Below are positions 1 to 64,000 of a stretch of DNA of 64,000 bases, one piece after another (within the stretch, counting starts at the first letter, position 1; each line of letters opens with the position of its first letter). A program made the position numbers and the translations under genes. The notes beneath the pieces were generated by a model. That model searched no databases. It saw only the letters and a list, made by a program, of their open reading frames with translations, and was not told the origin of the DNA. Source of the DNA: Pseudomicrostroma phylloplanum (lineage: Eukaryota > Basidiomycota > Exobasidiomycetes > Microstromatales); NCBI GenBank assembly GCA_039545275.1, contig BCHS01000003.1, positions 744,001-808,000 on the forward strand, in the 5' to 3' direction.

Positions 1-258
1 AGTGCGGGGTTGATGGCTAGTGTGGCTAGGAATGAGGGGTACATTACGGGTGGAGAGAGAGGCCTAGGAGGGGGAGGAGGTGGGTGGGGCTCGACTGCTG
101 CTGCTGGCGGGATTACGGCTGGTGGGCTGGGNGGNTTTTGGAGCGGCACTGGAGGACAGACGGGTAGTGGACTGCCAGGAGGGTACTCTAGCATATACGA
201 CGAGGAGGAAGTCGGCGGTGGAGCAACGGAACAGGACGCTCCTACTGTCCGCCTCTGA
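1..258 (+). CDS. 3' end of a truncated Gly-rich protein gene (partial)
   Basis: A reading frame is open from the first base of the window to a TGA at 256-258. It is very rich in Gly, with a run of six Gly near residue 25, and ends in a short acidic patch (YDEEEV) and a polar tail. That composition fits the disordered C-terminus of a cell-surface or membrane protein whose body lies to the left, but no domain is visible. Two ambiguous bases (N at 132 and 135) fall in the Gly-rich part, so the assembly is uncertain there. It is convergent with the next gene. It could also be a chance GC-rich frame; I do not recognise it. Confidence 0.35.
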   Translation, partial: SAGLMASVARNEGYITGGERGLGGGGGGWGSTAAAGGITAGGLXXFWSGTGGQTGSGLPGGYSSIYDEEEVGGGATEQDAPTVRL

Positions 259-386
259 TAGGCTCACCTCTGAGCAGCAGCAGCAGCAATTCACCGACAC
301 CGATTGACGTACCGAAATCTTTGGCATTGCTGAGCTAGTAGTGTATGGCTATGGACAAGCTCCCCATCTCATCTCCTCTTCTTTCC

Positions 387-2853
387 TCAATTCTGCAACC
401 AAACCCTCGTCTTGGCACATACTCTTCCGCCCCAAGCATCGTACGCCCTCACCGCGAGAATGTACTCTCCAGGCCCACTTTCCTGCGACGCAGAGAGCAC
501 AGCGCCCCTGCGAGGCACAGGCGGGGCCTCCAGGCGTGTGTTCCAGGAGCCATGCGGAGCAATCGAGGAGGAGACGTTCACGTCAGCGGAAGAGGAGGAG
601 AGAGGACCATTAGAGGTCAGGATCGTGCGAGTGAGCGGATAGAAGAGGTAGCGAGCCTGTGGAAGGAGAAGGTACGGGCGCGGACACTGTGAGCTTTGCG
701 GTACAAAAGCTTTACGATCTGCGACATCCCACAAACGTACCTTCCAATCCCACTGACTGCCGTACTTCTTCCTCGTCCAGGCGTAGTTGCCCGTCGTGAA
801 GGCTGGAACGACGTAGTTCCAGAGATCTGAGGTGGGGTTCACATTGTCGAACTGTGAGGCCTTGCTAAGGATCGAGGAAGCTGTCGGCCATCTGTGCGGT
901 ATCTGTAAACGAGGCGTAGCATGCCGAGTGTCAGCGCAGAGTATTCGAAGCACACTGAAGTCCCCTACCCCTGACTCACCCGATCATGATCAAAGGCCAA
1001 TCTCCAGTCCTCCTCCTGCAGCCCGCCACAATCGCTGCCAGTATCTGGCTGACTTCTTATACCCGCCTTGACCTTCCTCACACCCCATTCCACCTTCGAG
1101 ACCGTGAGCGGGTCCAGCTTTGTAGCACCTGCCCGGCCCTCTTCTCCGGGCCCGAGCTGCAGAGGATTCGCAAAGGCCTTGAGACCGATGATAATCTCTA
1201 CGTCGCCAGAAAGTGTCGGCGAGCGCTCATCAGAGGCGGTGAGCGTCGAAGCAGAAGCGAAGATGGCGGGAGGCGCAGGCGGGTAGGGAGATGGCCGCGA
1301 GAAGCAGATCGTAGGGGGGTCAAAGATAGTCGGCGGTCTCTGCATGAGGACGAGTGGAGGGGTCAGAGAGTGTGAGTTATTGAAGCTTCAGAGCATCTGC
1401 TCTGCGTCGTACGTACCTGCTGGCCATCTACCTTCCCATCGCCTCCCAGGAATCTCAGAGGATCATACCACGTCCAGCCGTTGTCATATGCATCCCGCCA
1501 TTCTTTCCATCCTCTCCCAGGTCTAGCCACACCAATCCGCAGCTCGCGGAACCTGTAAGGGTACAGCGGGTTGCCGTCACCACCGGGAGGCTTCTCCGGC
1601 GGGTCTACTGGAGGATCTTGATCCAGAGGCCGCTTGGATGCAAGAGGCTTTGACGAGACGTGCCCGACGATGTAGCCCTTGGGCACAATCTGACCCTCAT
1701 AGACGTTCTGATGGTAAGGACTGATGCCAAAGAGGTGCCAAACAAACGACCATTCGTCTCTGATGGAGATCACCCAGCCCTGCTCGTCGTTGGCGCTAGA
1801 GGGAGCATTCCGGCGCCGATAGAGAGACGACGATATCACTTGGCCCCCGACCGGAGCATGGACCGGGAGAAGGAATGAACGTGACCCATTGGAGGGAGGA
1901 GGTGGGGGTAATCGGAGGGACACGCCGAGGTTCCTTTTGAAGGGAAAGGAGCAAATGGTCAGCCGGCAGAAGAGCCTGACTCGTCACCTCACTTCCTACA
2001 CTCACCATCTGGCTTCTGTCGTGTCTACGCCATTCATGGCGTCGCCACTCTTTGGGTTTGTGGCACGCGGAAGGTAGGGATCCTGCATCAATCCTGCAAC
2101 CTTATTCGACGAGGTCCCATTCTGCCATCTCTCATCTTCTCCTTCATCTCTCTCTGCGTTCATGTCGTGTTCCTTCTTCTTCTTGAACCAGAGGTCGTTG
2201 CTCAAGGGCCAAGCGGCTCTCTGCCCAGTGAGAAAGTGAGCAAGCCAAAAGGTGTCCTCGTGAGTACCATTACGAAGCGAAGTGGGAAGATGCTGGATTT
2301 CGAGGTGAGCAGTGAAACTCAGCAACTCGGCTTTCTGGTGTGGGCTCTCTTCGATGGCGGCGTGCTTCCAGAGCTCTTGGAGCGGTTCGCAGCCAGAAGC
2401 CTTGGGGTCGAAGATCGCCCTGCCGTCCACGGTACCCTTGATGGACTTGCAGCCTCGACTCTTGCGCAGGTCATTGCTCGCTGCCACCAGATCATCCTTC
2501 TCGCAGCTCTCAATGCCACCCGGTTGCCCGCAATGCTTCATCACATCATTCCAGCCCCTTGTATGGACCTGACCGAAGTGCAGAAGTGCCGTCGAAGGAT
2601 CCAACTCCGCTTGCGACAGAGTGGAGAGGGTGAGGTAGCGTGGTCCAAGGTACCGATCCCCCGGCGGCGAGTTGATGGACAGGCCAGCGTGGGAGAGGCT
2701 TGTCCAGGGGTAGCGTGAAGAGTATGAGCTCTGTAAGTCCGAGGTGACGAAGGCCTGCTGAGCGGGCTGCCCTGCTAGCGAAGCCGAGGTGGAGGGACAT
2801 AGCACAGCCGTGGTGATGGCGAGGGCGGCGACGAGACGAGACATAGACGCCAT
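387..2853 (-). CDS. Secreted M23-like / duplicated-hybrid-motif protein, 746 aa
   Basis: Four exons join in phase: 2853-2006, 1933-1417, 1339-980 and 902-387 (donors GTGAGT, GTACGT, GTGAGT; acceptors AAAAG, TGCAG, TACAG). The N-terminus (about 25 residues, hydrophobic core after MASMSRL) is a clear signal peptide. Around residues 285-450 there is a beta-rich module with 'VHAPVGGQVIS', then 'EGQIVPKGYIVGHV' and a closing 'DPLRFLGG'. This is the layout of the M23/lysostaphin-type duplicated hybrid motif. The zinc-binding His residues of active M23 peptidases are not seen; the position of the usual HxH reads ELRIG. The rest looks like extracellular beta-sandwich material with few recognisable motifs. 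By inference it is a cell-wall or extracellular binding protein rather than a working peptidase. It is divergent from ERG11 across 540 bp. Confidence 0.6.
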
Positions 2854-3393
2854 GGTGAGTAGCCCCTACGCCTTGACGGCGGGTGTTTGTAGTATAGTAG
2901 TCTGGGTGTTCTGCCCTCCTGCCGTCATGAGACCACGCCGAATGCCACGACAGATGATTGAGAAGATGGACGAGGCGCTGTTGCTGGTACGAATATCGTG
3001 CAAGGAAGGTGTCCGTCGGCGGGAAGCCTGCAGGCGCTCAGGCCGCCTCTGTCTTTCCGCGTGTGGCTCTCAGGGGCGGCAGGCCGTTCCCCTCAGGCGT
3101 GCGTTGGCTGCCACGCGCGGTGGCCTGGTGTACGTTGGCCCATTGTGCGTGTGCGCCTCTTCTGTTTTTCCCATTTTGGCGGACTGCAGCCAGAGATGCG
3201 TTGCCCCTGATTGCCTCTCACGGAATTCCCTCCCCCCAACGGTCCTTCTGATCCTACCTGCTGCACTCGCCATCCCATCCTCCTCTTCTTGGCCACGACA
3301 CCCACACTCTTTCTACCCCCACACCATCTTCGTTTCCCGTCTTCGCCACCCTCCCATCTCTCCCCGTCTGCTCTGGTCGTCCCTCCATCCACC
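2854..3393. promoter_or_regulatory. Divergent promoter interval between the M23-like gene and ERG11
   Basis: This stretch of 540 bp has no supportable gene. The half next to ERG11 (about 3230-3393) is strongly pyrimidine-rich on the + strand, typical of fungal promoters and 5' leaders before the CACC-ATGG start. I see no clear TATA box and no perfect sterol-regulatory element. Confidence 0.4.
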
Positions 3394-5191
3394 ATGGACA
3401 TCTTCTCGCGGGCCATTGCCGCCACGCCCATTCTACGCGACTTGCCCGTCGCTGCCCAGATCCCAACCGTCGTAATCGGCTTCGTAATTGCGTCCGTTGT
3501 TCTCAATGTAGCTTCTCAGCTTCTCTTGCCCAAGTCCCGAAGCGCCCCACCGGTCGTCTTCCACTACTTTCCCATCATCGGGTCAGCAGTCACCTATGGT
3601 ATGGACCCTTACACATTCTTCTTTGATTGCAAGGAGAAATACGGCGATGTATTCACCTTTGTCCTTCTGGGCAGGAATATCACTGTGGCTCTGGGACCAA
3701 AGGGATCCAACCTCATCTTCAACGGCAAGTTGACCGAGGTCTGCGCAGAGGACGTGTACAACCCCGTCATCACCCCCGTCTTTGGAAAGGATGCCGTGTA
3801 CGACGTGCCCAACTCCGTCTTCATGGAGCAGAAGCGTTTCGTCAAGGCCGGCCTGACTACCGAGAATCTGAAGGTGTATGTCGGTCAGATCGTCGATGAG
3901 ACAGAGCAGTTCCTCAACAACGACCCCATGTTTGCCGGCTTCAAGACGGGTAAATCATCATCAGTGGACATCTTCAAGGCGATGTGTGAGCTCACCATCC
4001 TTACTGCGTCTCGTACGCTCCAGGGCGAGGAGGTCAGACAGAATCTGGACAAGTCCTTTGCAGGCCTCTACCATGATCTCGATGGTGGATTCACTCCTCT
4101 CAACTTCATTATGCCAGGCTTGCCTCTCCCTGCCAATTTCAGGAGAGATCGAGCTCAACGCAAGATGGCTCAATTCTACAGCGAAATCGTCGCCAAGCGC
4201 AGAGCCGTCGGAAGCGCCGAGGGTGCAGAGCCATCCCAGCATCATGATATGATCGCTACCCTGATGGAGCAGAAGTACAAGAACGGAAGGCCATTGACAG
4301 ATACAGAGATCTCGACCATCATGATCGCTTTGCTGATGGCAGGTCAGCACACCTCATCCGCTACTGGCTCTTGGGCGCTTCTGCGCTTGGGATCCAAGCC
4401 CGAGCTCATTCAGGAAATCTACGACGAGCAGGTCCGAGTCTACGGCGAGCCGGACGGCAGCTTGCGACCTCTTGATTACGAGACCAGCAAGAGCTCCCTC
4501 CCTGTCCTGGATGCTGTGATCCGAGAGACCCTGCGAATGCATCCTCCTCTTCACTCACTCATGAGGAGAGTGCTGCAGGATCTACCTGTGCCCCCAACAC
4601 TCTCTGCCAACACAAAAGGTACTGGCTTCAGGCAGAGGGAAGGCGAGACGCTCATCATCCCCAAGGGACACAACGTGCTGGCAGCCCCCGGTGTGAGTGC
4701 CGTTGATCCCACGTACTGGCCCGATGCCGATCAATTCCTGCCCTCGCGGTGGCTCGAGGGAGGAATCCTCAAGTCAGAGGAGAAGAATGGAGGCGCCAAG
4801 AGCGAGGCTACCAAGGGTACCGCTACCAGCACTGAGACAGTGGATTACGGATGGGGAGCAGTTTCCACTGGTGCCAACTCGCCCTACCTCCCCTTCGGAG
4901 CAGGCAGGCATAGGTGTATTGGAGAGCAGTTTGCCTATCTGCAGCTGGGCACCATTATTGCTACCATTGTTAGGAATTTCGACTGGAAGATCGATGGCGG
5001 CAATGGTAAGATTGGCAAGACGCCTGAGCCAGACTACACGGTAAGTTGGCCCTCCCTGCAGCGATAGAGAAGAATCTGAAGATGCATCTGCTTACCCCAT
5101 CCGCTCTGTTTTGGCCTCGTTCTGACAGTCCATGGTCGTCCTACCCAAGCTCCCTTGCGACCTGCTGATGACTAAGCGAGAGACCGCCTAG
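3394..5191 (+). CDS. ERG11: Sterol 14-alpha-demethylase (CYP51), 569 aa
   Basis: Two exons, 3394-5040 and 5129-5191 (donor ACG|GTAAGT, acceptor GACAG), give 569 aa. The start ATG lies in a good CACCATGG context. One hydrophobic segment at about residues 20-45 anchors it in the ER. P450 marks are present: the I-helix AGQHTSS, the K-helix ETLR, and the heme loop FGAGRHRCIG with the thiolate Cys508. The block TPVFGKDAVYDVPN is the CYP51 substrate-recognition B-C region. The enzyme removes the 14-alpha methyl group from lanosterol/eburicol in ergosterol synthesis and is the target of azole fungicides. Tyr136, the residue corresponding to the azole-resistance hot spot (Y132 in Candida albicans), is the sensitive-type Tyr. 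Length fits basidiomycete CYP51; about 30 residues between the K-helix and heme loop are an Asn/Lys/Thr-rich insertion. Confidence 0.97.
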
Positions 5192-6472
5192 GCGATCGTA
5201 TGTTACTGAGTGCCCTTTCCAACGCCACATTTGTGTACTATCACTGCGAATCTGAGGCGGTTGATCTTCACTATGTGCGTGGCTGGCATCTCTCTGCCCT
5301 CTACATGCCTGAGCAAACACTCGGGTCCCATCCTTTCGATAGACTTAAAAAATGGCATATGACAGTCCCCGACTTTTCCTTTTACCCGTGACCTGTTATT
5401 TTTATCGCGTCGGCTTCAATGCCATGGCTGTTGCCGTACGCCGTGCAGCAATGACCGAAACATACTCCGCGGCATGGGCAAGGTCGAGCGAGGTCTAGCC
5501 GTGTCTCGCATACCCTCTCTCCGACCGCTACGATCGTCGGTTCCTCGATTCTGTCTCGGGTAGTAGGGCTGAGGCCATCTATGCTCGTGCCACCTTCAAA
5601 GTCGGAGGAAGGACCACCCACCCGCCACAAACAGCGCCATGGAGCCGTCCTCTGCTCTTGCTCGAGCTGGGGGGCTGCGGATGTCATCATCATGTCTCTT
5701 GTGGGGTCTCAGATGCGAATGTCCCGGCGAAGCGGTGCAGGGCGTGCGGAAAGGACGTGCGGACTGAAGGGCGGTCGGACGTCTTCGCCATGCGACGGAT
5801 TGCAGATCCCGCCCATCGGCGCCGCCGAAGTGCAGATGGAGTGTGGCGGCAGCCGTGGCAGCCGCCGTGACGCCATGCGCCCTCCTCCACGTGGCGCACG
5901 CATGAGTTTTGGCGGGCTTCTATGCATTTAGGTTCTATGGCGACGCCACCCGACGGAGATTATTGACGCACCGCCAGACAGAAGTGGACCTTGGCTCTTC
6001 CTCCTTCTCCCTTTGGTGGGTCGCGGCCCTGACCGGCTCTTGCCCGCTTGCATCGATTGCCGCTTTTGCGCCATAGGCCCTTCGATGCGAGGGGGGGGGG
6101 AGATGGGACCAACTCCATCGTGAGACATACTGCGTATGGAGTCTCAAGTAGTAGCTCTCGGATGGTGCATGGTAGTGGTGGCGAGGGTGAGGCCACAAGC
6201 AAGGGGCTTGGACTTGGATGTCTCAGGTGGCTAAAAAGAGGAGGCGTGACCAAATGGGTGCTGCTGAGCCGTGTTATGATCTCCGAAGGACGCAAACGGA
6301 AGAGCAAGGTGTGGCCCCCCCCATATAGAGCGAATGCAGATTGCCTGCCTTGCCCCCTCCCCCCATCATACTATCTCCTCTGTTTTTGCATCCACCGTGA
6401 TACTAATCCTTGCCCTATACTCCATGCCTTCCAAATAGTACAGCTTCCTCCTCCCTACTTATCAAAAGCGAG
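5192..6472. other. Long intergenic region, no supported gene; TATA-like site near right end
   Basis: I find no convincing gene in these 1281 bp; the frames present lack conserved motifs or plausible starts. Visible landmarks are a run of ten G at 6091-6100, a C-run ending near 6322, and a TATA-like CATATAG at about 6322-6328, some 145 bp before the ATG of the next gene. The last 100 bp are pyrimidine-rich. Confidence 0.4.
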
Positions 6473-7555
6473 ATGCAGCCAATTCTCCTCCTCAATGCCT
6501 GCGTTCTCGCCCTCTTCGCCCTCCTAGTCACACCGTCGCTGGCGACTCCCGTGGCGAGAAGCACGAGCACGTACTGCGATGCATTCAACAAGGCCTGCTC
6601 CCTATGGGCAAACACTACCTCCTCTTGCATCTCCTCTTCCACGGTCCTGACCGTTTCCTGCAAGACACCCACGACGGATCTGACTGGCGATGTAGTCGCT
6701 CTGCTTACCAGCCCGACCACTGCCACTCTCACCTCCACAACGTCCACGACTGTCAGCTCGACACGGACGCGGGTGAAGACGGTGCAGAACACTAGCACTG
6801 TCAAGGTCAAGGTGTTGAGCACTATGCAACTCACCGTCACTGCCGCTACCGTCACATCCAAGACGACGATGCCGACTACAACGACGGTGACTAGCGTCTC
6901 TACACCGTGGGTGCTGCAGAACGGCGCGGACAATATCCTGAGCAATGTGCTCAGTGTAGCCAGTAGCGCCGTTGCTGCTGCCACATCCACTCTTGCTAGC
7001 CTGGGCCAGATTGGCCACTCGGGCGAGTTCATCGTAGCCATCTCCGCCTCGGACATCCTGCGTCGTGATAACGACTACGAAGACGAGGCCGAGGACGACG
7101 ATGAGGAGGAGCTCGTTGTGCGATCGGTCAAGAAGGCGACGGCGGCCAAGGACGTTGCTAGCACCTTTTGCAGCACTTACCTCTCCGCCTGCGTCACCAG
7201 CTGTTCCTCCAAGGTCAAGACCTCCACCTGCACTGCAGGCTCTAGCTCTCTCTCCTACACCCTCGCCTGCAAGTGCACAAGCGGGACAGACAAGAGTGCC
7301 TCGATCCTGGCGGCACTAGCTCAGAACCTCTCGTACAGCACCAAACTCGTCACCTCGACTAGCACGCAAGTGGCGACGATGACTACTAGTACGACGTTGG
7401 CGCCGACGATGACTACACAGACGGTCGTGTCGACGGTTACGGACGAGGTGACCTGGACGAGCACAGAGTGGCTCAGCTCTTGGACCACTTGGACCGCAAT
7501 CGTCGTCAGCACGCCCGGCAGGTCCGTGGCCCTTCCTGCTATCACCGCCTGGTGA
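6473..7555 (+). CDS. Secreted Ser/Thr-rich protein with two Cys modules, 360 aa
   Basis: Single exon. The start at 6473 places a clean signal peptide first (hydrophobic to SLA at residues 22-24); upstream in-frame starts would bury it. The mature part is about one-third Ser/Thr, as in heavily O-mannosylated wall proteins. Two similar modules can be seen. The first begins YC-x6-C (Cys35, Cys42, then 52 and 63). The second begins FC-x6-C (Cys233, Cys240, then 244, 253, 266, 268). Each is followed by a long TTST/VxSTxT-type stretch. Between them lies a very acidic linker (residues 199-214) bracketed by dibasic pairs Arg197-Arg198 and Lys220-Lys221, which are possible Kex2-type cleavage sites. 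There is no obvious GPI signal at the C-terminus. I do not recognise a named family; a role at the cell surface or in host contact is inference. Confidence 0.75.
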   Translation: MQPILLLNACVLALFALLVTPSLATPVARSTSTYCDAFNKACSLWANTTSSCISSSTVLTVSCKTPTTDLTGDVVALLTSPTTATLTSTTSTTVSSTRTRVKTVQNTSTVKVKVLSTMQLTVTAATVTSKTTMPTTTTVTSVSTPWVLQNGADNILSNVLSVASSAVAAATSTLASLGQIGHSGEFIVAISASDILRRDNDYEDEAEDDDEEELVVRSVKKATAAKDVASTFCSTYLSACVTSCSSKVKTSTCTAGSSSLSYTLACKCTSGTDKSASILAALAQNLSYSTKLVTSTSTQVATMTTSTTLAPTMTTQTVVSTVTDEVTWTSTEWLSSWTTWTAIVVSTPGRSVALPAITAW

Positions 7556-8115
7556 TTTCGGCCCAGCGCAGTGACGCTACACTTCTACAAGATAAGGGGC
7601 AACCTCGCCTTTTTACCTACCTACCTACCTACCTACCTACCTACCTACCTACCTACCTACCTACCTACCTACCTACCTACCTACCTACCTACCTACCTAC
7701 CTACTATTCACCTCTCAGCTATAATCCTCTGCAACGGACCTTTTACATCATACATCGTCTACTACTACAATGGCGCGCGTGCATCGCTAGCGGCCTTTAA
7801 TCAGCATGGGCATCCCTCTAATCTCCAATGTCCCCCCGGTATATGGTATAATACGTAACCCTCTCACATAGTCACTCGTACACACATACTCGCATAAACT
7901 CGCAATGTTTCCTCTAATCTAGCATACCCCCCAATCGTCACCCTGCTTCTCTTACTTTGACATTTTTGCTAATTTTATACCTGCATTACTACAATTCAAT
8001 GACTTTCTTCTCGATCATCGCCGTCACCGTTGCGTTTGCCCCTGTGTCTTCTTTCTGTTGTTCTTGTGAGCGCCTCACGATTGTGATGCTGTGCTATGCT
8101 GTCTGTTTCTTGCCT
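7556..8115. other. Intergenic interval between convergent 3' ends
   Basis: Apart from the ACCT repeat, this 560-bp stretch is AT-richer than its surroundings (7720-8100) and holds no supported gene. It contains the 3' ends of the secreted-protein gene (+) and the ARMT1-like gene (-). Confidence 0.4.
7615..7704 (+). repeat. (ACCT)n microsatellite, about 22 copies
   Basis: An uninterrupted tetranucleotide repeat of 90 bp starts 59 bp after the stop codon of the secreted protein gene. It therefore probably lies in that gene's 3' untranslated region. It is open in several frames (Pro-Thr-Tyr-Leu repeats), which creates false ORFs. Length is probably variable between isolates. Confidence 0.97.
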
Positions 8116-10138
8116 TTACTTCTTGCCGACGAATTCCACAACCGCATATCGCCCATTGACACGCCACTTGGGGTCCTCCTTGGCCACCTTCTCCTCCACT
8201 CCTTCTGCCAAACCAACTACCACGTCCGCCTTGCAAGTTCGCAAGGCCAAGAGCGGGATCTGGCCAGCCAGTGCGCCGATGGACGTCTCAAAGGGAGTCG
8301 TCGCGGGCCACTGCAGGTCACTCGTCAGCTTGCGGTAGTTGAGGTCGCCCTTGAAGATGACTAGGGCACTCTTCTCGCGGAGCTCACGGAGGAGCTCTGG
8401 CGCCACCCGACCCATCTGGTCGTAGCCTACGCCCTCGGTCCAGAAGTCTCCTGCTGCAAGGCCAGTGCTCTCGCCAAGCTTGGTGACGACGGGTACGGAC
8501 AACTTGAACTTGCCTTCGCGGGCGTATTGACCCCAGGTAGCTGCCAAGCGCTGAGTACTGCTGGCTGCACTCTGGGCCTTGGAGCGGAAGCCAGAGGCGG
8601 TCCGGTCGGCTGTAGGTCGAGATGCTGTAGCGTTCTTTCCCTCATCGGCAATGGCCAGGTCCGCAAAAGAGAGGGAGGTGGAGTCGACCAAGAATGAGCG
8701 GCTTGGCGATACAGTCCTCGATCGCGAGTTCTGGAAGTAGGCAGGGTCCATAGTGAGGGAACGGGAGCCAGCAGGCTGTCGACCTCTCCCCTGATCGCTG
8801 CCGACAGTGTCTGTGCTGGCCTGGAGGCCCCTGCTACCAGCTGGCGCCGGGCTCCTCTCTCGCTCGGTGCTAGCTTCCATCCTCAGCGAGCGCGAGCCCG
8901 CAGGGTGGGGGCGCTCGCCTCCTTTGAAGTCCTCAACATTGGCCTGTCCCCGGGAACGCGACAGGGATCGCTCGACTGTCTTGCTCTCCTTGTCGGCAAA
9001 GAAGGCCTGTTCTTGCAACGCCTCGATTGTGAAGACGAAGTCGGGTGGCGTTACATCACTGACGAACCAAGGGATTGCCTTTCCATGGAAGACTACCTCA
9101 GAAGCATGTCCAGATTCAAGTAGCCACTGGCCGAGCATCAAGTCTGTTACTAGCTCGAAGCCGGAGTTGTCCAGAACAATGTCTACTCGCCCGCCTCCCT
9201 GTTTCCTCGCAGCAGATAGCTGCTGCCATGCAGAGTCAAGTGCGCCGAGTCCAGTCAAGATGAAGCGCTCTCTGCCCTTTTGGGCCTCGGCTCCAACGCC
9301 TCCTGCTTGCAGAGACTGGATATCGGCATGAGTGAGCGATGTCAGAAGGGAAAGATCGGTAGCGTTGCCCCACAAGGAAGACTGAGCGAGCAAGAAGAAG
9401 GTGAGCTGCGAGAGACGAGGGAGCGCGTCGTCGTCAGTACGTGAGTAGCGCTGTGGTGGGTCATTTGGCAGGCTCACTTACCTTCATGCCTTCCTCGCTT
9501 CCAGCCGCTGCCTCTCCTGAAGAGGCTTGCTTGACCAGCTGCTCCAATGTCTGCGCCAGCTGCTCGATAGCACTCCCCGAACTCCTAAATGCGCTGAGCT
9601 TCTGATTTGCAAAGGGATCGTAGTACTTCCAGTGCTGTGAGAGGTCAAAGTAGCTCCTGACCAGTCGGTACAGGTAACACTCGGCAAACAGCCAAGCGGC
9701 AGTGAACCAAGTTGGCTTGTCCTGCTCGATGATGGAGTTGTAGAGGTCCACGGAGGGGCCAGAATCCTGCTCTAGCTTCTGCAGCGCATGATCTCGGCCA
9801 ATGTCGTGCTTGAGCTTGGAGAGCTTCTCGATGACCGTCTTGGACTCGTCCACCTTTGCGCGTACATCCTGAGCTGAAGAGGAGCTGGACAGAGCTGATG
9901 CGGCTTGGTAGAGTCCGTCGATTGCTTGGGTCAAGATGGTCGGCCTGAATGAAGGACGTGGGACATGTGCACAGGAAGACGAAGGCAGTGAGGTCAGCTG
10001 TGTGCGCTCACGCTCAGTAGATGGTGCTCAAACGTGAGCCTTAGAGTGCAATACGTACCAGCGCTTGGCGGTGGACTCATAAGCGAATGACTGCTTGTCG
10101 GAAGCGGACCAAGGAGGGGGGCGAGGTGAGTCAGACAT
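8116..10138 (-). CDS. ARMT1/DUF89 damage-control phosphatase, 610 aa
   Basis: Three exons: 10138-10059, 9944-9482 and 9405-8116. The family hallmark 'DKQSFAYEST..KRW' is in exon 1 and joins in phase to PTILTQAID in exon 2. DUF89 metal-site motifs are present: VLDNSGFEL (Asp260, Asn261) and FKGDLNYRKL (Asp535, Asn537), together with SLWGNATDLS after the helical N-domain. Family members are metal-dependent phosphatases that remove damaged phospho-metabolites such as sugar phosphates; the human homologue was also reported as a protein carboxyl methyltransferase, which is disputed. The protein is about 140-170 residues longer than typical members. The excess is a Ser/Arg-rich low-complexity insert (about residues 320-470) with three copies of a PAGSR(S/G)L motif, placed between the two metal-site motifs. 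The gene is divergent from the CDF gene. Confidence 0.9.
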
Positions 10139-10464
10139 GTTTCGTGTTGGTATGAATGGTGGTAGGAGGCAAGGAAGGGCACGCGTGGAGGGGAAAGATG
10201 AGGATGAGCCGCGGCATGTGACCCGAGGTGATTTTGGCAAGGTTGCTGGCCTGTGCGTTCTGATGATCCTGCATGTGCGCGCGCAGATGCCAAGAACAGC
10301 AGGCGGGTGAGTGATGGGCTGCTGGGGCGGGCGATAAGCAGTGGGGCCAGGTGACAGGCAGCAATGCGCCTGGCTGTGCTTCCACCGACGACTTTTGCCT
10401 CATTGGTTGCGATCCATCCTGTTCCTGTCACTCCTTACCATTCCTCCCATCTCTCCTCGTAGCA
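10139..10464. promoter_or_regulatory. Divergent promoter, ARMT1-like / CDF transporter
   Basis: This 326-bp interval between two start codons must hold both promoters. The part next to the CDF start is pyrimidine-rich on the + strand. No TATA box is clear. Confidence 0.4.
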
Positions 10465-11931
10465 ATGGCCCACTTCCTCGCGTCAGCCGTGTCAATGGTC
10501 AGTGGCGGATCCGCGGACGCCAACGCCTCCACCTCCCACCAGCCAGGAGTCTCGCCGCCCCTCTCACCCATCAGAGGCAGGGACGAGGAGACTGAGCTCG
10601 CTAGCCCAGCGGCAGTCGCACCCCCCAGACCATCTCGAGACACGCCTCTTCAGAGGAGTGGCAGCAACGCAGGCAGTATTTCGCACCCACTCTCGTCCGA
10701 CAAGGGGAAGCAGGCTGCCTATAATCGCGCCACTTACCCTCCCGAGTCCCCCACCGACTTCAAGTCAAGTAACATGGAGCGCGGCCTAGGCAGTGAGCTG
10801 CCCGTCCTCAGTACAATGCCCTCTCGAGTGAGTGGCAACGCCATCAGCGTCACCTCGGCATCCGACCCTCTACTGCTTCGCTCAAGAAAGGTCGAAGAGT
10901 CCGACCTGCGCTATCGTCCTGCCGGCAAGGACTTTCGAGCCAAGAAGAGTCTCAAAACCTTCTACGAGGCTCAGAACAACCACATCGAGAATCTCCTCAA
11001 GCCTCTCCACGCCCATGGTGAAGACGATGCCGAAGATAGAGCCAACAATGCCATCCAGGTCAAGGTTGCAATCTACGGCTCCTTTGCGGCCAATTGCATC
11101 CTCGCCATCCTTCAGCTGTACGCCGCCATCTCGTCTCTGTCCCTGTCGCTCTTTGCCACAGCAGCCGATAGCGTCTTCGACCCCTTTGCCAACCTGGCTC
11201 TTTTGATGCTCCACAAGAAGTCAGGCAAAGTGGATGAGAGAAAGTGGCCTGCTGGTGGAAGTCGCTTCGAGAACGTGGCAAACTGCGTGTACGCCTTCCT
11301 GATGGGCTGCGTCTCCATCGTGCTGATCGTAGAGAGTATCCGCGACTTAGCAACAAACAACGAGGACAAGACTTTCAACGTTGCCTCTCTCGTCGCCGTT
11401 GGTGTCGCCTTTGCCGTCAAGCTCGCCTTGTACATCTACTGTACAGCCTACCGCCGCTTCAGCTCTCAAATCGAAGTTCTAGCCATCGACCACCGCAACG
11501 ACTTGGGGATCAACGGACTGGGAATCCTCACTTCTGCCCTGGGATCTAAAGTCGTCTGGTGGCTAGACCCAGTCGGAGCCATGGTCATCTCCGTCATCAT
11601 CGTAACCGTCTGGTCCTTTACTGCCGCCGAAAACTTCTCTGAGCTGGCAGGAAAGGGCGCTCCTCCCGACTTTTTGCAGCTGATCACATACAATGTCATG
11701 CTCTTCCACGAGCAGATTGAGAAGATCGACAGCGTAAAGGCCTACCACTCGGGACCACAGTACAATGTAGAGGTGGACATTGTCATGAACCCTGACACGC
11801 CACTTCGAGAGGCACACGATGTGGCCCAGTCCCTGCAGGACAAGCTCGAGGGGCTGCCGGACGTCGATCGATGCTTCATCCACATCGACTACGAGACGGA
11901 CCACGCGCCGGAGCACAGGAAGAAGGTGTAG
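10465..11931 (+). CDS. Cation diffusion facilitator, probable Mn2+-type, 488 aa
   Basis: Single exon. The first 120 residues are a Ser/Pro-rich disordered tail. Then come the CDF transmembrane domain and a C-terminal cytosolic metal-binding-like domain ending EHRKKV. In TM2 the metal site reads Asp235-SVF-Asp239 and in TM5 Asp342-HRN-Asp346. The DxxxD/DxxxD pattern is characteristic of the Mn-CDF subgroup (plant MTP8-11 and fungal relatives), whereas Zn-CDFs use HxxxD. Such proteins exchange metal for protons out of the cytosol into vacuole or Golgi. Substrate is inferred from the motif only. The ATG at 10465 is the first one followed by coding-like sequence; an earlier in-frame ATG-less extension is unlikely. 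Confidence 0.9.
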   Translation: MAHFLASAVSMVSGGSADANASTSHQPGVSPPLSPIRGRDEETELASPAAVAPPRPSRDTPLQRSGSNAGSISHPLSSDKGKQAAYNRATYPPESPTDFKSSNMERGLGSELPVLSTMPSRVSGNAISVTSASDPLLLRSRKVEESDLRYRPAGKDFRAKKSLKTFYEAQNNHIENLLKPLHAHGEDDAEDRANNAIQVKVAIYGSFAANCILAILQLYAAISSLSLSLFATAADSVFDPFANLALLMLHKKSGKVDERKWPAGGSRFENVANCVYAFLMGCVSIVLIVESIRDLATNNEDKTFNVASLVAVGVAFAVKLALYIYCTAYRRFSSQIEVLAIDHRNDLGINGLGILTSALGSKVVWWLDPVGAMVISVIIVTVWSFTAAENFSELAGKGAPPDFLQLITYNVMLFHEQIEKIDSVKAYHSGPQYNVEVDIVMNPDTPLREAHDVAQSLQDKLEGLPDVDRCFIHIDYETDHAPEHRKKV

Positions 11932-12291
11932 TGATGAGCTTGTACAGCAGGAGAGAGAGGGACCGGCGCAGCCAAAGAAGTTCCCTGGACGGGCGTCAGA
12001 GAGGGACAAGTAACGGGTAGATAGTAGCACAGAGGGAATTGGGTTTATAGTAGTAATGTCAGATATCTTAGAGACCCATGCAATGAGATCCCCATGATCA
12101 CGTTTTCGTTTTCGCGGATGGATCTGAGAGCATTGACAAACGAGACCATCTTTGTTACTGTAATTCTTTGTAAAAGTTGCCCAGTGATGATACAAGGGGG
12201 AAAAGTCGCGCTCGGGAGTGGCCGCGCCCAAAGGAGAACGAGAAGTGATGGAGAAAGGAATGAACCAAGTCTAGCGCCTAGCGTCCCCCTT
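11932..12291. other. Convergent 3' interval, CDF / SNF2
   Basis: These 360 bp separate the stop codons of two convergent genes. Nothing is seen beyond AT-richer sequence near 12040-12180 that could serve as polyadenylation signals for either gene. Confidence 0.4.
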
Positions 12292-15200
12292 TTACTCCTC
12301 GTCCATGATCTCATTCCGTCTCTTCAGCTTGATCTTCATCCCCGAAGGCTTCGGCGGCAGAGGAGCCTCTTCCTCCTCCTCCTCTTCCTCTTCGTCCTCT
12401 TCATCCTCGTCGTCTTCTCCCGCGCCTTGGCCATTCGCGCTCGAGGCTGCAGTATTACCACCTGCTGCTCCTCCTCCCTCGGCTCCAGGCAGGCCACTAC
12501 CGGGTACGAGCTGGTTGTACATGGCGTCGAAGGCTCCCTGGAGCTCAACGGCATCGACGTAGACCCAAGACCCTTCCTCGTTGTACGTCTTTGCATTGGC
12601 CGCCATCAGATGGAAATCGTCGCGACATTCAGAGACTGTCTTGTAGACCTTGTTGTCTAGCCTCCTCTTGATCTGACGTAGGGAGATGGGCTTCTGGATG
12701 ATGACGTGGTAGTCTGGGTAGTCGGTCTTCTTGGGAATGTCCTGGAACATCATGCTGCGCTTGCGGCCAGTCTCGTCGATGCAGGCCTCGGCAGCTCGGT
12801 AGCATTGCAGCAGCACAGCGGCAATGTGTTGACGGACTGGATCGTCTCCCTTGCGACGCTTGCCACCACCGAAGCCGCCACTGTCGACGGAACCTGCAGG
12901 AGAAAGGGCATTGCCACGCTTGCGCTTCCGTGCAGAGCCAGCATTCGAAGCATCGTCTCCAAAGTCATCGTCGTTGAGATTCGAAGCACCCAGACCCTTC
13001 TTGCCTTTGCCCTTCTTCTTGCTACTCGGCTCAGGAGTCTGGCTGCCGTCTTGCGTGCCTTCGCCCGACAGTGCTTGCTTCATCTTGCGCTTCTCTGCCC
13101 TCTCCCTCTTCTTCTCCACCACATCGTTGAGGTCGACGTCCTCATCCTCGAGAGCCCGGAGGAATTGGTCCTCCGTAAGACCATCGTCGTAGTGTACAAC
13201 GGCTCGCTTGCGGATGGCCGGCTCCTCTTCGATTGCTGCCTCGAGCATCTCGGCATCAAAGTCTCGTTGGTAGAGCGCAGGAAGCTCAGCGTCGGTCAGC
13301 AGACGCTCGGGCGCTTTGCCCTTGTTGCCTGCAGCCTTCCATTCAGCTTGCTCCTGCTGGTTCCGCTCGGCGTCAATCTCCCTGAAGCGTTCGACCTCAT
13401 GGTCACCTCGGGCAAGAATCTCATTGAGCTCCTCGTCGTTGAGGTCACCTTCTTCCTCTCCCTCGTCGTCGTTGTCTTCTTCCAGCATGGCCCTGAGCAA
13501 GCCTTCTCGCTCCTCGTTGGTAGCTTGATTGTCGAATTTACCGGCTTGAATGACCTTTCCGTCGATCTCCAGCTTGTGCTGAGCGGTAGCGAGAATGTGC
13601 TCCTCGACTGACTTCTCTGTGATCAGACGCAGGATCCGCACTTCGACCTTCTGACCGATACGATGGGCTCGATCTTGAGCTTGCAAATCCTGATGAGGAT
13701 TCCAGTCCGAATCGTAGATGATGACGGTATCAGCCGTCTGCAGATTCAGTCCCAGACCACCAGCTCGGGTCGACAAGATGAAGACGAAGTACGGCGAGTT
13801 GGGCGCGTTGAACTCGGTCAAGAGATGCGAACGATCGTCGGGCTTGGTGTTACCGTCCAGACGAAGGTACTGGAAGTTCCTGAAGCGAAGGAAGTCCTCC
13901 ATAATGTCCATGATAGCCGTCATCTGGAAGAAGATCAGAACTCGATGCTTCGTTGCGAAAAGCTTCGGAAGCAGACGATCCAAGAGCTCAAACTTTCCGG
14001 CAACTCGATACAGATCTGGACCATTGGCCTTGGTGGGGTTCATCGTCACTTCGACTTGCTCGAAGACGTAAGGGTGGTTGCAAATCTTTCGCAGCTGCAT
14101 GATAGCGTTCTGTAGACCACGGATCCCTTGCGGCTTGCCCTTCTTGGCAGTGAGAGAGTCGTCGCCAGAGACGATCATCTTGTGCTTCTTCATCTGCTGG
14201 TACAGCTTGCCTTGCAGAGCGCTCATCTTACACTTGATGACGCGTTCCACCTTGTCGGGCAGCTCCGACTCGACGTCCTTCTTCAGGCGACGGAGCAGGA
14301 AAGGACGCAACACCTTGTGGAGACGCTTGATGATCAGCAGAGCTTCTTCTTCGTTCAGCTGCATACTTGTGTCTCCGGCTCCGGCCTGTGCAAAGGGACT
14401 GTTGAACCACTCGTCGAAAGACTTGACTGAGTTGAAGATTCGTGGCAGCACGAAGTTGAGCAGGGCCCACAGCTCGGGCAGGTTGTTTTGCAGAGGGGTA
14501 CCCGTAAGAAGCAGTCGGTAACGCGAAGTGTAGAACTGCGTCAGCGTCAGGGTCAGCTTCGATTGCGTGTTCTTCATTCGATGACCTTCATCGATGATCA
14601 TGTGAACCCATTTGATCTTGCCGAGGAGATTCTTGTCCTTGATGATGTACTCATAGGTCGTCAATAGTACTTGGAAGTCTCCCGCCCTGATGCGACTTGC
14701 GGCGGCCTTACGAACATTCGGCGTGCCCTTGTAGGTAAGGACGTTGACGGCCGGAGCCCACTTGTTGAACTCATTGATCCAATTGGTCAACGTAGAGAGC
14801 GGGACGATGACCAGGTAGGGACCGTGCTGACGCTTGTGTTCGATCAGGAAAGTGATGAGCGAGATGGTCTGGATCGTCTTCCCCAGTCCCATCTCATCAG
14901 CGAGGATACCGTTGAGCCTGTTGTTGTAGAGCGACACCATCCACTGAAGACCCTTGATCTGGTACTCCTTCAGCTGACCTCCAACAAGAATCGTGGGTTG
15001 CTCAGTGATACGCTCCGTGATACGATGGGCGACGGAATAGTAGTCGGTCTTGCCCTTGTCTTCAGGTTCGTCTTCGGCCTTCTGAGCACCGAACATCGTC
15101 TCATCGACGGCAGCACCGATCTCCTGATTTGCAGCCTGTCGAGCAAGCTCTTCTGCGTGTGCAGCAGCGTTGCCAGCTCGCTCGGCCGCAATGGCGTCAG

Positions 15201-16939
15201 CGTGCACCTCGTCGTTCTGCTGAGCTTGGATGCTCTGAGCCAGGCCAGAGAGATACGCATCGGTCTGCCTGATAAGATGCGTGATACGGGTATCCTTGGC
15301 AGTGTCGATGAGCTTGAGGTACGCCTCTTCATCGTCAGCCCGCAGGGCATTGAGACGCTCCTTGGCAACTCGCTCCATTCTACGCTGCTCTTCCTTTTCA
15401 GTCTCCGTGTGGAAACGTTGCATCGCTTTGCCCATACGCTGAGCATGCGCATACACCGCGGCGTGGGCCTTCTGCAGCTCTCGTCCGTGATTGCAGATCT
15501 CGGTCAGGTAGTCTGTGTGTCCTTGACGAGCTTGCTTCTCACGCACTTGACGGTTCTCCCGCTCCATTTGCTCAGTCTTGCGAGCGTCTCGCAGGGTCGT
15601 CTTCTTCCATCGACGATAGCCCGTACGGTCCATACCCAGCGAGGTCGTATGCGAGAAGCCATTCACGAGCTTTTCGCGGACAGACCGCTGCAAATGACGC
15701 AGGTCAATCGACTTGAGCTCAAGCAATGCTTTCACCTTAGCATTGTCCATCTGGAAAGTCTTCTCGGACTGGATCATGCCAGCAAAGGGACTGTTCGCAT
15801 CGACACCTGTGCCCTCGGTATGTTCCGACTTGAGAGCTCCGGCCACTGTTGGCAGCTCGGACATCGTCAAGGGCAGAGATTCGAGCTCTCTTCTCCGCTG
15901 TTCGATGCGAGCGTCGATGAAGCGATTTCGCTCATCGTAGAGGAGCTGTGGATCCAGGCCACGAGGAAGAAGACTAGGGATGAGCACACGCTGCTGCTTT
16001 GCAGCTGTGAGATGCTCCAGGCCTAGGCCGGGCTTCGAGAGGTACGACCAGGGCTGCCTATAAGCATTGTATGGATACACCTTGCTCTCCGGGTTGTGAG
16101 AAGGGGACGGGATACGGGGAATGGCGGCGCCTGCTTCGGCAGCCTTGGTAGCATGTGCGGGATCAGCTGCTGCATGGACGGCGAGAGCAGCTGCTCCGAC
16201 CTTGCCACCGTCTCCGAGGTCGGTGAGAGGCTCCATCTTGTCGTGCAAGTCCGACATGGCTTTCTCTCTGCCGAAGATGGCATGCTGTATATCAACGGGG
16301 ACTGGCAAATTCCGCGAGATGAGCTTGAACGCCATGATCTGAGCCTTGAGAGCAGCTAGTTGATCCGGGGTGAATGCTACAGGCCCTTCTTCGCTATTCG
16401 AAGGAGCAGTACCATTGACCTGCTGCTTTACATCAAGAGTGGGCGCCGTCGGTGCTTGATCGCTCGACTTCTCTGGGGCAGGAGCGGGAGCATTGTTCGA
16501 TGTGGATGCAACCCCATTCGGTGCAGGAGAGGGAGCGTCCTTCGTTTGCATTGCCAGGTTCTGCTGCCGATATGCTTGGTATTGCTGAAATGCGCGAAAG
16601 ACCTTCACTAGGTTTGCATACTCTTGACTGGTCGTCTCACTCTCTCCCTGACCCTTCAGTACGCTCATTCGCTGTAAGGATGATCGCATGCATCAGCCAG
16701 TCAGTACATTCGTGGTCAGTACATTCGTTCATCGAAGCAGGCCAGACGCTCAACATATGCCGGGCAAAACTCACGTTGACTAGCTGTTGCAGCCTTTCCC
16801 GGGTCATGCCTGCAAGCATCGCTTGCATGCTGGACCCCCCAGCAGCCGCCGAGGACTGGGATCCTCCAGCGTGATGACCATTGGCAGTGGATGGCTGCTG
16901 TTGCTGTTGATGGCCTACGGCCACTCCATTCGCTGACAT
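12292..16939 (-). CDS. SWI/SNF-RSC chromatin remodelling ATPase (Snf2/Sth1), 1514 aa
   Basis: Two exons, 16939-16775 and 16671-12292 (donor AAC|GTGAGT, acceptor TTACAG). Domains in order: a polyQ/Ser N-tail; a QLQ motif near residues 170-200 (FTPDQLAALKAQIMAFK); an HSA region rich in basic helices (about 370-480); the SNF2 ATPase from about residue 620 with Walker A DEMGLGKT (Lys653) and box II DEGH; the helicase C domain with the RAGGLGLNLQ and QAQDRAHRIGQ motifs; an SnAC-like acidic region; and one bromodomain (about 1335-1445, with the acetyl-lysine-binding Asn in NAKTYN). The C-terminus is a Glu run followed by a basic KIKLKRR segment. The layout is that of the catalytic subunit of SWI/SNF or RSC; I cannot tell Snf2 from Sth1, and many basidiomycetes have only one such gene. 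It slides or ejects nucleosomes in the nucleus. Confidence 0.95.
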
Positions 16940-17713
16940 GGTGGACGCGATAGACTAAGGAAGCGGGGTGCGGTATCCACTTCTTCCTTGCAGGGTCCTC
17001 GGAAAGAGGGAAGAGGATGCCGAGCCGATTGAACCGAGGCGGCGCGCGAGGCGGTCAGAGACGCGTGAGATGGTAGTAATGGGCGGCGCAATCAAAGTCG
17101 TCCCTGACTGAGTGCAGAGTTGCGGGATAGAACAACGCAACGCAATGCAACTATTCAAGGCTTCGCGGATGACTCGCAATACACGCGTCGACGTGAGGCC
17201 TTGGCAGTGAAAGGGGGAGACCAAGACCTGGGAGGGACGGGGGCGAACGCTGAGCGATAGGGGCGAGGGGTCTACCCTACTACGGCTTGTGTGTGAGGTA
17301 GGGCGAGAGGGTATCGTGCGAGTGGGGGCAGCAGGAGGAGGAAGGATGGGCGATGGAGGTCCTGCAGATCTCTTTCCGTTGGTCTCGGACAAGTAGCGGA
17401 CGGGGCAGCGGTGAGTCTTCGGAGGGTAGAGGCGGCTACAGCTTGAAAGGGGGGCGATGCAAGCAACCCACGCCATTCACCATCCCGGGAGCAGAGCAGC
17501 GCGCGATCCATCTCGCGTGGCAGCTGGCGTCAGATTCGCAATCGGCCTCGGAACGGAAGCAGCATTGCAGCAGTTCCGGAATGAACATTTCTGAACGCTC
17601 AGACTAGGATCAGTCAGTGAGTCATAGCATTGATCCGCACGCCTCGAGACCTCATATTACTCGACAGCCCTCTGTAGGGGTCGGCCGCCGCTTCATCTGC
17701 GGTCTGCACTATC
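16940..17713. promoter_or_regulatory. Divergent promoter, SNF2 / SLC35F-like transporter
   Basis: A GC-rich 774-bp interval between two start codons. Short frames on both strands have no coding features. I see no conserved element I can name. Confidence 0.4.
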
Positions 17714-19334
17714 ATGGAAGAAGCCAGGTCTGCTGCTTCCCGGCCGCAAAGGGCGGCTGCTACTGCAAAGCAGCACGACTACATCGTCGGCCTCGCTCTG
17801 CTGATCCTCGTCGTCTTGCTGTGGACAGCGTCCAATTTCCTCACCAACAATATCCTTACATCCGGATGGGACAAGCCTTTCGCCGTGACATACGCAAATA
17901 CCTCCTCGTTTGCTCTTTACCTGATACCCTTTGCATTGGCGCTGCACACGCCTAACAGGCCAAGTTCAGCCGCCCGAGATACCAGATTACGTGACAGCGA
18001 TAGCAAGGAGGAGGGGGCGAGTAGCTTCTGGGCCAGGATAGGCTTTGCGCTGCCCGCATCATCACGCCAGAGGCGCGGGAGCTATTCCAGATTGCCTACC
18101 ACCGGCGCTGCAGCGTATGATGGCAACTCCCTCCGCCCTCCTTCACCGAGCGGTGATGCTCTGCGCGACGTACGGCCTCGCCTAGCGCAAGGCGGCAGGC
18201 CGTCTTCGATCGACGGAAGGAGGCCGGTAGCCAGGCTGGACGAGGAGGGAGGGGCTATGTCGCTGCAAGGTCTACCTCCGCTGACGCTGCGAGAGACGGC
18301 AGTGCTTGCTGGACAGTTCACCCTTGTCTGGTTCGCTGCCAACTGGAGTCTTACTGCTGCCCTGGGGATGACTAGTGTAGCAAGCGGGACAACGTTGAGC
18401 AGCGCAAGTGGTAAGTCGATGCATGTGAGGTCTGTCTGACTGGCGTTTTGTCTTCTGACCTCCCCTGCATCCTCCTTGGCTTTCACAGGATTCTTCACAC
18501 TAGGTCTGGGTAGCTTGACTGGTGTTGAACGTGTCACGAAGGCGAAGCTTCTCGCAGTCCTTGTCAGGTGAGGCGCAGGCCGATATGACTCCGAAAATGC
18601 AGCAAGAGCTGATCCCATTGTTCTCTCAACAGTTTCCTCGGCGTAGCGCTCGTGACCCACGCCGACTCCCTTCCACAAGTCGGCGAAGTGGGGGTACAGG
18701 CTCCCGTCAATGCCCGGCTGGGTGATTTCCTCGCCCTGCTGTCGGCATTCTGCTACGCAGTCTATGTGACTCTCCTGAAGCTGCGCATCAAGTCGGAAGA
18801 TCGCGTCTCTATGCCCCTCTTTTTCGGGTTTGTCGGGGCGTTCAACATCCTGGCAATGTGGCCCGTTGGGTTTGGCCTGCATCTCACCGGCTGGGAGACA
18901 TTTCAGCTGCCCAGTGATACCAAGACCTGGATCGGTGTGGGTGTCAACATGGGTATCACTTTCGTCAGGTGAGTCGGCAGACGCAGACAACTGGGGAGCA
19001 GCTTCTGTATAACGCAACCACTGACACTGATTCAATCACTGGCCTTGCTTCCGATTTCAGCGACTTTGCCTATCTTCTCTCGATGCTCAAGACGGCCCCA
19101 CTTGTCGCAACGGTCGGCCTCTCTCTCACCATCCCCCTTGCGGTCTTCATCGACTTGCTGATGGGAATGCACTCCGGAGGCACAATGGCCAACATTGGGT
19201 CACTGGCCGTCCTGCTGAGCTTTGTCGCGATCGGTTGGGACGACACGCACAGTGCAGGGGAGGAGCGAGCAGAAGAAGACGTCGTCAGAGGGAGGAGAGG
19301 AAGCAGTGTCAGTCAAGATGACGACGAGAGGTAG
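17714..19334 (+). CDS. SLC35F5-like (DMT superfamily) membrane transporter, 461 aa
   Basis: Four exons: 17714-18410, 18489-18567, 18633-18968 and 19061-19334, all with GTRAG donors and in-phase joins (introns 78, 65 and 92 nt). The protein has about ten hydrophobic helices and family motifs: an early LLWTASNFLTN helix, then NWSLTAALGMTSVASGTTLSS and FLGVALVTHADS, shared with yeast YML018C/Thi74 and human SLC35F5. A loop of roughly 120 residues between helices 2 and 3 is charged and disordered. The C-terminus is acidic and cytosolic. Yeast relatives sit in the vacuolar membrane and one is a thiamine-repressible carrier; the substrate here is unknown. The start is the first ATG before the first helix. 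Confidence 0.88.
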
Positions 19335-20090
19335 TCTTGGAGAAATCAGCTGCACTTCTGAAGCTGTTGTATCGCAAACTGTACTAATAGACTCGCAAAT
19401 ATAGACGGTATTTACTCTGCTTGTCCCCCGGTAGTGCAGCATCCAGACTTTCGTCCAACGCAGTTGTTGGGCCAATGACCCAACCGTGGGTCTCTGCTGT
19501 TGTCTTGTCCTCCCTGCGGCGTCGCCTGCGCCTGCCATGAGGGTGAGGAGGCCTTTGCCGTAGTGTGCCACGCACGCCCACTTAGTACAAGCTAGCAGGC
19601 CCCCTGCCCCTGCCCCTCCCTTGACGGCCGGCAGCTCCCTGCGCTTCTTCTTATCTCTCCTCAGCCGGTCGGACCTTGAGTGCGGGGAAGTCCGTGCATG
19701 CCTCCACGCCGCGGGTTGAGGGGAATCGAAGAGGGGGAACCCCGCTTGGGTAGCTAGGCGAGGTCGAGGTGCAGCTGAGGGTAGGAGGGGAAGAAGAGCA
19801 GAGGGCGTGGGTAGAGATGGCCAAGAGATGCACCTCGTGCCTGTCCATCATTGCCGGTTGCTGACTGGAAGCCCGGCTGACCCAGAGGTCATGATGGCGT
19901 GGCAGGGCTACAAGAGGAAAGGCAAGGCAAGACAGGGCAGGCCACACACGACATCTTTATAGCGCCCTTTTCCACGCCCTCGCAGCCCCACCTCGCACTT
20001 CCCCTAGCCCTGCCTTCGTCCACTCCTTGCTCCCGCTGTCTTCTCATCAGTGACCCCTCCACCCTCTGGCCACTTACTTGATCGCCCATC
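19335..20090. promoter_or_regulatory. Intergenic region upstream of the formamidase gene
   Basis: No gene is supported in these 756 bp. A TTTATAG TATA-like element lies at 19956-19962, about 130 bp before the formamidase ATG. One TTATCT (reverse of AGATAA, the core bound by nitrogen GATA factors) lies at 19651-19656. GATA control of a nitrogen-scavenging enzyme would make sense, but one site is weak evidence. Confidence 0.35.
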
Positions 20091-21760
20091 ATGAACGCTT
20101 CAAAGATGACCGGCCAGGCCATTCCTACCCTCATCAAGGTGGACCCCACCAAGCCCGCCCACGAGCAAAAGGGAATCCACAACCGCTGGCACGATGAGAT
20201 CCCAGCCTTTGTAACCGTCAAGCAAGGAGACATCTTCAAGCTCGAGGCCCACGAGTGGACCGGTGGGCAGATCGGTAACAATGATGATAGCGATGATATT
20301 CGCAACGTCGATTTGACGCGAGTGAGTTGCTCTGTGCTCAGCGGGAGGCAAGATGCTGTGAGCCGTGGAGCGAGAGCTGACCTGCAAAGCTGCCATCCTT
20401 ACGATGCTGACCTGACTAGGTTCACAATCTGACTGGCCCGGTAGACGTAGAGGGCACCGAGCCCGGGGATGTGCTGGTGGTGGACATCCTGGACGTGCAG
20501 CCCTTCGAGGAGCACCCCTGGGGCTTCACTGGAATCTTTGAGCGCACCAATGGTGGTGGTCTCTTTGCGACCGAATTTGACTCCAAGGCAGCCAAGGCCA
20601 TCTGGGACTTCAAGGGCATCTACGCAACCTCGCGCCATATCCCCGGCGTGCGCTTTGCTGGCTGCACGCACCCCGGTCTGATCGGAACTCGACCCTCCAA
20701 GGAGCTCTTGAAGGAGTGGAACCGTCGAGAGGGTAAGCTAATTCACGACCACAAGGTCGATGGGCAAGACCCAGTGCCCGCAGTCGCTTTCCCGCCTGAG
20801 CCCAAGGGAGCCTATGTGGGTCAGGACCTGCCGGACGAGGTCAAGCAGCGCATCTACAAGGAGGGCGCCAGGACCATTCCTGGGCGAGAACACGGAGGTG
20901 TGAGTATGCACGGTAGGGCACGGACCTCTGAGCGCAACCCGCCGAACGTAGCTACGACTGTGACGCTCACCACTACACCTCCTGTCCCCCTCGATCTCAC
21001 AGAACGTCGACATCAAGAATCTTTCCAGGGGTTCACGGTGCTACTTCCCAGTCTTCACAAAGGGAGCCGGTTTGAGCTTCGGAGATCTTCACTTCTCTCA
21101 GGGAGACGGTGAGGTGAGTCTTGAGTTACTTGCATGCATGCATCCCCCGGACCTCCGTCGAGATTGACGCTGACTCGCACTTTGTTTCCCTTCGCTGCTC
21201 TCTTCAGATGAGCTTCTGTGGAGCCATCGAGATGGCTGGTGTCGTCACACTGCAGGTCAGCGTCATCAAGGGCGGTGTGGACAAGTTCGCCATGACCATG
21301 CCCATCTTCCTGTGAGTGTCCCGTGGGAACCTGCGAGCTGGAGGATGTTCGACACTTGATCCTGAACCAGATTCTGCCCGCCTCACCTACCAGTCCCAGC
21401 CCCGTGGACCCGCAGTACAGCGCCCGCATCATCTTCGAAGGCATCTCCGTCAACCTGCACACCGACGGTGAGCAAAAGAGCATGTGTGCCACGACGGCCT
21501 ACAAGGCTGCCGCTCGCAACTGCATCTCCTATCTCCAAAAATTGGGATACACAAGGGAGCAGGCCTACCTGCTTCTGAGTGCAGCACCAGTTGACTCGCA
21601 CGTGGGGAGCATCGTGGACTCGCCCAATGCCGCCGTGTCCCTTTCCCTGCCCACGGCCATCTTTGATCGGGATATCCTCCCGCAGGACGCGGGACTTGAG
21701 AAGAGGGACTATGGGAATGCCGCGCTCAGGTCGGATGGAGTGCGGGGGATCTCCGAGTAA
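20091..21760 (+). CDS. Formamidase (FmdA/AmdA family), 430 aa
   Basis: Five exons join in phase: 20091-20321, 20420-20899, 21003-21113, 21208-21311 and 21394-21760. Family marks include HNRWHDEIP near the start, GDVLVVDILDVQ, the long conserved HIPGVRFAGCTHPGLIGT block, and GDLHFSQGDGE followed by the FCGAIEMAGVV segment. The length matches fungal and bacterial formamidases of about 410 aa. The enzyme hydrolyses formamide to formate and ammonia in the cytosol and is used for nitrogen scavenging and in detoxifying cyanide-derived formamide. In the last intron I chose the acceptor at 21391-21393 because it alone keeps the conserved frame (PIFL-PSPVDPQYS). It shares no obvious operon-like context with its neighbours. 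Confidence 0.95.
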
Positions 21761-22114
21761 AGGATGTAGGCTAATATATGAGCGCCGGTACGCGGATGCG
21801 GACGTGAGAGGTCTTGAGCTACGCTGTGCGCCCTCTATGCGGAGAGAGTAGGGCACGACGACCTTCCCGTGTGTGTCAGAGCCGCCCCCCGGCCTTTTTC
21901 GTGAATCTGCGACGCAGTCCCTGAAATCAACCTTTGTCAACGAGCTCCACAAATGCTTTCAAAGGCAGTGCTAGAGGGCGCCTCGAGAAAGCTGCGAAGC
22001 AGTCGTTACCATGGTAAGGGTAGGAGAAAGGAACAGACGTGAAGGCGAAAGTGACAAGAGACCGAAACCAGAACGGCGCCTCTGCGCCCCAAGGGATCGT
22101 AGCCGCCCGCCCAT
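21761..22114. other. Convergent 3' interval, formamidase / myosin light chain
   Basis: 354 bp between two stop codons. I see no gene, repeat or structured element here. Confidence 0.4.
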
Positions 22115-23316
22115 CTACTGGGCAAGAATCTGTCGAACAAAGGACTCGTAGTTGATGTTGCCATCACTGCAGAGAGGAGCAGAAGCGTCGAGTAACGCAG
22201 AGATTGTCAGCAGTGTTCACCTCTCGCCTGTCCGTCTATCCTTTTTGCTTTCGTTGTACTCACTTGCCAACCTGAACACCCTTGAGCAGCTCGTCCACCT
22301 CCTCATCGCTCAGCTTCTCGCCCAGGGATGTGAGGACATATCGCAGCTCGCCTACACCGATGTATCCGTTGCCCTCCTTGTCGAAGACTTGGAAGCCTCG
22401 GATGAACTCCTCTGTTATCGCAGAAGGTAGACAGAAAGGACGGGAGGAGAGTCAGCTTCTGATCGCTAGGCGTTTTACGTGGCTGTACTGTGCTGCTCAG
22501 ACTCACCTGGTGTGCCAGCGGGCTTGAAACCGTTCGGGCGGTGCAGGATGTTCACAAAGGTCTGGTAGTCCACTGCGTGTCACGAGAGTGATAGGAGAAT
22601 ACCCATCGATCAGCTCTACATCTTCCTCCTTGACCGCCCATTTTGCTTCCTTGCTCTACTTACCATCCTTCCCTCCAACCTGTCCCACCAGATCTGCCAC
22701 CTCTGCCTGTGTAGGGTTCTGTCCCAGTGCGCGCAGCAGGTCTCCAAGTGACTGAGCCGGGATACGGCCGGTACCCTTCTTGTCGAAGAGGGAGAAGGCT
22801 TCTTTGAATTCTGTGAGCAAGGAGGGAAAGCACGAGAGGAGAAGGAGAGGAGAGGGATGCGCAGATGAGCGATGGTCCGGCTTCTCATGCAAGAAGTCTG
22901 AACTCACCTGCGTCGGACTGTTCAGAGAGGGAGATGGGAGTAAGAGGTGCTCGGAAGGTCAGTACGGTCTCCTTCTCCTCTTCTTTCGCTCCACGATAGA
23001 CTGTCAATTGAGTCCAACAACTGCCCTCACCCCTACGATACCACCACCCCGGACGAGTAGACGTTTACCAGCCCTCGAGGTCTGCCCCTCAGCAATCCCC
23101 GCCCGCCTCCGGAACGCCAGCAATGGTGCGCTCCTCGCCAATTTGTATCTCGCTGCGTCGCTCCCTCCAAAGTATTCAGCCAGTCTCATCCCTGCGAGTG
23201 TCCTACTGTCCCCCACCACCGCCCTACGTGCTTACGCCGCCTCCCATCCCATCCCATGCCAATCCATCTCATCTCACTAGCTCCTCTCCCGCAAGGCACA
23301 GCGAGGAACTCACCAT
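22115..23316 (-). CDS. Myosin essential light chain (Cdc4/Mlc1 type), 141 aa
   Basis: Six exons: 23316-23314 (ATG only), 22917-22908 (10 nt), 22810-22664, 22572-22507, 22411-22264 and 22166-22115. Phases close exactly to 141 aa, the length of fission yeast Cdc4. The first EF-hand is degenerate ([10 protein letters not shown]) and the linker reads LHRPNGF. The third hand gives [18 protein letters not shown] with the strongly Cdc4-like [19 protein letters not shown], and the protein ends FVRQILAQ. This light chain binds IQ motifs of myosin II/V and is needed for the cytokinetic ring. The one-codon first exon is inferred: there is no other ATG between 22918 and about 23190 on this strand, the ATG at 23314-23316 is followed directly by GTGAGT, and the phase fits. 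Exons 3-6 are secure; exon 1 is likely but needs transcript proof. Calmodulin follows upstream on the same strand. Confidence 0.9.
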
Positions 23317-24065
23317 CTTATGCTCTGCTCTGGTCAGGTATACTTCTGCTAGGCTATATGAATCCGAGTAAAGTGCTGTGCTCGTTCGTAGGAATTCTGG
23401 ATTGTCCTGTACTTGTTATGCGTGCGGGTGGAGTGGACGAGAGAGTGTTACTGATGGGATGGGAAACAGCGGAAACGCAACGTCTCTCTCTCTCTGTCTG
23501 TGTGTCTAGTCTGTGTCTGTGTCTGTCTTTGTTGCTTTGCGCCCCTCGGCCTGCGTCTCCGCCTCTGGGCCTGACTGACTGACACCAACACCACCCACAC
23601 AGTGCAGACACGCAGACGCGCACCCGCCTAACTGGACGCCCCTGTCTGACTTTCAACTTCAGGCAGGCGAACGCAGCCAGGCGTGTTTGCAATTGGCAGC
23701 ACACACACACGCACACGCACCGAGAGCGCACGCGGGGACTAGACCTTGGAGCGCTCCCTCACTTCAAGACGCCCCTCGCACACAAAGGGGGCAGCGAAAG
23801 ACCGCAGGGAGAAGTGACGATTGCAGCCAGCCAGCTAGTTATGAGAGTCTCGAGTGCGAGGCAAGGAAAGAGGAAAGGAAAGACAGTCTACCGACCAGCT
23901 ATCCCGGCCAGCCAGTTAGTGTGATTCCGCCACGCCACGCCAAGCCAAGGTAACAACTCCTCTTCTCCCATCGCATTCGAGCCAGCTAGCCGCTGATCAG
24001 GATCCCGCCCATCCTCCCACCTTGGGCATCAGGAGCTGCCTTCCGGACTTTGCATAGAGCGAAAT
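23317..24065. promoter_or_regulatory. Interval between calmodulin 3' end and the light-chain start; simple-sequence tracts
   Basis: 749 bp, presumably holding the light-chain promoter. It contains a CT/TGTC-type tract at about 23483-23535 and a CA-rich tract at about 23700-23721. No gene is supported. Confidence 0.45.
23483..23535 (+). repeat. CT/GTCT simple-sequence tract
   Basis: A run of TCTCTCTC passes into repeated TGTC and GTGTCT units. It lies about 170-220 bp upstream of the inferred start codon of the myosin light-chain gene, where purine/pyrimidine-biased tracts often keep promoters open. Confidence 0.8.
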
Positions 24066-25570
24066 TTACTGCAAGGAGAGGGCGAGATCGAGAATGGAGC
24101 GTCAGTAGCCGCTCAATATGATACAGGTGCGCTCTAATGGCTCTGCGTACTCACCTTGCTCATCATCATAGTGACGAACTCCTCTGCAAGCGTCAGGAAA
24201 GCATAGCATCACCCAGTCAGTGTACATCGCTCAGTCTGCTACCCTGTACCACTGCACTGCTCCTCTACTCACGGTAGTTGATCTGTCCATCGCCATCGAC
24301 GTCGGCCTCTCGGATCATTTCCTCGACTTCTTGGTCTGACAGCTTCTCACCCAGGTTGGTCATGCTGTTGGGAAAGACGGGACGAGGAGCTCGTGGTCAG
24401 CCTCGTGTTCACGAACGTCTCCTAGCTAATACACATCTGCTCTCTGTACTCACACATGACGCAGCTCGGCCGACGAGATGTATCCGTTACCATCCTTGTC
24501 GAAGACCTTGAATGCCTCCTTGATCTCCTCTTCACTGTCAACGTCTCGCAGCTTGCGGGCCATCAGACCGATGAACTGGCAGCAGGAGTGGGAGACAAGC
24601 GTCAGTGAGTAGGTCCTCCGACGGGAACGCTATGGCCACAAAGCAACTCACCTCTGCAAAGTCTACGCAACCGTTTCCGTCGGCGTCAACTTCGTTCACC
24701 TATTGATTGTGGGGCAGACGATTTGAGATTCGTATCAGTGCCTGCTTTGTTTCCTCTTCGCTCAGATCCCTGATCACTTTGCTGGCCTGCCCTCCTCCAC
24801 ACCCCAACCTCTACCCACCATGTCTTGCAGCTCAGCCTCGGTAGGGTTCTGGCCGAGGGAGCGCATCACCGTTCCGAGCTCCTTGATGGTGATGGATCCA
24901 TCTCCGTCCTTGTCAAAGAGGGAGAAAGCCTCCTTGAACTCTGCGAGGCGGTGATACGGACCAAGTGGAGAAGAGGTGAGCGAAGAGGTTCAAGCGTGCT
25001 CGGCATAGCTTAGCTGCTAGCAAGGGGCAAAGAGTGCTCACCAGAGATTTGCTCTGTCGGATCGTGGGGAGAGAGATAAGAGGAGGGGGAAGATACGAGC
25101 CGGGAGTCAGTGATTGTCCTCGCCCCAGACGGGTGCCAGAGACCGGTTGGACTCACCTTCAGTCTAGCAGTGAGCGACGAAGAGGTACAAGCACGCGAGG
25201 AGATCCAATTGCAGGACGTGGCAAGGTCAGTATGACTGGTACTAGCGAGCTGAATGCAGCGGCATCCTGGAGCTCCATGATTCATGCCTTCTCATTTCCT
25301 CATAGCAGCGCAGAAGATATATGAAGCTCTGCAGCAGCGCTGGCAAGCATCTGAAGTGCGCTTTCGCTGTGTCTGACGGCCCGCCTCGCTGTTCGGCATT
25401 GTGCGTACGTGTATGTAACGTTGAAGGTCTTCCCAGGCTTGGCCCTATGGCTTCCTGACGTCGCCAATGCCCTCGAGGTAGCGATGCCGGCGCAAGCTTC
25501 CAGTTGCATCTACCCCCTCCACCAACGCTGGGCCTGGCTTTGGCCATTCACTTACCAATTGGTCTGCCAT
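24066..25570 (-). CDS. Calmodulin, 149 aa, nine exons
   Basis: Nine exons: 25570-25556, 25163-25157 (7 nt), 25053-25042 (12 nt), 24940-24819, 24699-24652, 24575-24454, 24364-24273, 24183-24155 and 24068-24066 (the stop codon alone). Each has GT donors and AG acceptors, and the phases sum to exactly 149 codons plus TAA. The product starts [20 protein letters not shown] and has four complete EF-hand loops ([48 protein letters not shown]). Each loop keeps the acidic residues at positions 1, 3, 5 and 12. The Cys in loop 2 and the Gln in NYQEF are small departures from the usual fungal sequence. Calmodulin is the universal Ca2+ sensor of kinases, calcineurin and myosin IQ motifs. Its 5' neighbour in the same orientation is the Cdc4-type light chain, which shares those IQ targets. 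Confidence 0.97.
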
Positions 25571-26081
25571 TTGTGCTAATGTGAAGTGGTCGTGCGAATG
25601 AGAGCTGAGTGCTTGTGACTGTGGTGTGTGTAAGTCTGCTGGACTGTCTTGCAAGGGAGATGTCTGGTATGGGCAAGGTCGCAAGTGCAAAGTCGAAGGA
25701 GGTGCAAAGGGCTGTGATTGCGAGTGCGTGTGTCGGGCGGGGGGGCGCGGGCTGACGATGGCTGGGTGCTTGTGTTGGAGGTCGCCGCCGCCTCCGCCGC
25801 CTGCCAGATGCAAAGGGCACAGCACAGGCCTCTCTCTCTCTCTGCCCGCGCGCGTGGGCGCATTGGCTGGTCCAGACCACTCAAGCGGGGATCAAGCAAC
25901 AGCCGGCGGAGTTGCAATACAAGGGCGCCCTTCGGCAGCAAGATGCAGCAGCCGGGCAGGCGGGCAGGCAGGCAATGCAAGAAAAGTAGAGGCGAAGGTG
26001 AGATTTTGGTAGACTAGACTAGCAAGCAGGGGAGACAGGTCACTTCGATCACCTTCTCACCTCCCTGCTACCACGCAAAGC
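25571..26081. promoter_or_regulatory. Divergent promoter, calmodulin / SEN34
   Basis: 511 bp between two start codons, with CT runs and CpG-rich stretches (for example around 25840-25860). No gene or named element is supported. Confidence 0.4.
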
Positions 26082-27227
26082 ATGGCCATCTCACCTCAGA
26101 CCCAGCCGCTGGCTTCTACCTCTTCTCCCACCCCTTCACCACCCCGCCGCCTGATTCCCATCTCCCACCTCGATGACCACTTCTACGTCTGGTCCGCATC
26201 GGACGTACTCCACCTTCGCTCCCACCACCGCATCATTGGCATCCTCACCGGCTCCCTCCCTTTACTGCCTCAACAGAATGCCTACCTTGGACTTCCGCTC
26301 GAGCTCATGCCAGAGGAGGTAGGCCTGCTACTCCAAAGAGGCGTAGCCGTGCTAGTGGACGATGCCAAGGCGCATAGCAATCCGACAAAGGCGCAGTGGG
26401 AAGAATGGGAAGCGGCGAGGCAGGAGGATATCCGCAGGCAGAGGCAGAGGGCGCACACAGCTTCTGTAGAGCAGAAGAGGAGATTCGAAGAAGCTCTCAA
26501 GAGCAGTAGCGCGGCGCGCAAGAACAAGAACAAGGACAAAACGGCGATCAATGCTCAAGCAACTCAGCTGGAAGATGAGAAGGCCAAAGGCGTGCAGGAG
26601 AAGAGGGAGGCAAGACAGAGGGAGAAGCTTAGGCTGCAACAGCTGGAGGCTGGCGAAGAGGGAGAAGATGAACAGGTGGCTGAAGCAGAAAAGTCTACGC
26701 AGCCACCACTGCCGCCTTCGTCCTCAGCGAAGCCAGACCTGGCAGAGCCCGCTGCCGAAGAAACAGCCGTAGACCTCTCCACCTACAACTACGCCCAAAC
26801 GACGTACGACGCCTCTACAGGTCTCCCTTGGTATACTGCCTCGAGCACTGCCACTTCTACTCTCTCTCTAAGCTCCACACCCTCCCTCGACCTCAACACA
26901 ACCAAGCAAGCCATCTTCACTCACCTCAACACCTCCCGCTCCTTCTACCTCTCCTGTGGCCTTCGCTTCGGTGGGGACTTTGTAGCCTACCCTGGCGATC
27001 CCTTCCGGTACCACTCCCATTACACCCTGACTGTTCCGCAGGATGAGGAGGAAGGGTTCGAGGTGGGCAGGATGATCGCGCAGGGAAGGTTGGGGACGGC
27101 GGTCAAGAAGGTGCACCTGATTGCTACCAGGCGCAAGGGAGCCGCAGGGGAGGGCAAGGAGGCGCAGCAGGAAGAAGGCGACAATCTGGCTTTCTACAGT
27201 CTGACATGGGCTGGCTTTGGTACATAG
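26082..27227 (+). CDS. SEN34: tRNA-splicing endonuclease subunit Sen34, 381 aa
   Basis: Single exon. The N-terminal part (residues 20-110) matches the Sen34 N-domain (LGLPLELMPEEVGLLL). A charged, Lys/Glu-rich coiled region covers about residues 120-225. The C-terminal nuclease domain contains FVAYPGDPFRYHSHY and AVKKVHLIA. The catalytic triad, by spacing against the archaeal enzyme, is Tyr303, His313 and Lys343; all are present, so this is the active 3' splice-site cutting subunit of the Sen2-Sen34-Sen54-Sen15 complex. It removes introns from pre-tRNAs, at the mitochondrial surface in yeast and in the nucleus of animals. The gene is convergent with BPL1, with only 99 bp between stop codons. 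Confidence 0.95.
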   Translation: MAISPQTQPLASTSSPTPSPPRRLIPISHLDDHFYVWSASDVLHLRSHHRIIGILTGSLPLLPQQNAYLGLPLELMPEEVGLLLQRGVAVLVDDAKAHSNPTKAQWEEWEAARQEDIRRQRQRAHTASVEQKRRFEEALKSSSAARKNKNKDKTAINAQATQLEDEKAKGVQEKREARQREKLRLQQLEAGEEGEDEQVAEAEKSTQPPLPPSSSAKPDLAEPAAEETAVDLSTYNYAQTTYDASTGLPWYTASSTATSTLSLSSTPSLDLNTTKQAIFTHLNTSRSFYLSCGLRFGGDFVAYPGDPFRYHSHYTLTVPQDEEEGFEVGRMIAQGRLGTAVKKVHLIATRRKGAAGEGKEAQQEEGDNLAFYSLTWAGFGT

Positions 27228-27326
27228 CAATATGGTTCCGCCGCCAACATCTCGCTATGTGTAATATACCATTGCTAAATTGACGCCTTCATGGGCTGTC
27301 CTGTAAAACGGGTGTCCAACCCCGCA

Positions 27327-29916
27327 TCACTCCTTGATCTTGATGAGGTTCTTGAGCATATCAAAGCTGTTCCCATCAGGCTGCAGCTCAACCACTCCCT
27401 CTCCCGCACCACCATATCCTCCTCCACCCCATCCTCCCCTCCCTGCACGTCGGGCAGAAGGACCCCACGCCACCTCCTCGTCCTCACTCCTAATCTCTGC
27501 CGCTCCACCCCACCCTCCACCACCACCGCCAGAAGAGAGATCCACGGCTCTCAGCGTACCCGTATCGCTGGAGATGCCCACGATGCGCACCTTCAGTGGC
27601 GGGTGCAGCGTAGTGAGAGTGGTGATCTGGTCCGAATGAAGCCAGTACTGCCTGTAAAGTCTTGAGAGGGTTGGGGACCAGCCCCCGGAGAGGAGGAAGT
27701 GGGACCAGAGAGAGGAAAAGAACGTTAGGATGCTTGCGGCGAGACACTCTTGTGAGATGTGCGCTAGAGGGGGAGAGGGAGAGTGAGTGGCGTTGTGGGT
27801 GTCGATCAAGGCTGAGAGGGAGGTGGTGGGAAGAGGGTTGAGAGTGTTGATGCCACAGCCTGAATGGAGTGCAAAGGAGACCAGAGTCAGTCTTACTCTA
27901 GCAAACGCCTAAAGACGAGCTGCTCTACTCACCCACGACCAAGGACCACACGCCCCTTTCAAACTGGCTATTGACAAGGATACCACCCATCTTCGCCCAA
28001 CTCTTGCCCAGGTGCTTGAATACGCCCTTCCTCTCCTCACTTCCCGGACCGTCCTCTACCTCGGCATAGATGTCGTTAGGCCACTTCAGTCTGACCTTTC
28101 GACCTACTTCGGCGTATTCTGCCCCTAGACCAGTGCGGATGGCCTGCACGATTGCCAGGCCTGCCAGGTATTGTACAAAGACCAGTTTTGGACCCACGGC
28201 CATGGGAGTAGAGCCGAGGTTGTGGTAGTATGCTTGTTGGGAGCTAGAAGAGGGGGAGACGGGGATGTGGAGCAAGGTGCTGAATTGAAGACAACCCAAG
28301 GGCGAGATCCAAGCATTGCCGCCTCTGCCCCTTCCAGAGATCTGGTGCGTGGCTAGTGATGTGAAGCCGCTCGGCAGATGTCGCATCAGACGTGGGTTCT
28401 TGTCGAGCATCGTCTGTGTGGAGGTCACTCTCTCTCCATACTGGATGACGGAGCCAATCTCCTCTACAGGCGCCTCGTCGAGTGCGGTGCGAGCTTGCTG
28501 CAGAGAGGTGAAGTAGAGCGACGAGTCCCAGTGACGCTGCGGGCTGGCGGCCGTCAGGGCCGAGGCAATGAGATATTTTGGCACCTTGTGTAGGTCCACG
28601 GTATCCGTGTCGTCATCTTCCAGCGGGTACGCGCCCTCGTCACATGCCGTGAGGGCCTGTTGTGCAGCGGGCGAGCCTGCTGCATACCAGTGCAGCAGAT
28701 CATTGCTGTCTTTCGTGGATACCAAGTAGCCCTGGGAGGAATCCGCGAGTAGTGCAGTATCGCCAGTAGATATCGAGAGATGCGGCAGTGTTTCGGGAGA
28801 AGACGTCGTGGTCCTGCTGAACTCCTGAACAGCATTGATGGTCTGCTGAAGGCTGCCGTCCGATGCTGCAACGAGGTACAGAGGCGATAATCGCCCCTGC
28901 GCTGCGAGTTCGGCAGATGTGGTACTTACAGCGTTCGTCTGAGCGGCCGAGTGGTCTCCCCCCTGCCCTGGTATGAGAACGCGAAGGCCGAGTGCGGATA
29001 GGCAGCGGCCGAAGTACCGCCTTCGCTCGTAATCCTCCTCGATAAGTTCTTTGCGTTGAGCCTCTGCCACTTGCTCAGCTATTTGCTCAGCGCCAAGCAT
29101 ACCCTCATCGCCGTCTTGATCCTTCCCACTTTTTGAGGATGCAGCCTTACTGACGAGGGTTTCAGGGGCCCCCGTCAGGCGTACTGGACGACTCCCGGGC
29201 AGTAGGCTAAATTCTGGGTGGGTTCCGAAGAGAAGAGCTTTTCCCTTTCCTGCCTGGCAGAGTACCACTGCAGCCTGTCCAGCGTAGGTTGTATTACCGT
29301 CGGCGCTCAGCTGAGCTACCTCTGAGTCATCTGTGGGATACGTAGCTAGTACCTCCACCCCTTGGGCTTTGTCTGCATCAATGAAGGCGCCACCTCCGTT
29401 GTAGTGCATTGCCAGCTTTCCCTGAGCTGCTGTGTCCAGACGGACTACTCTTGCGCCTTCGTCACTCTCGTATACGAAGCCTTTGTACACCGTTCCTCTG
29501 CATTCCCCTGGGTAGAATCTCAAGCCGTTCCTGCCTCCAGTCACTTCCATCGGAGTGCCTTGCTCAAAGACGCAAGTGGAAGAAGCAAAGTAGCCTCCAG
29601 CACAGATGCCTAGGAAGGCGCCGCCTGCTTGTGTCACCCAATTTCTCACAGCGTCCTGAGCCGTTGCGCCGATACTGCTGCCTTCACCGCTGCCCTCTCT
29701 GCTCCTCTGCTTAGACCACTCATCGACATATGGGAGATCCCTCCCGCCCGGAATGACTACGAGAGACGCAGTCTCCTGCCACGGGGCCAGTGCAAGCTCT
29801 TCAGCTGACGTGGGTCGCACATCGTAGGTGGGACACAGCGACTCGAGTGCCCGCAAGGTGTGTGAGAGTGCGCTGGTGGACACTCCTGGCCCAGAGTAGA
29901 CGAGGATATTGGACAT
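27327..29916 (-). CDS. BPL1: Biotin--protein ligase, 838 aa
   Basis: Two exons, 29916-27933 and 27859-27327 (donor GTGG|GTGAGT, acceptor TTCAG); the join restores VVGCGINTLNPLP, a conserved ligase segment. The N-terminal half is a glutamine-amidotransferase-like BPL_N domain (VYSGPGVS at the start, VVIPGGRDLPY, FLGICAGGYFA). The catalytic domain carries the GRGRGG biotinyl-AMP loop (about residues 525-532), then LKWPNDIY and KMGGILV. A C-terminal SH3-like domain follows, with a Gly-rich insert. The enzyme attaches biotin to acetyl-CoA carboxylase and pyruvate carboxylase. At 838 aa it is longer than yeast Bpl1 (690 aa), partly through a long linker and the Gly-rich tail. The start at 29916 is chosen because MSNILVYSG is the typical beginning of the family. 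Confidence 0.95.
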
Positions 29917-30280
29917 CTCTTGTGATCCTGAGGAGCGACAATGTACGCTGCCAGGCCGGGGAACAAAGCTTGGGGCGCTGATCTTCTCACGCACGACCTC
30001 GGAAGGCGGAGTGGAGACGAGTGGAGCGGAGACTCGGGCACAGAAGCAGGCAGCCGATCACCCGGGCCAATTCACGGGCTTCCTCCACGGCTACCCCACC
30101 CTCACTACTATACATATCTGCGAATACCCTCGACAGTGGATGATCTTGTGTCATTCCCTGCTGCGACTATACGTACCCACTCGATCCAGTCTCGCAGCAA
30201 GCAGCTTACATCGCAGCAGAAGGATATTCGCCTCGAACCTCCGCTCGCCTTTACCACTCCCCGCACACCTCTTCCGCAAA
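29917..30280. promoter_or_regulatory. Divergent promoter, BPL1 / DUF829 gene
   Basis: 364 bp between start codons. A TATA-like ACTATACATATC occurs around 30106-30118 on the + strand, about 165 bp before the DUF829 start. Nothing else is clear. Confidence 0.35.
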
Positions 30281-31686
30281 ATGTCGACAGTAGACCAGGT
30301 AGGAGCTCAAGCACAGGAGAAGCCAGCATTGTCTGCACTCCAGGACCCTCGGTCCACACCTGCTCCTCCGCTCGACAAAGGCGTAGAAGAACCAGAGAAG
30401 CCTTTTGAGCTGGACGAGGTTGCCAAGTCACTCTATGTCTACCGTCCAGCACCTCTCAAGAAGAACCAGAAGACTGAGGGCGCCTTGGAGGGGATCGCGC
30501 CTCCGAGAGTTGTGTGAGTGAGCAACTTGTTCCCAGATCTCAGGGTCATTCGACTGATCGCTTTGCGTACACCTCATTCTCTTTGTCGGCCTGTAGCCTG
30601 CTTCTGGGATGGATGGACGCACCCCTGCCTCTCCTGATCAAATACGCGAAGCCGTACGCTACCCTGCTACCTCAGAGCACCATCATGATCAAGCTGTCCA
30701 ACGCCAAATCGCACATGAACACGGACAAGTCCGACTCTCTCAAAGTGCTGCACCGACTACTGGAAGAAGAGGCAAAGAAGGAAGAGTCCAGACGCAAGCT
30801 GCGCGAGGAGATGGGGAGAGTGGATGCTTCGAGGAGTGCCCTGAGCATAGATGTGGACAAGAGAGACAAGGAGAAGCAGCAATTGGGCGAGTCGAAGATC
30901 ACACTCGTGGAAAATGAGAACGATACCGAGGATATGAAGAAGACGGAGGAGGACCGAGAGGCGGACGAAGCTGCGCCTCCTCCCTCTGCACCACCCTCTC
31001 TACCGGCTCAGCCGCATGGGCTTCTCGTGCACTCCTTTTCCGACGGAGGGGGCAACAATCTCGCCCACCTCCTGCGGACGTCTACACTCTCCCTTACCCC
31101 GCGGGCGACCATCTTCGACTCGTCTCCCTCCAAAGGCAGGGCGTGGGAGGGGGCTACGGCCTTCACTATGCCCATGACGGCACGGTCGAGGCCCTGGTTC
31201 GTGCGCGTGCTGCTCAGACAGACGTTCAGGCTCATGATCTTTATGATCTTTCAGTTCGTTCTTGTGCTGCACAAGCTGAGGGGCCGAGCGAGTCGCAATG
31301 CCCGTATGAGGACTGCGCTGAATGATCCAAAACTCTGGCCACGCAAGTCCGTCACAGAAGCAGAAGACGGGAAGCAGATCCTGCTCCCGCCCAGACTCTA
31401 CCTCTACTCAAAGGCAGACGCACTCGTGCCGTACGAAGCAGTCGAGGAGCACGCACGGAGATGCGCTTCGGCTCAAGCTCTTCCTGCGGCAAAGATTCTC
31501 GACATGGAAGGCCCCCACGCGAAGGAGCGTGGCGAGGAGAAGGTGAGCGTGTTGGATGCGCAGGAGAGGATCGTTCTCCGGAGATGGATCAAGGCGCCTC
31601 ACTGCTCCCTCTTGAGGCATGATCAGGAGGGGTATATGGGAGAGGTCAAGAACTTCCTTCGCCGCAACTTGAAGCCGGAAGAGTAA
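30281..31686 (+). CDS. TMEM53/DUF829 (PaxU-like) alpha/beta-hydrolase family protein, 440 aa
   Basis: Two exons, 30281-30513 and 30597-31686; the join restores VVLLLGWMDAPL, the strand and turn that opens the DUF829 fold. The likely nucleophile elbow is HSFSDGGGN (the family's FS(N/D)GG), and a later YSKADALVPY carries the acid-side motif. A Lys/Glu-rich charged insert sits at about residues 115-205. The C-terminal half has a hydrophobic stretch around residues 305-325 (LMIFMIFQFVLVL), possibly membrane-associated. Family members include human TMEM53 at the nuclear envelope and fungal PaxU; a substrate is not established. The start ATG follows a CAAA context and is the first in the open frame. 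Confidence 0.88.
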
Positions 31687-31975
31687 TGTACGGTACCAAC
31701 AACAAAGAACGATCAGGATTTGCAGATACACAAGCTTGCTCAATGAAATCGCTTGCTTCCAAGGTCGACTCGGCCTGAAAAGATGGGGCAACATGATCAT
31801 TGACAAGAGTACGTAGAGAAATATAACGATGCGAGGGAAACTGTCGTGGGATGGGAGAGGGGAATGATATCGTGTGCCAAGGAAGCCACAGCAGAGGAGG
31901 GCGACAGCCGCCCAGGAGCCTGTTGAAGACTGCCGACCCGGGACTGTCGCCGGGCAAGTCATGCCAATGTCGCGC

Positions 31976-33709
31976 TTACCCGACACCGTCAGCACCAACC
32001 CATCCCCTGCCGTCGTCTCGCTGCTCTCCGAGCATGCCTCGACCCTTGTACAACGGGTCTCCTCCCTTTTCCTTTTCTTCAGCATCCTGCTTGAGCTTCT
32101 CAACTTCTCTCAACAGGACGCGATGCTGTACACCAGCTCGCTTGCCTGCTTCGTGTACCTCGTCGAGGAGCTTGTGCTCCCCGAGTGCCTTGAGCTCAGC
32201 ATCGTCCTTGTGAGTGAAGGCAGCGTAGGACTCGTCGAGGAAGGAGAGGACGACGCCGAGGTTGTGGGGAAGGTAGGCGAGCATCTTGCTTCCTCCTGTA
32301 GCGTACTCAAAGGTCGTCTGCTTGATGATGTACTCCCTTGCGAACATCCAGTGACGGTTTCGGAACTCGCGCACCTGGTCCACCATGAGCAGGTAGAGGG
32401 CCTTGGCCTTGGCGCTGCCGGCGGGGCCTAGCGCGAACTCCTTGACGCCAGCAGCGGTGGCTCGTGCCTCGAGAGATTCAAGGTACTCGCGCTGCGTCTT
32501 GGGTCGGTAGCTCCTGAAGTCTCGGAGAGTCTTGGTGAGCTCATTGGCAGGCAAGGCAGCTGTGATCTCGAGCAAGTTGTCGAGCAGGGGCACAAGACTG
32601 TCGTTGGCACCGCTCTCTCCCCTGAAGTAGCGTGCAGTATTGTCTCCCGTACCTTCGTAGACGACTCCCTTGGGGAACATAGGGTTACCTTCCTTGGGAG
32701 CTGTGCCGAAGATGAAACTTCGGAACTTGAGGTAGTCTGACGGCTTGCTTCGAGCCCACATGGTCTCCATGGCGATGTTGATCTTGCGGTAGGTGTCCAG
32801 CAGTCGGCTCATGGCCTCTTCGAAGCGTGGCAAATCTCGTTCGCCAGCTGCCAAGAGAGCATCCTCGGTAGCACTGAGGGCCCTACCAGAAAAGGAGACC
32901 ATGACAATGTGGACGAGGATGAAGCCTCTCTCTGAACCGTACGGGTCTTCGAAGCTCCTGATGAGGTCCATGTTGTCAAAGGAGTAACGGCCAGCCTCGC
33001 CGCCGGTGTATGCAGGGTCTCGGAACTTGTAGTTGACGAGAGCGTAGCTGCTTGCGTATTCCATGAATGGCTGATGACCCAACGCATCTGCCAGCTTCAT
33101 GAGTGGGACAGCCAGCTGTGCAGGAAGATGGTCTCGACCTGGGGAATAGAAGCCTGTCTTGCGGTAGCTTTGATCAGTTGGCTCAAGCAGATAGGCGCTG
33201 GTCGCAAAGCAGTAGTCTCGGAAGAGGGCCGAAAGGAGCTGCTGGTTGCCGCTTGCAATGGCCTGGTCTACAGCCTTGTCCTCGATGCCGCCCACTTGGA
33301 GCTCACGCTTGACGGCATCACCGAACTCGCCCTTGGCAAGCAGACCGTCCCCGGACTGCTTCCCATTTGCATCGTATTGACGGATTGTCATGCGCTTCAG
33401 TAGCGAGTCCAGCGTGTCGAACTGCTTTGGTAGGTGCTCCAAAGGCGTCTGACGGGGGAGGAAGCCAGCCTTGCGAGATAGCACGAACTGAGGCAGCTTC
33501 TCCTCAGCCTTGCCCTCTGCGACAAGGTCCTCGAGGAGGAAAGGCTTGACACGGACCGAAGAAGCATCTGCAGATGTCGACGGGTGGTGGTGGTCTGCTA
33601 CGTGGGCTAGAGTGCGTGCGCCAGGGGCAAAGAGGAGGCTGGCTGCCCTGACACCACGAGGGCGGGAGCGAGCAAGAAGAGTACTGGGAGAGGAACGAAG
33701 ACTGGCCAT
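31976..33709 (-). CDS. Indoleamine 2,3-dioxygenase, 577 aa
   Basis: Single exon. The IDO domain runs from about residue 75 to the end, with conserved blocks around YALVNYKF, SERGFILVHIVMV and FRNRHWMFAREYI; His453 in the last block is the proximal heme ligand. The enzyme opens the indole ring of tryptophan to N-formylkynurenine, first step of the kynurenine route to NAD. The first 45 residues are rich in Arg, Ser and Ala and lack acidic residues, as expected of a mitochondrial presequence; that location is inference. Fungi usually hold several IDO paralogues; which class this is cannot be fixed here. A GTAAGC just at the stop codon could be a weak splice donor, so a slightly different C-terminus is possible. 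Confidence 0.93.
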   Translation of the reverse strand: MASLRSSPSTLLARSRPRGVRAASLLFAPGARTLAHVADHHHPSTSADASSVRVKPFLLEDLVAEGKAEEKLPQFVLSRKAGFLPRQTPLEHLPKQFDTLDSLLKRMTIRQYDANGKQSGDGLLAKGEFGDAVKRELQVGGIEDKAVDQAIASGNQQLLSALFRDYCFATSAYLLEPTDQSYRKTGFYSPGRDHLPAQLAVPLMKLADALGHQPFMEYASSYALVNYKFRDPAYTGGEAGRYSFDNMDLIRSFEDPYGSERGFILVHIVMVSFSGRALSATEDALLAAGERDLPRFEEAMSRLLDTYRKINIAMETMWARSKPSDYLKFRSFIFGTAPKEGNPMFPKGVVYEGTGDNTARYFRGESGANDSLVPLLDNLLEITAALPANELTKTLRDFRSYRPKTQREYLESLEARATAAGVKEFALGPAGSAKAKALYLLMVDQVREFRNRHWMFAREYIIKQTTFEYATGGSKMLAYLPHNLGVVLSFLDESYAAFTHKDDAELKALGEHKLLDEVHEAGKRAGVQHRVLLREVEKLKQDAEEKEKGGDPLYKGRGMLGEQRDDGRGWVGADGVG

Positions 33710-33786
33710 GCTGAAAGGCGGTGTGTCAGATGAGGATAGGAAATCTGGGAGCAGAGGAGCTCCTGCCGTTCCCTCCTCATCTGGAC

Positions 33787-33792
33787 TTTATA
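33787..33792 (-). promoter_or_regulatory. TATA box candidate of the IDO gene
   Basis: TATAAA on the minus strand, 78 bp upstream of the IDO start codon and at a reasonable distance for a fungal TATA element. Most other promoters in the window lack one, which suggests regulated expression. Confidence 0.5.
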
Positions 33793-33889
33793 TCTTTCGT
33801 CCCTTGAGCCATCGCCAGCAGGAAAAGGTGGCTTCATGGCGTCGGCGGCTCTCCCAGGAGCTCGCTGGAGCTCGGACGCATACGATAAT

Positions 33890-33910
33890 ATTCCGGCCAG
33901 TGGCCGGAAT
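33890..33910. promoter_or_regulatory. Perfect inverted repeat, CGG-N7-CCG, upstream of IDO
   Basis: Nine-base arms (ATTCCGGCC / GGCCGGAAT) around a 3-base centre, about 180 bp upstream of the IDO start. Reading inward it gives CGG-N7-CCG, the form bound by dimeric Zn2Cys6 activators; the spacing differs from the best-known yeast sites. Function is inference. Confidence 0.45.
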
Positions 33911-34723
33911 TGAGCGGAGAGTGAAAGCACCGTAGCAAATGCTAGCAGTGTTGACAAACGGCGCAGTAGGGAAGTGCCGGTAGCTAGTGTGGGGCGGTAC
34001 AGCGATGGAGAATAGATAAGGAGGATATGGTGAAGAAGGACCGGTCGAAGATGTCAGGTACAAAGTGGAATGCAGGTCCCGTCGGTCATCTCCTCCGGTC
34101 TTCTTCAGTCTGCCAGGATCTCGTGCTCCGCCTGGTCTGTGCGGCACGCGATGGAACCGTCAGTCCGGGTACCATTCGCTCCTCAGGCTTTATTGCGCAG
34201 GCTGCACCACTCGCTCTCACCTTCGCCTTTCGCCCCTACTTTGACGAAGCAATAGCGCTTCCTCTCCTTCGACTATTTGTCTTGGCTTCCCTCCTTTTCC
34301 CAATCTCTTCCCCGCTACCACTTTCGTCCCCATCGCACGACAAGCCCTCTCTAGGAGATATCGTTCCTAAGTCCGAAGCGTCGATTTGTCGACCCACGCG
34401 AGACTGCAGTCTGGAACCGAGGCTCCGGCACGGTTGGAGATGACCGACTCCCGGACAAGTCAAGTACTGCTTGCCGTCCATATTGACGTTGGCCTCTGTC
34501 CAACTATGCAATAGCACCAACGACCAGCTTCCCAAGGTACGGTCCCCGTTCAGCAAATGATCAGCCTTAACTCTTCGTGCTCGACTACCTCTGCCAAGCT
34601 GACGTCGGGGGAGATGTTCCTCAGCATCCAAAGAGGGGCATCGCCTCACCTCTCACACTCGAACAGACGCAGCTCACGAATGGCGGGCGGCTGAGGTGAT
34701 CAAGGCAAATGACCAGGGTACAT

Positions 34724-35500
34724 TCATTCGACTCCATAGCGTGACCTGTACTCCTTCATGCCGTCTACCTCCTTGGACATGCCCTTGCCCTCGAGGAATA
34801 CAATGACCTGGTTCAAATTCACCACCGAGGTGACCTTTGTGCCCAGCCTCTCCGCAACAGCGCCGACTGCCGAAACGTTGTCTGTCTCTGTCACTTTCTC
34901 TTGCCTATCCAGAGCAATGACAATACCGCTCAGATGGCCTCCCTCTGCCTTGATGATATCCACAGCCTCGTTGATGGCGGTTCCAGCTGTGATGACATCG
35001 TCCAGGATAATGACCCTCTTGCCCTTCATGGGAGCGCCGACCAGGCTGCCGCCCTCGCCGTGTGTCTTCTTCTCCTTGCGGTTGAATGAGAAGCCGAGGT
35101 CGATGGAGTGGGGCGCCTGAGATAGGGAAAGAGCCACGGCCGTAGCTAGCGGGATTCCCTGCAGATAATTGGGTACCCAGCGAGATCATTGGGTCAGAGA
35201 TCGAGCATTTCAGCGCGGCCTCCCGGCTTGGTCTCTCACCTTGTAGGCTGGTCCGAAGAGCACTGTGTTCTCCTGCTCCTCTTTGCTACCCAGCAGACCG
35301 CTGTTCACAATTTCCTCTGCATAGCATCGAGCCAGTTCTGCCACCTTGGCTCCAGTGTTGAAGAGGCCGGCATTGAAGAAGTAGGGCGACTTTCGGCCGG
35401 ACTTCAGCGTGTACGGTCCATCGAAGGCGAGAATGCGAGATGCCAGAAGTAGGGAGAGGTATGACTGCTGGTGAGGCAGCAGTTCGACTGATGAAGACAT
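34724..35500 (-). CDS. URA5: Orotate phosphoribosyltransferase, 231 aa
   Basis: Two exons, 35500-35240 and 35158-34724 (donor AAG|GTGAGA, acceptor CTGCAG). The N-terminal part has [14 protein letters not shown], the orotate-site block. The PRPP-binding motif [13 protein letters not shown] lies at about residues 135-147, and the flexible-loop lysines [11 protein letters not shown] precede it. The length is normal for fungal OPRTases. It converts orotate and PRPP to OMP in de novo pyrimidine synthesis. It is divergent from PRI2 across 283 bp, so a shared promoter for nucleotide and DNA synthesis genes is possible. Confidence 0.96.
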
Positions 35501-35783
35501 TCTGGAAGTTAGAGACGGTATGCAGCGGTATTGCGGAAGCAGCAGAACGGGAAGAAGCATTGGATACGGAGCTCGGCCTTCTTTCCTCAAGCTCATCCCG
35601 CCATCTTCCGTTCCGGCCGAATTTCAATCAACGCGAGCGGAGACACGCCCCGCGTCGAGTGCAAGTGGGTTGCGTTGCACACACGCTGCTACGCCTTCTA
35701 TTTCCACTCGAATCACATTCCTCTCACCATACCTTGGCTACACTCTGCCGCCCTCATTCTCCCCTCCCCGTGCTCGTTGAGAC

Positions 35784-37957
35784 ATGTTTCGCACGGCAAA
35801 CCCCAGTCCAGCAGGACACTCGTCTCTGGGTGGTCGTCACTCTGGACTGGCCACCCCTGGAGGCGTGGACCGACACGCTACTGGCTCCTCCAGACCCACT
35901 GGCGTCAAGCGCTACCCAAATCGCCTCAACTTCTACAACAAGCCACCGACACTGGAGGTCACGATCGACGAATTCGAAGGATGGGCAATTGACAGGCTGA
36001 GGGGTGAGTGGAAGTTTGCGACCAAGGGGACGCTGGCAGCCGACCGGGCGCTGACATACTCACCCTCGCGCCTTCGCAGTGCTGGCCGAGATCGAGTCAT
36101 GTCAGGCTCGCAACAGGCCTTGGACCGAGCTCAAGACTCTGGTAGGGCAACAGATGAACAAGTACCTGCCGTTGAGCGCGACGAGCGCGATCAGAACGGG
36201 AGTGGATGTGGAAAAGGAGAGGCTCAGAGATCACGTCAGTCACTTTGTCCTCAGGTTGGCCTTTTGCAAGAGGTGAGTTGCAGACGCGGTCGATCACAAT
36301 GGCGCCCTGAGGCTGACAGAGCTTGACCGTTCTGACCTCCTACCATGCTCGTCTACGCCACAGCGAGGACCTCCATCGCCGTTTCGTCAGGGCAGAGTCG
36401 ATTCTCTTCCGCCTTCGCTTCGAGTCAGACGACTCGGCCGAGAGGGAGCACTTTTTGAGCACCCTGAACCTCAAGTGGGACAGCGTCACCAGTCAGGAGA
36501 AGGAGGCCTTCAAGGAGCAGCTGCTAGCCGTGACCCCATGGCTGAGCTCGACTTGGGCATCAGAAGGCTTCTTCAAGGTGCCCTGGACGAAGGTGCTGGA
36601 TCTCGTGGAGAAGCGCAAAGTCTTCCTGCGAGGAGGTGTAGCGTGGGTACCTATGCGAGAGCAAGCGAGTCTGGTCTTTGCTGAATTCTCAAATCGACTC
36701 AACAAGGAGCTGGAGTACACGGCGCGATCCCTGCCACGCCTCGACGAAGACGACCGCCTGCTTCCCCTCCTCTCCCACCTCTCCTTGGGCTTCCTCGCCG
36801 GTGTGTCCTCCGACTACAACTCTACTTCTACCTCTTTGGTTGGCGAAGATGGAGAGGCGATCCAGATCCGAGCGGAGATGGTCAATGCCCTGATCAAGAA
36901 GCACGCTCCGATGTGTATGCGCCAGCTGGGCCAGACACTCGAGGAACGGAAGCACCTCAAGTATCAAGGACGTATGCAGTTTGGTCTCTTCCTCAAGGAG
37001 ATGGGCGTCACGATTGAGCAAGCCCTCGTCTTCTGGAGGAGATCATTCGCCAACATGACCGACGACAAGTTCACGAAGGAGTACAAGTACAATATCCGGC
37101 ACAATTACGGTCTGGAGGGAAAGCGAGTCGACTATCCAGCGCGGTCCTGTGCTAGAATCATCACGCAGGACACGCCTGGACCTCAGGACAATCACGGCTG
37201 TCCGTTCCGACACTACTCTCCCCAGAATCTCAGCGCTTCCCTCTCGTCAACATATAATCTCAACAGCCAGCAGTCTTCTGAGATTCTCGCAAGCGTCAAA
37301 GCGGGACACTATCACGTCGCCTGTACTCGCCTGTTCGAGATCACGCACAAGGTGCAAAAGGGCAAGGGCCTGGACGGCAATGGAGAGAGCGTCTCGCATC
37401 CGAACCGCTACTTTGAGAAGAGTTGGAAGATCGAGCACGAGGGCGGTGGTGGCGATGATCTCAAGATGGAAGATGAAGATGAGAGCGCTGCCGGTGCTTC
37501 GCTCGTTGAGGACGATGATGCAAGCAAGCCGAAGTGGACCAAGGCTGCGCTGAGCAGTACGCCCTCGTCCAGTCGATCCATCTTCAAGCAGGAGCAGGTA
37601 GACAGTGCGTCTTTCCACAGCGCCAACAGGCCCTACGCTCGTCCCAATGGTGCCACCGCTGGTGGACCTTCTCCCTCGGCCGGAACAGCAGCATCGGCAG
37701 CCATTGACCTAGATGACGAGTTCGACGAGTTTGGAGATGAAGGAGATGTCGGATTGGACCTGGATGCCCTGGACCAGGCTGAGCAGGCCTTCCTGCAGCG
37801 TCAGCAGAGCAGTGGAGAGAAGCCGTCGCAATCTCCTTCGGCAGCGTCGGGACAGGGAGAGGGCTCGCAGTCTCAGACCGAGACGGAGACAGAGGCGGAG
37901 AAGAGTCAGCAGGAGACGGCGGGGAAGGGCAATGAGATGGAGGTAGACGACTCGTAG
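35784..37957 (+). CDS. PRI2: DNA primase large subunit, 668 aa
   Basis: Three exons, 35784-36003, 36080-36272 and 36364-37957, joining in phase. The N-terminal domain contains the conserved LNFYNKPPTLEVTIDEFEGW segment early on. The C-terminal iron-sulfur domain has all four expected cysteines: Cys322 (APMCMRQL), Cys400 (ARSCARII), Cys417 (HGCPFRHY) and Cys458 (HVACTRLF), which bind a [4Fe-4S] cluster needed for initiation. After residue 490 comes a tail of about 170 residues, acidic and Ser/Gln/Glu-rich, presumably disordered and longer than in most relatives. The protein works with Pri1 in the polymerase alpha-primase complex. It is convergent with RAD1 (153 bp apart). Confidence 0.95.
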
Positions 37958-38110
37958 GATGATATCCGTCTTTTCCAGTCCTGAAGGCTCTCATATCCGA
38001 TCACTTGTTCCCCTTGCCAGTACGCACTGGTGTCAACTTCACGCCCTTATGTCGCTCTCCTGTTGTTACAATTGAATTTACATGTGCATACCCACAGCGA
38101 CTGTCAGTTG

Positions 38111-39662
38111 TCAATCTGACAGACCAGCCTCATCGAAGCTTGTCTCATCCGCCTCTTCCCGGCTGCGCTTGCCTAGTTGAGATCCTTGTCTGGTCGAGTC
38201 TTCGAGGCTTGTCTCGTCTCTATCTTCTGTCTCTTCCTCTTCTCTGCTCTCCTCTTCCTCGCGTTCTACGGACCCTTCGTCTAAGTCGAGAGGTGCGATC
38301 TGCAGAAGGCCAAGTCGGCAAAGGGGTCAGTCATCTGATCAAGTCTCTGAGGACTCTCACAACGGCTAGACGACTGACCAGGAATTCGAGAAACCCATGC
38401 CCCTGCACCGCACTAGCTAGATCCTTCTGACCTTTACCAGCCGCTTGCCCCGGTCCTCCAGCAGCGCCGCCCTTGCTGACAGGCCCACTGGTCTGCCCCG
38501 TTCCCTTTGGCATCATCAGCTGGATACACAGCAGTCCAGTGTCGCTGACGCGAATGGAGGCTCTGATCGAGTAGTGCAAAGCTTTGAGCAGGCGGGAGAA
38601 GTGGGACCAGCGATACGAGTTGATCGTCTTTTTGGCGCAGGTGAATTTTTCGAGAACAGAGACATCATTGGGGAACTCGGTCTGCAGAAGAGAGAAGAAA
38701 GGGAGTCAATTACTCGCTTAGAAGGGATTTTGAGGGTTTTAGCAACTCACCTCGGCAGTACCAAAGTCGCCATCGGAAGAGATCTTGAATATCGGTTGAC
38801 CTACTCCTGCGCTATCGATTGACGACGTCATACCTAGCCCAACGCTCTGGCTGCTGCTGACCCTTCCTTGCCGCTTGCGCCCTCGCGAGACCGAGTATGA
38901 GTTGCTGAAGAGCAGTGTGACTTTGCTGCAGGACGATCGATCGATGGACTGCAAAGCGTCGAGAAGGTACTCGGAAGTCATGATGGCTTGAGCTTGCGTG
39001 TCCTCGTGCGAGTACACAAGCCCCAGGTTGTACCCAGGCTCAAAGGTGGCGAGCTCACACCGCGTTGTTACATCTTGCTCTTCCAACAGCAGGATCAGGG
39101 GATAGCCAGTGCCACGCCAGCTCATCCTCATCGATGTTGCCTTGCTCTCCTCTCTGCCTGGGTGTGGGCCTCTAAAAGCACCCGTCCGTGGCTCGTCTTC
39201 GTCGTCCCTCCAGCGCGGGCTGCCTCCTCTTGCGAAGCGATCTTTAGGCTGATCCCTTTTGCTGGCAAATGAGTTGCCTGTTGGAGCCCCTCCAAAGACA
39301 TTCAGGCATTCCAGGAGGGTGTGGAGGTTCAGGTCGAAGTCCAGCGAAGGGGGAGGTGCGTCAAGAGCAGACGATGCATTGGAGGCTGGAGGTTGCTGGT
39401 CTGGGGGCGCCTCGAAATGGAAACGAGAGAAGATGGCGTGTGATGCATAGGCAATGGCCTGTACGGAGCGATCTGCCTCTGTTGTGACTTGCAGACCTGC
39501 CTCGCTCACCGAAAAGGTGGCTACTGCTGCAAAGGCTATGGGTCGCAGCAGCGTCCCCAGCACGGCCACATCGCTGATCTCTGCTCGCAGAACTTCGGCC
39601 CTCGAGCGCGATCGCGAGGCTGAAGAGACACCAGCTGATGCGTAGGATGCCGTGGGAGGCAT
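38111..39662 (-). CDS. Rad1/Rec1 subunit of the 9-1-1 checkpoint clamp, 467 aa
   Basis: Three exons: 39662-38751, 38681-38379 and 38299-38111; introns of 69 and 79 nt, phases closed. The N-terminal PCNA-like domain gives LLRPIAFAAVATFSVSEAGL and AIAYASHAIFSRFHF. A second half has CELATFEPGYNL, and exon 2 carries the well conserved INSYRWSHFSRLLKALHYS with SDTGLLCIQLMM. These match S. pombe Rad1 and Ustilago maydis Rec1. With Rad9 and Hus1 it forms the ring loaded at damaged DNA. Low-complexity inserts (about residues 95-165 and 355-390) lengthen it. The C-terminus is Glu-rich; I end it at TGA 38113-38111 because the exon 3 frame stays open through the earlier out-of-frame CTAG. It is divergent from the NTF2-like gene (291 bp). 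Confidence 0.9.
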
Positions 39663-39953
39663 GTCAAGGGTCCAAGTCTACGGCAGTCACCGGTGTACCA
39701 TGGCGTTGCCTATGAGAAGGATGAGTAACGTGAGCCTTAATGGCAACGCGGGGTGACTGCTCCGCTCCTGGCACGTCTCTCTTTCCGTCGACTGACGCCG
39801 CGGCCCAATTTTCTCACCACTGAGAGATGAGGCAGTGGTCAGGCGTCAGAAGGTCAGGCCACCCTCAGCTCAGTCCAGACTATCTACGGTACCATTACTC
39901 CCACGTTCCTTCCTTGCGCATCGTACACCCCACACTCCTACGAGCAGGCCGCC

Positions 39954-41123
39954 ATGAAGACTTTGGCCAGTCGACATGCGGGTGGCGTGGCGAGGGCAGC
40001 AGGCAGCAGCGGCATCGGCTTCGGCGCAGCATATACCGCCTCCGCCTCGGCATCCTCCTCCCGGCTGACCATCGGTAGGGCTACCCCGCAGAGACACCTC
40101 CAGACTCACAGCAGTAGCGTCGGCGACCAGCGCATTGCACCCGTACTGTTTGGATCATTCCAGTCCTGGGCAAGCTCGAATGCTCATACCGCTCTACCAG
40201 CACAGGTGCCTTCTACACATCCTTCGCTGGCCCCGGACTTCTTCTCGCCGCGCCGACCATCTGCCATGGCCAAGCGACCTCGTCGGACGGTTTCTTTCAG
40301 TCCGAGCTCTACAGTGTTGAAGTCTCCACCTCCTCCTCGACCGACTGGCGGCAACTCCAATTCAGTGACAGATCATGAGTTCGAGGTCCGCTTGGGGAGA
40401 GCAGTCTCGCTGCTACGTGCAACCCTCAGCGACTTCATGCGTATAGGTCTCGTCGATTACGATACGAGCCATGTCACCAGCTCTTCGTCTAGCAGTGGTC
40501 TGGGCTTTCCCAGCCTGGACAGCTTAGGTCTTGGGGCAATCCTTGGAGTGTTTGGCGCTACTGCTCGGGCAAAGGAGAGGCACAGGGAGAGCTTGCCGCC
40601 CCACTTGAGGACAGATGCCGACTGTCCCGTCTACCATCCCGACATCGTCTTCAAGTTTCATCCTCCCACGACGTCTACGGGCAGTAGCTCAGAGGGACAC
40701 CTGGATGCTCGCTCAACAAGCGCAGATGGTAGCTCGTCAAGACTGCTAACCTTTTCGGGACGCACAATGTACTTCGGCTCTGCTCACATCCTCCGGCATG
40801 CTCTCGGAGCACTATTCTCCGAGACGACTGTTCTCATCGAACGAGTTCGTCTACAACGTGGCTCATCAGGAAATTCAGCGAATATGGCAGAGGGCAGCTC
40901 TGCTTCGGATATAGGCAAGGCCCTGGCGGGCTCAGGGTCTAATCGGGAGGCTACTTTGATTCTGCGGTTGACCTTCACCGGCGTGGTCAGAGTGACGCAG
41001 CAAGTCCATGATTATGCCGTGATATTCAGATACAGGTTCGATCCGGAGTCGGGTATGATCATTGAGCATGAGGTGGACAAGATCGAGCCTGCTCCAGGCA
41101 AAAAGGTGAGTTCTAAGCGTTAA
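39954..41123 (+). CDS. Mitochondrial-type protein with an NTF2-like domain; 5' part of a possible COX10 fusion
   Basis: The frame opens with an Arg/Ala/Ser-rich segment without acidic residues (about 55 aa, mitochondrial presequence-like). Residues 150-385 look like one alpha/beta domain of SnoaL/NTF2 (DUF2358-like) type: CPVYHPDIVFKFHPP, a GRTMYFGSA strand, FTGVVRVTQQVHDYAVIFRY, and MIIEHEVDKIEPAPGKK near the end. A good intron (41106-41172; GTGAGT, CTGAC branch site, TGTAG) follows Lys384. If it is kept, the protein stops five codons later at 41123 (389 aa). If it is removed, the frame passes through IWAGLSAAFSRLAGF, which looks like the natural end of this domain, and then runs without a stop into COX10 to 42795, giving 924 aa. 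I cannot tell which product is made. The family call is from fold-like features only. Confidence 0.6.
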   Translation: MKTLASRHAGGVARAAGSSGIGFGAAYTASASASSSRLTIGRATPQRHLQTHSSSVGDQRIAPVLFGSFQSWASSNAHTALPAQVPSTHPSLAPDFFSPRRPSAMAKRPRRTVSFSPSSTVLKSPPPPRPTGGNSNSVTDHEFEVRLGRAVSLLRATLSDFMRIGLVDYDTSHVTSSSSSSGLGFPSLDSLGLGAILGVFGATARAKERHRESLPPHLRTDADCPVYHPDIVFKFHPPTTSTGSSSEGHLDARSTSADGSSSRLLTFSGRTMYFGSAHILRHALGALFSETTVLIERVRLQRGSSGNSANMAEGSSASDIGKALAGSGSNREATLILRLTFTGVVRVTQQVHDYAVIFRYRFDPESGMIIEHEVDKIEPAPGKKVSSKR

Positions 41124-41397
41124 TAAGTACTGCCGAGAGCCTCGCTGACATGCATCCCGCCTGCTCATGTAGATCTGGGCTGGTCTATCTGCTGCCTTCT
41201 CCCGGCTGGCAGGCTTCCAACAACCGGCTCCAGCCCCTTCTCCGTGTCACCAGACGAATCGTAGCTCTCCCACATGGACTTCCTTGTGGGAAGGATACGG
41301 CATGACAGATGCCTATAATTCGGCCAGGGCCAGCGGAGAGAGCAGATGGAGTCGCCTCCGCCCTGCACTTGACACCACTTCCGATCATCGGTCTGGC

Positions 41398-42795
41398 ATG
41401 AATAGGTCTGGAAGCCTGAGAACTTCACCCGAGTGGCGAGGACGGCGGTTGTACACTACGCAGTCGAGGGCAGCCTCGTCCGCTTCGAGCACTGCTTCCC
41501 CAGCTGCTTCAGAGACCGCGTCACAGCAACGTTTCTTCTCACATCCTCGGAGCGCCGAGGACATGCCCGGCCCTTCGCTCGCTTCCATCTGGGTGCCCTC
41601 CCTCGGAGCTTCTCGCAACCAAGAACAAGATCTCAAAGCGGCTCAGAGCTTGAGCGTCTGGGCCCCTGCCTCGAATGACCCATCTGTCGTGGCTCCAGCC
41701 ACCGGTGAGGCCACCCCACCTGTCGACTTGTCGCTATATCGTCCGGCTCCACCTGTGGGGCTGAAGTCTATACCAAAGATCGTCTTCGGACTGTCCAAAT
41801 CGAACTTGACCTTTCTCGTCACGCTGACGGGTATGGCCGGATACGCTCTCTGCCCTTCGGTCTTAGCCGTCTCTTCCTCAGCCTCGTTCTTGGGTCCGGT
41901 GGGAACACTGCTTGCATTAGCTACAGGGACGGCTCTTTGCTCAGGCGCAGCAAATGCCATCAACCAGCTGCGAGAGATTCCGTACGATGCGCAGATGGCT
42001 CGTACACGCAACCGTCTCTTGCCGTCTCGCGCCATTACCCCACTGCAGGCCGCGAGCTTCGCTGGTGTCTCGACAGTTGGTGGTGTAGCGACTCTGGCAA
42101 TGCTCAACCCTCTCACTGCCTTCTTGGGTCTTGCCAACATCTTCTTGTACGCATTCGTGTACACCCCAATGAAGCGGCGGCACATCGCCAACACCTGGGT
42201 AGGCGCCATCGTCGGCGCCCTGCCTCCCCTGATGGGCTGGGCAGCCTGCACCGGCACCCTGGATCTCGCCACGGACGCTCCTGCCTGGTGTCTCGCCGCG
42301 CTCCTCTTCGCCTGGCAATTCCCCCACTTCAACTCTCTCTCGCACAACCTCTCTTCCGAGTACGCAAGAGGAGGGTACAGGATGATGTCCGTGACGGACC
42401 CAGCGCTCAACCGTCGTACCTCGCTGCGGTACGCCCTCGCTCTCCTTCCCATCTGCTCCGTCGCACTGCCCTTGAGCGGAGCAGTAGCTGCCCTTCCCTA
42501 CGCTCTGCTCTCCCTCCCCCCCAACTTGGTCCTGGTACAGGCTGCGTGGGGTTTCTGGAGAAAAGGGACAGAGAAGAGCGCCCGATGGTGCTTCTGGGTC
42601 AGCTTGATCCATCTGCCAGCGGTGATGATCCTCGCAATGGCCACGAAGAAGAGCCTCTGGGATGGAGTGGCAGAGTGGATCGCCAGTCTACGAGGAGAAG
42701 AGTCAGAGGAGACGTTAAAGGGAGCGGTACGAAGTGGAGCGAGCGAGAGTCGCAAGGAAGCTGGGGAGGGAATCGTAGTAGCGCAGAAAGCATAG
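41398..42795 (+). CDS. COX10: Protoheme IX farnesyltransferase (heme O synthase)
   Basis: The UbiA-type prenyltransferase domain starts near 41790 and holds the Mg2+/diphosphate site NQLREIPYDAQMARTRNRLL, then FVYTPMKRRHIANTWVGAI, the family's second half, and about eight hydrophobic helices. It converts heme B to heme O in the inner mitochondrial membrane for cytochrome oxidase. If it stands alone, ATG 41398 is the best start: it gives 465 aa, close to yeast Cox10 (462), and begins with an Arg/Ser-rich presequence (RGRRLYTTQSRAAS). An earlier ATG lies at 41302. However, the frame is open upstream to the spliced NTF2-like exon at 41173, so COX10 may be the C-terminal half of a 924-aa fusion starting at 39954. 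It is convergent with the ABC transporter gene (194 bp). Confidence 0.92.
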   Translation: MNRSGSLRTSPEWRGRRLYTTQSRAASSASSTASPAASETASQQRFFSHPRSAEDMPGPSLASIWVPSLGASRNQEQDLKAAQSLSVWAPASNDPSVVAPATGEATPPVDLSLYRPAPPVGLKSIPKIVFGLSKSNLTFLVTLTGMAGYALCPSVLAVSSSASFLGPVGTLLALATGTALCSGAANAINQLREIPYDAQMARTRNRLLPSRAITPLQAASFAGVSTVGGVATLAMLNPLTAFLGLANIFLYAFVYTPMKRRHIANTWVGAIVGALPPLMGWAACTGTLDLATDAPAWCLAALLFAWQFPHFNSLSHNLSSEYARGGYRMMSVTDPALNRRTSLRYALALLPICSVALPLSGAVAALPYALLSLPPNLVLVQAAWGFWRKGTEKSARWCFWVSLIHLPAVMILAMATKKSLWDGVAEWIASLRGEESEETLKGAVRSGASESRKEAGEGIVVAQKA

Positions 42796-42989
42796 GGATC
42801 TTCAGTCTTGTTACCACCACTCTTCCAGTCGGATCTGGCGCTGGGCGCCCCCAGCCCTTTCAGCGCATCTCCGCCTGTGTCTTCACATGTACTTGTATCT
42901 GCACAATATCAGCAAATCGCTTCTGACGCTAGACGATCGTCTGTTTCCAACATCGGTTTCTGATTCTATTCATTTTGAATGTACTGACT

Positions 42990-45900
42990 CTATCTGGCTT
43001 TCTTGCCCACCTCCTCTGACAATCTCTTCTTCTTCTCCTCCGCCGCGGTCTCTGCCATCTCCTGTAGCATGTCCAACTCTCCCGAGCGAGCACACAGCTC
43101 TCTAAACGAGCTCTTCTCGTCTTGGAGAAGCGTGAGCGGAGAGTCGTACTCGAGGACATTGCCCTTGTCCAATACGAGGATCTTGTCAAAGTCGATGATC
43201 GTGCGAAGACGATGGGCGATGACGAGGATGGTGGCGCCGGGGGCCATCTCTTTGCGAATGGTGCGCTGGATCTGCTGGTCGCTGGCCGTGTCCAGGTTGG
43301 CAGTGCTCTCGTCGAGGATGAGGATACGCGAATCGCGCATCTTCAGCAGACCTCGAGCGAGGGCAAGGAGTTGGCGTTGGCCGGCAGAGAGATTGCGACC
43401 GCCTTGCTCGATGGGCGCGTTCAGAGAAGTAAAGAGGGAGGGCCCCTCGCCGGCCACTGGGGAGCCAGGTCGGGTGGGCGCGCGAGATACGGCAGGCGTA
43501 GCTCCAGATGAGGCAAGCTTGCAGCGCTGCAGTGCCAGCCAGAGCTCTCCCTCTTCGTATCGAGAAAAGGGATCGAGGTTCGATCTGACTGTGCCGCTGA
43601 AGAGTTGTGCATCTTGCGGGATGACTGTAAGCCTCTGGCGCAGCGTCTTGAGCGGTACAGATGAGATGCTGATACCGTCGATGATAATCTGACCAGCTTC
43701 AGCCTCGAGGAAGCGGAAGAAGGACAGGGCCAGGGTACTCTTTCCACTTCCAGTACGGCCCACAATTCCGACCTTCTCCCCAGGCTGGATCTCGAAGGAG
43801 ACGTTCTTCAGCACCGGCTCGAATTCGGGCGTGTATCTGACCGTCAGGTCTTCTACAACGATGTTGCCGCTGGAAGATGGCCATGCGGCAGGCGGCTCTG
43901 TGCCAATAGATCTCTCAGGTTCGATCTTGAGGTACTCCCCGATCCTCTCTACCGAGTTAAAGTTGATCTCGTTGATGGTGATCCCCCTGACCGTCCACAA
44001 AGCAGCGTCTACAAGTTGAATGGTGAAGGAGAACGTGAATCCTGCCAGGGCGGCATCGATGCTCTTGGTGTAGATGACGCCGAGGCCCATGACGATCGAC
44101 ACCAGACCAGCAGAGCTGTCCACGCGCATGGACAGCCACCTGTTCTCGTACCAGAGGAAAAAGAAGGGACGAGACGCCTTGTCGATCAATCGTAGGCAGT
44201 GGCGCGTAAAGCGAGCGGCATCGCCATACGCCCGAATAGCAACTGCTCCGCCCAGCACTTCCCCTACGAGTGTGAAGATCGGAGATCGCTGTACAGACTC
44301 GATCCTCTTGAGGTCTCGGGATGACACAATGTAGAGTGCACCAATCGCAGTATACACCATGATGATGAAGATCGCAAAGACGATGAAGAAGGGCACGGCG
44401 TACGAGGCGACGACGAGAATGATCACGTCTGCGATGATACGGTCGATGAGGAAGAGGAACATCCCTGAGATCTCCTGATCCAAAGTCTCGAGATCCTTGC
44501 TGAAACGATTGATGATTCGTCCGACAGGGGTCCTATCGAAGAACTGCGGACGTGCTCGAAGGACCGCATCCGTCATCTGAATATAGATGTTTCGCGAGGC
44601 GGAAACGGATCCGATGACAACAGCGGCGTCTCTGAGTATGGCAAGTGCAATGTATCCAAAGGATAGCAGGAGATAGATCTTGAGGTAGTAGAGGGTCAAG
44701 TCGGATTGCTCTCTGTCAGCCTTCAAGGCGGCAACAGGATGCCAAATGCTGCTTGGAGCAGTGCTGTTGCCGAAGAATACTTGCGGTGCGTGAGTCGACA
44801 TTGACTTAGAGAATTGCTGCTGGAACGTAGCAAGCGGTTGAAGTACAACACCTTGCTGCTCCTCAAGACGAGGCGAATAAGAAGCAGCCCACTTGCGCAG
44901 CCAGGCCGAATTGGCAACGTCGGTACCTCTGCTGACCAAGAAGAGGACGACGGCTATAGCCCAGAAAATGGCAGAGGCAACTGCACTCTTGAAGAACGAC
45001 CGAGCGTAAAGGTAATACTGAGCAGCTCCGACAGCTCCCTGACCAAACGTCTCTTCGAGCTTGCTGACTTTCTTTCGATCTTGTCTAGTCTTGATCTCGG
45101 CTTCTTCGTGCGCACGAGCATTGTCATCGACTTCCTCGATGATGGGATTGACTTCTTCGTCAGAAGCATCTTTGTCAGCTCCATTCGACGATTTATCCTC
45201 GGCTGGCTTGTCCGAGCGAGGGCCGGTCTCGTGGTCAAACACGCCGTCAGCTGCGAGCTCGTCGGCAGGTCCGGCTCGCGTCACACGCCCATTGTCAAGC
45301 ACCACGGCGTATGAGGCGCCCGGCAAGACCAATGAGACTGAATGTGTGACCAAGAGACATGTCCTGCCGCTCATCAGTGGTCCCAGAAGGTACTCCTTGT
45401 ACAGATGTTCTGCAGTGTGGGCATCGACCGCGCTGAGGGCGTCATCGATGAGAACGTATCGTGCAGAAGAGTACAGGGCTCGGGCCAAAGCAACGCGGGC
45501 CTTCTGTCCCCCGGACAGGGATGTGCCTTTCTCTCCCACTTCAGTCTCGTCATGATACTCAAGGATCTTGAGGTCGGGCTCGAGCGAGCAGGCTTTGAGA
45601 ACACTGCGATAGCGCTGGTGATCGTAAGGTGACCCAAACAAGATGTTCTCCTTGACAGTGGTCCCTAGGAGCCAAGCGCTTTGTGAGACATATGCGACTG
45701 TGTTCGACAGTCCTGATGCGGGATTCACCGGCTCCAATGCTCGAGCAATGGGGCAAGGCATGAATGTGCGACCGCTGACTCTTCTTGTTTCGCCGAGTAG
45801 AGACAGTAGGAGACAGGTCTTGCCCGCACCTACTGGTCCAGTGATGATACTGAGCTTGCCCTCCGGGAAGTGCAGAGTCAAATCCTTTAGCGCGAAGGAC

Positions 45901-48526
45901 TGCTCAGAAGAAGCTGCGTCCTCACCACTTTCTGCGTCAGCATCATTCTTGCCTGCTCCAAAGACGAAAGTAGCGTGCTCAAAGCCCACGACAGGGTCGT
46001 CCGGGCTCGGCGCTGCGTCGTTCTCGCTTCGAAGCAACTGCTCGTACTTCAACGTCTCTGGCTCTTTCAGGAAAGCGTCAATACGTCGCACTGAGACGAG
46101 CGCACTAAGAATGTTGACGATCATATCTGGCAAAGCATCTAGAGGATTCCGGATCAAGTTGAAGAGTGCCAGTGCTGTAAAGGCTGTCTCGGCCGTCAGA
46201 GCCTGCTTGCGAATTTGTGTATGAATGCCAAAGGTCACAACGGTGACCAGTACGGGGCTTCCAAAGTAGAAGAAGGTTGCAAAGAGCCAAGCAAAGCTCC
46301 GCTTCCTCAGGACGCGTAGCTCTCGAGCTCGCGCTTCTCCTAGTCGAGCAGCGAAGGCTTCCTCCCATGCAAAGAACTTGACAGTCTTGATACAGTTCAG
46401 CACCTCCGTGGTGAGGTTGAGACGCTTGTCTGTGGCTTCCAGCAGCTGCTTTTGCAGCGTGACGAAGAACCGAGCAACCAGGGCTTGAGCAGGCATCGCA
46501 GCTGCGAGTACGCCGAAGCCCGCGAGGGCAGACCAGCCCAGGAGACTATAGAGGAGATAGAGGGCAAGACCCAGGATGAGGGGAGCTTGCGGGAATACGA
46601 AGTGCAAATATGCACAGATTTCCGAGACCTTGAACACATCAACGGACACCAGATTCGCAATCTGACCGTCCGTAGCCGATAATTGCTGCTCGTCTGCCTT
46701 GCCCTTGGGCTTCTTCGCACCTTCAGCTGGCGTTGCCTTGGCACCTGTTTCGTCGCTCGTAGTCCGGCTGATCTCGCTTTTCCTAAGGGCTTTGCTGATG
46801 ATCTCGGTGATCAGAATCGCCCGGAGCCGGATGCAAATCCGCCTACCGATGAACAAGCTCTGTGAAGCACAGATAGCACCGAGAGCTTGACCGACGCCCA
46901 TTGCCACCGCATACAGGACGGCCATGTGGACGGGGGTCATGGCTTTGGGGCCTCCATTCCTCTCTGCATCCCTCTCTCCAAGGTAGGAGAGCAAGGCTCG
47001 CAGTCCCACAGCGGGTGACATCTGGAAGGCTGCCTCCAATGCGGCCCACATGATCTGGAGAAGGAGTAAGCCGCGATAATGCCAGATCAACCTCCCAGCC
47101 AACGGACGATTGGATGGGACGAGCGTACTGGCGTCTTCGCTCTTGTCATTCGCGCCACGATTGGATTCGGCTCTGAATCCAGCCACGACAGCAGCGGCTT
47201 TGTCGCCCGGTGGGAGATCGGGCACAGTGGGCAGTGTGAACTGAGTCTTGTAATGCTTGATCATTGCTGGCGTGACAAAGCCGAAATAGAGGCGGCTGTA
47301 GAGGGATGCCTGGACTTCGGGTGGAGGAGGAGCCTCATCCCGAACCTTTTCCTCAGCATTCCTTGCTGCGAGACGATCTAGTAGGTCATCGTTGCCGAGT
47401 TGGGCTGAGGCCTCATTATCTGTCCTTGCCCTCAATACAGGCGAGCGAGGGGCAGGAGAAGGAATAGCTGTCCCCGGCACACCGAATTGCGATCGAGCTT
47501 GCATTGTGCGATGTATGGCCGCCAAGTGGGCTGGGACCTTGCTCTCCAGCGGGAAGAATAGCGTCGGAATCAGGATGATGCCGGCCGCTGCGAGCTTCAA
47601 TGCTGCGAGGACGAGGTCAGCTTCCGGAGCCCCATGGCTGATCGTGGTTGAGCGGAGGTTTGATATCGCGACGACGAAGTAGATCAAGAAGATCGCCGTC
47701 TTGTGGCTGTAGAGTGAATGAGAAGTGCCAAGCGAGAAGCCTCCCAGGACTGCGAGATAGATCTGGAGTACAGGAAAGAGCGCCGTTGGGGTTCATGCGT
47801 CAGAATAGCTGTACAGAAGCTCCTCGAACCTCTACGGCCTCATATCTCGTCAACTCACCCAAGTCGTGCCCCACACTGCCTCTGTCCGTCCACCTCCCAT
47901 CATCCACCCAGCAGCATGTAGCGAGGCTAGGATCACAGCGCCAAATGTATCGACGCATCTCTTTGATGTGTCCAGAACCCTTTTCCTAGAGAGCTCTCCT
48001 TCCGACATTTGTCGCAGGGGGATGGAGTGCACCTCGTTGAGGATCATCGCATTCTCCGTCCTGAACACAGCAAGGGTCGCAGCGCTGACCGGCTCTCCTG
48101 CTGAATCCTTGCCCTTTTTGCCAGTAGCCTTGGAACTGCCCCATGATGACAGACTCTTCACAGCCCTCCCAATGATACCCCTTTGTCTTCCCTCTCTTTG
48201 GCCGTCTACCTCGCCCTCTCCAGTGAGTCGAGTGGTAGCGAAATTGGACGCAGAGGGGTCCAGCTGAGCAATGACTCTCGCGGACCTCCTATGCTTCCGC
48301 CTGGAAAGCGCATACTGCAGGAGAAAGACGAGAAGAGAGACTAGCAGCGCACCCAGTGGTAGCGCTGTATTGATGATCCTGATGGCGAGGCAAAAGGAAA
48401 GAGAAAGGCCCACAGCGGAGTTGTCAGCAGGAAGGTCCTGGCACTACGAGGGTCAGAATAGACTCACTTTTCACGGAAGCATGGCGTCCAGTCGACGTTG
48501 TCGTGAACGCTTGAACAGCCGAGCAT
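42990..48526 (-). CDS. Full-length ABCC (MRP-type) ABC transporter, 1783 aa
   Basis: Three exons: 48526-48468, 48378-47859 and 47762-42990, joined in phase. The order is TMD0 helices (including one built across exons 1-2), a long linker, TMD1, NBD1, a charged linker, TMD2, NBD2. NBD1 has Walker A GPVGAGKT (about residue 840), signature LSGGQKARVALARAL and LIDDALSAVDA. The Asp in place of the catalytic Glu is the usual ABCC degenerate site. NBD2 has GRTGSGKST (about 1530), NLSAGQRQLLALARGLL and LILDESTANLD with the catalytic Glu. Relatives such as Ycf1, Ybt1 and Bpt1 move glutathione conjugates, bile acids or pigments into the vacuole. The substrate cannot be inferred. The start MLGCSSVHDNVDW..CFRE is typical of the luminal N-terminus of this group, and the short first exon is supported by phase and a GTGAGT donor. 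Confidence 0.92.
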
Positions 48527-49144
48527 GTGCGGAGTCAGGATGTCCACTTTTGCTTGATCCACAGGAGCCAGCGCCGTCCAGCTGATGATGACGATCAGAA
48601 GTATGTGCGCGGGTGAATAGGCGAGCACAGATCAGGAAGAACAGGGTCTTCGTTGCCACGAGGAGTCTGAAGCGTCCAGATGGGCAGGCGTGATATATGG
48701 TCGAAGCACCACACTAAATTCGGTGGTATCTGCACTTGCCAATGGTGAGCTCCTCGAGGAAGGAAGTTCTGGCTGTGTGGGAGCGATATGAGTCAGGCGG
48801 GGCTCGGCTGATATGATACTATCGGTCGGTACCTCGGAATACTCGTGAGACTATTTCTCCCTCCGCCCGCCGCGCCCAGATCACCCCTGCCGCGCCTCAC
48901 GCTGCGTTTCGCGTCCGATGTCCGACGTCCGACGATGCACCGGGCGGGCAGTGCTCCCCTCCGCCGGCAGATGACTCGACGGCATGCTCGGAGCTGCCGC
49001 CGTGCTAGTCTAGACTACACAAATGGAAACGAGTCAAAGCAAGCAATACCGTTGGCATAGATAAGAGTACACATGGGTTCGCAAATATGATACAAATAAT
49101 GGTCTACATGCCACGTGGGTATGATACCGCCTTCGACGACACAC
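48527..49144. promoter_or_regulatory. Upstream region of the ABCC gene
   Basis: 618 bp between the ABCC start and the 3' end of the Zn2Cys6 gene; both genes point left, so this is the ABCC promoter plus the other gene's terminator side. No gene is supported. GC-rich CGGGCGG/CCGCC motifs occur around 48850-48980. Confidence 0.4.
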
Positions 49145-51491
49145 TCAGCTAGTCTCCATGCTGCGAAGAAGCTCTTCCATAGTGGGAGGGGAAAGCCCGA
49201 ACCCCGGACTGAAGCCCCTGGATGGTGGCGCGGGATCTTCGGACTCATTGACACCGTTATGACTCAGAGTCGGAAATTGGTCCGAGTAGGCTGACTCGGC
49301 AGACTGAGCCGGCGCCGCTCCGCTGCCAAGCACCCGCGCCTTCACAGAGGTGATTTGGGCAGTGAGGGAGGCGTGCATAGCTGGGGTGCTACGAGTTGAA
49401 TCGACGGTGCCGATACCGTAGGCGATCTCCTCGACCATGGACAAGAGTGCAGTGATAGATGGCCGTCCGTCTGAAACTTTCCCTCCTGCGAGGGACATCT
49501 TGCGTATCTCTTCTAGTGTCCACGCACAGAACCCTGAGCTGACGTTTCTATCGGAACAAGAGCAAAGGATGCGTACGGCAAGTGAATCAGTCTAGCTCGT
49601 CTATCCGCATTGTCTTCAGAAGGCGTGCAACTTACCTGTAGATGAGCGGCATGCTGCGTGCGATTCCCATCTCACCGAATACCCTGCTGATCATTGCTAC
49701 CCGACTCAACCTTTCAAAGACGCCATGCTCGAATTCTGCAGTGACTAGGTTCAGATCCAACATCTCTCCTTCCTGTCTCAACCCGAATTGTTGAATGGCA
49801 GTTGTCGCAGCCAGATTTTGAGCATTGTAGAGCATTTCGAAGAAGAGACAGCGAATGAGTGCAGACAAATTGTGTCCAGATGGCCTAGCTGCTCTTCCCC
49901 TCTGCCAATCCGAGGGGATTCGATCGTCTACGGCAAACAAGGCCTGATGTGCCTTGTACCAGTCCCGCCAGTCTTGAAGCGCCTTCAGCGCTGTAGTGGC
50001 CGGGACGCCCATCCCTTGGGAACGGACGGATGTGAAGGCAGAAAGGTATGACCGCACAGATCGTCCCAAATGAACCGCACTTAGGTCGATGAGATTCTCA
50101 AACGCTTTCGCCTCGGATGACGTGGTGATCGAGGACGGGAAATGTATCACACCTCTTGCGTAGTCGGCGTGCAGCAAGAGGTCCCCTTCTTGATGGTCAT
50201 GGCAGTCCGACGTCAAGGCAGGCGGATGCTTCATGCTGAAGGCACGATACGAGTCGTTGTAGTAGATCGAGAAGAAGAGCCTCGTACGCAGTGCACACTC
50301 TTCGTCGTCCACGAGCCGCTCCCCTCGACCGGTCCTCCATCGTGGACCGTTAGCTGGTGCTCGAGGATCAAGCTTTGGAGCCCTGTTGAGAGACAATTTG
50401 ATCACCAGCGCCGACATTGTGGCATCTGACATTGGCTTCTTGGTAGGGCAATCGTCTTCAGACTCGTCGAGCGCAACACCCTCCTCCGCATCGAGAAAAG
50501 AGAGCGTATAGACGGCCATGAGCGCCTCCATAGCATCCTTGTCATCTCTTTGTCTCCACTGCTGCTCTCTTATGTGACGAACGACCCTGATCAAGATCCT
50601 TCTCTGCATCTCGAATTTGTCTATCAGAGGACCAAGGTAGCAGTCGTCCTCCGCTTCTAGCTGACTCGCGCCGGCCGCGGCGAGGGCCAGGATGTATTCG
50701 ACAATGACTGGACGGACCCGCGGATGTCTACCTTCTTGCACGTCCCAGAAAGCCGTATAGCTCCTGGCGAAGTCAGCAGCTCGCACGGGAAAGGCAGATG
50801 GTCCTACCCACTTGAAGAAGGCCTGGATGCTGGCCTCGAGAATGGGGCGTGTGAGGCCTGGCACGCCGAACAGACCGTGAGCTGGACCAACAGCTGTACT
50901 CTCCGGTGGGCTGGAATCGTAGTCGCTGGGTTGAAGTATGGTCTCGGCAGTAGCGGCTCCACTACCGACAATCTCGTGATCTTGCTGTTGGTCTTTGAGC
51001 CTCTTCAGCCGAGCTCCCGTGCGAGACTTTACCTTGGCCTTCTCCTTGACGATACACAGCATACCATGGCTGACACAATTTGAGCAGATGATGTCGCTTG
51101 GGCTACAAGAATCGCCTGACGACCTGCGTCTGGCGTCCACCTTCTCTTGTCGGTCACATTTGACTTTTCTTAGCGAGCAGGCGGTGCAGCTCACACCCAT
51201 TCTCCGCGGATTCCTCACCCCACTCGAAGGCGGTGACCAGACTGAGCCAGTACCGGTATTGGAGCACAAGAAGGAGCTGGAAGCGGATGTGAGGTGAGCG
51301 TCGACCGGTGATGAGAGAGAAAAGGAAGGAGAGGAAGAGGAGGACGCATAGCTCTGAGCGAATAGCCGATCGAGATCAATCGAGGTGGGGTCGTCCAGGA
51401 AGCTTGCCAGCTTGGCAGCGTCACCCTCATCGCCGCCGCCTGGCCATGCGCCTGCCATCTCGACGGCAGACACTTCAAAGAGGGGCGCCAT
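49145..51491 (-). CDS. Zn2Cys6 fungal transcription factor, 749 aa
   Basis: Two exons, 51491-49636 and 49538-49145; the acceptor at 49539-49541 keeps the frame, giving ...SGFCAWTLEEIRKM. The DNA-binding cluster has Cys102, Cys105, Cys112, Cys136, Cys139 and Cys146, in the pattern CX2CX6CX23CX2CX6C. The basic segment SLRKVKCDR follows the norm. The 23-residue loop is at the long end for the family and has an extra Cys129. After a basic stretch (residues 150-165) comes the fungal-specific middle homology region, with helices such as AFFKWVGPSAFP and a MKHPPAL block. The C-terminal 130 residues are low-complexity. It is a nuclear regulator of unknown targets; relatives control xenobiotic or carbon/nitrogen genes. 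The adjacent ABCC transporter is a possible but unproven target. Confidence 0.88.
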
Positions 51492-51753
51492 AGATGCCTT
51501 CAACCCAGGGGTATGATGTCCACGGTGGTGGTGGTAACGGGGAAACCGCGGAAGGTTCTGATTGCAGACATCACGCTCAGTCAGCCGCCGGAACTGGCTT
51601 GAGCACAGACCACCACGCCCCCGCGCCAGTTATGTCACACTACTCCAAGCAGGGCAGGGGCATAGTATATTATTTGACAAAGCATGCTGCACAAAGTCGA
51701 TGTATGCTATACGAATGAGCCGGAAGGTACATCTATGAATGACTGAAGTCTGA

Positions 51754-53552
51754 TCACCGCTCGTGCGTCTGTCCCAGTCTCGTTGCCAACGATGGACTTT
51801 CTCTGGCCTGCATCCGCTCCTCCAGTGTAGGCAGTCCAGGAGCCCCACCAAGCCGCTGCGCAAGAGAGTTGCTAGATCCATTGACCCTGTGGGCACCGTT
51901 CCTTCCCCTTTCTCTAAAGCTCGCTGATCGCCCGAACTCGTCAAAGTCATCCGACGCCATTCGAGAGGTAGGCTGACCGACATCGTCTGACCACCCAGAC
52001 ATCTTGGAGCTGGCCATCGAGGGAGCCTTATGTCTCCCCCTCCCTCTCACTTTGATGCCAGTATCGGGCACCACACCTCCAGAACCTAGCAGTTCTCGAC
52101 CGCTCAAGGAAGACGAACTCTCTTGGCCGCGAGCGGCATTCCATTGGTCCATTTCGTCGTCCAAATCGTGCCTTGCAGCATAAGACCCTCTGCCTCGCCG
52201 ATTGACGCCGCTGCTACTGCTGCTCGCTGCAATTGGCCGAGCATCGTAGCCGTGCCCGGAGCTGCCCAGACCTCTGACTGGTGAGGCCGACCTCCTGCTG
52301 ACGTCGGAAGCTTCGCGGGAGGCTCGATAAGCATTGAGCTCCTCGTCGAGATTGTCCATCGCTGTCCGATGAGTTGCTCCTCGTCCCCGGACCTTAGGAG
52401 CGCCGCCCTGGCTGGCTTCCACGTCTGGCAGAAGCTCTGCTTTCTCTCCGGCTGCTCCAACGTCTAACATCCTGGACACGACCTCTTTGCCAGCCGAGAA
52501 GCCGTGCTCCTTGTACCAATTCGATTCCACTTTGGCCCTCTTTGCTTTGACGTCTGCGCTCTCGAGAGCGAACCTGGCCCAGATGGTCCCCTGCAGTCGT
52601 TTCAGGTGGTCCATCTCAGGCGATGACCATGCATTCTTTCTCTCCTCGGCTGCCATTTCCCGATAAATGTCCGGAGCATCGTCTGGTATTGTTGAAGCGC
52701 TTGGGGACTCGGCTCGCAGCCGCTCGGCTTGGGCAGCATAATCCCGCTCGATGCCAGTGTACAATTTCGTAGGAAAGCGGTGAGCTGAGCGCGGGACCAA
52801 AAGAGCCTCGAGAACAGCTTGGGGCCACTGCTCGAAGTTGCCTGACGACTCTCGATCCACCTTGTACTCCCTCTGGGCATCCGCAATTCGTTCGAAGTCG
52901 CTCATGTCTGGAAGGGAGGGAACGGAAGCAGGAGAGGTAGCTGGAGCAGGGCAAACGTATTCCAGAGCAAGGCGGGCTGCGCTAGGCGTAGCAAAGACGA
53001 CATTGACCGAGGTGTCGTTGATCCATTCGAGCCCAAGAGGCTGGGCGCCATAGTGTGTTACAAAGGCAAAGAGGCGCGAGGTCGAGAGTTTTGAGATGGG
53101 ATTGCCAGTAAGGTGCAGGGCGGATAGGCGCACGTCTTGACCACCGCCAATGGGGGAGGGCACCTCGGGCGGTGTGTAGTCAGCTATGTGGGAAGAGCGA
53201 AGGCTGGGTCAGACACGATGCTTCAAGGTCCCTGCCGGAGCGGTCCATACTCACCCTCCTCGTTCCATACTTTGGCTGCTGCCGCGTCTATTCCTTCCGG
53301 CTGATTCTCCGCTGCCGACAAAGCTCGAGGTCCCCTCTGTGCTCCAGCCTCAATGCCCAGCTCTGCTGGGTATGGGTACATCTTGACTCCATCGTAGGGT
53401 CTCTTTGAAGGCGAGGGCGATCGGCCTTCGCGATCACCCATCTCGGCGTCTTCCTCCCCTTGTAATGTCGGGGTGAGTCGCGTGCCATCGTAGCGTAGAG
53501 GAGTGGGAGCGGGGCCAGCGTCTGGATCTCCGTAGTCGAGGTAGTCGGCCAT
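51754..53552 (-). CDS. NCBP3-like RNA/cap-binding protein, 575 aa
   Basis: Two exons, 53552-53255 and 53183-51754 (donor GAGG|GTGAGT, acceptor CATAG). The RRM-like domain begins VRLSALHLTGNPISKLSTSR and continues GLEWINDTSVNVVFATPSAA; this LHL...WI(N/D)DTS..VV pattern is that of nuclear cap-binding subunit 3 (human NCBP3/C17orf85). The N-terminal 95 residues include EGIDAAAAKVWNEEG. The C-terminal half is Arg/Gly/Ser-rich with repeated GRGR/GRGS and LDEE/LDDEM motifs (RGRGATHRT, NRRGRGSYAARHD). The family joins mRNA export and cap complexes in the nucleus. No close functional partner is next to it. Confidence 0.85.
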
Positions 53553-54225
53553 GGCTGGTGAGGAGGCCAGGTGTTGGACGTGAGACGACTTGGAGACTAG
53601 GCGTTGGAGTGGAGCGAGCGTTGGTTGGGTTGCAGCCGGCTGCGAAGGATCGCTGACGGAAAAGGAAGCGGAGCCGGTGGAGAGGCAATTGCTAGGCGAG
53701 GCAAAAGGCAAAGGCAACGACGGTGCGCCGAGGCTGGGGCTCGCTGCCCGTTCTTTTTGCCGAGGGGATGGCGTCTGCAGGAGACGCGCAGAGAAGTCTG
53801 TCCCGTGGTGCAGTGCCCTTCTGTTGGCCCAACCTTTCCCTGTGGCCAAGTGCCTGGCCCTGCCTCGCCTGTGGTTCCCCACAGTCATCTGCTCGCCGTC
53901 CCCGCCGCCGCCGACGTCGACGTCGATTGGGCGAACCCCTCCTCTGCTCCAAGGCCGCCCGCCTTCTTTTCACAGCTGAGGAGCCTAGTCGTAGCTAGCC
54001 ATCATCAATCCACCCATCCACCCGTACAGCCCTTCTCTTGCCCCGTCCCCTTCCCCGCCCCTCATACCCCCATTGACTCTTATACCCTCTCGAGTGTCTT
54101 CTCACATACCTACTCTACCCAGATCGCTCCTTATACCGGCACTTCTAGCAGAGCAAGACGCCGTGAATCTATAAGCCACACGCTCAAGCAGGCTCGCCCC
54201 GCCTCTCAGCTGCAAATCCCTCGTC
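53553..54225. promoter_or_regulatory. Divergent promoter, NCBP3-like / lipase
   Basis: 673 bp between start codons. The right half (about 53990-54225) is pyrimidine-rich on the + strand, with an ACTCTTATACCCTC-like stretch near 54075. Frames across the left half are GC-rich and not conserved in any way I recognise. Confidence 0.4.
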
Positions 54226-56208
54226 ATGGCTGCCATCATCGACTATGGTCGCCGACGCGGTGGCGCTCGAGGTGCAAGACGTCCACCTTCCACGGTTGAA
54301 GACGACGATACCGAGCTGACCCCCACCGACGCGCCACGCTCTCGTGGGCCCGCCACTACCATCTCTGGATCGGATGCCTACGCTGACGACGCATATACGG
54401 CTGCGAGCGAGCCGGACAGTCGTACCACCACGGAAACTCCCACGACGTACGGCGATGACAGAGGTGCACCATATCGCGGGCCTGCACCTCGAGACGTCGA
54501 CGTAGAGCAGATGGCTACAAAGGGAGAGGATCAGACCTATCGTCAGAAGCAGGAGGAAGACGATCCCGACCCGGCCTTTTTCGACCCCACCTTCCCCTCT
54601 TACCAAGAGCAGGCACCTCTTGAGATGGCTTTTTTCGACCACGTAGTCGCCAACTATGGCGAAATGGGACCCATTGGCAAGGCTCGTCTCATGTTCCGAC
54701 AGGCGCTGTCCTTCGGCCTCTCCTTTGGCGGTCTCGCCCTTGTCTTCGTCCTCGCCTTTGTCTCTTACTTCAACCCCCTCAAGAAGTCGCCCGCTCGCGC
54801 CAAGCCAGACCGGGAGTACGAGCGGAGGATCACCGGCGAGAGGCTCAGTGGACGACCCGAGTACTATTCGGAGTTCTGGGGCTACCAGTGCGACCGTCAC
54901 GAGATTGTGACCGAGGGGGGTTGGATCTTGTATGCTCATCGAGTGTCAGACCCCCGTCGACCTGGACCGCCTGGCCACCCGGTCATCTTGCAGCACGGGA
55001 TCCTCTGCAACTCGTCTCACTTTTTCGTCAACGAGGAGCGCTCAATGGCATTCTGGTTGGTAGATCAGGGATATGACGTGTGGGTGACGAACATTCGTGC
55101 CAACTTCCACACTGGACACACCGAGTACACCCGCTTCGACCCGCGTTTCTGGGCTTGGGGCCTCAAGGAGCTCGCTTTCGATCTGCGAGACGTCGTCGAA
55201 TTCATCTGCGGTGCCACTGGCAAGCCTCGCGTGGCCTATGTCGGTCACTCGCAAGGATCTGGTTCAATGTACCTCGCTCTATCCCCAGGGATTTGCCCAG
55301 AATTGGGCCATCGTCTCAGCTGTTACGTCGCCCTAGGTCCTTCCGTCTACGCCGGACCTGTGTTGAGGAAGTTCCCCTTCTCCCTCCTACGCCTGTTCCG
55401 AGGCCGAAAGTGGTGGTCGCTGGTCTTCGGAGTCAAGGAGTTCATTCCTGCTCTAGCCATCTTCCAGAAATACCTACCAGCCTTCTGGTTTGGGCACATC
55501 GGGTACGTAGTCATCGGCTACCTCTTTGGCCACCACGACCACAACTGGCTCGCACGACAGAAGCCCAAGTTCTTCCGCACTGTGCCGGTGCCTACCTCCT
55601 CTGAGCTCCTCTACTGGTACATGGCCTCCTTCTCGCACCGTGGATGTATCTTCGACCCACGTATCTCTCAGCCCTGGTTCCCAGAGACATTCCCGCCGCA
55701 CTCTGTCGTCTACGGAGACATCGACTACCTCGTGGTGGGTAAGCCGCTGATCAAGCGTATCGAGCAGTACGAGAAGAACCTCAACATCGTGCACGCCGTC
55801 GAGCTGGAAGGGTACGAGCACCTGGACATGATCTTCGGCATCGACGCCTACCGTACGTGCTTCCCTGTCATCAAGGATACCATCGAGAGCACCCTGCACG
55901 AGAGCGAGCGACCACAGGAGATGACCGAGTACACCGGGACGGAGACTGACTCGCGAGAATACGACGATGAGTACGTCAGGGAGGACGAGGCTACGGAGAT
56001 GGGCACCTCTCTCACCAGGCAAGACTCGCTGGGTACCGACCAAACGAGGAGGGGCTACCGCAACAAGGGTAGCAAAGGCAGTGGCTCCAGACGAACCGAG
56101 TCTTCGCTGCGAGACTCCAGAGGTGGCTCTAGGCGATCAGATTCCACCCTACGAGGCCCCCAGCGTGTTCCAAAGCGGGGAGCCAACAAGGACTACTACC
56201 AGGACTGA
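54226..56208 (+). CDS. Steryl-ester/triacylglycerol lipase (Tgl1/Yeh family), 660 aa
   Basis: Single exon. The N-terminal 155 residues are acidic and disordered. One transmembrane segment (about residues 160-185, FGGLALVFVLAFVSYF) anchors the protein. The alpha/beta-hydrolase domain starts EIVTEGGWILYAHRV, with the oxyanion region QHGILCNSSHF, the nucleophile elbow GHSQG (Ser342) and the late EHLDMIFG with catalytic His532. The C-terminal 110 residues are Asp/Glu/Thr and Arg/Ser/Gly-rich, probably regulatory. Yeast relatives Yeh1, Yeh2 and Tgl1 hydrolyse sterol esters at lipid droplets or the plasma membrane. The gene may act in sterol storage, a distant link to ERG11 in the same window, but they are 49 kb apart. 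Confidence 0.93.
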   Translation: MAAIIDYGRRRGGARGARRPPSTVEDDDTELTPTDAPRSRGPATTISGSDAYADDAYTAASEPDSRTTTETPTTYGDDRGAPYRGPAPRDVDVEQMATKGEDQTYRQKQEEDDPDPAFFDPTFPSYQEQAPLEMAFFDHVVANYGEMGPIGKARLMFRQALSFGLSFGGLALVFVLAFVSYFNPLKKSPARAKPDREYERRITGERLSGRPEYYSEFWGYQCDRHEIVTEGGWILYAHRVSDPRRPGPPGHPVILQHGILCNSSHFFVNEERSMAFWLVDQGYDVWVTNIRANFHTGHTEYTRFDPRFWAWGLKELAFDLRDVVEFICGATGKPRVAYVGHSQGSGSMYLALSPGICPELGHRLSCYVALGPSVYAGPVLRKFPFSLLRLFRGRKWWSLVFGVKEFIPALAIFQKYLPAFWFGHIGYVVIGYLFGHHDHNWLARQKPKFFRTVPVPTSSELLYWYMASFSHRGCIFDPRISQPWFPETFPPHSVVYGDIDYLVVGKPLIKRIEQYEKNLNIVHAVELEGYEHLDMIFGIDAYRTCFPVIKDTIESTLHESERPQEMTEYTGTETDSREYDDEYVREDEATEMGTSLTRQDSLGTDQTRRGYRNKGSKGSGSRRTESSLRDSRGGSRRSDSTLRGPQRVPKRGANKDYYQD

Positions 56209-57131
56209 TACGTGACTAGCACGCCGCTAGTGTCCTTGCCTCCGTCCCTTGACTTCCGATGATATTCCCACAGGCGTGGTACTTTGCGACGCGTACCTTT
56301 CTTTCTCTGGCTTTCTTTCTAGGCCGCATTTTCTTTATTGTATTCTGTTCCTTATCTCGCGGCTACGCTCTTGTCCTTGTTCTTCTTATCCTGTTCTTAT
56401 ACTCTTGTCTGGCCAGCGCTCGCCACTCTTCTGATGCCGCCTACCCACACTGCCCTTGCTGCACAATGCAACTCACTACCTGTGCCCTTCTGATCCTTAG
56501 TGCACCCGCACCTGCATCTGTGCAGTCTTGACACTGTCTGTATGCCTGGCCAGTCATGTGTGTGCTGAGCGATTACGATTACGACATTGGCCCCCTGCAA
56601 TAGGCTGATCTGCGCTTGAGCACCCTTGCGCTGCCCACGTGGCCCTTCCCCTTGCGCTCGTGATTTGTAAACCCGTCGGGGGAGATGAGTTGATTTGTGC
56701 ACCGAGGACCCTGCCGGTCACCTCACCGGAACTTCTAATCGCGAATTGAGACCGTCAAAGTTATTGCTGCTGCTGCTGCTGCTGCTTAGGAATTGCGCCC
56801 GGCTCGGGCCCCCATGGGTCGCCCTGCTCTGCTCTGCTATGCAAGGCACCGACTGGTGAGGAGAGAGGACTTTGTCCCTTGAAGAGTCAGCGAGCACACC
56901 ATTGAGACACGACAGGCCACGGAGGGGGAAAGGGGCAGAGGGGAGAGAAAGCACAGCTCGTGGCTTCCAAACCACACCTTCTTACCATCTGATCATTGAG
57001 CTCGTGTGACTACCCTGAGACAAAGCTGGTACGACGTCCAACCTTCGCGCTCAAACACTCGAGCATCGCCCCTCTCGGCCCTTGTGTATCCTCACTGGCT
57101 ACCCTCCCATCGTATTGTCACAGTGCACATC
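56209..57131. other. Intergenic region upstream of the bHLH gene, with a CTG repeat
   Basis: A 923-bp stretch without a supported gene. The first 300 bp are T-rich (56250-56410) and likely contain the lipase terminator. A short GCT/CTG trinucleotide run lies at 56764-56786. The 130 bp before the bHLH start are pyrimidine-rich. Confidence 0.4.
56764..56786 (+). repeat. (GCT)7 trinucleotide repeat
   Basis: Seven GCT units in non-coding DNA about 350 bp upstream of the bHLH start; the reverse strand reads AGC/CAG. Confidence 0.8.
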
Positions 57132-58331
57132 ATGGCGGCCTCCTCCTCTCAGAAGCAGGCCATCGATACCTCTATCGCTTCCGGCTCCTCGTCTTCTTCC
57201 ACCAGCCTCAGCCCGCCTCCAGCTCCAGCCCCACCTCAGCGCAGTTCGCGCGTGCTGAGCCGCAAGACCGACCACTCCCTCATCGAGCGCCGTCGTCGCG
57301 AGAAGATCAACGAGCGTCTGATCCGCCTGCAATCCCTCATCCCAGCCTGCAGAGAAGAGGCACAGGAGCTCCTCTCTGTCAAGCCTCCCAAAGCCGCACG
57401 CGGGAAAGGCGTATCGCAAGAGACCAAAGCGAGAGAAATCGAGCGATGCTTGGCGGAGGAAATGGTGCTGGAGAAGCTATGCATCATCAGTCACAGCGTC
57501 GATTATATCCTTGAGCTTCAGACACAGGTAGCAGCGTACCGTAAGCTCTGCATGTGTGACCCACCGGTGCGAGAGGAAGTACAGCCGAGGGACCATCACT
57601 TGCACGTCCAGTATGCACACGAGGGGATCGAGGAGCCCAGACGCTCTCAGGATGCTGGATCTGGCTCAGAGCTAGAGGTGAGCTCAAAGGACGGCACGAC
57701 CGCTGTAGAGTCCCCTACGAGTCCTGCCATGGCCTCGGGTGCATTCAAACGCAAGAGACACTGGGGAAGCAACAAGGTACTTACTGCTCCGGTAGCTGTT
57801 CCCGCCAAGAGAAGTCGAGCCGGCAGCATGCAGGACACGATCAAGTCTGGTGCTTCCGCTCGCTCTCCCGTCCATGGGGCTTCAGCGAGCCCCTCTGAAG
57901 TCGACGTCGAAGTCGACACAGACGACGAAGACGGCGGCGATGAGTCCGAAGAGGAATCCCAGGAGGCAGTAACAGAGCCCGAGGCCGACGACGAAGGCTA
58001 CCTCGCCTTCTCGACAGACAGCAGCACCCTCAGATCCAAACCAAGGCGAAGCTCAGACCCCACTTCCGCCGCTCACTTCTCTACTCCTCATCATCCTTCT
58101 CTGCTGTCCACAAGCCCGTTTCACCTGCCACAGCAACACCAGCAGCAGCAGCAGTATCTTCCCCCATTTGCAAGTCTCCAGACTTGTCCCACGGGCCGGG
58201 CTCGTCTGCGACTGCAGAGGGTGCCTGGGATCTTGAGTCTCACTCAGGACGATCGACAGTGGCCTAGGGCGTACAGTCGACAGGCCGTTCCACAAGTACA
58301 CGAAGGCGGACGCGAGGAGGCCTCTGCCTGA
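57132..58331 (+). CDS. bHLH transcription factor, 399 aa
   Basis: Single-exon model. After a Ser/Pro-rich start, the bHLH domain spans about residues 45-140: the basic region KTDHSLIERRRREKINERL carries the H-E-R contacts for a CACGTG E-box. Helix 2 reads EKLCIISHSVDYILELQTQV. The loop is unusually long, about 45 residues and Lys/Glu-rich. The C-terminal half is low-complexity with an acidic run (VDTDDEDGGDESEEE) and a Gln run. The last 90 residues are doubtful: from about 58070 other frames also look protein-like, and one stays open past this stop (to 58422, ending QVQERV). A missed intron or an indel is possible. The targets are unknown; similar fungal bHLH factors act in development or phospholipid control. 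Confidence 0.8.
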   Translation: MAASSSQKQAIDTSIASGSSSSSTSLSPPPAPAPPQRSSRVLSRKTDHSLIERRRREKINERLIRLQSLIPACREEAQELLSVKPPKAARGKGVSQETKAREIERCLAEEMVLEKLCIISHSVDYILELQTQVAAYRKLCMCDPPVREEVQPRDHHLHVQYAHEGIEEPRRSQDAGSGSELEVSSKDGTTAVESPTSPAMASGAFKRKRHWGSNKVLTAPVAVPAKRSRAGSMQDTIKSGASARSPVHGASASPSEVDVEVDTDDEDGGDESEEESQEAVTEPEADDEGYLAFSTDSSTLRSKPRRSSDPTSAAHFSTPHHPSLLSTSPFHLPQQHQQQQQYLPPFASLQTCPTGRARLRLQRVPGILSLTQDDRQWPRAYSRQAVPQVHEGGREEASA

Positions 58332-58774
58332 ACCGAAACCAAGTCGAAGGACGGAGATGGTGGTGGGGATGAATGCGATTGCGTCGGCCGTGGAGCAGGA
58401 GCAGGTGCAGGAGAGGGTATAGACAGGAAGAGGGGGATGTCCTCTTGTTACGAAGATGTCAGTCCATCACACAGGAAAGAAATGCCATGATAGTGTCCAA
58501 AGCCAAAGGTTTGAGCGAGCGGGTCTGAACATCGCAGTATACATTCGTCGTAGGAGCGAGCAGACAGGTCGAACACCTTGCTCTCCCCCATACAACAGGC
58601 AGCGAAAGAGGCGAAGAAAGGCCGCAAAGAAGGCACGAAGCGGGCGGAACAAAAGTACAGGGGGAGTGCTCTGCAAGCTACGGTCAGCACAGTAAGGATA
58701 TGGTGGGTATTGCGGAAGGAGAGAGGAGCCACAGCGTCGAGGGATCGAGAAGGAGAGAGCATTCTTGACCTAGC
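58332..58774. other. Convergent 3' interval, bHLH / four-TM gene
   Basis: 443 bp between stop codons, containing the alternative frame that may extend the bHLH protein to 58422. Nothing else is supported. Confidence 0.35.
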
Positions 58775-59674
58775 TCAGACATTGTTGTAGCTGTATTGCT
58801 TGTTCTCGTAGTAGTACTTTTTGCGCGTCTTTGGGCTCTCGGTTCGGATCAGACCCAGCCACTTCCAGACAAATGGCAGCGCAAAGTGCACCACCATCGT
58901 GAGGAATACGGGACCGAGGGTGAACCAGGTGACGATGACTTCTGCCTTCCACCTGGTTGACTCGTTGAGGTATCTGACGATATTGTCGTTGGCCTCTGCC
59001 AATGTCGAGACGTCCCAGATGCCTAGGTAACTCGAGTCGACGGAGGAGGCTCCACCTGACTGCAGGAGGGTGAGAGAGCCTGCTACGCCCTTTGTGAGGT
59101 CCTGGATGATCTCGCGCAGGTAGAGCTGCTGAGCCAGGTCAAATGGCTCAGAGTAACCCGGGCCAGCACTGAAGCTCGGCTTCCGCGTGACGGCAAAGGC
59201 GGTGACTGCTCCTGCGGATCCGGCGAGGAGACCGCTGAGGGCAAGGAAGATGAGACCCATGAGGATCCAAGCGCTGGTACCCTTGCCAGAGTACTCTCCA
59301 CGTCTACCACCGAATTGCCTACCGGCGAGGACCAGGCCGACGAAGGAGAAGAAGAAGGTGAGGGCACTGACTATGAGTAGCACCAGCTGGATGATGAGCC
59401 AGTTGTTGTCTTCTAGTGTGACAAAGTCGGGGAAGTTGCTCTCTGCCATGGCTTTACGGATATTGTGGAATATCTGTGATGCCCATCAGGTGGGGGGAAG
59501 CAGAAGCTGCGCATCAGCACACACGAACATCTCCTACCCCTGCGCCCATCTAGCTTGGCCCGCCGTACTCACGCGGATATCAGCGCCGCTGATTCCTAGC
59601 AGAGCAGTGGAGAAACCAAAGCATGCGAGGATCAGTGGGATCTCCAAGAGTTGCGGTGCAATCGTCGCCACCAT
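58775..59674 (-). CDS. Predicted four-helix membrane protein, 266 aa
   Basis: Two exons, 59674-59573 and 59473-58775, join in phase 0 (R|IFHNIRKAM). Four hydrophobic helices are visible. The first is in exon 1 (LLEIPLILACFGFSTALLG), before the internal Met that a single-exon model would use. The next two are around residues 60-85 (WLIIQLVLLIVSALTFFF) and 105-130 (AWILMGLIFLALSGLLAG), and the last near 215-240 (VIVTWFTLGPVFLTMVVHF). A loop with a YLGIWDVSTL segment and one N-glycosylation sequon (NES) separates helices 3 and 4. The short C-tail is basic and Tyr/Asn-rich. Topology resembles claudin/MARVEL-like fungal proteins such as SUR7 relatives, but I see no diagnostic motif. No function is assigned. 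Confidence 0.75.
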
Positions 59675-60311
59675 TGTGTCGGGTGTGAAAAGGGAAAGGG
59701 GAGGCAAGAGTCCGTATTAAGGACTGAGGAGGCAGCTGATGAGGCAGGGGTATAGAGGACGTCTGCTATAGATAGGCAGATGAAGGCAGAAGGGATCCAA
59801 GGGACACAGATGAAGTGCAGTCCCGCTTGCGGTCCGTAGCAGGATATTGGATGGAGGGACTGGATTCGCGAGTGAGTAAGGAGTGGTGGTAGGATCCAGG
59901 CTCGGTGGGAGTGCGGGTGCGAGTGCGGATGTGAGCGTGATTGCGGGTGAAGTGCCATTGACGTAGGGCGAGGCATCAGACGCCAGGCGCGGGGACACTG
60001 TGGGGAAATTGCATTGGCGAAGCCCTCGGCAAAAGCACAAGCAAGGCAATGGCTGCAGCACTACGACAGAGGCAAAAGGAAGCACAGGCAGATGCACACA
60101 GGCGCAGAACCCACACGGCAAACAGACAGGCAGACTCACAGGCAGGCACCCAAGGCCCAAGCAGACACCATCCATCATCGGATCGGAACCCATCTAGGGA
60201 AAAAGGAAAGGCCCATACACACGAGCCAAGAATCAAGCATCGCCCCTGCTTCCGCACTTCCTTCCTACGCGTACCTCCGTCGATCCTCTCTCAAGCCCGC
60301 CTCAGCTCACA
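59675..60311. promoter_or_regulatory. Divergent promoter, four-TM protein / KH protein
   Basis: 637 bp between start codons. It includes imperfect GCGGGTGCGAGTG-type direct repeats around 59915-59950 and CAGGCAGA-type repeats around 60110-60145. No gene is supported. Confidence 0.4.
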
Positions 60312-61991
60312 ATGTCATCAAGGTGGGACGCAGCACCACAGCAGCAGGCAGGTGCAAGCACAAGCGCCAGCGGTAGCGGCAGCGGCAGTCCTCCCGCCGC
60401 GAGCAACAATGACCCAGCAGCAGCAGCAGCCGCGGCAGCAGCAAGGATTGCAGCTTCCTATGGCGTAGGATCTTCCACCGCCCCTTCCTCGCAGGCGCTC
60501 ACCACGCTCAAGTCGCAGAGCAATGGAGGACCTCCCACAGACAAGAGGAGAGAAGGAAACGAGGCGCCCTTCAATGAGTTCGTCGATGTGAGTATGCCCT
60601 ACTCATGCACTGCAGCTGGTCCCAGCATGGATGGTCACCAGCAGAGAGGCCATGCCTGAGACGCTCACCTGACCTTACGCTTCTCTGTTCCTCCCCTCTT
60701 CACCACAGATCAACGACGTCAAGAACCGATACCTCATCACCCGCGGTACCACGCAGCACCAGATCCACCAAGACACCGGCGCCTCGCTGACTACAAAGGG
60801 CACCTGGTATCCAGATCGCAACCTAGCCAAACCGGACAATCCTCCGCTGTACATCCACATTGAGGCTCAGACCGAAGAGATGCTCCAAAAGGCCCTCGCA
60901 AGGGTCAACGAGGTGATCAACTCCGAGGCGCCGCAACTCATCGAGGAGAGGGGCATGAGGGGCAGGGCTCCCCCTCCTGGTGGTGCCGATGGGGGATATC
61001 GCCCCCCTGGAGAGAGGAGGAAGTGGACAGAGGAGCGCATCAACCTTGGTCTGGAATCGCTGAGGAACTTCAATGTGCGGGCAAAGATCGTGGGGCCCGG
61101 AGGGACATTTGTCAAGTATATCCAGGCAGAGACGGGGACTAGGGTGCAGATCAAGGGGAGGGGAAGTGGATTCATCGAGACTGATACCGGTAGAGAGAGC
61201 GACGAGGAGATGCACATCCACATCACGTAAGTCTCGTAATTGGATCGTGAGAGCTTCCCTCAGTCCATGTCGGTCGAGGCTGATTTCGCAACCCCTCCAA
61301 CTTCGCACACAGTGGCCCCGACGACAACCAAATAGCCGAGGCAAAGACCCTCGCAATCGACCTGCTAGACGCAGTCAAGACCGAGTGGGAGAAGTCCCGC
61401 CAGGTCCTCGAGCAGCAAGGATTCGCCGTCCCTGGTCCCGACGGGCAGTGGCCTCAGGCTGCTGGTGGTAATGGGTCTCCAGCTGGGCCTGCGGGGATGA
61501 ACGGAGGAGGAGGGTACGGCGCGGGATATGGTGGGCAGCAGCAGGGTCCGGGTCCGGGACAGGGGTATGGAGGCGCCGGCGGCGGGTATGGGGCCCAACC
61601 TCATGGACAACAACAGCAGTACGGCGCTCGCTCCCCCGTTGGTCAAGCTGGTGGCCATCAGCCTCACGCCGGTATGGGTATCGGTGCTGGTGCAGCAGCA
61701 GCCGTGCCCCAGAAATCGCCGGAGGAAGAAGCGCTAGACAAGTACTGGAAGGACTATGTGAGTCTTTGTCTGTCTGCGTCTGCGTCTGCAAAGATGGCCT
61801 CCCTGAAAATCCCAGATTCCTTCACGGTAAAGAAGAGACTTACTGACTCTTCCTACTCAATCCTTGCGCGCGTCTTTCCTTACCTACCATAGATCACATG
61901 GGAAGACTCCTTCAAGGCGTACCACGGCCGTGCGCCGACGAAGGAGGATGGAGGACAGGACGTGCCGGCAAAATATCGCCAGGCAAGGTGA
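60312..61991 (+). CDS. KH-domain splicing-associated protein (KHDC4/BLOM7-like), 445 aa
   Basis: Four exons: 60312-60587, 60709-61226, 61313-61757 and 61893-61991. The N-terminal 90 residues are Ala/Ser/Gly-rich, with a run of nine Ala. The first KH-like domain begins INDVKNRYLITRGTTQHQ and contains KGTWYPDRNLAKPDNPPLY, the hallmark of KHDC4/BLOM7 (human KIAA0907). The second KH domain has NVRAKIVGPGGTFVKYIQ, with the GxxG loop as GPGG. The C-terminal region is Gly/Gln/Tyr-rich, and a short conserved-looking WKDYITWEDSFKAYHG motif closes it. The human protein binds Prp19 (SNEV) and affects splice-site choice; a nuclear role here is likely. The stop TGA at 61989-61991 overlaps a GTGAGG, so a further exon is possible but would add only a few residues. 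Confidence 0.88.
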
Positions 61992-62353
61992 GGATGAAGA
62001 GCAGTCAGGAAAGAAGCGAGGAAGGAGAGAAGGCGGGAAGCAAAAGAGTCACATTGTACAGCCTCGCCGTGCCATGCCATGCCATGGCTCCTGACATCCT
62101 TTGATTGTGATTGTGATTGTGGACGCTGACTGCTTCTGACAGAGCTTGTTGAGGGGGAGTGGGCGGTGCGGCAGACCTGCACGGTCAACGATGATTGGCC
62201 GTCGCGTGAACCTCGGCTAGGGAACGCTTATCGCTCGATCGGCGTCTGGATAGATGGTCTTCACGGGTCCTCTCCCATCTACGACGCCTTCCAAATCCCT
62301 AGACTCTTCTTTGTTTTTTCGGACGATTCCAAATCTGCACCTCTTCCTTCTCT
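61992..62353. other. Convergent 3' interval, KH protein / RhoGAP
   Basis: 362 bp between stop codons. A short run of TGATTGTGATTGTGATTGTGG repeats lies at about 62101-62121. No gene is supported. Confidence 0.4.
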
Positions 62354-64000
62354 CTACCTCCCCCTCCCCGCCCTCTTCAACTTCGGCGGCAAGTCGTCTT
62401 CGGGATCGTACACGTCGTCGACTGAACTGCAGTCCATCCTGCTGAGAAGGATGTAGAAGAAGCGGGCTTCGAATCTCGCATTGGTCTGCACCACCCTCGA
62501 GTCTAGAGAGGGACACCTGGTGGGCAGGCAAATCAAGGGAAGGCGCGATGAGATAGGCGCAGATGGCCTGACCTGGTCAGTAGTGATGCAGATCAAAATT
62601 TGCCCCCTCTCGGTGGGCTGTGAAATAGGCAACTCACCGGAGCACAACAGGTCCGAAGCACTTTGACAAGACTTGCGCATCGGTTCCCGTCTGCTTCACG
62701 ACTTCCTCATCATCGCAGAATCCCTGTAGTGCAGCGACGAGGAAGAGGAGGACTCTCCGGTTGATGCTCGGAAGCATTGTGCTGCGTACCAAGGTGGTGA
62801 TCGCCTTGAGATCGTCAGAAGAGGCAGCTTCGAGGCAGTCGTTGTACAGGCTTGGAGGGATGAGCGGCTCCTCCATCTCCTCGAAGAGAGTGAAGATAAG
62901 CGTGGCGAGCGGTAGCACAGCTGCTTGCTTCTCTCCGGGCGGGACGCAGTCGTTGAGAGACAAGAGACCTTGATCAAGCTTAGCTCTTAGGACCCTTGCC
63001 ATCGCTGCGTCGCCAGGTGCCTGGAAGACCCCACCGACCTGAAGCCCTCCGTACGCTACTAGACGCGCGAACAAGAAAGATAGCACCGCCGGGATACCAG
63101 TCGTCGGCGGGAAGTCTGGCGCGGGTATCGTCATGAGATGCGCCAACGACTGGCCGAACACCTCCGATGTCGATGCTTCTTCCCAGGACCTCTCGACATC
63201 CAGTAGACCAGGCGCAGCAAACATAGCAGACTTGCGCCTCAGTCGCTTCCGATTGAACATGATGACCTTACGTTCGGCATGGCTGGCCAAGGAAGCAATT
63301 TCCGGCTCTCCACCGCCATATGTGTACGTCTCGGTGATAAAGTCCAGCAATGCTTCCAAGAGCTCATTCTTCATAGGCACAAATGCCGACAATACGACGC
63401 CGAGGAATCGCCAAGCATTCACCCTTGATGCAAGAGGGGCAGCTGTGTTCATCCTTGTAATCAGCTGACAGAAGATCTCGTCTCGGAGCGCAGGCGTACT
63501 GATGCCGACCTCCAGAAGCCACTTCTGCTCCTCCAAGATCGTGGAAGCCTGCCCTTTGCGAGATGGACGTATGTAGTCGCGCTTGCGAATGGGGCTTTGA
63601 CGCACCTGTGAGAAGCGCATGGCAGAGACAGCAGACCCTATGGCACCTTTGCTTGCCTGCTTGCCATCCGCCTTGTAGCCGATGGCCACTGCCGGTGGCT
63701 TGGGGTAGAAGACGGGTCGGGCTTGTTCCCCGCATAGGCGCAATATGACTTTGAAAGTAGACACAGCGAGATGGTGCAGTTCCTTGTCAAGAGGCAAGAA
63801 GGTGGCATGGACATTCGGATGCTCCAGCCATGCTAGACTCTCCAGCGGCTCAGTCTTCTTCTTCAAGAAACCTCTGCGCTGCACATTTAGATGAACTGCA
63901 GCAAAAAGTTGGAATTGCTTCATGGGATCCGGGAAGTGAGGCGCGGCATCCATGATGGCATCGAGGACCTCGATTGCTGGCTCGTCGCTAGAAGAACATT
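62354..64000 (-). CDS. MyTH4-RhoGAP protein, 5' end beyond the window (partial)
   Basis: Two exons are visible: the frame entering at 64000 and running to 62638, then 62495-62354. The acceptor at 62496-62497 gives LRVVQTNARFEARFFYILL, which continues the RhoGAP fold; the nearby acceptor a few bases upstream shifts the frame. The MyTH4 part (LRDEIFCQLITRMN, NAWRFLGVVLSAFVP) precedes the RhoGAP part (IPAVLSFLFARLVAYGGLQ, then LATLIFTLFEEMEEPLIP), the order of ARHGAP39/Vilse. The loop that normally holds the arginine finger (GIFRxxGD) reads GVFQAPGD: the Arg is Gln, so GAP catalysis is probably lost or weak. The frame remains open to base 64000, so the N-terminus (often WW domains) is missing here. 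Confidence 0.88.

What the first reader, a model, noticed from the sequence alone, without database searches (positions are those of the whole stretch)
39954..42795. One intron decides whether an NTF2-like protein is separate from, or fused in frame to, COX10
Seen directly: removing the 67-nt intron 41106-41172 leaves a frame open from 39954 to the COX10 stop at 42795 (924 aa), with no stop anywhere in the about 225 bp before the stand-alone COX10 ATG. Keeping the intron ends the first protein five codons later. Both halves start with Arg/Ser-rich, acid-poor segments that look like mitochondrial presequences, the second one (around RGRRLYTTQ) being internal in the fusion. Yeast Arg5,6 is a known mitochondrial polyprotein cleaved at an internal presequence, so a similar heme O synthase precursor, or alternative splicing giving two products, is a reasonable inference. 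I do not know of a described COX10 fusion of this kind.
Basis: partly seen in the sequence, partly recalled or inferred. Interest (0 to 1): 0.75.

Follow-up and report, generated by a model that had tools for sequence, protein, structure and literature searches.

The report
COX10 made as mitochondrial double precursor
In a group of basidiomycete fungi the essential heme-modifying enzyme COX10 is encoded as the tail of one long protein that also carries an unrelated NTF2-like protein, most likely cut apart inside mitochondria, and a different COX10 fusion in smut fungi suggests that this enzyme has been captured this way at least twice.

Summary
In detail: removing the 67-nt intron 41106-41172 leaves one open frame, 39954-42795 (924 aa), joining an NTF2-like protein to heme O synthase (COX10), the only COX10 found in this genome. 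The fusion is conserved: nine database proteins (the three named ones are Microstromatales) share it and form one clade with it (100/99). "One intron decides" is not supported. The intron lies inside the NTF2-like gene; exon 2 begins with that protein's own C-terminal helix, retention tails are not conserved, and several fused relatives appear to lack the intron. Every linker compared (10 of 10) holds one conserved RRxYTTQS-like block, a likely MPP site. In 5 of 10 no Met lies between the NTF2 part and that block, so a separate COX10 keeping this leader could not start at AUG. Best explanation: one precursor, cleaved in mitochondria like Arg5,6 or Rsm22-Cox11. Cleavage is inferred; no RNA or protein data were available, and an amphipathicity test gave no support. 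Unexpectedly, smut fungi (Ustilaginomycetes) carry COX10 as the C-terminal third of a CCDC90-like/TauD/COX10 protein of about 1500 aa with similar linker motifs. So COX10 became the tail of such proteins at least twice.

The parts
39954..41105 (+). Exon 1: basic N-terminal presequence-like region (about residues 1-55) and most of the NTF2-like protein (residues 1-384)
   Evidence: translation; start ATG shared with P0001, 84% identical; only copy in the genome at E below 0.01
40371..41105 (+). NTF2-like fold domain, residues 140-384 (completed by the exon-2 helix)
   Evidence: AlphaFold2 model and PDB comparisons
41106..41172 (+). 67-nt phase-0 spliceosomal intron, GTGAGT ... CTGAC ... TAG
   Evidence: frames of P0001, P0002, P0003 and P0045 diverge at the same codon
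41173..41217 (+). Start of exon 2: IWAGLSAAFSRLAG(F), C-terminal helix of the NTF2-like protein
   Evidence: aligned with C-termini of separate P0044 and P0046; helix 313-326 in the full-length model of P0012
41218..41556 (+). Poorly conserved linker, open in frame in the 10 fusions compared
   Evidence: pLDDT under 50 for most of the matching stretch of P0012
41434..41466 (+). Conserved block WRGRRLYTTQS; predicted internal MPP site between Y478 and T479 (41454/41455), arginine at position -3
   Evidence: cleavage itself inferred
41560..41580 (+). DMPGPSL, conserved near the start of the predicted mature COX10 region
41854..42603 (+). UbiA prenyltransferase domain (heme O synthase, COX10)
   Evidence: PF01040; TIGR01473
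41173..42795 (+). Exon 2 with the COX10 stop codon at 42793-42795

Best explanation
The locus is one gene making one mRNA. After constitutive removal of the 67-nt intron it encodes a single 924-aa mitochondrial precursor. An N-terminal presequence would start import; the internal arginine-rich segment ending RRLY/TTQS would act as a second presequence. The matrix processing peptidase (MPP) would cut there, after Y478, releasing an NTF2-like matrix protein with a disordered tail and a 446-residue COX10 that inserts in the inner membrane. Shown here: the fused frame, its conservation, the identity of both parts, the conserved block, and the lack of alternative AUG starts in half of the fusions. 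Inferred: transcription as one mRNA, import and cleavage.
For: Nine fused relatives of 758-886 aa: gene models of Parajaminaea phylloscopi, Sympodiomycopsis kandeliae and Jaminaea rosea, and 6 'lgn' proteins. The lgn calls behave as intron-unaware frames (P0001, P0003 and P0045 run off where the intron lies), so P0007-P0011, on contigs of 6-57 kb, are probably uninterrupted genomic frames. All 10 fusions form one clade, 100/99. The pattern R-x-[YF]-[SATL]-[ST] occurs in 10 of 10 linkers (4-12% of shuffles of each have it); elsewhere in these ten proteins it occurs only near the N-termini of P0004 and P0006. No Met between the NTF2 C-terminus and that block in 5 of 10. Predicted mature COX10 is 420-459 aa. 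The fusion is the only COX10 found: of two UbiA loci the other passes the 4-hydroxybenzoate prenyltransferase model (276.9 bits, cut-off 275.45) and fails the heme O synthase one (55, cut-off 210.3). Precedents cleaved after import: Rsm22-Cox11 and Arg5,6 (passages of PMC8847149, PMC4381221, PMC12375894).
Against: No transcript or peptide data were available. The amphipathic-helix test failed: the hydrophobic moment in the 45 residues ending at the site exceeded 95% of shuffles in 0 of 10 fusions. The same test on N-termini gave 0 of 11 unfused COX10 (11 of the 13 such rows were tested) and 2 of 8 N-termini of NTF2-like or fused proteins (P0044, P0005), so it discriminates poorly. Net charge upstream of the site is high but not unique (33 of 880 45-mers of this protein are as high; 146 of 791 for P0010). 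In this species Mets at 41302 and 41398 could start a separate COX10; in all, 5 of 10 fusions have such a Met.
Confidence: 0.78

Rival explanations
1. The fusion stays intact: an NTF2-like matrix domain tethered by a long disordered linker to membrane COX10, working as one bifunctional protein.
For: Fusion conserved in a whole clade; nothing here shows cleavage.
Against: The best conserved inner block of an otherwise variable linker of 112-143 residues looks like a processing site; tandem precursors known from other fungi are cleaved.
Confidence: 0.12
2. Two products from one locus by regulation: intron retention gives the NTF2-like protein alone, and a downstream start gives COX10 alone.
For: The retained intron brings stops into frame, and this species has in-frame ATGs at 41302 and 41398.
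Against: Retention cuts off the conserved C-terminal helix; tails differ between species; fused lgn relatives appear to lack the intron; 5 of 10 fusions have no Met before the conserved block.
Confidence: 0.07
3. Two adjacent genes whose reading frames happen to be joined, an annotation artefact.
For: In the window alone an open linker is not rare by chance (4-14%).
Against: Nine relatives from several sources keep the frame open, and the block inside the linker is conserved.
Confidence: 0.03

Closest known systems
Rsm22-Cox11 of Schizosaccharomyces pombe
   Same: A cytochrome oxidase assembly factor is part of a tandem mitochondrial precursor whose parts are separated after import (passages of PMC4381221 and PMC12375894)
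   Different: Other proteins on both sides; cleavage was shown there and is only predicted here
Arg5,6 of Saccharomyces cerevisiae, and the further composite precursors listed with it (Atp25, Etp1, SPAC22A12.08c, rice RPS14)
   Same: Internal MPP cleavage of one precursor into two proteins, shown for Arg5,6 and predicted for the others (passages of PMC8847149 and PMC8835746)
   Different: None is described in these passages as containing COX10 or an NTF2-like protein; the primary paper is not held
CCDC90-like / TauD / COX10 proteins of Ustilaginomycetes (Ustilago, Sporisorium, Thecaphora, Violaceomyces and others)
   Same: COX10 is the C-terminal part; an arginine-rich R-x-F-S-type motif stands just before it
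   Different: Two other upstream partners; separate clade; in the window's genome a CCDC90-like and the most similar TauD gene are separate, on other contigs
Separate COX10 (Tilletia) and separate NTF2-like homologues (Meira, Sporisorium)
   Same: Homologous parts (Meira 39% identical to exon 1 over 318 columns)
   Different: Not fused to each other

Membership tests
MPP-processed tandem mitochondrial precursors | One reading frame encodes two proteins that are separate genes in relatives | tested here: met
MPP-processed tandem mitochondrial precursors | Both parts are mitochondrial | tested here: inconclusive
   COX10 is mitochondrial by family knowledge. The NTF2-like part has a basic N-terminus (net +5 in 45 residues); the Meira homologue weakly matches PF17119, described as a mitochondrial family (19.2 bits, cut-off 26.6)
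MPP-processed tandem mitochondrial precursors | Internal presequence with an MPP-like site | tested here: inconclusive
   Motif and conservation in 10 of 10; hydrophobic moment not above shuffles, 0 of 10
MPP-processed tandem mitochondrial precursors | Two mature proteins after import | not testable with these tools
   needs an import assay or proteomics
Heme O synthase (COX10/CtaB) | Passes the curated model TIGR01473 | tested here: met
   240.6 bits against cut-off 210.3 for exon 2
NTF2-like superfamily | Helix plus curved beta-sheet NTF2 fold | tested here: met
MMU163 (PF17119) | Score above the curated cut-off | tested here: not met
   Meira 19.2 and P0045 15.0 bits against 26.6; not listed for P0046, P0001, P0003 nor for the 9 members of A2; own genome none, but the control genomes gave none either
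DUF2358 (PF10184) | Match in the fusion or the window's genome | tested here: not met

The most novel reading that the evidence does not exclude
COX10 is a recurrent passenger of mitochondrial polyproteins in Ustilaginomycotina. It was captured independently behind an NTF2-like protein (Microstromatales) and as the last third of a three-protein CCDC90-like/TauD/COX10 precursor (smut fungi), perhaps a third time behind an LYR-like protein in one Malassezia. MPP would cut each precursor at arginine-rich sites, and COX10, reported as about 8-fold scarcer than Cox15 and probably rate-limiting for heme a (PMC7140478, passages), would gain its dose and import from its partners.
Probability: 0.55. 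Interest if true: 0.76.

Novelty: new variant of a known kind. Interest (0 to 1): 0.62.

Why it matters
Few natural mitochondrial polyproteins with internal processing are known (from recall and the short list in PMC8847149). This would add one with an essential membrane enzyme, plus a probable three-part one. Two independent captures of one enzyme make it testable why such fusions arise: neutral joining rescued by MPP, or selection for fixed dose. It also links an uncharacterised NTF2-like family to the mitochondrion and perhaps to cytochrome oxidase biogenesis, and suggests that these long COX10 gene models are not merge errors.

Tried and rejected
Amphipathicity of the internal presequence: no signal (0 of 10); on N-termini the test found 0 of 11 unfused COX10 and 2 of 8 NTF2-like or fused proteins. 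Sequence search of solved structures with the NTF2-like alignment A2: 0 matches at E up to 10. DUF2358 as the family of the first half: rejected. MMU163: only a sub-threshold lead. Intron retention as a designed second product: rejected on unlike tails and loss of the C-terminal helix. Malassezia LYR-like fusion: one record, below the curated cut-off, left as a lead. Literature: no COX10 fusion seen in the listings of searches (COX10 among the terms) or 34 and 64 (mitochondrial polyproteins in general); open-licence PMC only, listings read, not the papers. mug163: 0 papers. Limits: the three homologue searches scored only about 8,000 candidates each and only proteins of 0.55-1.75 times the query's length, so COX10 proteins under about 508 aa were not seen, and no census of fused versus unfused species is claimed. 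Relatives' DNA was not fetched. P0011 begins inside the NTF2 domain, and P0007 and P0008 may lack an upstream exon. In the tree (midpoint root) I labelled 13 rows 'alone' by length and Pfam; one of them (P0042) carries a second Pfam domain, and P0034 of the 17 'TRI' rows is a fragment without the CCDC90 part. The closest TauD gene of the own genome was picked among the loci held, not by a whole-genome protein search; a second CCDC90-like locus lies on C1 and was not studied.

Full report
What is there. The window lies in a 17.08-Mb, 20-contig genome (C3:744001-808000). Exon 1 (39954-41105) and exon 2 (41173-42795) give a 924-aa protein once the 67-nt intron is removed. The intron has a GTGAGT donor, a CTGAC branch-like element and a TAG acceptor; a consensus scan of 41001-41800 listed it and one 120-nt alternative with the same 3' end. 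The gene stands between a Rad1-family gene (38739-39662, minus strand) and an ABC transporter (42990-47687, minus strand), both by Pfam. The genome has two UbiA loci. The other, C9:472056-472826, passes the 4-hydroxybenzoate prenyltransferase model and fails the heme O synthase model, so the fusion is the only COX10 found. One copy of the NTF2-like sequence was found at E below 0.01.

Chance. The openness of the linker is not strong by itself: order-1 Markov sequences of the same composition are open over 225 bp in 14% and over 128 codons in 4% of cases. The argument rests on relatives.

Relatives. The full-length query found 40 proteins at E up to 0.001 among 7,993 scored candidates: 9 with the same NTF2-like plus COX10 architecture (P0004-P0012, 758-886 aa), 17 with a TauD domain before COX10 (P0013-P0027, P0033, P0034; 16 of them also with the CCDC90-like domain), and 14 others. 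Three of the nine are named, Parajaminaea phylloscopi, Sympodiomycopsis kandeliae and Jaminaea rosea, all Microstromatales. The other six come from 'lgn' contigs. Proteins P0001, P0003 and P0045 from the same source run off where the intron lies, so these calls appear not to handle introns; the fused lgn proteins on contigs of 6,264 to 57,234 bases (P0007-P0011) are then probably uninterrupted genomic frames. That is an inference: I did not have their DNA. P0004's contig (3,902 bases) could be a transcript, and P0011 begins inside the NTF2 domain.

The intron. Four relatives (P0001, P0002, P0003, P0045) leave the alignment at the same codon boundary with a reading compatible with a GT donor, into unlike tails of 4, 13, 25 and 14 residues; the window's own tail is 5. 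Separate homologues of the first half are Meira miltonrushii P0044 (381 aa) and Sporisorium reilianum P0046 (430 aa). Their C-termini (KLWFGLASVWQRITG, KVWAGLTNAWGTLS) align with the start of exon 2 (KIWAGLSAAFSRLAG). P0045 is 55% identical to the Meira protein and the Meira protein is 39% identical to exon 1. So the intron lies inside the NTF2-like gene, probably predates the fusion, and seems to have been lost in several fused species. I see no sign that it is a switch.

The linker. Among the ten fusions the linker varies in length and sequence except for its first residues, one block, and its end. The block reads W-Q-R-R-R-x-Y-T-T-Q-S or a variant (most divergent: P0009 RRRSFLTNS), and R-x-[YF]-[SATL]-[ST] is found in each linker (10 of 10; 4-12% of shuffled linkers have it). 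The ten are related, so these are not ten independent cases. Arginine at -2 or -3 is a known property of MPP sites (PMC8835746, passage); the name R-3 site is recalled. In 5 of 10 fusions (P0004, P0006, P0007, P0010, P0012) no methionine lies between the NTF2 C-terminus and the block, so a COX10 begun at a downstream AUG would lack this leader; the other 5, this window's among them, have one to three. Results against: hydrophobic moments upstream of the site do not exceed shuffles (0 of 10 at the 5% level); of the N-termini tested as a yardstick, 0 of 11 unfused COX10 and 2 of 8 NTF2-like or fused proteins do.

A second COX10 fusion. In Ustilaginomycetes, including Thecaphora (Urocystidales) and Violaceomyces, COX10 follows a CCDC90-like and a TauD domain in proteins of about 1500 aa (one source names it gamma-butyrobetaine hydroxylase). 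Two come from lgn contigs (P0016, P0027). The short stretch between TauD and COX10 carries the same strict pattern in 15 of 17, looser forms in the other two, and no methionine up to it in 14 of 17. The stretch between CCDC90 and TauD also shows the strict pattern in 10 of 17. In a tree of 41 COX10 domains the 10 NTF2-fused rows form one clade (100/99) and the 17 TauD-fused rows another (97/94). The partners differ, and Sporisorium reilianum has both a TauD-type COX10 (P0017) and a separate NTF2-like protein (P0046). In the window's genome a CCDC90-like gene (C5) and the most similar TauD gene among the loci held (C2:118186-119182) end in their own stops. Hence two independent captures of COX10 is the simplest reading.

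Mechanism. Single precursor, import by an N-terminal presequence, internal MPP cut after Y478, separate NTF2-like and 446-residue COX10 proteins. Rsm22-Cox11 of fission yeast is the closest functional precedent (passages of PMC4381221 and PMC12375894); Arg5,6 is the one described in most detail in what I saw (passages of PMC8847149). I saw no mention of a COX10 fusion in the listings of searches, which cover open-licence PMC papers only. Deposited gene models already contain the fusion under COX10 names, e.g. J. rosea P0012.

Noticed in passing
P0013-P0027, P0033, P0034: COX10 of smut fungi and Violaceomyces is the C-terminal part of a CCDC90-like / TauD / COX10 protein of about 1500 aa with presequence-like motifs at the junctions: a probable three-part mitochondrial polyprotein.
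   Followed up: partly
P0031, Malassezia sp. CBS 17886: A COX10 model of 842 aa with an LYRM2-like N-terminal part (24.6 bits, cut-off 26.8); possibly a third fusion, or a faulty gene model.
   Followed up: no
P0044, Meira miltonrushii: The separate NTF2-like homologue weakly matches PF17119 (MMU163), which may extend that poorly known mitochondrial family to Ustilaginomycotina.
   Followed up: partly
window 42796-42989: Only about 195 bases separate the COX10 stop from the end of the convergent ABC transporter gene, so the two transcripts may overlap at their 3' ends.
   Followed up: no
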